From Candidatus Stoquefichus massiliensis AP9 (lineage in GTDB: Bacteria; Bacillota_I; Bacilli_A; Erysipelotrichales; Coprobacillaceae): a stretch of 33,623 nt of DNA. The notes below the pieces were generated by a model. The model was given only the letters and a program-made list of their open reading frames with translations, made no database searches and was not told the DNA's origin. This document shows positions 1 through 33,623 of this stretch, one piece after another. The number at the start of each line of letters is the position of its first letter. Position 1 is the first letter of the stretch. A program made the position numbers and the translations under genes. Location: NCBI RefSeq assembly GCF_000455285.1, contig NZ_HG005288.1, forward strand, positions 113,147 to 146,769. The letters are read 5' to 3'.

Positions 1-4
1 AATT

Positions 5-33
5 AAAGACTTGGCAAGTTTAGCCAAGTCTTT
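5..33 (-). terminator. Terminator of the CmpB-like gene
   Basis: A perfect 11-bp inverted repeat (arms 5-15 and 23-33, 7-nt loop) overlaps the stop codon of the leftmost gene. It is AT-flanked on both sides, so it could work in both directions. Confidence 0.75.
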
Positions 34-679
34 ATTTTGGTTTCATATTTTGATATCTTTTTTCAAGATATTCATCTGGATAATTTTCATCTAAGTATTC
101 AGATATACAAGAATTGGGTGAAATATTGAGATGACGCTGATATGAACGGATCAATGCCAATGCTGAAACACTCATATTATAAATCATAAATACAACTAAT
201 ATCCATGTTAATGGTTTTCCTATTTTCATTGGAATCTTTTCAATATATTGAGATAAAAAAGGATAAATATTCTGTACCCATACAACAGCTATTAAGCCCC
301 AGAAAAAACAAAACAAAAGATTAACACGACCATCTATATTAAAAGGAATATCACTATAATCCCAAAAGCGTACACCAAATAATCCTTCTGCCAATAAACC
401 ACATATATATTCATATATACCACCAGCTAATGTGCCAACACAAAATATTGATAAATCTCTTTTCCCTTCCATATTATGAAGTAAAATTGTTAATAAAACA
501 CATCCCATTCCCCAAACAATAGAAAACTGTCCATATAACAAACTACTACGACTCATTAATTTATCCATTGTAAAATAACACCAAATCATTTCAATGATTG
601 ATCCAATAAAAGAACAACTCAAAAATATCCAAATTAATTTATAAATATTATATCCCTTTGCAAATGTCTTAATATTCAT
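32..679 (-). CDS. CmpB-like (putative ABC-transporter type IV) membrane protein
   Basis: A polytopic membrane protein of 215 residues with about five hydrophobic segments, the first near residues 10-35. The stretch with SFIGSIIEMIWCYF near the N-terminus and GTLAGGIYEYICG near residue 85 is typical of the family annotated as putative ABC transporter permease (CmpB-like, PF06541). That family name is historical: no ATPase or binding protein lies beside this gene and transport has not been shown. I chose the second of two tandem ATGs because it lies 5 nt after AGGAGG, while the first lies only 2 nt after it. A terminator hairpin overlaps the stop. The gene is 69 bases downstream of nrdG and may be its own unit. 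Confidence 0.75.
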   Translation of the reverse strand: MNIKTFAKGYNIYKLIWIFLSCSFIGSIIEMIWCYFTMDKLMSRSSLLYGQFSIVWGMGCVLLTILLHNMEGKRDLSIFCVGTLAGGIYEYICGLLAEGLFGVRFWDYSDIPFNIDGRVNLLFCFFWGLIAVVWVQNIYPFLSQYIEKIPMKIGKPLTWILVVFMIYNMSVSALALIRSYQRHLNISPNSCISEYLDENYPDEYLEKRYQNMKPK

Positions 680-751
680 CATATCCTCCTCACTTTTGAC
701 ATACTATATCACTATTTATATGTCTAATCAATGAGAAAAAGAAGAATCTAT

Positions 752-1270
752 TTATTCAATAAATTCTCCATAATCATTTATCTTTTGTATACTCACACAT
801 TTTTCTTTTAAAGAAGCTTGAATATTAATGATTCGTTGATTAGCTGATCCTTTATACAAAAGGCTTAAACTTCTTTGTCCAATCAGAAAACATCCATCAA
901 CCAACACATCACAAAGTGATAATAACTTTCTTTCATTTTCTCCTAAATCCAATATTTCCTCATAAGTATAGCCACTATAAATCATCAAATGTAAACCATG
1001 CTGCTTAATCCCTTTTGCAAGTTCAACCAATGCAACAGGCTGTAAAAATGGTTCTCCTCCAGAAATAGTTACTCCATCTAACAAAGGATTCTTTAAAATC
1101 TCAGCCATAATCACATCAGTATCTTCAAGATATCCCCCTTGTAAATCATGACTCTTAGGATTATGACATCCTGGACAGTGATGCAAACAGCCTTGAGTAA
1201 AAACCGAATATCTTAACCCTGGTCCATCAACAATAGAATCATTAACAGTTCCATATAATCTAATCTTCAT
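752..1270 (-). CDS. nrdG: Anaerobic ribonucleotide reductase activating protein
   Basis: Radical SAM activase of class III ribonucleotide reductase. It uses a [4Fe-4S] cluster and S-adenosylmethionine to install the glycyl radical on NrdD. The cluster motif is CX3CX2C at C28, C32 and C35, slightly compact as usual for NrdG. The SAM-contacting GGEP motif is at residues 71-74. At 172 residues it matches the family length. Its start overlaps the end of nrdD by 11 bases and has only a weak ribosome binding site, so translation is probably coupled to nrdD. This is a confident family call; it is cytoplasmic and should act only under anaerobic conditions. Confidence 0.95.
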   Translation of the reverse strand: MKIRLYGTVNDSIVDGPGLRYSVFTQGCLHHCPGCHNPKSHDLQGGYLEDTDVIMAEILKNPLLDGVTISGGEPFLQPVALVELAKGIKQHGLHLMIYSGYTYEEILDLGENERKLLSLCDVLVDGCFLIGQRSLSLLYKGSANQRIINIQASLKEKCVSIQKINDYGEFIE

Positions 1271-3566
1271 ATGTTAATCCATGTTTGACACGATCAGCTT
1301 CTTCAGCACGTTTGGCATCATTAAAACGATCTATTGTTCCAACCAGATAGCCAGTAATTCTTCTTATTCTTTCAAAGCCATCATGTTCACTTTCGCGACG
1401 TCCACACTTTGGACAAACATCATCAATAATACCATTATAGCCACAGACTGGATCTCTATCAACAGGATGATTAATAGCTCCATAGCCAATCTTGGCATCA
1501 TGCATAGCTCTTACAACTTTTTCAAAGGCAGGCAGATTCTTTGTAGGATCACCATCCATTTCAATATAACTAATATGCCCACCATTGGTCAAAGCATGAT
1601 AAGGACCTTCAATTTGAATTTTATCATATGCACTTATTTCATAATAAACGGGAACATGAAAACTGTTTGTATAATATTCACGATCTGTAATACCTTCAAT
1701 TTTCCCATAAATAGCACGATCCAATTTTACAAAACGACCAGACAATCCTTCAGCTGGCGTTGCAATTAAAGAAAAGTTCAACTTATATTTTTGTGCTGCT
1801 TCATCAACATGTTTACGCATGTGTGCAACAATCTGTAATCCTAAAACTTGAGCCTTTTCATTTTCACCATGATGATATCCAATCAATGATTTCAATGTTT
1901 CTGCTAAACCAATGAAACCAATTGTTAATGTCCCATGTTTTAAAACTTCTCTTACTTCATCTGTAGATTTTAATTTTTCTGAATCAATCCAAACTCCTTG
2001 TCCCATCAAAAATGGATAATTTCTAACATGTCTTTTACATTGAATCTCAAATCTTTCTAATAATTGATCAATACATAAATCAAGCATTTTATCTAATTTC
2101 TCAAAAAACTCATCGATATCACCTTTAGATTTTATAGCTAAACGTGGTAAATTTATAGAAGTAAAACTTAAATTACCTCTACCCGGACAAATCTCTCTAC
2201 TTGGATCAAAAACATTTCCAATAACTCTTGTTCTACACCCCATATAAGCAATCTCGGTTTCTGGTGTCCCTTTATAATACTGTAAGTTAAATGGAGCATC
2301 AACAAATGAGAAATTAGGAAATAAACGTTTTGCTGAAACTCGACAAGCTAATTTAAACAAATCATAATTAGGTTCACCTGCATTATAATTAATTCCTTCT
2401 TTAACTCTAAATATTTGTATTGGAAAGATTGGTGTTTCTCCTCCACCTAGACCGGCTTCTGTTGCCAATAAGACATTTCGAATAGCCATACGACCTTCTG
2501 GCGATGTATCCATACCATAATTAATAGAACTAAAAGGAACTTGAGCCCCTGCTCTTGAATTCATTGTATTTAAATTATGAATTAAAGCTTCCATTGCCTG
2601 ATATGTTTCTTTATCTGTTTCTTCATATGTTTCTTTAACAGTAAAAGTCTGTATCTTTTCAATAAGTTGTGTACTTATTCCAAAATCTTCAAGAATCAAT
2701 TTTTCTTTTTCTAGATATCCCTGATCTTCTAAAGATGGAAAAGGAATTATTGACTTTACTTTTATAAGAATATTTTCTACTGATAAATCTGTAAGTAATT
2801 CTAAAGTTTTCTTCAAATTTTTGTAATACCATTTCTTATATGATTTCTTAACACCCTCAGCCATACCATAATCAAAATTGACAATTGCCTGTCCACCATG
2901 CTGATCATTTTGATTAGATTGAATAGCTATACAAGTTAGAGCTGAATAAGTTGTAATACTATTAGGTTCTCTTAATACACCATGCCCAGTTGAAAAACCA
3001 TTCTTAAATAAATGAATGATATCTATTTGTGTACATGTTGTTGTTAATGTTAAAAAATCCATATCATGAATATGAATATCACCTGATTTATGAGCAGCAC
3101 TATGAAGCGGATTTAACACAAACATTTCATTAAATTGTTTTGCTGCTTCAGCACCATATTTTAGCATTGTTCCCATTGGAGCATCAGCATTCACATTTGC
3201 ATTTTCTCTCTTTAAATCACTATCTTTTGCATCCTGAAAAGTAATTTCTTCCATTGTTCTCATTAAACGTGACTTACGATCACGTGAACGTGTACGCTCA
3301 GCGCGATAAAGAATATAAGCTTTAGCAATTCTTACATAACCTTTTTCAATTAACGTTTCCTCAACAGTATCTTGAACCAATTCAACTGTTGGTAATTCTG
3401 TATGTCGCGCTTCTAACTTTCCTTCAACCTCTTTTGCAACTGCAATGGCTGTATCTAAATCATATTTTGCTTCTGTTGCTTGAAAAGCACGATAGATGGC
3501 TCCCGCTATCTTATTGACATCAAAATGATCCATACGACCATCTCTTTTTCTTATATACTCAATCAT
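1260..3566 (-). CDS. nrdD: Anaerobic (class III) ribonucleoside-triphosphate reductase
   Basis: Reduces ribonucleoside triphosphates to deoxyribonucleotides without oxygen, using a glycyl radical. The N-terminal ~90 residues are an ATP-cone for allosteric control. The catalytic barrel follows and includes the conserved YMGCRT stretch. At the C-terminus there is a cysteine cluster (C708, C718, C721) and the radical loop RRITGYL, with G739 as the likely radical glycine, followed by the usual RFN and RVKH elements. I see three rather than four cysteines in the cluster; an aspartate stands where the first of a CxxC pair could be. Start chosen from AGGAGG 6 nt upstream. It forms an operon with nrdG by overlap. 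Confidence 0.96.
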   Translation of the reverse strand: MIEYIRKRDGRMDHFDVNKIAGAIYRAFQATEAKYDLDTAIAVAKEVEGKLEARHTELPTVELVQDTVEETLIEKGYVRIAKAYILYRAERTRSRDRKSRLMRTMEEITFQDAKDSDLKRENANVNADAPMGTMLKYGAEAAKQFNEMFVLNPLHSAAHKSGDIHIHDMDFLTLTTTCTQIDIIHLFKNGFSTGHGVLREPNSITTYSALTCIAIQSNQNDQHGGQAIVNFDYGMAEGVKKSYKKWYYKNLKKTLELLTDLSVENILIKVKSIIPFPSLEDQGYLEKEKLILEDFGISTQLIEKIQTFTVKETYEETDKETYQAMEALIHNLNTMNSRAGAQVPFSSINYGMDTSPEGRMAIRNVLLATEAGLGGGETPIFPIQIFRVKEGINYNAGEPNYDLFKLACRVSAKRLFPNFSFVDAPFNLQYYKGTPETEIAYMGCRTRVIGNVFDPSREICPGRGNLSFTSINLPRLAIKSKGDIDEFFEKLDKMLDLCIDQLLERFEIQCKRHVRNYPFLMGQGVWIDSEKLKSTDEVREVLKHGTLTIGFIGLAETLKSLIGYHHGENEKAQVLGLQIVAHMRKHVDEAAQKYKLNFSLIATPAEGLSGRFVKLDRAIYGKIEGITDREYYTNSFHVPVYYEISAYDKIQIEGPYHALTNGGHISYIEMDGDPTKNLPAFEKVVRAMHDAKIGYGAINHPVDRDPVCGYNGIIDDVCPKCGRRESEHDGFERIRRITGYLVGTIDRFNDAKRAEEADRVKHGLTYED

Positions 3567-3590
3567 ATGTAACCTCCTTGCACTATTTTA

Positions 3591-3619
3591 AGTATCTCAT
3601 ATCTAATATATTTAATCAA
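3591..3619 (-). promoter_or_regulatory. Candidate nrdD promoter
   Basis: On the minus strand there is TTGATT (3614-3619), a 17-bp spacer and GATACT (3591-3596) preceded by TGA, an extended -10 arrangement, 25 bases before the nrdD start. I could not identify a convincing pair of NrdR boxes here. Confidence 0.45.
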
Positions 3620-3644
3620 TTCATACGAATGATACAATAAGAAA

Positions 3645-3662
3645 AGATACTCGAAAGTATCT
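3645..3662 (-). terminator. Terminator of the HPr-like gene
   Basis: A 7-bp stem (arms 3645-3651 and 3656-3662) that on the minus strand has a UUCG tetraloop and is followed by a T-rich run. It ends the HPr-like transcript and separates it from nrdD. Confidence 0.75.
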
Positions 3663-3672
3663 CTCTTCTTTA

Positions 3673-3948
3673 TTATTCAATTGTTGAAATACCAAGTTCA
3701 TTAATCTTGTTTTTAATCGTTTCAATGGCTTGTCCTTCATCACCACCAGAAACAGTAATTTCTAGTTTAGCTTTCGTTGGAATACCTAAAGACAAAACAC
3801 CCATCATACTTTTTAAATTAACTTCCTTGTTACCATAACGTAATGTGACATCACTATGAAATTGCTTTACAGCATTAACAAGTTCTGTAGTAGGAGTTGC
3901 ATAGAGTCCAACTGGATCTGTCACTGTAAACTTTAAAATTTGAGCCAT
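3673..3948 (-). CDS. HPr/Crh-like protein lacking the PTS phosphorylation histidine
   Basis: A 91-residue HPr-fold protein. In HPr the sequence GLHARP carries the histidine that relays phosphate from enzyme I to PTS permeases. Here the same place reads GLYATP: the histidine is Tyr16 (codon TAT, checked on the DNA) and the supporting arginine is Thr18. In contrast the regulatory region VNLKSMMGVLSLGI is intact, with Ser47 in the place of HPr Ser46, the target of HPr kinase/phosphorylase. This is the pattern of Bacillus Crh, where histidine is glutamine. It should therefore be unable to carry PTS phosphate but might still serve as a CcpA corepressor when serine-phosphorylated. That role is inferred. 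Good ribosome binding site (GGGAGG) and its own terminator suggest a single-gene transcript. Confidence 0.85.
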   Translation of the reverse strand: MAQILKFTVTDPVGLYATPTTELVNAVKQFHSDVTLRYGNKEVNLKSMMGVLSLGIPTKAKLEITVSGGDEGQAIETIKNKINELGISTIE

Positions 3949-3978
3949 ATATGATTACCTCCCTTACTTCATATCTAC

Positions 3979-4008
3979 ATTATATCATAAACATATTCCA
4001 AGAGTTAA
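3979..4008 (-). promoter_or_regulatory. Candidate promoter of the HPr-like gene
   Basis: Minus-strand TTAACT (4003-4008), 18-bp spacer, and a perfect TATAAT (3979-3984) with TGA directly before it, 30 bases ahead of the start codon. Confidence 0.55.
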
Positions 4009-4032
4009 AAAATATGCACTCAAAATAAAAAT

Positions 4033-4398
4033 TTATTTCTTTCTTCTTCTATTTCTTTTCTTTGCATTTAATCCTTCTTCTATTTCATGATAATTAACAT
4101 ATCCTCCCAAATCATAAACATGGTAGCCTTTTTTGGCAATCTTTTTATATGCTCTTTCACTAATAGCTGGATTAATTGCATAAACATAATAAATCAAATC
4201 CTGTTCAGGATAATACTCTTCAAATTTATCCATTAATCTAAGTGGTAAACATTCAGCATCAGCAATATGCAAATTATCATAATCTTTCACTTCATCAGCA
4301 CAAATAATAACAATCTTATCAGGATTCTTTACATAACGACGATAACCCTCATTAATATCCAATTTCTTAATTTCTATTTTTTTACCAAATCCAAACAT
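4033..4398 (-). CDS. Rhodanese-like protein without catalytic cysteine
   Basis: A 121-residue protein whose pattern resembles a single rhodanese domain: a strand around IVIICAD, then LIYYVYAINPAISERAYKKI followed by GYHVYDLGGYVNYHE. In active sulfurtransferases the second strand leads to a cysteine starting a six-residue loop; here no cysteine is present there, so sulfur transfer is unlikely. The C-terminus is very basic (KKRNRRRKK), which could favour binding to RNA, DNA or membrane. The N-terminus MFGFGKK is similarly basic. It sits upstream of the HPr-like gene in the same direction, separated by 84 bases that contain a promoter, so joint function is not implied. The fold assignment is by pattern only. 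Confidence 0.55.
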   Translation of the reverse strand: MFGFGKKIEIKKLDINEGYRRYVKNPDKIVIICADEVKDYDNLHIADAECLPLRLMDKFEEYYPEQDLIYYVYAINPAISERAYKKIAKKGYHVYDLGGYVNYHEIEEGLNAKKRNRRRKK

Positions 4399-4450
4399 AT
4401 CATTTCCTCCAATACCCTACTATAATATCATTATTTCTACACTTTTTCTA

Positions 4451-4479
4451 TTGCTTTTCTTTTTTTTATATGTTATTAT
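4451..4479 (+). promoter_or_regulatory. Promoter of the tRNA pair
   Basis: TTGCTT (4451-4456), 17-bp spacer, TATTAT (4474-4479) with TGT just before the -10. It lies 18 bases before the first tRNA base and matches the expected geometry. Confidence 0.65.
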
Positions 4480-4497
4480 ATCAAAGCAACAGAAAAT

Positions 4498-4573
4498 GGC
4501 CTGTTGGAGAAACGGTTAACTCACATGCCTTTCACGCATGCATTCACGGGTTCGAATCCCGTACAGGTCACCA
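4498..4573 (+). tRNA. tRNA-Glu (TTC)
   Basis: A full cloverleaf: 7-bp acceptor stem (4498-4504 with 4563-4569, one G-U), D stem GAG/CTC, 5-bp anticodon stem with loop 4529-4535 and anticodon TTC at 4531-4533, T arm with TTCGAAT loop, discriminator A and encoded CCA at 4571-4573. One base separates it from the next tRNA, so the two are co-transcribed and processed apart. Confidence 0.95.
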
Positions 4574-4574
4574 T

Positions 4575-4648
4575 AGGGGCGTGGTTCAATGGTAGAGCAT
4601 CGGTCTCCAAAACCGTGGACGCGGGTTCGATTCCTGCCGCCCCTGCCA
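4575..4648 (+). tRNA. tRNA-Trp (CCA)
   Basis: A full cloverleaf: acceptor AGGGGCG paired with CGCCCCT, anticodon loop 4605-4611 with anticodon CCA at 4607-4609, T loop TTCGATT, discriminator G and encoded CCA at 4646-4648. The outermost anticodon-stem pair is a T-T mismatch (4600 and 4616), which is tolerated in some tRNAs. It follows tRNA-Glu after one base. Confidence 0.94.
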
Positions 4649-4658
4649 TCAAACAATT

Positions 4659-4681
4659 AGAGCGAATAATCGCTCTTTTTT
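4659..4681 (+). terminator. Terminator of the tRNA operon
   Basis: A 6-bp stem AGAGCG/CGCTCT with a 6-nt loop, followed directly by six T residues. Confidence 0.85.
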
Positions 4682-4786
4682 CATATATAGTGATCATTAT
4701 GCTTGTTTATTACATCATATGATATATATTAGCAATACAATCAACAAATAAAATATCCTTTAACTTATTAGAAATATTGCTCAATA

Positions 4787-4813
4787 AAAACCACGTCTAA
4801 AAGGCGTGGTTTT
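4787..4813. terminator. Hairpin downstream of IS200 remnant
   Basis: A 9-bp inverted repeat (4787-4795 and 4805-4813) with A- and T-rich flanks. It may act as a terminator. Because IS200/IS605 elements carry subterminal hairpins and the transposase remnant starts 47 bases away with its 3' end toward this hairpin, it may instead be the old right end of that element. Confidence 0.5.
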
Positions 4814-4859
4814 CTTTTGCTACTTATTCGCGTCTCAAGGGCGCTGCTTTCGACTCTCA

Positions 4860-5148
4860 CTATCCCTCAAAGTTTTTTTGCTTTCCTTTCTTTTTCTCTT
4901 TTTTCTTTTCCTTTGTCACTTCCTTTTCTTCAAATGGATCCTTGTATTCCTTCACACTTAATCTATCCATCGCTATATCATGACCTTCCGGCTCTCTTAT
5001 ATATTTTGCAACTGTCTGATCATTTAATCCAACTGTGCTTACATAATACACTTCTGCCTAGAAATGTCTATTCCCATACAGATATTTCAGATTAGCATGT
5101 CTATCAACCATCATCAGAAGATAAATCCTTATAATAGACTCCTTTCAG
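4860..5148 (-). pseudogene. tnpA: IS200/IS605-type transposase (TnpA) remnant
   Basis: Only the C-terminal part of a Y1 transposase is recognisable. Reading the minus strand from about 5114 gives VDRHANLKYLYGNRHF, then a TAG at 5058-5060 in the place where the family has tryptophan, then AEVYYVSTVGLNDQTVAKYI and a tail through HDIAMDRLSVKEYKDPF. The related residues LKG at 5140-5148 lie in a different frame, so there is also a frameshift. No credible N-terminal half with the HUH motif is visible upstream. The element is therefore dead and at least half deleted. The lysine/glutamate-rich end after DPFEEK may be part of the original or altered sequence. It lies between the tRNA pair and the C39 lipoprotein. 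Confidence 0.8.
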
Positions 5149-5282
5149 TAGAATAAAGAAAGCACAAAACAAAGATACATGCCACATGCATATTCATCTC
5201 ATCCTCGAAAACTTCCGCCCCCATACTATATCATAATAAGCAAATATATTTCATAAATATTTGACGAATCCAAAGTCTTTAT
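5149..5282. other. Intergenic stretch without a recognised gene
   Basis: No open frame with a ribosome binding site is visible. It may contain unrecognisable remains of the 5' half of the IS200-type element, since the minus-strand frames show fragments interrupted by stops, but I cannot align them to the family by eye. Confidence 0.4.
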
Positions 5283-5314
5283 AGACAAAAACAATCATCA
5301 TTTAATGATGATTG
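5283..5314 (-). terminator. Terminator of the C39-like lipoprotein gene
   Basis: A 9-bp inverted repeat (5292-5300 and 5306-5314) overlaps the 3' end of the gene and is followed on the minus strand by five T residues. Confidence 0.75.
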
Positions 5315-6002
5315 CCTGTGAAAACATTTGCTCATATCGTTTTGCAAAGATTGTTGCATCGTAACCTATATTTCCTTTAAGGGGATCACTTAAATAGACA
5401 ACATTTTCTATCTTATCATAACCTGTCAATACTAAACAATGTTCTTTGGATATCCATTGTAATTCATTGCCATCAACAGTCCATTTTATAGAAGGATAAG
5501 GTTCTGCCATATTTATTGTAGCCCATACAATAACAGGGATACCCTGATTAATAAAATGATATAATTCTTCAATAGATGATCCAGTATAATCAATGGCTTT
5601 TAAAGAAACCTTTTTTTCTTTTAAATATTGATTTGCACAATCAACAATAACAGGTGCATAACAGCCATAAGAATGTTGATCCTTAGGATCACCAACAAAC
5701 GCTTTCTCAAAATCTGTCTGACCAATCTTTCCCTTTTTTAAATAATTCTCTGCTAAATCTATTTTATTTATTGAAAATCCATGGTAATTAAGAACCATTG
5801 TCAAAGATGTTATTTCACATCCTGTAGGAAGTTGTGGGTTTTGTAAAATACATTCCACGTCTATTTGTTTATTATCTAAGATTAATTGTTGATTTAAAAT
5901 GCTTTCATCTTCATACTGACTATTTTGAACACACTCATCAGTTGTACATCCAAATAAACTTATACAAATAATAATTCCTATAACACTTTTAAACTTATTC
6001 AT
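5298..6002 (-). CDS. C39-like cysteine peptidase lipoprotein
   Basis: A 234-residue exported protein with papain-like C39_2 features. A lipoprotein signal occupies residues 1-19, with the lipobox LFGC and lipidated Cys19. The putative triad is C62 in PTGCEITS, H188 in KEHCLVLTGYD and D206 in LSDP. Proteins of this type are anchored outside the cell membrane; the substrate is unknown, and cell-wall peptide or protein processing is a guess. A longer frame reaches 6080, but the internal ATG at 6000-6002 follows a GAAGGGA ribosome binding site and begins the signal peptide directly, and the extra part would run into an inverted repeat. There is no obvious partner gene: the next gene downstream is an IS remnant. 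Confidence 0.8.
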   Translation of the reverse strand: MNKFKSVIGIIICISLFGCTTDECVQNSQYEDESILNQQLILDNKQIDVECILQNPQLPTGCEITSLTMVLNYHGFSINKIDLAENYLKKGKIGQTDFEKAFVGDPKDQHSYGCYAPVIVDCANQYLKEKKVSLKAIDYTGSSIEELYHFINQGIPVIVWATINMAEPYPSIKWTVDGNELQWISKEHCLVLTGYDKIENVVYLSDPLKGNIGYDATIFAKRYEQMFSQAIIIK

Positions 6003-6070
6003 ATTGTATTCCCTTCTATGTATATGATGATTTTGCTCATAATCATCAACTAAAAAGAAATACTTTGGAA

Positions 6071-6173
6071 AAGTAGACAATTAAAAACTTGTCTTTATAT
6101 GGAAAAAAGTGTAGTATTTTATATATAAAAGGTTCAAAATCTGTAAATTAATACAGTTCGTAATTGTCTACTT
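6071..6173. repeat. Short segment bounded by 13-bp perfect inverted repeats (MITE-like)
   Basis: The 13 bases at 6071-6083 (AAGTAGACAATTA) recur as an exact reverse complement at 6161-6173. The 103-bp unit is non-coding, very AT-rich and contains a small internal hairpin (6141-6156). The arrangement resembles a miniature inverted-repeat element or leftover IS ends. I see no clear target-site duplication. It probably supplies or displaces the promoter of the C39-like gene. Confidence 0.5.
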
Positions 6174-6216
6174 AAACAAACTTTTTCATTTTTCTATTCA
6201 TGTAAAATATTTAATT

Positions 6217-6867
6217 TTAAAATAACGCTTCTGCTAATAATTCAATCATATGAAGAGGCTGTTTTCCACCCAAATTAATACCTTTTTCACAACCATTACA
6301 ATAAACCACAATCTTATCAAATGAATATTGCTGACACCATTGTTGCATATGATGTAATTGCTCACTTTCCGATAAGAGATGAATATCATTTTCTATGATT
6401 TTTTTCATTGTATAAGGTGCAACATCTATACAATCTTGCGAAGGATAATTGTTTAACCAAACACCGCAGTACTTTGTATAACTATAATTTTCAGGCATTT
6501 CAATAATTGTAAAATTCATTTTTTGAAGGCAAAGTCGTACAGCATTTTGTAAAGAAAGATTATCTTTTGTACGCCAACAATCCTGAATAATAATACTTTC
6601 ACCCTTGTGATTAATATATGGAAAATCAGGATCATTTAAAACATATTCATAAAGACTGATTTGTTTTGTATTGGGATGAGTTTCTTTTAAAACAAGTTCA
6701 CACAATGTACAGTTCATGATGATTGTATCCTCATTTGTTAAAAATGATTCTTTTACACGACAACACTTGTCAATCATAATATGATGTTTTTTCATATATT
6801 TTTGTATTTTCAAGCTCGCTTCTGGATGATTTTTAAATACATCACAGCCTGGTAAATAATGTAACAT
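6217..6867 (-). CDS. Cysteine-rich CCG-domain (heterodisulfide-reductase-like) protein
   Basis: A 216-residue soluble protein with two cysteine-rich repeats like those of HdrB/GlpC-type proteins. The first has C8, C35-C36 and C53xxC56. The second has C97, then Y133-C134-G135 where the family normally has CCG, and C190xxC193. Between them DCWRTKDNLSLQNAVR and IIEMPEN follow the usual CCG-domain pattern. Such domains bind [4Fe-4S] clusters, sometimes non-cubane, in redox enzymes. The partner subunits normally expected (ferredoxin or flavoprotein) are not nearby. A frame from 6891 exists, but AGGAGG sits 6 nt before the ATG at 6865-6867, ten bases after the stop of the GH1 gene, so this start is preferred and the two genes form an operon. 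Confidence 0.7.
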   Translation of the reverse strand: MLHYLPGCDVFKNHPEASLKIQKYMKKHHIMIDKCCRVKESFLTNEDTIIMNCTLCELVLKETHPNTKQISLYEYVLNDPDFPYINHKGESIIIQDCWRTKDNLSLQNAVRLCLQKMNFTIIEMPENYSYTKYCGVWLNNYPSQDCIDVAPYTMKKIIENDIHLLSESEQLHHMQQWCQQYSFDKIVVYCNGCEKGINLGGKQPLHMIELLAEALF

Positions 6868-6877
6868 CTTTCTCCTC

Positions 6878-8338
<1,461 letters not shown>

Positions 8339-8382
8339 TTATAAATATCTCACAGTAAAACAGGAAAGGAATAACGTTTTTT

Positions 8383-8420
8383 TGTATAAAAAGAAAAGAA
8401 AAGCGTTACACATGTACGCT
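8383..8420 (-). terminator. Candidate terminator of the RpiR-type gene
   Basis: On the minus strand an imperfect stem (GCGTACA with TGTAACGC, one bulge) overlaps the stop codon and is followed by a T-rich tract. It separates the regulator from the GH1 gene. Confidence 0.55.
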
Positions 8421-9297
8421 AATCTTCTTTCATCACTTCTAATGTAGAAAATCTATTGTATTCAGATGATTTTGAAATAGCTTGTCTTTTTTTCTTATTC
8501 CCCTCATAATCCAATGCATAATAACAAGAATATAAAATATCTAAAATCATTAAAACACTCAGTTCATTAGAATAACCCTTCACTTTAGAATAAAGTTTCT
8601 CTCTTGTTGAAATATTTAAAACAACATCACCATATTGTTTTAATTCATTTTGCCCCAAAGCAGAAATCACAATAATCTGAATCCCTTTTTGTTTTAATAT
8701 TTTTGCAAGTAAACATAATTTATCTATCTGCCCTGAATAAGAAATAAAAATAACACAATCTTTCTCTTCAACAATAGCAGGCAAAAACAATTCATCACCA
8801 CTAATATCATAAATATTTACATTTTTACCAATTCTTAACATATCCATTTTAAAAATCTGTCCTAACATTAAACAGTAAGAAATGGCACATAAATGAATTT
8901 TCTTTGCATTTTTCAATAAATACACAGCTTTTTGTAATGAATCATGTTCAATTAATGAACATGTATCATGAATTGTCTCATCAGCAACCTGAGTCACTTT
9001 ATAAGCAATCTGCTGAATATTATCTCCCCGTTCAAAGGGAAAATTAGGATCAACATTGCAAAAATGTGTGTCTAGATACTCGATTTCTTTTAAATAATCT
9101 TTTTTTAAATCATCAAAACCCTGATAGCCTAATTTTTTTGCTAAGCGAATAACTGTAGCAGTTGATGTATAAGTTTCTTTTGCTAATTCAAGGATTGTCA
9201 TATCTTTGATAAGTCTTCTTTGACTGATTAAATAATCTGCAACAGCTTGTTGTGACGATGATAATTTAACCTGTTCTAATTTCTGTTCAATAAACAT
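8419..9297 (-). CDS. MurR/RpiR family transcriptional regulator
   Basis: An N-terminal RpiR-type helix-turn-helix (first ~75 residues, including TILELAKETYTSTATVIRLA) is joined to a SIS domain (about residues 100-240, with VIFISYSGQ as the sugar-phosphate-binding loop). These proteins sense phosphosugars. Being next to and in the same direction as the GH1 gene, control of beta-glucoside use is a reasonable inference. The frame opens at 9324, but a strong promoter (TTGACA, 16 bp, TATACA) ends directly at that ATG, so transcription would begin inside it. The ATG at 9295-9297, nine codons later, leaves a leader of about 20 bases and is preferred; the resulting protein has 292 residues. The first ATG stays possible if another promoter is used. 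Confidence 0.88.
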   Translation of the reverse strand: MFIEQKLEQVKLSSSQQAVADYLISQRRLIKDMTILELAKETYTSTATVIRLAKKLGYQGFDDLKKDYLKEIEYLDTHFCNVDPNFPFERGDNIQQIAYKVTQVADETIHDTCSLIEHDSLQKAVYLLKNAKKIHLCAISYCLMLGQIFKMDMLRIGKNVNIYDISGDELFLPAIVEEKDCVIFISYSGQIDKLCLLAKILKQKGIQIIVISALGQNELKQYGDVVLNISTREKLYSKVKGYSNELSVLMILDILYSCYYALDYEGNKKKRQAISKSSEYNRFSTLEVMKED

Positions 9298-9324
9298 ATA
9301 ATCACTCTTTTCTATTTCTTTCAT

Positions 9325-9352
9325 TGTATACTAAATTCTTTCCCTTTGTCAA
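9325..9352 (-). promoter_or_regulatory. Promoter of the RpiR-type gene
   Basis: Minus-strand TTGACA (9347-9352), 16-bp spacer and TATACA (9325-9330). Its position against the upstream ATG argues for the downstream start codon. Confidence 0.65.
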
Positions 9353-9359
9353 AATCATA

Positions 9360-9368
9360 TGTTATAAT
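9360..9368 (+). promoter_or_regulatory. Extended -10 of the DUF1648 gene
   Basis: TGT followed by a perfect TATAAT (9363-9368), 28 bases before the plus-strand start. The -35 region is weak and overlaps the divergent promoter. Confidence 0.5.
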
Positions 9369-9395
9369 GATAGTGATAAAGGAGTAGTGAATTTT

Positions 9396-9737
9396 ATGAA
9401 TACACATCAACTAAAATTAACTTTCAAGTATTTAACTTGGACTATGCTTATTATTGTTGGTATGATTATGATTATACAATGGACTGCTATACCAGATATC
9501 ATAGGTATTCATATCAATTTATCAGGGAATATAGATCGTTATGATTCCAAAGTTTCTATAATTGTAATATGGTTTATTGTTGTGATTATCCAGTTACTTT
9601 ATACTTTTGATTATAGATTGAAGTCAGGTGGATTTAACACAGATATTTTCAAAAAATATCCATTATTCTATCATACGATTTATTTTATTTGTATTATCTG
9701 TATTTCAAGTTTTTTCATTGTGCGTATACTCTGTTGA
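9396..9737 (+). CDS. DUF1648-type small membrane protein
   Basis: A 113-residue integral membrane protein with three predicted membrane segments (near residues 14-34, 55-73 and 92-110). The segment IPDIIGIHINLSGNIDRYDSK between the first two is the DUF1648 signature, also found at the N-terminus of SdpI-type immunity proteins. It is much shorter than SdpI, so immunity is only a possibility. A frame opens at 9324, but the GGAG ribosome binding site at 9381-9384 and the promoter at 9360-9368 place the start at 9396. The gene stands alone between a divergent regulator and a bidirectional terminator. Confidence 0.75.
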   Translation: MNTHQLKLTFKYLTWTMLIIVGMIMIIQWTAIPDIIGIHINLSGNIDRYDSKVSIIVIWFIVVIIQLLYTFDYRLKSGGFNTDIFKKYPLFYHTIYFICIICISSFFIVRILC

Positions 9738-9740
9738 TTC

Positions 9741-9782
9741 TAAAAGAGGGAATATCTTTAATAAGACTATTTCCCTCTTTTA
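9741..9782. terminator. Bidirectional terminator
   Basis: A 12-bp perfect inverted repeat (9741-9752 and 9771-9782) with A and T runs in the arms, between the convergent DUF1648 gene and the PadR-associated membrane gene. Confidence 0.8.
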
Positions 9783-9794
9783 CAATTCGGATAA

Positions 9795-10961
9795 TTATAT
9801 ATATTCATTTGCCATATCACAAATATTATCAATTTTATACATAATACAAGCATATTTATAAAGATTATATACCCCATATATTGTATATCCAATAATGACA
9901 ATATAAAATACACTCAATTGAAATGAAGTCATAAACATGATAAATGATAATAATAATAATAATAGAATAATAACTGGATATAATATTTTATAGAGATGAT
10001 GCTTCTTTTGAAGTTTGATAAAATATTCTTTGCGAGTCAAAAGTATATCATTTGTCAGTTTGCGCCTTGTCATTAAAAATTGACAATGTGATAAATACTG
10101 ATCAAGTAATAATTCTTGACTCATATTATAATGAATCTTTGCTTTGTTTAATCCTCTTAATGGTAATATTGTTAAACAAACAAGACATAATATTGGTATA
10201 AACCATTGAAATGTGCCTGTTGTTATTAAAGGTGAAATATATCTTGATATCCATACAAAACATATCAGTAAAATGATGATTTCCATTACAAAAATAGTAT
10301 AAATAGTATTCATTTGGGATATGCGCTTAATCCACTCTAACAATCCCCCATCCTGATTCTTACGTCGACTATAAATAATATAAATGATAACAAAGAAAAA
10401 TAATATATTATATATAATCATGTTTGTCTGCATATGATATAACTCATAAACCATAATCCCCACCAATAACAAACTTTCACTTGTAAACAATATATAAGAA
10501 AACGTTTCACGTATTGATTTCTTAATTTGAAAAAACATCTTTAAACAGATATTCTGATTTAATAAATACAATAACTTTGTGATTAAGGGTAATAATAAGA
10601 AAATGAAATATTTTGTTTCCATATATGGGTAAAGAAATGCATTTGGAAAGAGATAATCTAATCCAAAAAATAATATACAAAAGATTATTCCCATAAGTCC
10701 ATACGAAAACTGATATTGTGAACATTCTTTATAACGTAAAGACATGAATTTCTGAAGATTATCTCCTATAACATATTCTACAGGTTGATGATGGCTTTGT
10801 GCTTCTAATAATAAATCTAAAGTTTCATCAAGAATAGTGATTTGATAATAACCATCATCATTCATAAAAAATGAAAGATTATGACATAGCCCTTTTATTT
10901 CTTCATAGGTTTCTAAATAATGACCAACTAATTTATTTTCAATGTTTTTATGATATAACAT
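9795..10961 (-). CDS. PadR-associated multi-pass membrane protein (DUF1048/HAAS-like N-terminus)
   Basis: A protein of 388 residues with a soluble helical N-terminal domain of about 90 residues, then roughly eight hydrophobic segments in two blocks separated by a basic loop. The N-terminal pattern (ETLDLLLEAQSHHQPVEYVIGDNLQKF) resembles the DUF1048/HAAS domain that commonly accompanies PadR regulators. Function is unknown; such pairs often respond to membrane or antimicrobial stress. The frame opens at 11021, but AGGAGG at 10969-10974 lies 7 nt before the ATG at 10959-10961 inside the padR 3' end. This start overlaps padR by 14 bases, so the pair is translationally coupled. Confidence 0.65.
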   Translation of the reverse strand: MLYHKNIENKLVGHYLETYEEIKGLCHNLSFFMNDDGYYQITILDETLDLLLEAQSHHQPVEYVIGDNLQKFMSLRYKECSQYQFSYGLMGIIFCILFFGLDYLFPNAFLYPYMETKYFIFLLLPLITKLLYLLNQNICLKMFFQIKKSIRETFSYILFTSESLLLVGIMVYELYHMQTNMIIYNILFFFVIIYIIYSRRKNQDGGLLEWIKRISQMNTIYTIFVMEIIILLICFVWISRYISPLITTGTFQWFIPILCLVCLTILPLRGLNKAKIHYNMSQELLLDQYLSHCQFLMTRRKLTNDILLTRKEYFIKLQKKHHLYKILYPVIILLLLLLSFIMFMTSFQLSVFYIVIIGYTIYGVYNLYKYACIMYKIDNICDMANEYI

Positions 10962-11283
10962 CATTTCCCCTCCTGAATATTCGATTTGCTTGAGAAGTAA
11001 TCTTATCATAAGATTTTTCAAATTCTATTAAATATTCTCTTCCATACTCCGTAATAGAAAAATACTTTCTCCTAGGCCCTAATGGTGATCTACCTATACG
11101 GCATGTTATATACTGTCTTTTCTCTAATCTATTTAAAACAAGATAAAGTGTTCCTTCCTGAATACCTGCAAAGCCGTATTCATTAAGTTGAGAGATGAGT
11201 TCATATCCATATGTTTCCTTTTCAGAAATTAATTTCAATACACATCCCTCAAGTATTCCTTTAAGCAATTGTGTTTCTTCCAT
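10948..11283 (-). CDS. PadR family transcriptional regulator
   Basis: A 111-residue winged-helix protein typical of short PadR regulators: ILEGCVLKLISEKETYGYELISQL at the N-terminus, the recognition helix and wing around EGTLYLVLNRLEKRQYI, and a short C-terminal dimerisation helix. It ends inside the start of its membrane-protein partner. PadR proteins usually repress their own operon, releasing on ligand binding. A 9-bp-arm inverted repeat lies over the -35 and spacer of its promoter and is the natural candidate operator. Confidence 0.92.
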   Translation of the reverse strand: MEETQLLKGILEGCVLKLISEKETYGYELISQLNEYGFAGIQEGTLYLVLNRLEKRQYITCRIGRSPLGPRRKYFSITEYGREYLIEFEKSYDKITSQANRIFRRGNDVIS

Positions 11284-11316
11284 AACATCACCTACTATGT
11301 ATTATTAAGTACTATT

Positions 11317-11345
11317 ATAATAACATAGCTACTTAGTTTTGTAAA
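11317..11345 (-). promoter_or_regulatory. Promoter of the padR operon
   Basis: Minus-strand TTTACA (11340-11345), 17-bp spacer, TATTAT (11317-11322) with TGT immediately upstream, giving an extended -10 promoter 34 bases before the padR start. Confidence 0.65.
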
Positions 11346-11352
11346 GTAGCTA
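11326..11352. promoter_or_regulatory. Candidate PadR operator
   Basis: Perfect inverted repeat TAGCTACTT-N9-AAGTAGCTA covering the -35 box and most of the spacer of the padR promoter. Binding there would block RNA polymerase, fitting autorepression. Confidence 0.65.
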
Positions 11353-11398
11353 AATAAATTATCCATTGTATATTCAATATGAATATGGTTAAAACTAA

Positions 11399-11431
11399 AA
11401 AAGTCATCAAATGATAACATTTATGGCTTTT
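11399..11431 (-). terminator. Terminator of the small XRE regulator
   Basis: A long, nearly continuous stem (arms 11399-11413 and 11418-11431, one bulged base and one G-U) with an ATAA-type loop, followed on the minus strand by six T residues. Confidence 0.75.
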
Positions 11432-11621
11432 CTATTTTGACTATATCTTGAATTTCACAATTCAATATTAGGCATAAATCAGCAATTGTATTTAATGTCA
11501 TGCTTTTATTTTTTCGAATAGCATCTAATGTTCCTGTACTTACATGATATTCATGAATTAATTGATATTGAGAAATCCCTCTGTCTCTAAGTGTATCAAA
11601 AAATGGTTGAAAAGAAATCAT
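11421..11621 (-). CDS. Small XRE/Cro-CI family regulator
   Basis: A 66-residue protein that is almost entirely a helix-turn-helix of the Cro/CI type. ISQYQLIHEYHVSTGTLDAIRKN forms the two central helices and MTLNTIADLCLILNCEIQDIV the following helices. GAGAGGAG lies at good distance from the ATG. It is divergent from the 63-residue gene and sugar kinase. An inverted repeat in the shared intergenic region is a candidate binding site, so it may control those genes and itself; this is inferred from position only. Confidence 0.85.
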   Translation of the reverse strand: MISFQPFFDTLRDRGISQYQLIHEYHVSTGTLDAIRKNKSMTLNTIADLCLILNCEIQDIVKIEKP

Positions 11622-11671
11622 ATTAAAAACTCCTCTCTTAATTTCATTATAAAGAGATGTTTCAATATTTG

Positions 11672-11695
11672 ATATTGCCGAATATTTGGCAATAT
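11672..11695. promoter_or_regulatory. Candidate operator for the XRE regulator
   Basis: Perfect inverted repeat ATATTGCC-N8-GGCAATAT. It covers the -35 box (TTGCCG, 11675-11680) and spacer of the plus-strand promoter whose -10 is TATAAT at 11698-11703, between the divergent regulator and the kinase operon. Confidence 0.55.
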
Positions 11696-11703
11696 TCTAT
11701 AAT
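11675..11703 (+). promoter_or_regulatory. Promoter of the 63-residue gene and kinase
   Basis: TTGCCG (11675-11680), 17-bp spacer, perfect TATAAT (11698-11703), 25 bases before the start of the 63-residue gene. Confidence 0.6.
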
Positions 11704-11728
11704 AAGAAGTGGAAGTGGGGTGATCAAA

Positions 11729-11920
11729 ATGGACAAAAATCAAGAATTGTTAGATGAAACACTAACACACTTAGGACAAGCTATAGAAATGATTGATATG
11801 TTGTCAATAGCATGTTCAACAATGGAACAGGCAGAAATCATTGGGCCACTAGAAATCATGAAAAGAGATTTTCAAACTTTATACTTTAAAATTAACCAGC
11901 ATCTTTATGAAGATCACTAG
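11729..11920 (+). CDS. Small helical protein of unknown function
   Basis: A 63-residue, mostly helical and acidic protein with two cysteine-free ends and a single internal cysteine (SIACSTMEQAE). I do not recognise the family. The longer frame from 11657 is unlikely: it would start before the promoter. The start at 11729 follows GGGGTGATC at good spacing. It lies 47 bases upstream of the sugar kinase in the same direction, under a promoter with an operator-like palindrome, so it may be a regulatory or accessory partner of the kinase. No signal peptide or membrane segment is present. Confidence 0.65.
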   Translation: MDKNQELLDETLTHLGQAIEMIDMLSIACSTMEQAEIIGPLEIMKRDFQTLYFKINQHLYEDH

Positions 11921-11967
11921 TTTCTATTTATGAATGTGATATAATGATTGGCAAAGGGAGTGTCAAT

Positions 11968-12846
11968 ATGAAAAAAACTTTAATTATTGGTTCTAGTGTC
12001 TGTGATGTTATTATTCGTTTGCATCGTATTCCAAGACAAACAGAAGATGAAAATATCATCAGTCAGGAATTGACAATGGGTGGATGCGCTTATAATGTTG
12101 CAAATGTTTTGAGACGTCATCAAATTCCATTCGATCTTTTTTCACCAATTGGTACTGGTATTTATGGGAATTTTGTGAGAGAACATTTTATTGAGAATAA
12201 GATTCCTATACTCATTGAAACTGAACAAAGAAATGGCTGTTGTTATTGTTTAGTTGATGACAGTGGAGAAAGAACTTTTATATGTGAACATGGAGCAGAA
12301 TATTTTTATCATGAAGAATGGTTCCATCAATTAGATACTTCATTATATGAACAAGTTTATATATGTGGATTAGAAATAGAAGAAACAAGTGGAAATTTGA
12401 TTATAGATTTTTTAGAAAAGAATCCTCATTTTACTATCTATTTTGCACCTGGTCCACGTATACATGACATCGATGAAGAAAAATTGCGAAGAATATTCGC
12501 ATTGCATCCTATTTTACATTTGAATAAAAGCGAAATATTATCTTATACAAAACAAGATGATCTTCATAAAGCAGCTGCAATGTTATTTCAGTTTACCAAC
12601 CGTCCTGTCATTGTCACTTTAGGGGCTGATGGAAGTTTTTACTATGATAAAGATGAATCACTCTATAGTAGTGCCTTTGAATGTCAAGTCGTTGATACTA
12701 TTGGGGCCGGTGATAGTCATATTGGATCAATTCTTGCAAGTCGGGCTTTCTATTTACCCTGGCGTGATACGCTTAACAATGCAAATCTTACAGCTGCTGA
12801 AGTTGTGAGTCAAAAAGGGGCATCACTGAAAAATGTACATGATTAA
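11968..12846 (+). CDS. PfkB family carbohydrate/nucleoside kinase
   Basis: A 292-residue ribokinase-fold enzyme that transfers phosphate from ATP to a sugar or nucleoside. The N-terminal GGCAYNVANVLRRH segment is the substrate-binding motif, and DTIGAGDSHIGSIL near residues 243-256 is the second PfkB signature, with D249 as catalytic base. Substrate cannot be read from sequence; ribokinase, fructokinase and pseudouridine kinase-like members are all possible. The start at 11968 follows AAAGGGAG; the frame from 11944 has no such site. No sugar transporter or pathway gene adjoins it, and a bidirectional terminator overlaps its stop. Confidence 0.88.
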   Translation: MKKTLIIGSSVCDVIIRLHRIPRQTEDENIISQELTMGGCAYNVANVLRRHQIPFDLFSPIGTGIYGNFVREHFIENKIPILIETEQRNGCCYCLVDDSGERTFICEHGAEYFYHEEWFHQLDTSLYEQVYICGLEIEETSGNLIIDFLEKNPHFTIYFAPGPRIHDIDEEKLRRIFALHPILHLNKSEILSYTKQDDLHKAAAMLFQFTNRPVIVTLGADGSFYYDKDESLYSSAFECQVVDTIGAGDSHIGSILASRAFYLPWRDTLNNANLTAAEVVSQKGASLKNVHD

Positions 12847-12863
12847 TTATCATGTACATTTTT
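12831..12863. terminator. Bidirectional terminator between kinase and ldh
   Basis: A 12-bp perfect inverted repeat (12831-12842 and 12850-12861) with A run on one side and T run on the other, including the kinase stop codon. Confidence 0.85.
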
Positions 12864-12879
12864 ATCTACTCTGAATCAA

Positions 12880-13824
12880 TTATAATTCTAAACCTTGTAA
12901 AACTTCTTTTAAAGCTTTTGCACTTTCTTGTAATTTTTCATTTTCTTCATTATCTAAATAAATATCAACAACTTTCTCAACACCTTTTTGACCAACAACT
13001 GTTGGAATACTTAAGCAGATATCATTCAATCCAAATTCACCATTCATTAAACTAGAAATAGGCAAAACAGCGTGTTCATCTTTCACAATAGCCGTTGCTA
13101 TTCTCTTTACCGCCACTGCAACTCCATAATAAGTTGCACCTTTTCGCTCAATAATTTCATATGCACTATCACGCACTTCTTGTGCTAATCTTTCCATTGC
13201 TTCCTGATGATTAAAATGTCCTCTCAATTCACAGAAATGATTAATATGAATACCTGCCACTTGCGCACCAGACCATACTGCTAACTCACTATCTCCATGT
13301 TCACCAATAATATAAGCATGAACATCACGTGGATCCACCTGTAAATGACGCCCTAAAACATATTTTAATCTTGCTGTGTCTAATACAGTTCCTGAACCAA
13401 TGACACGATGAGCTGGAAAACCTGAAAGTTTTAATGTTACATAAGTTAAGATATCAACTGGATTAGATACAATCAATAAAATACCTTCACAATTTCTATT
13501 TTTAATTTCAGGAATAATACTTTTAAAAATAGAAACATTCTTTTTCACTAAATCTAATCTTGTCTCATTAGGTTTCTGATTTGCTCCAGCAGTAATCACA
13601 ATTAATCCTGCATCAACAATATCATCATAATCACCTGCATATATATTCATAGGTGTTAAATAAGCACTACCATGACTTAAATCCATAGCTTCACCTTCTG
13701 CTTTCTGATGATTAGCATCAATGAGAACCATTTCTGAAAATAAACCAGTTTGTATTAAACTAAATGCAGATGTTGCTCCTACAAATCCACATCCAATGAC
13801 TGCTACCTTTTGCATATTAACCAT
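12880..13824 (-). CDS. ldh: L-lactate dehydrogenase
   Basis: NAD-dependent reduction of pyruvate to L-lactate, regenerating NAD in fermentation. The nucleotide-binding GCGFVGATS is at residues 11-19, the active-site histidine is H176 in IGEHGDSE, and Gln83 in the specificity loop (GANQKPNETR) indicates lactate rather than malate dehydrogenase. At 314 residues it is of normal length. AGGAGG is 7 nt before the first ATG. It has its own promoter (TTGAAA, 16 bp, TATACT) and is a single-gene unit. Some bacterial LDHs are activated by fructose-1,6-bisphosphate; I did not assess that site. Confidence 0.96.
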   Translation of the reverse strand: MVNMQKVAVIGCGFVGATSAFSLIQTGLFSEMVLIDANHQKAEGEAMDLSHGSAYLTPMNIYAGDYDDIVDAGLIVITAGANQKPNETRLDLVKKNVSIFKSIIPEIKNRNCEGILLIVSNPVDILTYVTLKLSGFPAHRVIGSGTVLDTARLKYVLGRHLQVDPRDVHAYIIGEHGDSELAVWSGAQVAGIHINHFCELRGHFNHQEAMERLAQEVRDSAYEIIERKGATYYGVAVAVKRIATAIVKDEHAVLPISSLMNGEFGLNDICLSIPTVVGQKGVEKVVDIYLDNEENEKLQESAKALKEVLQGLEL

Positions 13825-13848
13825 AATATTGCCTCCTCTTTCCCTTTT

Positions 13849-13876
13849 AGTATAATTATTTCTTTATAATTTTCAA
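13849..13876 (-). promoter_or_regulatory. Promoter of ldh
   Basis: Minus-strand TTGAAA (13871-13876), 16-bp spacer, TATACT (13849-13854), 25 bases before the ldh start. Confidence 0.65.
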
Positions 13877-13895
13877 ATCATACGCTCATAAAATT

Positions 13896-13931
13896 AAAAG
13901 AAAGATATAACTCATGTTATACCTTTCTTTT
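13896..13931 (-). terminator. Terminator of the GyrI-like gene
   Basis: A 16-bp stem with one mismatch (13896-13911 and 13916-13931) and a 4-nt loop, followed on the minus strand by a T-rich run. It overlaps the end of the coding region. Confidence 0.8.
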
Positions 13932-14561
13932 AACAGGATGTCGAATCACTGTTTTTAAATTATCGACTTTAGATTTTCTAGGATCACTAAGATATATTTC
14001 ATGATGTAATCGTGTATCATTGATATCAATCAATAAATCATGTTCTTCTATAAATTGATTGATTTTCATGACACTTGCTGGTTCTTCATCATAACTTCCT
14101 TTATGCATAATTTGTACACATAATCCTTCATCATATTCTAAAAAAATAGCTTTATTTACATTAAGTTCAGGTTTTTGCAAACTTACATGTGCTTTCACTT
14201 GTTCAAAATAATCGCGTGTTACAAACTCTGGTAAACGAATCATCGAACGCCAATGAAATTTATCTTTATCTATAATACACGTTCCATCAAAATAACCTTC
14301 TTCTCCAAACCATAATCCTTCTAATGGTGGTACAACATATTCAAAATATCCATCTGGTTCTGTACCTTTTCTTGGACTCATCTTAATAGCATATGAAATT
14401 GCATATAAAATACCAATTGCCTCTTTATATTCTTGAGATGTATTTGGATTTCCTTTACCATCAACACAAACGTATTGAATAGTGGGCAAATCAATTAATG
14501 TAGGTTTTGTGGCAGGCATATAAATATCTTTATACGCTTTTTTATAATCTAATTTATTCAT
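13917..14561 (-). CDS. GyrI-like small-molecule-binding domain protein
   Basis: A 214-residue protein of the stand-alone GyrI-like (AraC effector-binding fold) group, recognisable by KPTLIDLPTIQYVCVDGKGNPN near the N-terminus, then YAISYAIKMSPRKG, GYFEYVVPPLEGLWF and a C-terminal HEIYLSDPRK. Such domains bind small hydrophobic or cationic compounds, and some have hydrolase activity. The start is placed at the ATG that overlaps the acetyltransferase stop by 8 bases and follows GGGGTGA; the frame from 14585 would extend further into the previous gene. It is therefore translationally coupled to the YoaP-type gene and probably controlled with it by the WYL regulator upstream. Confidence 0.88.
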   Translation of the reverse strand: MNKLDYKKAYKDIYMPATKPTLIDLPTIQYVCVDGKGNPNTSQEYKEAIGILYAISYAIKMSPRKGTEPDGYFEYVVPPLEGLWFGEEGYFDGTCIIDKDKFHWRSMIRLPEFVTRDYFEQVKAHVSLQKPELNVNKAIFLEYDEGLCVQIMHKGSYDEEPASVMKINQFIEEHDLLIDINDTRLHHEIYLSDPRKSKVDNLKTVIRHPVKRKV

Positions 14562-15297
14562 GAATTTCACCCCATAATTTTTCAAATCTTTTTACATTTT
14601 GAACTTCGCGTGTTATAAAATTTTTATTATAAAACAAGCTGTATGTTGTCAGTGGTGTTGGTGCATTTTGAGCACCTTCTTTTGTTTGGATATGTTGAAT
14701 CTGTAATGGTATATTTTGTTCATCACAATATTCTTTTAAAGCAAGGACATATTTTGCATTAAATGGACATTGATGCGTATAGTATAAAACCAAGCCATCT
14801 GTTTCTATTGGCTTCACTGCAAAACGAGGTTCTTCATAATCTTCAGTTAGTGGTAAAAACATGAGTTCATAAATATCATTCCAAGTATCTACACTATAAA
14901 AACCATGTTTTGTTAAAAACTTATAATCCATTAAATAACCTTTCTTTTTCTTTGACGAAATAATTGTTAAACCTTTTTTACCTTTTTCTAGACTATCTTT
15001 TTGACATGATTCTAATAAAGTCTTTGCATATCCCATTCCTTGAAATTTTCCTGCAACCCATAAACAATCTATATACATCAAATCTCTTCCCTGAATAGCC
15101 GCCCAAGCATTTTCAATAGGAATATACTCTATAAAGCATTTTCCTCTCACATCCATTTTCGTAAAAACCAACCCTTCATCAAACTGCTGATTTAACCATT
15201 CTTTTTTGGATTGAACTTGGATATCTTTATTGTTAGCGATAGCACAACAGATATGTTCCTTTTCTATATTTTCATGTGTTAATGTGATTGTTTCCAT
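14554..15297 (-). CDS. YoaP-type GNAT N-acetyltransferase
   Basis: A 247-residue two-domain protein. The N-terminal GNAT domain has the acetyl-CoA binding region around LWVAGKFQGMGYAKTLLESC. The C-terminal ~80 residues, beginning near LVLYYTHQCPFNAKYV, follow the YoaP-like extension, which looks thioredoxin-fold-like with a CPFNAK motif in the place of CxxC. The acceptor substrate is unknown; members are often linked to antibiotic or toxic-compound responses. A GGAAGGG site precedes the ATG. It is 59 bases downstream of the WYL regulator gene, with an extended -10 promoter and an operator-like palindrome between them. Confidence 0.88.
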   Translation of the reverse strand: METITLTHENIEKEHICCAIANNKDIQVQSKKEWLNQQFDEGLVFTKMDVRGKCFIEYIPIENAWAAIQGRDLMYIDCLWVAGKFQGMGYAKTLLESCQKDSLEKGKKGLTIISSKKKKGYLMDYKFLTKHGFYSVDTWNDIYELMFLPLTEDYEEPRFAVKPIETDGLVLYYTHQCPFNAKYVLALKEYCDEQNIPLQIQHIQTKEGAQNAPTPLTTYSLFYNKNFITREVQNVKRFEKLWGEIHE

Positions 15298-15320
15298 ATA
15301 TAACCCTTCCTTTCAAGAAC

Positions 15321-15353
15321 ATTATAACAAAACAAATATGACAAGGTATGTCA
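15321..15353 (-). promoter_or_regulatory. Promoter and candidate operator of the YoaP-GyrI operon
   Basis: A perfect minus-strand TATAAT (15321-15326) is preceded by TGT (extended -10). Upstream, TGACA-N5-TGTCA (15339-15353) forms an inverted repeat over the -35 region. The neighbouring WYL regulator is the natural candidate to bind it. Confidence 0.5.
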
Positions 15354-15356
15354 AGT

Positions 15357-16259
15357 TTATATATATAGTTTCATAATTTTCTTAATCTCATCCTTAAGCT
15401 TCTCTCTTAACTCAATTGGTTCAATAATTTCTACCCCACTTCCAAAAGATAATACAAAAGATAAAAGCCACTGATGCTCAGGGACTTGTGTCCTCACAAT
15501 ATAACAGTCTTCTTTCTCTTCAATATCTTTATATTCAAATTCATCATAAACAAAACTACCTAAGTATTTTTGAAACCTAAATACAACACCAATCATACAT
15601 GTTTCTTCATGATATGCTCGTATTGGGGGCTGTTCTTCCAATATATTGATATCAAAGAAATTTTCTTTGATATCAATATGATGCATCCGTGTGAGTTTAT
15701 AAGTACGATAAACAGAACGACTCTTTTCATAAGCTTGTAAATACCAAGCATTTCCTTTAAAAAATATCTTTAATGGAAATACAGTTCGATGACTTGGTTC
15801 CCCATGTATATTGATATAATCAAAAGAAATAATCTGATGTTTTAAAATGACTTCTTTCATTTGATGGAACTTATCATTCATTTCACTATCCTGATGCCAT
15901 GAAGTAAAATCAACCTCAATCCAATCTTGACTGTTTTTTTGAAAGATATTTTGCATACGTCCTAATAAATCTTGATATTCATTAATATGCAATGATGATA
16001 GCCCCTGCAATGCAGATAATATTTGCTCTTGTTCTTGATGATTTAATAATGTTTTATCCAAAACAAAATGTGAATCAATAGAAACTCCACCACCTACTCC
16101 TTGTGATGTTTGAATAGGAATACCTGCAACCAATAAACGATCTAAATCACGATAAATTGTTCTTACCGAAACTTCAAAACGTTCTGCTAACTGTTGAGCC
16201 GTTGTCTGCTTTACATCTATTAAATAATATAGAATTTCAAATAGTCTTCCTGATGCCAT
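15357..16259 (-). CDS. YafY-type HTH/WYL transcriptional regulator
   Basis: A 300-residue regulator with an N-terminal HTH_11 winged helix (residues 1-60, QQLAERFEVSVRTIYRDLDRL) and a WYL domain (about 135-220, including WYLQAYEKSRSVYRTYKLTRM), followed by a WCX-like C-terminal part. WYL domains bind ligands such as nucleotides or nucleic acid ends and switch the HTH. It lies just upstream of the YoaP-type and GyrI-like genes in the same direction, a common arrangement in Firmicutes, so it likely regulates them. AGGTGG precedes its ATG. Confidence 0.9.
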   Translation of the reverse strand: MASGRLFEILYYLIDVKQTTAQQLAERFEVSVRTIYRDLDRLLVAGIPIQTSQGVGGGVSIDSHFVLDKTLLNHQEQEQILSALQGLSSLHINEYQDLLGRMQNIFQKNSQDWIEVDFTSWHQDSEMNDKFHQMKEVILKHQIISFDYINIHGEPSHRTVFPLKIFFKGNAWYLQAYEKSRSVYRTYKLTRMHHIDIKENFFDINILEEQPPIRAYHEETCMIGVVFRFQKYLGSFVYDEFEYKDIEEKEDCYIVRTQVPEHQWLLSFVLSFGSGVEIIEPIELREKLKDEIKKIMKLYI

Positions 16260-16286
16260 TATTCCACCTGCTTTCTTATAAAGGGA

Positions 16287-16313
16287 AAACTTGATAGTTA
16301 TCCTATCAAGTTT
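16287..16313 (-). terminator. Terminator of the lipoprotein gene
   Basis: An 11-bp perfect inverted repeat (16287-16297 and 16303-16313) overlapping the stop codon, with a T-containing tract following on the minus strand. Confidence 0.7.
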
Positions 16314-17181
16314 AAAGATTCTCTAAAGTTGCTGTATCAGTATTGAGTTCTACTAAAAATTGATCATACCATTTTTTAACATTCATAAATTCTCTATATT
16401 GCGTTTGTGATGGTTTCCCTTGCAAAACAGTATTATCTTGATAACGATAACTTATCATCACTTGATCATCTTTGATATAACCAACTGATCCTAATGTCGC
16501 ATTATACATATATCCAGTTTTTAATCCACCATCTAAATTCATTTTCTTGTCAACAATCATGCAGCTATTCACACTAATCACAACAGTATAAGGTTCTTTA
16601 TCAGATAAAATAAGTATTCTACCACTATCTTCTTTTTGATATTCATACCCTTTCTTTTTCATTCTTAAAATTAATTCATCAGCTTCTTTCTGTACCTGAG
16701 ATATTAATTGAGAACGTACTTTTTCATTGAAATATGTGATCATCCAATTCCCTATATCTTCGTTTGTTAATGATAAATCATTAATCTTTTTTTGATATGT
16801 TTCATAAGCTTCTAATCTCCCCTGATCCTGAAATTCCTTAATATCATTTTGGTCAATTTGAAAGGTTCCTTTATCATAAATCATATAAATAAACTCACCA
16901 GTTTTATCTTTATCTGGATAAATCTGAATTGATTTAATTTGTGATATTTGTAAACTATGTTGAGCAAAATATTTCTTTGGATTATCTTCTTTAAAGATAA
17001 CGGAAATATACATATTATCAAATTGGCAATTCCAAAAAAGCCCTAATTCATCAAACCCTTCTGAAAAACGTGTATTTTCAATAACACTTGCTGGATCATC
17101 AGTGACTTTAGATTTTGATTCACATCCCATTAGATTTAAAGAAAATATGATTGTCAATAAAATCAAGACTAACTTTCTCAT
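16312..17181 (-). CDS. Lipoprotein of unknown function
   Basis: A 289-residue protein with a lipoprotein signal peptide: basic start, hydrophobic core and lipobox LMGC with Cys20. The mature part is polar and mixed alpha/beta, with YGYEYQ-like and GGLKTGYMYNATLGSVGYIK stretches but no domain I recognise. It should be anchored to the outer face of the membrane. It is divergent from the L,D-transpeptidase gene across a 257-base region (to the chosen start of that gene) full of short repeats, so the two may share control; a cell-envelope role is inferred from this and from the signal only. Confidence 0.75.
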   Translation of the reverse strand: MRKLVLILLTIIFSLNLMGCESKSKVTDDPASVIENTRFSEGFDELGLFWNCQFDNMYISVIFKEDNPKKYFAQHSLQISQIKSIQIYPDKDKTGEFIYMIYDKGTFQIDQNDIKEFQDQGRLEAYETYQKKINDLSLTNEDIGNWMITYFNEKVRSQLISQVQKEADELILRMKKKGYEYQKEDSGRILILSDKEPYTVVISVNSCMIVDKKMNLDGGLKTGYMYNATLGSVGYIKDDQVMISYRYQDNTVLQGKPSQTQYREFMNVKKWYDQFLVELNTDTATLENL

Positions 17182-17273
17182 ATATTATCCCTCAACTTTC
17201 TCTATTTATATTATGTCATGAATAACCTTTCTATACAAATCATTTTCATTCTTTATCAAAAACTCTTATCTCT

Positions 17274-17291
17274 CATTTATGTGCATAAATG
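17274..17291. promoter_or_regulatory. Palindrome in divergent intergenic region
   Basis: Perfect inverted repeat CATTTATG-TG-CATAAATG between the lipoprotein and transpeptidase genes. A 12-base direct repeat (CATTTTCATTCT) flanks it at about 17241 and 17299. Size and position suit a regulator binding site. Confidence 0.4.
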
Positions 17292-17373
17292 ACAATACAT
17301 TTTCATTCTCTACAAATTACAAAATGAAAATATGTAAAATCATCAAGGAACCTTTTGCTTCCTTATGATAGCC

Positions 17374-17402
17374 TTGACTTTTCATAATAAACTACCTATA
17401 CT
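17374..17402 (+). promoter_or_regulatory. Promoter of the L,D-transpeptidase gene
   Basis: TTGACT (17374-17379), 17-bp spacer, TATACT (17397-17402). The predicted transcript start near 17409 leaves about 30 bases of leader before the ATG at 17439 and is too close for the ATG at 17415. A small hairpin (17345-17364) lies just upstream. Confidence 0.7.
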
Positions 17403-17438
17403 TCAAAGTAAATAATGTCAAATAAGGGGATGACAAAC

Positions 17439-18905
17439 ATGACAGAAGATGAAAATCAAACACAAGTGAATCAATCACAAAAAAAAATAAAGCATCGTAT
17501 TCGTTTAAAGAAAATTTATTATAAACCTGTTATTATTGGTATTATCTTAATCATTGTAGGAGGGTATGCTTTGGGATGTTATTACTATCATGATAAGTTT
17601 ATGCCACAAACAACACTTAATGATATACAAGTTGCTGGTTTATCAGCTAATAAGGCAAGTCAATTATTAGAGGATAAGATTAAAAATCAGAAGTTAACCT
17701 TGACTTTCATTGACGGGGAAAAAGAAATCATTCAACAAGAAGATTGTGGTATTATTTTTAATCAAGATAATGATGTTTCACAAGCGTTAAAGAAACAGAA
17801 TTCATGGTTATGGTTTACTCATTTCTTTACTAAGACAAATATTGAAATTGAAAATGTTTTTACTGTTAATGAAGAGCAATTAAAAAATCATTTGAATACT
17901 TTGAAACATTTGCATGATCAACAGGAAAAACCTATTGATGCAAAAGTAGAATATAAAGATAAACAATTTTCTATTATAAAAGAATCTTATGGTACACAAA
18001 TTAATGAAGAGAATCTTATCAAAGGAATTTTAGAGGCTTTTCGTGAACAAAAAACAGAAATCAATGTGAAAGATATCTATGGATATGTAGAGCCTAAGAT
18101 AACTGCTGATGATGATAAACTCAAAGAACTTCTTGAGATTGCCCAAAAGTATTGTCAAGCATCTATTACTTATCAAACAACAAGTGGAGATATAGTTTTA
18201 GATGGTAATACACTCATGAGTTGGTTATCTATTGATGAAAGTGGTCACTATTATTATAGTGAAGATGAATTTAAAAAACAAGCAACTGATTTTGTTAAAG
18301 AACTTGCAACCAAGATTAATATTATTGGAAAAGCAAAAACATTTACAGGCGCTAATGGTAAGAAAACTGTAAGTGGTGGTAATTATGGATATAAATTAAA
18401 TCAGGAAAAAGAAATCAATGGTTTATTAGCAGATATCAAGGCGAATAAACATGAGACTAGAAAACCTGTTGTGACTGGAATTCAGTCTTCGTATGAGAAT
18501 GGTGGATTAGGAAAGACATTTGTTGAAATTGATATGACGAAACAACATATGTGGTTTATTAAAAATGGGAAGGTTGTTTTAGAATCTGATGTTGTCACAG
18601 GATTGCCTAGTGATCCAAACAAGAAAACGCCTGGAGGAACATATTACATTTATTTTATGCAGAGAAATCGTGTGTTAAGAGGAGAAATTCAAGCAAACGG
18701 GAAACCTGAATATGAAACACCTGTTGCCTATTGGATGGCATTTAATGGTGGAATTGGTCTTCATGATGCGACTTGGCAATCTCGATTTGGTGGCAATATA
18801 TATTTTACCAAGGGATCTCATGGCTGTGTCAATCTTCCTTTAAATATTGCTGCTGCACTTTATGATATGGTCAAAGTAAATATTCCAGTTGTTTGTTATT
18901 ACTAA
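17439..18905 (+). CDS. Membrane-anchored L,D-transpeptidase (YkuD domain)
   Basis: A 488-residue cell-wall enzyme. A basic cytoplasmic tail precedes one transmembrane helix near residues 32-50. The extracellular part begins with PG-binding-4-like repeats (NDIQVAGLSANKA and related folds) and ends in a YkuD domain with the active site SHGCVNLP; catalytic Cys463 and His461 are 27-30 residues from the end. Such enzymes make 3-3 peptidoglycan cross-links or attach proteins, independent of classical penicillin-binding proteins. The start at 17439 follows AAGGGG by suitable spacing; the upstream ATG lacks a ribosome binding site. It is transcribed alone and ends at a composite terminator. Confidence 0.92.
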   Translation: MTEDENQTQVNQSQKKIKHRIRLKKIYYKPVIIGIILIIVGGYALGCYYYHDKFMPQTTLNDIQVAGLSANKASQLLEDKIKNQKLTLTFIDGEKEIIQQEDCGIIFNQDNDVSQALKKQNSWLWFTHFFTKTNIEIENVFTVNEEQLKNHLNTLKHLHDQQEKPIDAKVEYKDKQFSIIKESYGTQINEENLIKGILEAFREQKTEINVKDIYGYVEPKITADDDKLKELLEIAQKYCQASITYQTTSGDIVLDGNTLMSWLSIDESGHYYYSEDEFKKQATDFVKELATKINIIGKAKTFTGANGKKTVSGGNYGYKLNQEKEINGLLADIKANKHETRKPVVTGIQSSYENGGLGKTFVEIDMTKQHMWFIKNGKVVLESDVVTGLPSDPNKKTPGGTYYIYFMQRNRVLRGEIQANGKPEYETPVAYWMAFNGGIGLHDATWQSRFGGNIYFTKGSHGCVNLPLNIAAALYDMVKVNIPVVCYY

Positions 18906-18913
18906 ACAAAAGA

Positions 18914-18967
18914 AAAGGAACTGCATCCTTTCAATAGTGAAAACTATTGAATCGTTACAGTTCCTTT
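18914..18967. terminator. Composite bidirectional terminator
   Basis: An outer 10-bp inverted repeat (18914-18923 and 18958-18967) encloses a second perfect 8-bp hairpin (18930-18937 and 18944-18951). It lies between the convergent transpeptidase and membrane-protein genes and touches the stop codon of the latter. Confidence 0.75.
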
Positions 18968-19586
18968 ATATATTAAATTCGTTTTCAAACATCTTTTTAC
19001 TCACTATATATCCTATCACTAATATTACAAATGAAACATCAAATGGACTTTTTGCTCCAATGACAGCAACAAATAATGCAACAATCAAAGTACAGGCAAT
19101 CATAATGATTGGCTTTTTTGTCATTTGAAATCTTTGTATCAGTTTATATTCATTCATTATATTATGTAACGCAATATAGAATGCAACAATGGAAACAAGC
19201 ATGTCAATTGAAAAATGAATAAGATAATGTCCAGTTATTAACTCTTTAATAAATAACAAAACTATATAACTACACATTGTCTGCCATAATCCTGAAATAG
19301 TAAACTTATCTATGGATTGTTTTTTGATCATTTGCAATTGTTCTTTCATATTGATTGATTTTTCAATCTGAGAAACATAATTTTTCATACCCTTTGATAT
19401 CACAATAGGTTTTTGAGATTGATTCATCTGATCTAAAATAGCTGATAAAATAATATTTGATTTAACAATATCTTTTTGATGCTGAAAAACATATTTTTGA
19501 AGATCATGAAACAATTCAAAATTAATCTCATTTAATTCTTTAACTTTTAACTGATTTTCATCAAAAAGTTGATCTTGTTTTTTCAT
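18966..19586 (-). CDS. Four-helix membrane protein of unknown function
   Basis: A 206-residue protein with a polar helical N-terminal ~90 residues followed by about four membrane segments (roughly 98-118, 125-143, 160-176 and 182-198). The pattern weakly recalls DUF1129/HAAS-type proteins, in which a soluble helical hairpin precedes membrane helices, but I cannot assign it. Its ATG overlaps the stop of the M18 aminopeptidase gene by one base (TAATG), so it is translated by coupling with that gene. No function is evident from the peptidase context. Confidence 0.7.
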   Translation of the reverse strand: MKKQDQLFDENQLKVKELNEINFELFHDLQKYVFQHQKDIVKSNIILSAILDQMNQSQKPIVISKGMKNYVSQIEKSINMKEQLQMIKKQSIDKFTISGLWQTMCSYIVLLFIKELITGHYLIHFSIDMLVSIVAFYIALHNIMNEYKLIQRFQMTKKPIIMIACTLIVALFVAVIGAKSPFDVSFVILVIGYIVSKKMFENEFNI

Positions 19587-20905
19587 TACTTTGTAACCTT
19601 TAATATATGAGCATCTGTTTCTTCTATATGACTATTAAAGAATTCTTCCATAACTTGAATCATATAATATGTATCTTTAATTCCAGCTGTTTCATAACAA
19701 GAATGCATAGCTAACTGTGGCAATCCAATATCAACACTATTCATAGAAACTTGTGCCATAGCAATATTTCCTAAAGTACTTCCTCCAACAACATCAGAAC
19801 GATTTGCAAAGAATTGCACAGGAACACCAGCTTTTTCACATAATCCCTTAAAAACAGCCACACTCACACCATCACTTGTATACTTTTGTCCAGCATGAGC
19901 TTTTACAACAACGCCTTCATTCATATAAACACAATTGTTGACATCTGTTTTTTCTGGATGATTAGGATGAACAGCATGAGCATTATCAGCACTTAACATA
20001 AAACTAGATGCTAATGCACGATAATAATCTTCTTCATCTTTTCCTAATGCATGATTGACACGATGTAATACATCATATAAGAAAGTTGATCCCGCACCCT
20101 GCTTTGTTCCTGAACCAACTTCTTCATTATCAAAACATGCAAAAACATTGATAGATTGATCATTCGATCCTCTAAGAAACCCTTGTAAAGATGTAAATGC
20201 ACATTGTAAATCATCTAATTGAGGAGATGAAATAAATTCTTCATGAGCACCCCATACAGAAGGAGCCATTCTATTGTAAAGATATAAATCCTCACTGCAA
20301 ATATCTGCAACATTCACACCAAGTTCTGATGCAATTAATTTTTTTAAATCTCCAGGTTTTGTTTGTGTAGCTCCAAACAATGGCAATAGATCCACTTGCT
20401 TATTATAAGCATATCCGTCATTGACAGTACGATTCATATGAATAGCAACATTCGGAATTAAAACCAAATCACGATCAATCTTTAATAAATGTGTGATATA
20501 GTTTTCTCCATCTTTTACTAATACTCTACCAGCAATTGAAAGTGGTCTATCAAACCATGTAGAACAGATCATTCCACCATAGCCTTCTGTATTTAATTGA
20601 GTATACTTACTCTTGACTTCTATTTCAGCATTTTCTTTTAATTTAAATGTTGGTGAATCACTATGTGAAGCAGCTACATTAAAACTATACTTTTCAAGTT
20701 GGCTACCTAAATTTAAGGCTATTAAACTTGAATTATTTCTTGTTACAAAATAACGTTGACCAGGTTGAATGTGCCATTTTTGCCCTTCTAGTAATTCCTG
20801 ATATCCATTTTCCTTTAAAATTGTTTTCATTTGGTCTACAGCATGAAATGCAGTAGGACTTTTTTGAATAAAAGAAAGTAATTCCTTAGACATTTCTTTA
20901 TACAT
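19586..20905 (-). CDS. M18 family aminopeptidase
   Basis: A 439-residue cytosolic zinc aminopeptidase of the M18 group, which removes acidic or other N-terminal residues from peptides and normally forms large dodecameric particles. Metal-binding and catalytic regions are visible: SHSDSPTFKLKENAEIEV (first histidine and aspartate), CFDNEEVGSGTKQGAGSTFL (glutamates) and SADNAHAVHPNHPEKTD, with a final histidine in LAMHSCYETAG. GGAGG precedes the first ATG. It is followed by the coupled membrane-protein gene and preceded, past a hairpin, by an amino acid permease gene in the same direction, consistent with use of peptides and amino acids. Confidence 0.94.
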   Translation of the reverse strand: MYKEMSKELLSFIQKSPTAFHAVDQMKTILKENGYQELLEGQKWHIQPGQRYFVTRNNSSLIALNLGSQLEKYSFNVAASHSDSPTFKLKENAEIEVKSKYTQLNTEGYGGMICSTWFDRPLSIAGRVLVKDGENYITHLLKIDRDLVLIPNVAIHMNRTVNDGYAYNKQVDLLPLFGATQTKPGDLKKLIASELGVNVADICSEDLYLYNRMAPSVWGAHEEFISSPQLDDLQCAFTSLQGFLRGSNDQSINVFACFDNEEVGSGTKQGAGSTFLYDVLHRVNHALGKDEEDYYRALASSFMLSADNAHAVHPNHPEKTDVNNCVYMNEGVVVKAHAGQKYTSDGVSVAVFKGLCEKAGVPVQFFANRSDVVGGSTLGNIAMAQVSMNSVDIGLPQLAMHSCYETAGIKDTYYMIQVMEEFFNSHIEETDAHILKVTK

Positions 20906-20936
20906 ACACTTATACCTCCATATTTGCGTATATTAT

Positions 20937-20970
20937 AACATATCCTTTTGTTAAACCAAAAGGATATGTT
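20937..20970 (-). terminator. Long perfect hairpin between permease and M18 genes
   Basis: A 14-bp perfect stem (20937-20950 and 20957-20970) with a 6-nt loop. It should terminate the permease transcript, though the following tract is T-poor. The end of the stem abuts TATAAT preceded by TGT on the minus strand, a likely extended -10 for the M18 gene, so hairpin and promoter overlap. Confidence 0.65.
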
Positions 20971-20976
20971 GAGATA

Positions 20977-22407
20977 TTATTCACTTATAGTATTGACTTT
21001 TTCACGTTTTTTTATAGCAGGCATAATTAAACCTAAAACAACTAATACAATTGGTGTCACAATATTTAAAGCAGTTGTAAACATATCGCCTTCTTTATAC
21101 ATACCAAATAAACAGCATGCAGCAGTCACAACAAAGCACCAAACACCTGCAGTCATTGCAAACCCTTGATTTTTAACAAATTTATATTCAGGATTAAATT
21201 TGTCTTTTGCTTTACGTAAGGCAATATAAGCAACAAATACCCATAAATAACGTAATGGCATTGTCACTGAATTTAATTTTGTTAATTGTGTTAAAACACC
21301 ATCAGCACTAGGTACTAATGCCTGAATTAAGATAATAGCACCTGATAAAGCAACAACCATCCAAATACCATTAATGTAAGCACCATATTTATTCTTCTTT
21401 AATAATTTCGTAGGGATATATTGACGAGCATTTTCATTATCCAATAGCATACGAAGTGGTGCATCAATAGAAATAACTAATGTAGAGAATTGACCAATAG
21501 CATTACATGCAGCATAAATCATCATTAATACATTACCCATACCATAATAATTACCAAGTTTTTGGAAAGCCCAATAAGCCCCATTAGCATTATATGCATC
21601 AAAGTTAGCTGCAATATCTGCAGGATCAAACATCATACCCATTGCTATTGTACCTAAAATAGCACAAACCATAACCATAATTGCTAAAGTAATCATACCT
21701 TTAGGAAATCCTTTAGATGGATCTTTCACCTTATTAACATAAGGTGAAATTTTTTCACATCCTCCAACAGCAAATACTAAAATAGACAATGATGTGAAAT
21801 ATCCCATATTGAATTGTGGAATTAAATTTTTCCAGCTAAAATCCATATGTAAATATCCACCATTTGGATTAATTGCTGGTGCAGCAAACATCATTAAAAT
21901 ATATAGAATAGACATGATGAACATACTTGTTCCTGCAATTGTTGCAAGTTTCTTTAAAGGATTTAAACCACGACTTGCAACCCAGCAGAAAAACAAAAAG
22001 ATAGCAAGTGTAGCAAATTGAATAAGTCTTGTATCAAATGTCGCAAAAGTTGTTCCATTTTGAAAAGCCATCCAACTTAAAGCCTTTAAACCACCACTTC
22101 CCTTACTCGCAATATAAGTAATGTGGCAAGCCCAATAAGTCCATCCTGCATAATATGCAAGTTTAGAACCCAACGTTTCTTGAATCCAAGAACTTACTCC
22201 ACCACCAGCAGTTTTAAAAGCTGAACCTAATTCACCGACCATTAATGCATAAGGCACAAAATACAATGCAAACATTAAAACCCAGCTAAAAATAACTTGA
22301 ATACCGTTAAAGTATATAAACCCATTCACAACATTTCCAAAACCCCAGACAGTTGAAAATGCCATAAATGCAAGGTTATACCAAACGATTTTTTTTGAAT
22401 CTGACAC
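20977..22407 (-). CDS. APC superfamily amino acid permease
   Basis: A 476-residue secondary transporter with about twelve membrane segments over its whole length. The first segment FSTVWGFGNVVNGF holds the helix-breaking glycine motif of the APC superfamily, and AGGGVSSWIQE follows as in glutamate/GABA antiporter-like members. Substrate is not readable; an amino acid or amine exchanger is likely. Translation starts with GTG at 22405-22407, 8 nt after AGGAGG; no upstream ATG fits. A palindrome in the transcript leader and an extended -10 promoter precede it. The downstream aminopeptidase suggests a role in peptide and amino acid nutrition. Confidence 0.9.
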   Translation of the reverse strand: MSDSKKIVWYNLAFMAFSTVWGFGNVVNGFIYFNGIQVIFSWVLMFALYFVPYALMVGELGSAFKTAGGGVSSWIQETLGSKLAYYAGWTYWACHITYIASKGSGGLKALSWMAFQNGTTFATFDTRLIQFATLAIFLFFCWVASRGLNPLKKLATIAGTSMFIMSILYILMMFAAPAINPNGGYLHMDFSWKNLIPQFNMGYFTSLSILVFAVGGCEKISPYVNKVKDPSKGFPKGMITLAIMVMVCAILGTIAMGMMFDPADIAANFDAYNANGAYWAFQKLGNYYGMGNVLMMIYAACNAIGQFSTLVISIDAPLRMLLDNENARQYIPTKLLKKNKYGAYINGIWMVVALSGAIILIQALVPSADGVLTQLTKLNSVTMPLRYLWVFVAYIALRKAKDKFNPEYKFVKNQGFAMTAGVWCFVVTAACCLFGMYKEGDMFTTALNIVTPIVLVVLGLIMPAIKKREKVNTISE

Positions 22408-22467
22408 TCTTATAACCTCCTTCTATTTAAAAAACTATTTATGAACCATCACAAGATACGTAATAAA

Positions 22468-22483
22468 TTGTACAGTTGTACAA
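22468..22483. promoter_or_regulatory. Operator-like palindrome in permease leader
   Basis: TTGTACA-GT-TGTACAA, perfect 7-bp arms, located 26 to 41 bases downstream of a minus-strand TGTTATAAT extended -10 (22509-22514) and 60 bases before the permease start. A repressor bound here could block elongation. Confidence 0.45.
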
Positions 22484-22575
22484 ACAAAATACCTTGCGAC
22501 AGTTTTCTATTATAACAAAAGTACCCTTTTTTTGCTATCATTTTATACTTTTTTATCACAATAAGAAAATCATTG

Positions 22576-22604
22576 TTGATTTTTAGAATTTTCATGTGTA
22601 GAAT
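22576..22604 (+). promoter_or_regulatory. Promoter of the plus-strand membrane-protein gene
   Basis: TTGATT (22576-22581), 17-bp spacer, TAGAAT (22599-22604), 24 bases before the start at 22629. Confidence 0.6.
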
Positions 22605-22628
22605 AAAACAAATGAAAAGGATGATCAT

Positions 22629-23549
22629 ATGAAAAAATACAATTTAATTCCCTATATACTTACATTAATTATGGTATGTCTTATGGTTGGATGTTCCCAA
22701 CTTCTCAATGAACCAGAAATTATCTTTCCAGAAATCACTGCTTTAACAATAGGTGCCTGGTTAGTTCCAAAACAAGTCTGGAAAACATCACCTATAAAAT
22801 TAGTCATTTTAATTATGATTTATGCCATTATAGGTGTCTCAATGGTCAGATATTTACATATATCATTAACTTATAAAGTTATGATTGCTTTTCTATTTTG
22901 TAATATTGGTTTAATCATTTCGAAAACAACATTTGCACCTTTAATCTCTGCCTGTATTCTTCCTATATTAATGGGAACTGAATCATGGATATATCCAATT
23001 TCTGCAACTATCATGTCAGTCATTATTGTTCTGGTACAAATTGTTCTACAAAAAAAGGAACTTTGCCATGCATATCATTATGTCCCTGTACAATTTGATT
23101 ATCAGCATGAATGTATTTTATTTATTAAGAGATTTATCGTTGTTTCTGTTCTTGGATTTCTAGCTATTCGTTTAGAGAATCGCTTACTTATTGCCCCACC
23201 GCTTATCGTTGCATTTTTTGAATTAAGTGGAAATCATAAAAAACTCAGAAGCAATGCTCCTAAGCTTTATATATTCACTGTCTTTATGGCTTTTATAAGT
23301 GCATATCTTAGATATTATTTCACAATTCAAAATCAGATTTCTATTCTATTCGTTGTTACAATAGCAACAGTTATTCTCCTTCTTTGTATTTATTATTTCC
23401 AAATCTTTTTCCCACCAATCGGCGCTATTACTATCTTACCAATGATTATTCAGTCAGAACTATTGCCTATTTATCCATTTTTAATAGCCATTGGTTTTGC
23501 TTTACTTATCATATTTGCTTTTTTAATATCATATCAGGGAAAAGAATAA
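22629..23549 (+). CDS. Polytopic membrane protein, possibly HPP/FUSC-like
   Basis: A 306-residue, highly hydrophobic protein with about nine or ten membrane segments in two halves. The halves show similar elements (FPEITALTIGAW near the start and FPPIGAITILPMI near the end), suggesting an internal duplication. A polar stretch at about 140-165 joins them. The pattern recalls HPP or FUSC-type membrane proteins, but I am not certain. The N-terminus contains LMVGC, which looks like a lipobox, yet it sits inside the first membrane segment of a multi-pass protein and is probably accidental. AAAAGGATG gives the ribosome binding site. It converges with the nuclease gene with only two bases between stops. 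Confidence 0.65.
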   Translation: MKKYNLIPYILTLIMVCLMVGCSQLLNEPEIIFPEITALTIGAWLVPKQVWKTSPIKLVILIMIYAIIGVSMVRYLHISLTYKVMIAFLFCNIGLIISKTTFAPLISACILPILMGTESWIYPISATIMSVIIVLVQIVLQKKELCHAYHYVPVQFDYQHECILFIKRFIVVSVLGFLAIRLENRLLIAPPLIVAFFELSGNHKKLRSNAPKLYIFTVFMAFISAYLRYYFTIQNQISILFVVTIATVILLLCIYYFQIFFPPIGAITILPMIIQSELLPIYPFLIAIGFALLIIFAFLISYQGKE

Positions 23550-23551
23550 AT

Positions 23552-24280
23552 CTAATCCTTTAATTGATGAATAACCTCTTCATAAGATGTGAAGTAGAGT
23601 TCTCTATGACCATATTCATCCACTTCAGAAATCAAATCATGAAATTCTAAATCATCTAAAATATAAAAAGCTTTCTCTTCACTATAATTCAAATATTCTT
23701 CAAGAAGTTCAATAGATGCATAACCATGTTCTAATAAGACTTCAATAACTGGCTCGTAGGGATGAATAGGCAATGCTGTTAAATCTTTCTTTCGACGAAA
23801 TAAAGAACGCGCATTGGCTTTTCTTTTTAAACGTTCTAAATAATCTCCATCCCATAAAACAACATCATTTGTTTGTGCCAATGCAATCGCTTGAGCAGTA
23901 AAACGATGATTGGTCACAACAACAGCCTGATCGCATTCATAATACTGACAGCCAGAATATGCCTGCTGAACAGCCGCAACACCTACAGGTTTATGATAAA
24001 ACTTACATTGAAAAGCATAATGTATATCTTTATATTCAGCTAAAATATCAATACCATAGTCTCCACTTCTTTTTGTTAATTTGACATGCTTATATCCATT
24101 TCTTTTAAGAATTTCCTGAACATACTGTTCAAATTCTTCACCACTCATCCGATCATTCATATCTGGTATCCAGCCAAACAAAAATCCAAATATCATCTGC
24201 AATATCATTAATACTATTTTCACGATTCCTTTTATTATATAAAAAGGAATCTTCAATATAAATCTCAATATTTTCACCAT
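23552..24280 (-). CDS. Membrane-anchored Mrr-like restriction endonuclease domain protein
   Basis: A 242-residue protein in three parts. Residues 1-38 are a strongly hydrophobic, basic-ended membrane anchor. Residues ~45-150 are an Mrr_cat-type PD-(D/E)xK nuclease fold with GEEFEQYVQEILKRNGY, GDYGIDILAEY (D78) and FQCKFY (Q91, K93). Residues ~175-235 resemble a small winged helix like FtsK-gamma (ASIELLEEYLNYSEEKAFYILDDLEF). Membrane-bound members occur widely and their target is unknown; degradation of incoming or modified DNA is a possibility. No methyltransferase lies nearby, so it is not part of a classical restriction-modification pair. It stands alone and converges with the neighbouring membrane-protein gene. 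Confidence 0.82.
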   Translation of the reverse strand: MVKILRFILKIPFYIIKGIVKIVLMILQMIFGFLFGWIPDMNDRMSGEEFEQYVQEILKRNGYKHVKLTKRSGDYGIDILAEYKDIHYAFQCKFYHKPVGVAAVQQAYSGCQYYECDQAVVVTNHRFTAQAIALAQTNDVVLWDGDYLERLKRKANARSLFRRKKDLTALPIHPYEPVIEVLLEHGYASIELLEEYLNYSEEKAFYILDDLEFHDLISEVDEYGHRELYFTSYEEVIHQLKD

Positions 24281-24384
24281 ATCACCAATCCCATTTCTTT
24301 TCTATCTGTCATTATATCACAATCTAGTATTTACAAAAGGAAAAGTCATGATAAAATAAATAAGACAAGATGAGGAGAATGCTT

Positions 24385-26115
24385 ATGTTAATAACTGCTA
24401 CACATATAACACATTATAATAATTTAAAATGCATTGTAGATGATGTTTCATTTACTATTCAACCACAAGATAAAATCGCATTGATTGGTATTAATGGTAC
24501 TGGAAAGTCAACACTTTTAAGAATCTTAGCTGGAATTCAAAAATGTACTGGTGATATTTTAAGAAAGAAAGATATCCAAATAAGTTATTTGCCACAAAAT
24601 CCAGAATTTAAAGATCATTTAACTGTGATTGAACAAGTTTATCAGTATGTTGATAAGACTGTATCTGATTATGAAGTTCAGGCTATTTTAAATAAATTTG
24701 GAATTACTGATTATAAGCAAACAATTGGTCAATTGTCAGGTGGCCAGCAAAAGCGAGTTGCTTTAGCTATTACTTTGTTAAAACCATGTGATCTTTTATT
24801 ATTAGATGAACCTACCAATCATCTTGATAATGAAATGATTGAGTATTTAGAAAAATATTTAATCAAGTTTAATAAAGCTATTTTCATGGTGACTCATGAT
24901 CGTTATTTCTTAGAAAGAATTACAAATAAGATATTTGAATTAGATCGATGTAAAATTTTTGAATATGAAGCAAACTATTCTCGCTTTTTAGAATTAAAAG
25001 CGCAAAGAGAAGAAACAGAATTGGCTACTGAAAGAAAAAGAAAACTCTTTTTAAAGAAAGAATTAGAATGGGTCAGAGCGGGTGTACAAGCACGTTCTAC
25101 AAAGAGTAAAGATCGTTTACAAAGATTTGAAGAATTAAATAATCAAAATGATATTCAAAAGATTCAAAATATACAAATGGTATCTGTTTCTTCAAGATTA
25201 GGAAAGAAAACAATTGAAATAGAAGATGTTTCTATGAGGTATAATCAATTACTCTTTTATCCTTTTTCTTATCATGTGAAAAAAAATGATAGAATTGGTA
25301 TTTTAGGTAAAAATGGATGTGGAAAATCAACCTTATTAAATATAATAGCTGGTCTGATACAACCAACTGAAGGACACATTATAATTGGTGATACTGTTAA
25401 GATTGGTTATTTTAAACAAGGACATGGTGATATGGATGCATCATTGAGAGTTATTGATTATATTAAAGAAACAGCAAATATCTTAAATACTAGTGATGGA
25501 CAATTAACTGCTAAACAGATGTGTGAGAAATTCTTATTTGATTCACAAATGCAATATACACCTATTGAAAGATTATCTGGTGGTGAAAAAAGAAGGCTTT
25601 ACCTATTAAAGATACTAATGGAAGCTCCTAATGTTTTATTATTAGATGAACCTACTAATGATTTAGATATTATGACTTTACAAATATTAGAAGATTATTT
25701 AGATCATTTTCAGGGAATTGTTATAACTGTATCTCATGATCGTTATTTTTTAGATAGGATCTGTGATGGCTTATTTGTATTTAAAGATCAAAAGATTACA
25801 TATCATAATGGTGGATATAGTGAGTTGATTTCTATTTCTGATACGACTCAGAAAACGAAAAAAGATAATGTTCAATATCAAAAGAAAAGAAAAATCAAAC
25901 TTTCTTACAATGAAAAAAAAGAATTGCAAAATTTAGAAGAACTGATTCCTACTCTAGAACAACAATTAAAAGATATTGATACTAAATTAAATGATATGAC
26001 TGATTTTCAGGATATTCAAACACTGACACAAAAAAGAGAACAGTTAGAAAAAGATATTGAAATCAGTAGTGAAAGATGGATGGAATTACTTGAGAAAGAA
26101 GAACAATCACAATAA
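24385..26115 (+). CDS. ABC-F family ATP-binding protein
   Basis: A 576-residue soluble protein with two ABC domains and no membrane part. The first has GINGTGKST, LSGGQQKR and LLLLDEPTNHLD; the second has GKNGCGKST, LSGGEKRR and VLLLDEPTNDLD. The linker (RAGVQARSTKSKDRLQRFEEL) and the C-terminal coiled coil from about residue 505 are of the Uup/EttA-like type. ABC-F proteins act on the ribosome, easing stalled translation; some protect against antibiotics. I cannot decide between housekeeping and resistance roles, and Uup-like housekeeping is favoured by the long C-terminal coil. The frame opens at 24370, but AGGAG at 24372-24376 gives good spacing only to the ATG at 24385. Confidence 0.92.
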   Translation: MLITATHITHYNNLKCIVDDVSFTIQPQDKIALIGINGTGKSTLLRILAGIQKCTGDILRKKDIQISYLPQNPEFKDHLTVIEQVYQYVDKTVSDYEVQAILNKFGITDYKQTIGQLSGGQQKRVALAITLLKPCDLLLLDEPTNHLDNEMIEYLEKYLIKFNKAIFMVTHDRYFLERITNKIFELDRCKIFEYEANYSRFLELKAQREETELATERKRKLFLKKELEWVRAGVQARSTKSKDRLQRFEELNNQNDIQKIQNIQMVSVSSRLGKKTIEIEDVSMRYNQLLFYPFSYHVKKNDRIGILGKNGCGKSTLLNIIAGLIQPTEGHIIIGDTVKIGYFKQGHGDMDASLRVIDYIKETANILNTSDGQLTAKQMCEKFLFDSQMQYTPIERLSGGEKRRLYLLKILMEAPNVLLLDEPTNDLDIMTLQILEDYLDHFQGIVITVSHDRYFLDRICDGLFVFKDQKITYHNGGYSELISISDTTQKTKKDNVQYQKKRKIKLSYNEKKELQNLEELIPTLEQQLKDIDTKLNDMTDFQDIQTLTQKREQLEKDIEISSERWMELLEKEEQSQ

Positions 26116-26119
26116 GAAA

Positions 26120-26135
26120 AGAGACCGAAGTCTCT
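26120..26135. terminator. Bidirectional terminator after the ABC-F gene
   Basis: A 6-bp stem AGAGAC/GTCTCT that has a UUCG tetraloop on the minus strand followed by TTTTC. It separates the convergent ABC-F and small membrane-protein genes. Confidence 0.7.
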
Positions 26136-26451
26136 AATTGGCAAATAAGAAAATTGCTATAATAAATGGAACAATTAAGTAAAGTGTTGATATAACGCTG
26201 ATAACATCTGTCATCACAGTATTGCGTTCTCCCTGACTTGATTTAATGTAATTTAAATCAGCCCCAGGTCCAAAACCACTACCAGTTGCTCCTTGACTTG
26301 ATCCACCTGGAACCAATAAACCAATAACTCCAAAGCATGCAAGTGCAGTCAAAACATAAAGAATAGTTGGTAACTGTGAGGCATTTCTAAACAAGTACGA
26401 ACCCCCAATAACAGCCAGCGTATAAATAAGTAACCCTAATATACGTTTCAT
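26134..26451 (-). CDS. Small membrane protein of unknown function
   Basis: A 105-residue protein with membrane segments at about 4-20, 29-48 and 83-103 and a glycine- and serine-rich loop (GGSSQGATGSGFGPGADLN) between the second and third. I do not recognise the family. GAAGGGA precedes the ATG. The gene is monocistronic, with a terminator at its 3' end and a long hairpin upstream that would isolate it from the broken gene next door. Confidence 0.65.
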   Translation of the reverse strand: MKRILGLLIYTLAVIGGSYLFRNASQLPTILYVLTALACFGVIGLLVPGGSSQGATGSGFGPGADLNYIKSSQGERNTVMTDVISVISTLYLIVPFIIAIFLFAN

Positions 26452-26504
26452 ACATATCCCTTCTTTCTACTTATATTATACCTCAAATAAATAAGTTAAG
26501 AAAC

Positions 26505-26533
26505 AAATATAGCATTTTTAAAATGCTATATTT
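26505..26533 (-). terminator. Terminator downstream of the broken gene and metH operon
   Basis: A 13-bp perfect inverted repeat (26505-26517 and 26521-26533) with a 3-nt loop, followed on the minus strand by a T-rich stretch. It is the first strong terminator after metH, so the operon probably extends to here. Confidence 0.65.
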
Positions 26534-26579
26534 ACGTATACTCATAAAAGATTTAATAAGACTGATAAATCTGTTTCTC

Positions 26580-26971
26580 TTATCTTGGGCTTTTTGCCCA
26601 AATAGAATTTTTATTAAGAATAAAAACTATTTTTGTTAAAAGAATGAGTAAACCCACTCTTCCTTCTTTAAGTTGTAGGCGATATTTTGCAAAATAAGGA
26701 CTCATTTCAAAATAAATACATAGCCAATATTCATCTTCATAACCATATTTGAATTGACGTGTGAGTGAAAATGTAAAATACTCTGATCCTATTTCATCTG
26801 TTTGCGGATTATATCTATGATCTGGCATAGCCTCAACTCAGAAATCACTTTCTTCACATTCTACCTCAGTATTTAGAAACGATAGAAAGCATTGACTAAT
26901 CCATAAGCATCTCTTTGTTGGGATACAAGATTTCTAATCAGTTCTCTTGTTTCATCTACAATATAAATCAT
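26580..26971 (-). pseudogene. Broken gene of unknown function at the end of the metH operon
   Basis: Reading on from the 48-residue ORF, an ATG overlapping its stop (ATGA, at 26969-26971) opens MIYIVDETRELIRNLVSQQ and stops at 26873-26875 after 32 codons. Directly there, the neighbouring frame continues as FLNTEVECEESDF, meets TGA, and goes on as VEAMPDHRYNPQTDEI to an 82-residue tail ending at 26580. One lost T in a T run plus one nonsense codon would turn this into a single product of about 130 residues. The tail alone is open from an internal ATG at 26828, with only GAGG two bases before it. I do not recognise the family. It could also be two small genes, but the fit of the pieces favours a decayed one. 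Confidence 0.55.
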
Positions 26972-27114
26972 TCTTTATTTTCTTGTACCTTAATTTTGAC
27001 AACTGTTTCATCAACTTGAATATTTTTGACTGCATCTTCTACAGTTGCAAATAATGGGATATCCACTTTATCAGTCTCTTCATCTTGATTATCTACTTTC
27101 ACTTTTAATGCCAT
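26968..27114 (-). CDS. 48-residue acidic protein coupled to metH
   Basis: A short ORF with a strong start: the metH stop TAG is itself part of TAGGAGG, 8 nt before this ATG, so ribosomes finishing metH can reinitiate. The 48-residue product is acidic (about thirteen Asp/Glu) and soluble, with VDIPLFATVEDAVKNIQVDETVVKIKV as a likely strand-helix-strand core, and no cysteine. I do not recognise it. Its stop overlaps the start of the next, broken reading frame (ATGA). Position suggests a role near methyl transfer or cobalamin use, but that is only an inference; it could be a standalone small protein. Confidence 0.6.
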   Translation of the reverse strand: MALKVKVDNQDEETDKVDIPLFATVEDAVKNIQVDETVVKIKVQENKE

Positions 27115-27126
27115 ATTTCTTTCCTC

Positions 27127-29475
27127 CTATAACAATTGATTTAATAATGTAACAGACGCCATAGCATCTTCACTATAATAATCTGCTCCTATTTCATCTG
27201 CAATATCTTGTGTTAAAACAGCACCACCAACCCAAATTGGGCAAAGACAACCAGATTGACGCAATGCTTGAATTGTTTTTTGCATATTCACAACCGTTGT
27301 TGTCATAAGTGCACTTAAACCAATAATCTTTGGTTGATATTGATGATATGATTCTACAACTTTCTCAACTTTTACATCTTTTCCTAGATCAATCACTTGA
27401 TATCCATAACTTTCTAAAACAACTTTTACAATATTTTTACCGATATCATGAATATCTCCTTCTACAGTACACATCATAACAGGGCCCTTTACTTGACTAT
27501 CAACTTGGAATGTTGATTTGACAACTTCAAAGGCTTTTTTTGTTGTTTCTGCTGATTGGATTAATTGTGGTAAAAAGATTTTATTGTTTTCATAATCTTG
27601 ACCAACTTGATTTAAAGCAGGGATAATGATTTCATTAATGACTTCCATTGCTTCATGAGTTTGTAAAACTTCTTTAGTTTTTTCTTGGACTTCATCTTTT
27701 AAACCATGAAGAATCATATCCTGTAATGAGAATGATGAGATTGTTGTTGGTTTAATTGTTGCTGTATGACTTTGATTTGATATATAGTGAGTACTATCTT
27801 GATCATAATTATAAAGGACATTATAAGCATCTATCGTTCCCATTAATTCCTGATCTAATGGATTGATGATGGGTAAATCTAACCCAGCTTGCATCGCAAG
27901 TGTTAAAAACGTTCTATTTAATAATGGTCTATTAGGTAATCCAAATGATACATTAGATACTCCTAAAACTGTATGAACACCTAATTCTTGTTTAACTAAT
28001 GTTAATGCTTTTAATGTTTCTTGGACTTCTTTTTGTTGTGCAGAAGCTGTTAATGTTAAACAGTCAATAATAATATCTTCTTTAGGGATACCATAAAGAC
28101 TGGCTTTATGAATAATTTTCTTTGCGATAGCCAATCGTTCTTCAGCCAGTAATGGAATACCATCTTCTAATGTTAATCCAATCACAACACCACCATATTT
28201 CTTAACAATTGGAAAAATAGCGTCCATCACTTCATCTTTACCATTCACTGAATTAATTAAAGGTTTTCCATTATAATAACGACAAGCTTTTTCAATAGCA
28301 ACTGGTGAAGAAGAATCAATTTGTAAAGGTAATTGGATAACTTCCTGCAGCAATTTGATAACCTTAACCATTGTTTCAGGTTCATCAATTCCAGGTAAGC
28401 CAACATTGACATCTAATACATCAGCTCTTGCTTGCTGCTGTTTAATCCCTTCAACAACACATTCATCATAACGACCTTCTTTTAATGCTGCTTTCAGTTT
28501 TTTCTTACCTGTTGGATTTAATCGTTCACCACAGACAACAACCTGCCCTCTAAAAACAACAGTTTGATTTTGACTTGATACACATGTATATCTTTGAACA
28601 TCTCGTTTTGAAACATGAAGTGGTGCAACAGCTTTAAGTTTAGCAATAAATTCTGGTGTTGTTCCACAACATCCCCCTACAACACTGACACCACTATGCA
28701 TGTATGAAATCATCTCTTGAGCATAGTCATCACTACTCATATGATAACATGTCTCACCATCATGTAAGCATGGCAGCCCAGCATTAGGCTGAATGATTAC
28801 AGGTATATGAGAATATTCTAATATTTCTTCAATAATAGGTTTTAATTCATGAGGACCTAATGAACAATTCACACCTAATGCATCAACTCCTAATCCTTCC
28901 ACAACATTCACAAATGTCAAAGGATCAGTTCCTGTTAATGTGCGTTTGTTTTGTTCAAATGTCATTGTGACAAAAACAGGAAGATCACTATTTTCTTTGA
29001 CTGCTAATATACCTGCTTTGACTTCATATAAATCAGTCATTGTTTCTAATAAAACGGCATCAACATCATCTTTGACCATTACAATTTGTGATGCAATCAT
29101 TTCATATGCCTCATCAAAGGTTAATGTTCCTAATGGTTCTAATAATTGTCCGATTGGCCCAATATCTAAAACAATATAGGCATCTGGATTCACTTGATCA
29201 CGTGCTATTTTCGCATTTTGAACACCTGCTTTTAATAAATCACAATAACAATATCCACTATCTGCCATTTTCAATGGATTACATCCAAATGTATTCGTTG
29301 TAATAAAATCAGCACCTGCTTTTAAATAACGTGTATGAATATCAATAATAATATCCGGATGTTCAATATTATAGACCTCTGGTATTTCACCTGCTTTGAG
29401 TCCTGCATTTTGTAATTGTGTCCCCATAGCTCCATCAAAGATCAATAAATCTTTTCCTAATCTTTCACGTAACAT
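27127..29475 (-). CDS. metH: Cobalamin-dependent methionine synthase lacking the activation domain
   Basis: Transfers methyl from 5-methyl-THF through cobalamin to homocysteine. Residues 1-~290 form the homocysteine domain, with zinc cysteines in VNCSLGP and VGGCCGTTP. Residues ~305-565 form the pterin-binding barrel. Residues ~585-782 form the cobalamin cap and Rossmann domain, with DIHDIG (674-679) giving His676 as the lower cobalt ligand. At 782 residues it stops where E. coli MetH continues with the SAM-dependent reactivation domain. That domain is encoded separately upstream, overlapping by 19 bases, as known for Thermotoga. AGGAGG is 6 nt before the ATG. It is the third gene of a metF operon. 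Confidence 0.95.
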   Translation of the reverse strand: MLRERLGKDLLIFDGAMGTQLQNAGLKAGEIPEVYNIEHPDIIIDIHTRYLKAGADFITTNTFGCNPLKMADSGYCYCDLLKAGVQNAKIARDQVNPDAYIVLDIGPIGQLLEPLGTLTFDEAYEMIASQIVMVKDDVDAVLLETMTDLYEVKAGILAVKENSDLPVFVTMTFEQNKRTLTGTDPLTFVNVVEGLGVDALGVNCSLGPHELKPIIEEILEYSHIPVIIQPNAGLPCLHDGETCYHMSSDDYAQEMISYMHSGVSVVGGCCGTTPEFIAKLKAVAPLHVSKRDVQRYTCVSSQNQTVVFRGQVVVCGERLNPTGKKKLKAALKEGRYDECVVEGIKQQQARADVLDVNVGLPGIDEPETMVKVIKLLQEVIQLPLQIDSSSPVAIEKACRYYNGKPLINSVNGKDEVMDAIFPIVKKYGGVVIGLTLEDGIPLLAEERLAIAKKIIHKASLYGIPKEDIIIDCLTLTASAQQKEVQETLKALTLVKQELGVHTVLGVSNVSFGLPNRPLLNRTFLTLAMQAGLDLPIINPLDQELMGTIDAYNVLYNYDQDSTHYISNQSHTATIKPTTISSFSLQDMILHGLKDEVQEKTKEVLQTHEAMEVINEIIIPALNQVGQDYENNKIFLPQLIQSAETTKKAFEVVKSTFQVDSQVKGPVMMCTVEGDIHDIGKNIVKVVLESYGYQVIDLGKDVKVEKVVESYHQYQPKIIGLSALMTTTVVNMQKTIQALRQSGCLCPIWVGGAVLTQDIADEIGADYYSEDAMASVTLLNQLL

Positions 29476-30086
29476 CTTTGTCCTCCTTTACGTAATTCAC
29501 AATTTTCTTTTCTTAAACATGATAAACATGATTTTTGACCTGTTGCTCCTATCCCAATCATACCTAACATGGATTTCATTGGTACAAATAATCCACCTTT
29601 ATTAATAGATACACCTAATTTTTTATCAATTTGCAACACTCTTGATAATGGTCTATTTAATGCTAGAGGTAAATCTCCATATCCTGGTGCAAAGCGAAAT
29701 GTATGCAGACCTAAATTTAAAGATTTTTCAAAATCGTCACAGCACTCTTCTAAATACCGACTGCTAACTGCATCAAAGACAATCGCTCTTGCCATATCAA
29801 TATGTTCATAATATTTGATTTGTCGATCAATTTGTACGCCTAATGTACAGGCAATGACAATACACCGATCGCAATCCTTAAAATAAAATTCTAAATCTTG
29901 AGATAAAAGTGTTAATTCTAGTTCTTTAATCATCAATGGATGATGTATTAAAGTAAATGGTTGATAAGTGACTTTAAAATGAGCACATTGTTTCACTTCG
30001 TCAATACATTCATCAATTAATACCTGTGTTTTCTCATCTACATCTTGGGGACAATTTAAATACTGTAAAATGGCCTTTTTATTCAT
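29457..30086 (-). CDS. Stand-alone methionine synthase activation (reactivation) domain protein
   Basis: A 209-residue protein with the SAM-binding pattern of the MetH activation domain: RFAPGYGD at 131-138 and PMKSMLGMIGIG at 169-180, the counterparts of the RxxPGYG and MxPxxSxSG motifs. It should supply the reductive methylation that rescues oxidised cobalamin in the truncated MetH encoded next. Its C-terminus adds four cysteines (C187, C190, C196, C205), a possible metal or Fe-S site also described for TM0269-like proteins but absent in the fused E. coli domain. It overlaps metF by 8 bases and metH by 19, so all three are coupled. Confidence 0.88.
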   Translation of the reverse strand: MNKKAILQYLNCPQDVDEKTQVLIDECIDEVKQCAHFKVTYQPFTLIHHPLMIKELELTLLSQDLEFYFKDCDRCIVIACTLGVQIDRQIKYYEHIDMARAIVFDAVSSRYLEECCDDFEKSLNLGLHTFRFAPGYGDLPLALNRPLSRVLQIDKKLGVSINKGGLFVPMKSMLGMIGIGATGQKSCLSCLRKENCELRKGGQRCYVKD

Positions 30087-30969
30087 GATTCAACTCTTTT
30101 AATACAGTTGGAATATTTTTAAAAATGGCTTGTGCTATCTCTGGTTTATTCATTGTATAAATATGAATACCATCTACTCCATTTGTAATTAAATCAATAA
30201 TTTGATGTGTTGCATAATTGATTCCTATTTCTTTCATTGCAGATGGATAACGATAATATGACTCAATCATTGTAGAAAGCTGATAAGGTATAGAACAACC
30301 ACACATTTTTGCAGTATGTAACAATGATTTAGAATTTGTGATTGGCATAATGCCAGCTAAAATAGGTACATTGATTCCTCTTTTTCTTGCTTCCTTAACC
30401 AATCTATAATAATAGTTGTTATCAAAGAATATTTGTGTAATTAAATATTGGGCACCTGCCTCTACCTTTTCTTTTAAAGCTTTTAAATCATCTTCAAAAC
30501 ACGCTGCTTCTTGATGAACTTCAGGATAACATGCTCCTGATAAACAAAAGTCACCAGGAAATGTCTCAGTGATTAATTTGTTTAAATCTTTAGCATACTG
30601 AAATTCTAAATGATCTTTATCAAAAGAAGGATCTTTTGGATAATCTCCTCTTAAAGATAATATGTTCTCAATATTGTTTTCCTTTAATTGCTGACATATA
30701 TCAATGACTTCTTCTTTTGTAGAAGAGATACATGTTAAATGTGCAACAGCTTCAATGTGATAATCATTTTTAATCTTAGAAGCAATCTCAACAGTCTTTC
30801 CTTTTGTTGAACCCCCTGCTCCATATGTTACACTGATAAAATCTGGTTTTAGCTTTGCAAGTTCATCAATTGTATAATAAATTGATGAAATATCTCCTTC
30901 TTTATTCTTTGGAGGAAACACCTCAAAAGAAATTGTTGCTTTGTTTTTCAAAATTTCCGAAATTTTCAT
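30079..30969 (-). CDS. metF: Methylenetetrahydrofolate reductase
   Basis: Reduces 5,10-methylene-THF to 5-methyl-THF, the methyl donor for MetH encoded two genes downstream. The 296-residue protein has the family start ATISFEVFPPKNKEG, the FAD barrel motifs VTYGAGGST and LSLRGDYP, and QIFFDNNYYYRLV with LAGIMPITN near the substrate site. The start at 30969 follows GGGGTG; the ATG five codons earlier lies within that site. Leader length from the predicted promoter is under 20 bases, leaving no room for a SAM or cobalamin riboswitch. Electron donor (NADH or a ferredoxin system) is not apparent. Confidence 0.95.
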   Translation of the reverse strand: MKISEILKNKATISFEVFPPKNKEGDISSIYYTIDELAKLKPDFISVTYGAGGSTKGKTVEIASKIKNDYHIEAVAHLTCISSTKEEVIDICQQLKENNIENILSLRGDYPKDPSFDKDHLEFQYAKDLNKLITETFPGDFCLSGACYPEVHQEAACFEDDLKALKEKVEAGAQYLITQIFFDNNYYYRLVKEARKRGINVPILAGIMPITNSKSLLHTAKMCGCSIPYQLSTMIESYYRYPSAMKEIGINYATHQIIDLITNGVDGIHIYTMNKPEIAQAIFKNIPTVLKELNHE

Positions 30970-30992
30970 ACTTTTACACCCCATTTTGCTAT

Positions 30993-31021
30993 ATTTTAAA
31001 GCAAATAAAGAGAATAGTCAA
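30993..31021 (-). promoter_or_regulatory. Promoter of the metF-metH operon, embedded in a terminator
   Basis: Minus-strand TTGACT (31016-31021), 17-bp spacer and TAAAAT (30993-30998). The -35 lies in the loop and stem of the terminator of the preceding ABC permease gene. Confidence 0.6.
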
Positions 31022-31034
31022 AAACTATTCTCTT
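31008..31034 (-). terminator. Terminator of the ABC permease gene
   Basis: A 10-bp perfect inverted repeat (31008-31017 and 31025-31034) followed on the minus strand by TTATTT, seven bases after the permease stop. Confidence 0.75.
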
Positions 31035-31040
31035 AAATGT

Positions 31041-33245
31041 TTAATCTTTTGCATTTACATTTTCTAATCCATCTTTTTTTAACATACTATAGATAGGTAA
31101 TAATGACAATATAATAAAAATAATAATCATCAATAGTGTTGGTAGAATTTGTTTTAATAATGGAATAAAATCGAAGAAAACATGATATCTTCCATTACCC
31201 ATATACTGCATTAATTTATCTACAAAATGAAAGTAAAAGGCAATCATTAAACCAATTAAAGCAATAAATAATGACTTATAAGCATATATTTTCCAAATTT
31301 CAAATTTCCTTAAACCTAATAACTGATAAGTTCCGATTGTCTGTCGCTGTTTTAAAATTTCATATGATAATTGATACATATAAATAAATCCTGTGATTGA
31401 AAGAAGAGTTAATTGGAAATAAGGAATTTCAGAATAATCAGTTTCAATTAGACTACTGAGTTCTTGTTGAGATATTAATATGCTATCATGACTCTCGTAT
31501 TTTATTGTCATATTTTGTCTTGCGTAAGCAATCATTGCAGCAGTTTTTTTATGAATATCATCAAAAGTTATTTTAACAGATTGATATCTATTCATATGCC
31601 CGTACTTTATAAAATCTTCTTTAGTCATAACGACAAATTCAGAATCCATTATATTTTTTCCAGAGATAGTCATATTTGAAACTTTATATGCTTCATCATT
31701 AATAACAAGTTCGTTATAATCATTATATTGTGAATTCATAATAACCTCTCCCGGTTCAGGTTCAGAAAAAATAAAAAACTCTTCTTTTACATTTTCATCA
31801 TAACAATAAACATTTGCATATTGATCAGTATAATCATGAAGATTAAATGTTCTAAAATATTTAATCTTAGAAGCATAATTCTTAAATACATCAAAATCCC
31901 TCTCATCTACAAAACCATCTTCACTAGAAGTGTATACCATATATATTTCATTACTAGTAGATGGACTCAGTGCTTCCTTTTTTTGAGATTCTAAATAACC
32001 AGTATAGAGATATCTACCAATAATATTCATTAACATTAATGTTGAAATAAAAATCAGAAAAACCTTCACAATCATTTGTTTTTTATTTCCAACAAGTTGT
32101 CTCCATGCAAGATAAAACGGACGCATTTGATGTAATTTCTTGTAACGATAATAGAAAAATTGAAATTCATTTCCTTGAAATGATCCTGTTAGTGCTCTAT
32201 AACAAGCCCCTCTTGCTGGCATAAAATAACTGATTAAAGTCATTAAACAAACAATAAAGATAACTCCTTTAAAATAAGGTAATGCAGACTTTAATGGAAC
32301 AATCATTTCTACTATATTTTGAACAATGAAAATAATAAAGAATGACAGTAAAAATGCGACTATCAATGATAACGTAATCAACAAAATGGATTGTACAAAA
32401 ACAATATAATACAACTGTCTTTTCGTTGCTCCAATTCCTCTTAATAAAGCATAATCATCTTTTCTATTATCAAATGATGCAACTGTCATCCCAGATAAAA
32501 TAATACACCCTACTATAAAAAGAACAAATTGAACCATAATGATCAATGTATTTAACTCACGATTATCCATAAAATGGTCTGAATCAAAAGTTAGTTCAAA
32601 ATTAATATCTTTATAATTGTCTATTTTATCTCCACGATATGTATCTATATAAACAGTATAACTATATTCTGATGTTGGACTTCCAGTAACAACTGAAGTA
32701 TTTCCAGTTTCTTTGATCAGACCAACAACTTTTAATTGTTCTACATGTATAATGTCAAGTTCATCCCGATAAGGAATTTCAATAACGCTATCAAGTTTAT
32801 CCTGATATCCGAAATTTTCCAAAACATGTCTTTTCACAGCAATTTCATTGTCAGTTGTAGGCATTCTTCCTTCTTCAAGTTGTATTGCAATGATAGAAGG
32901 ATCACCTTCAATATAATCAATTGAATCTCCCATCAGAGTATATCCTTGATGTTGAACACAACTATATCTAACATTTGCATTTTTTAAAGGTTTCATCTCT
33001 CCATGAATAGAAATCTGAAGCTGATTTAATTTGTCTGGTTTTATTGAATTGTAAGATATATAATCAAATGTTCCATTTTGTTTTTGAAATTCAAAAATCC
33101 TAGAATTCCCAAATATAGGTGTAAATGATGTTAATAATATACATCCAATAGCAATGAAAGTAATGATTATAAAAGTAATCAAAGTATCTTTTTTATGATT
33201 CTTTAAATCATTCAATGCAAAATGATTTAAGATATTATTTCTCAT
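31041..33245 (-). CDS. FtsX-like ABC transporter permease
   Basis: A 734-residue permease with two FtsX-type blocks. The N-terminal helix (near 20-40) is followed by a large extracytoplasmic domain, three membrane segments around the YALLRGIGATKRQLYYIVFVQ motif, then a second extracytoplasmic domain and a final three-segment block with RQTIGTYQLLGLRKFEIWKIY. This is the layout of MacB/BceB-like permeases for peptides, antimicrobials or lipoproteins. The frame opens at 33305, but the ATG at 33243-33245, preceded by GGGTGA and overlapping the ATPase stop by 11 bases, gives a normal N-terminus ([21 protein letters not shown] without its last residue). It forms one transporter with the ATPase upstream; no two-component system is visible in the window. 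Confidence 0.88.
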   Translation of the reverse strand: MRNNILNHFALNDLKNHKKDTLITFIIITFIAIGCILLTSFTPIFGNSRIFEFQKQNGTFDYISYNSIKPDKLNQLQISIHGEMKPLKNANVRYSCVQHQGYTLMGDSIDYIEGDPSIIAIQLEEGRMPTTDNEIAVKRHVLENFGYQDKLDSVIEIPYRDELDIIHVEQLKVVGLIKETGNTSVVTGSPTSEYSYTVYIDTYRGDKIDNYKDINFELTFDSDHFMDNRELNTLIIMVQFVLFIVGCIILSGMTVASFDNRKDDYALLRGIGATKRQLYYIVFVQSILLITLSLIVAFLLSFFIIFIVQNIVEMIVPLKSALPYFKGVIFIVCLMTLISYFMPARGACYRALTGSFQGNEFQFFYYRYKKLHQMRPFYLAWRQLVGNKKQMIVKVFLIFISTLMLMNIIGRYLYTGYLESQKKEALSPSTSNEIYMVYTSSEDGFVDERDFDVFKNYASKIKYFRTFNLHDYTDQYANVYCYDENVKEEFFIFSEPEPGEVIMNSQYNDYNELVINDEAYKVSNMTISGKNIMDSEFVVMTKEDFIKYGHMNRYQSVKITFDDIHKKTAAMIAYARQNMTIKYESHDSILISQQELSSLIETDYSEIPYFQLTLLSITGFIYMYQLSYEILKQRQTIGTYQLLGLRKFEIWKIYAYKSLFIALIGLMIAFYFHFVDKLMQYMGNGRYHVFFDFIPLLKQILPTLLMIIIFIILSLLPIYSMLKKDGLENVNAKD

Positions 33246-33623
33246 CACTATCACCCACAATTCTGCCATCACAAATCGTAATAATACGATCAGCCTGTGA
33301 TGCAATCATGTCATCGTGAGTCACAAGAATCAGAGTTTGTTTATAGCGTCGTTGTGATAATTTTAATAATTCAACCACTTCTTGTGAACTCTTTGCATCC
33401 AGATTACCTGTTGGTTCATCTGCTAATATAATAGCGGGTTTCATAGCTAATGCTCTTGCTATTGCAACACGCTGTTGTTGTCCACCAGATAGTTCCTTCA
33501 CAAATGCTGTTTTCTTTTCTTTTAAATCCAGCAAATCTAAGAGTTCATCAATATAACTCATATCTTCTTTTAAGCGATCTAAATGAATAGGCAAGACAAT
33601 ATTCTCTATCACATTTAAACTTG
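33235..33623 (-). CDS. ABC transporter ATPase (partial, cut by window end)
   Basis: The C-terminal ~129 residues of a MacB/LolD-type ATPase. [16 protein letters not shown] is the ABC signature, [13 protein letters not shown] the Walker B with D-loop, and LVTHD the switch histidine. The Walker A region lies beyond 33623. The frame is open to the edge, so the GTG at 33610-33612 is internal and not the true start. It is translationally coupled to the FtsX-like permease by an 11-base overlap and should energise it at the inner face of the membrane. Confidence 0.92.

Follow-up and report, generated by a model that had tools for sequence, protein, structure and literature searches.

A second HPr with tyrosine at the acceptor position in Coprobacillaceae: a probable PTS-inert substrate of HPr kinase that resembles Crh

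We describe an HPr paralogue, hereafter HPr-Y, in a 33,623-nucleotide stretch of the genome of Candidatus Stoquefichus massiliensis AP9 (the window). In HPr-Y the phosphorylated histidine is replaced by tyrosine and the target region of HPr kinase (HprK) is intact. To judge from its sequence, the protein is probably a regulatory-only, PTS-inert substrate of HprK that follows the logic of Crh, with CcpA co-effector the most likely role. Crh of the Bacillus type, in which His15 is absent and Ser46 intact, makes this a known regulatory design (PMC9631020, PMC3526391). Features of the window that bear on this reading are collected in Table 1.

Table 1. Features of the window around the HPr-Y gene
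Feature	Position	Strand	Basis or remark
HPr-Y, HPr paralogue of 91 aa with GLYATP for GLHARP and intact Ser46 region	3673..3948	-	Profile matches, homologues, AlphaFold model
Tyr16 codon TAT, equivalent to phospho-acceptor His15 of B. subtilis HPr	3901..3903	-	
Ser47 codon AGT, equivalent to the HprK target Ser46	3808..3810	-	Ser in 34/34 Tyr homologues
Promoter-like TTAACT-18-TATAAT with TG before the -10 box, 5' of HPr-Y	3979..4008	-	Site count of the region no higher than in shuffles
Terminator-like hairpin and T tract directly 3' of the HPr-Y stop	3638..3663	-	z of -1.9 alone; absent from the list of a stricter scan
Small conserved protein, weakly rhodanese-like, with basic C-terminus, upstream of HPr-Y	4033..4398	-	
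nrdD, anaerobic ribonucleoside-triphosphate reductase (neighbor only)	1260..3566	-	Terminator and a leader of its own lie between it and HPr-Y
nrdG, NrdD activase (neighbor only)	752..1270	-	

The HPr-Y gene and its product

The HPr-Y open reading frame is preceded by a ribosome site, AAGGGAGG. Residues 14–19 of the product read GLYATP, with Thr18 in the place of the conserved arginine; residues 43–56 read VNLKSMMGVLSLGI, and the Ser46-type HprK region NLKSMMGVLSLGI is unbroken. An earlier note, made from the DNA alone, had claimed both the loss of the phosphorylated histidine and arginine and the integrity of the kinase target, and both readings stand. Membership in the HPr domain family is clear from Pfam PF00381 (77.8 bits, cut-off 23), and TIGR01003 is also passed (71.9 bits, cut-off 47.9). 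The NCBIfam HPr equivalog NF010352 is missed (88.4 bits, cut-off 110), and NF010354, which we take to be the Crh model, is matched far under its cut-off (53.6 bits against 123). Both His15 and the catalytic Arg17 that mark a PTS phosphocarrier are replaced. The solved structures closest by sequence are canonical Gram-positive HPrs, with Crh ranking lower, and an AlphaFold model (mean pLDDT 81) superimposes on the HPr of the CcpA complex (2fep_S; TM 0.93, rmsd 0.7) and of the HprK complex (1kkl_H; TM 0.91).

Conservation across the Coprobacillaceae

Every one of the 43 family genomes encodes at least one HPr, and the Tyr paralogue is found in 34 of them, representing 15 of 20 genera. The tyrosine and the Ser46 equivalent are invariant in all 34 homologues. 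Since the position of Arg17 is occupied by T, S, A, G or K, with R in one case, conservation is stricter at the tyrosine than at the arginine. Among 26 representative rows of the alignment just 15 columns are invariant, including G14, L15, Y16, N44, K46, S47, M49, S53, L54 and G55, and the Ser46 region is the best conserved stretch of the protein. A dN/dS of 0.03 to 0.23 between close relatives shows that HPr-Y evolves under purifying selection and is no copy in decay. A misread TAT codon, which had been named as a way for the original reading to fail, is ruled out by the homologues, which use TAT (30) as well as TAC (4); the nearest genome, at 96% protein identity, has an identical GLYATP. 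That HPr-Y is a functionless, decaying duplicate of ptsH or a sequencing error has next to no chance of being right: the loss of catalytic residues speaks for it and nothing beyond, against the spread through these genomes and genera, the dN/dS values, and a -10 box and terminator that are conserved in two unrelated gene neighborhoods (see below).

Eight of the nine genomes that lack the Tyr paralogue represent five genera where it is missing from every member read; the ninth is an incomplete genome from a genus that does have it. One of the nine (L051) carries a second HPr copy that reads GLHANI.

Other departures from the canonical protein occur in the family. Beduini massiliensis (L039, G006:C5) has a third HPr with GMHAKS, in which His and Ser46 are kept and Arg17 is lost. 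A stand-alone HPr of a third kind, of about 85 aa, combines GxHARPAG with DLKKLL for the Ser46 region (L053, L054, L057, L061, L063, L065, also L044); most family genomes that hold it also hold a canonical HPr. Many family genomes further contain frames of 432–461 aa in which an HPr domain lies N-terminal to a D-2-hydroxyacid dehydrogenase (L080–L083, e.g., L081:1297-2601 on the + strand, where a Pfam scan gives PF00389 and PF02826). These fusions keep GxHARP and lack Ser46. The dehydrogenase could be tied to PTS phosphorylation in this way; to our knowledge, no protein with such an architecture has been described.

Partners elsewhere in the genome

Had HPr-Y been the only HPr in the genome, PTS function would have been in question, as the earlier note pointed out. 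That possibility is refuted: the 3.5 Mbp genome, which is 99% complete, contains exactly one further HPr, a canonical one with GLHARPAT and NLKSIMGVMSLGV on a different contig, and this protein is there to run the PTS together with a full-length enzyme I (EI; 762 bits). HprK, whose absence would have undone the original reading, is likewise present (209 bits; closest solved HprK, 1ko7), with an intact Walker A motif GDSGIGKS and the EIRGIGVIDV stretch, and was found in 42 of the 43 family genomes, the single miss being a genome that is 72% complete. The fourth component sought, CcpA, is represented by a LacI-family protein (L084), which we regard as the orthologue because CcpA structures are its best matches in the PDB (E about 1e-59) and because it has the binding motif: its HPr-binding helix reads PVYDMGALAVRLLTK, compared with PMYDIGAVAMRLLTK in B. 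megaterium, and Tyr295, Asp296, Arg303 and Lys307 are kept. NCBIfam TIGR01481 alone does not make this assignment (best match 259, under the cut-off of 442). As canonical HPr, EI, HprK and CcpA are all encoded, the parts needed for Ser-P signaling are complete and the function of the PTS is in no doubt.

A proposed role in Ser-P signaling

EI phosphorylates HPr on His15, and Arg17 contributes to the binding of HPr by CcpA. Arg17 is also among the main EI contacts of HPr (PMC8509676), and His15, when unphosphorylated, takes a direct part in the binding of CcpA (PMC3526391). HprK targets Ser46, and both P-Ser-HPr and P-Ser-Crh bind CcpA (PMC9631020, PMC3526391). Against this background HPr-Y would be HPr-like in fold but, with tyrosine for the acceptor histidine and in most cases no catalytic Arg17, unable to accept a phosphoryl group from EI. 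Its Ser46 equivalent would be phosphorylated by HprK, a sensor of glycolytic flux; and because HPr-Y would have no competing His-P form, the level of its Ser-P form would follow glycolytic flux only, independently of transport through the PTS. By analogy with Crh, P-Ser-HPr-Y would then most likely assist CcpA as a further co-effector, alongside canonical HPr. The analysis establishes the conserved sequence, the selection on it, the transcription signals, the co-occurring partners and the predicted fold; from these we infer the phosphorylation on serine and the binding of CcpA, and from the lost residues the loss of PTS activity.

The step to CcpA is the one most exposed to doubt: because His15 is absent and Arg17 usually so, HPr-Y may bind CcpA weakly, or may have a different protein as its true partner. 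An HprK substrate aimed at an enzyme or transporter and not at CcpA is accordingly a rival reading, for which a precedent exists in the inhibition of methylglyoxal synthase (MgsA) by unphosphorylated Crh in B. subtilis (PMC9631020). We consider it rather unlikely. In its favor, the two lost residues both lie on the CcpA-facing side of HPr, and HPr-Y is present in every one of the 19 family genomes with mgsA, versus 15 of the 24 without. By genus, however, the association with mgsA is weak (7 of 7 versus 8 of 13) and not independent of descent, and MgsA, the Crh target that does not involve CcpA, is discarded as a general target, mgsA being absent from 15 of the 34 HPr-Y genomes.

A different relationship to CcpA could be read from position 69, where B. 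megaterium CcpA has Asp, presumably a partner of HPr Arg17. This position is Gln in the CcpA of the genome itself and in 18 of the 20 family relatives read (L084, L291–L310), and Glu or Asp, mostly Glu, in the sister family; the family proteins keep Asp or Glu at position 99 and most of the 295–307 helix. Conceivably the tyrosine is a working residue, HPr-Y and CcpA changed together (Asp69 to Gln), and P-Ser-HPr-Y sets a separate CcpA program, possibly gated by Tyr-P, but this we hold to be quite unlikely. Strict covariation is not supported, and the occurrence of Gln69 alongside HPr-Y is at most a family-level coincidence, readable either way, because family genomes without HPr-Y also have Gln69.

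Retention of the HPr fold and of part of helix 1 would also suit a brake on the PTS, that is, a protein that docks on EI or EIIA, carries no phosphate and competes with canonical HPr. Such a brake is very unlikely: docking should be weakened by the loss, in nearly all members, of Arg17 as a main EI contact (PMC8509676), and a brake would not require the Ser46 region to be invariant, whereas no stretch of HPr-Y is better conserved.

Origin and relationship to Crh

The question whether the Tyr form is a clade had been left to a tree of HPr homologues. In a focused tree of 44 rows the Tyr forms do make up one clade (93/96), beside the canonical HPr of the Coprobacillaceae (94/84), with Crh placed inside the Bacillaceae (98/99). 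A constraint that unites the Tyr clade with Crh is rejected in this tree (AU p=0.0152) and not rejected in a quick tree of 88 rows (p=0.56), and with an alignment of about 89 columns the evidence is moderate. We favor an origin of HPr-Y from a duplicate of the family's ptsH, independently of Crh. The earlier suggestion of an independent Crh-type protein is thus likely to be right, a separate origin being favored by the focused tree while the quick one leaves room for a common clade.

HPr-Y shares with Crh its status as an extra HPr beside a normal one, the replacement of the acceptor histidine, the intact Ser46 region, and the co-occurrence with HprK and CcpA. In contrast to HPr-Y, with its Tyr and lost Arg17, the Bacillaceae references for Crh have Gln at position 15 and keep Arg17 (GLQARP). 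The Crh gene follows rapZ-yvcK-whiA, whereas HPr-Y lies on a contig other than that of the genome's rapZ-whiA, after which comes a small HTH gene and no HPr. The canonical Coprobacillaceae HPr, the nearest group in the tree, has the same fold and Ser46 region, but it carries GLHARP and is far more conserved, while HPr-Y carries GLYxxP and falls under the equivalog cut-off. In all likelihood, then, HPr-Y works like Crh, and it probably stands outside the Crh lineage.

Distribution beyond the family

A strict DNA pattern (GGN-HTN-TAY, 27 codons, N-x-K-S-x-M) was used to scan about 85,000 species. Among the matches listed, 28 are true HPrs, of which 26 belong to Coprobacillaceae and the other two to the Bacillaceae genera Ectobacillus (GIYARP) and Neobacillus (GLYPRL); the remaining 52 are not HPr. 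Across 315 genomes of the order, D-N-N-class non-His HPrs occur only in Coprobacillaceae, the four outside matches not being HPr, and in 395 genomes of the class none of the matches that a looser pattern gave in other families reads as an HPr, as judged on the first 80 bases. The strict pattern is blind to some Tyr forms of HPr: that of Neobacillus cucumis (GFYAQP, with NVKS) was missed by it and found by a family search. A literature search of open-access papers found no published description of a Tyr HPr paralogue in Erysipelotrichia.

The Bacillaceae paralogues (Neobacillus, L165 and L256; Ectobacillus, L164) resemble HPr-Y in having the tyrosine, Ser46 and other HPrs in the genome. Unlike HPr-Y they are placed among the HPrs of the Bacillaceae, so that the tyrosine had a separate origin there. 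With a third Bacillaceae case having escaped the strict pattern, the change from His to Tyr is recurrent, and tyrosine at the acceptor position has arisen at least two times, probably three. The two Neobacillus forms (Neobacillus sp., L165; N. cucumis, L256) occur alongside Crh and form a strongly supported clade of their own. The genome of Ectobacillus funiculus (G315) has 16 HPr-domain loci, which include both GIYARP and a Crh with GLQARP.

Recurrence at the same place, together with a tyrosine that is invariant while the arginine two positions on drifts, raises the idea that the tyrosine is itself phosphorylated, for example by a bacterial tyrosine kinase, and that HPr-Y is a two-input switch responding to Tyr-P and Ser-P. 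We regard this as highly improbable. A single C-to-T transition turns His into Tyr, so the recurrence may reflect mutation only, and an aromatic side chain could equally serve packing or a partner surface.

Gene setting and transcription signals

HPr-Y occurs in two settings that differ by branch. In the window and in Longibaculum and Stoquefichus the order is [small rhodanese-like gene]-HPrY-nrdD-nrdG, and Massilimicrobiota has HPrY-nrdD-nrdG with another gene upstream; in Thomasclavelia and Faecalibacillus the order is [rRNA methylase]-HPrY-mraY-murD. The small upstream protein, which adjoins HPr-Y in 8 loci from 7 genera, was assigned no Pfam family, and a relative of it (L052) matches PF00581 at an E-value of 0.0054, under the cut-off. 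A -10 box precedes HPr-Y at 30 of the 34 homologous loci (6.6 expected), and a terminator-like element lies within 75 nt of the stop at 32 of 34 (3.2 expected). In view of the two settings and of these signals we discarded HPr-Y as an operon partner of nrdDG or of mraY-murD. The gene is probably a single-gene unit whose neighbors are not co-regulated with it, and they are therefore poor guides to its function. In Bacillus, Crh lies close to yvcK/glmR, the gene of a cell-wall regulator; because a terminator follows HPr-Y, we give its adjacency to mraY-murD little weight.

Implications

The label 'HPr family phosphocarrier protein', which HPr-Y would earn by its match to the family model, would misstate its function. 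If HPr-Y and CcpA did change together, these gut bacteria would possess a second, lineage-specific route of catabolite control. The natural variation at Arg17 within the clade lets one ask which residues of HPr are needed by HprK and which by CcpA. If our preferred reading of HPr-Y as a PTS-inert HprK substrate is true, a histidine-less HPr has evolved more than once in the Firmicutes, with different residues in the acceptor position, which suggests that a PTS-free signal of glycolytic flux is worth having. Common gut bacteria, among them Thomasclavelia, Faecalibacillus, Longibaculum, Sharpea and Kandleria, would then have in HPr-Y a defined regulator of their sugar preference.
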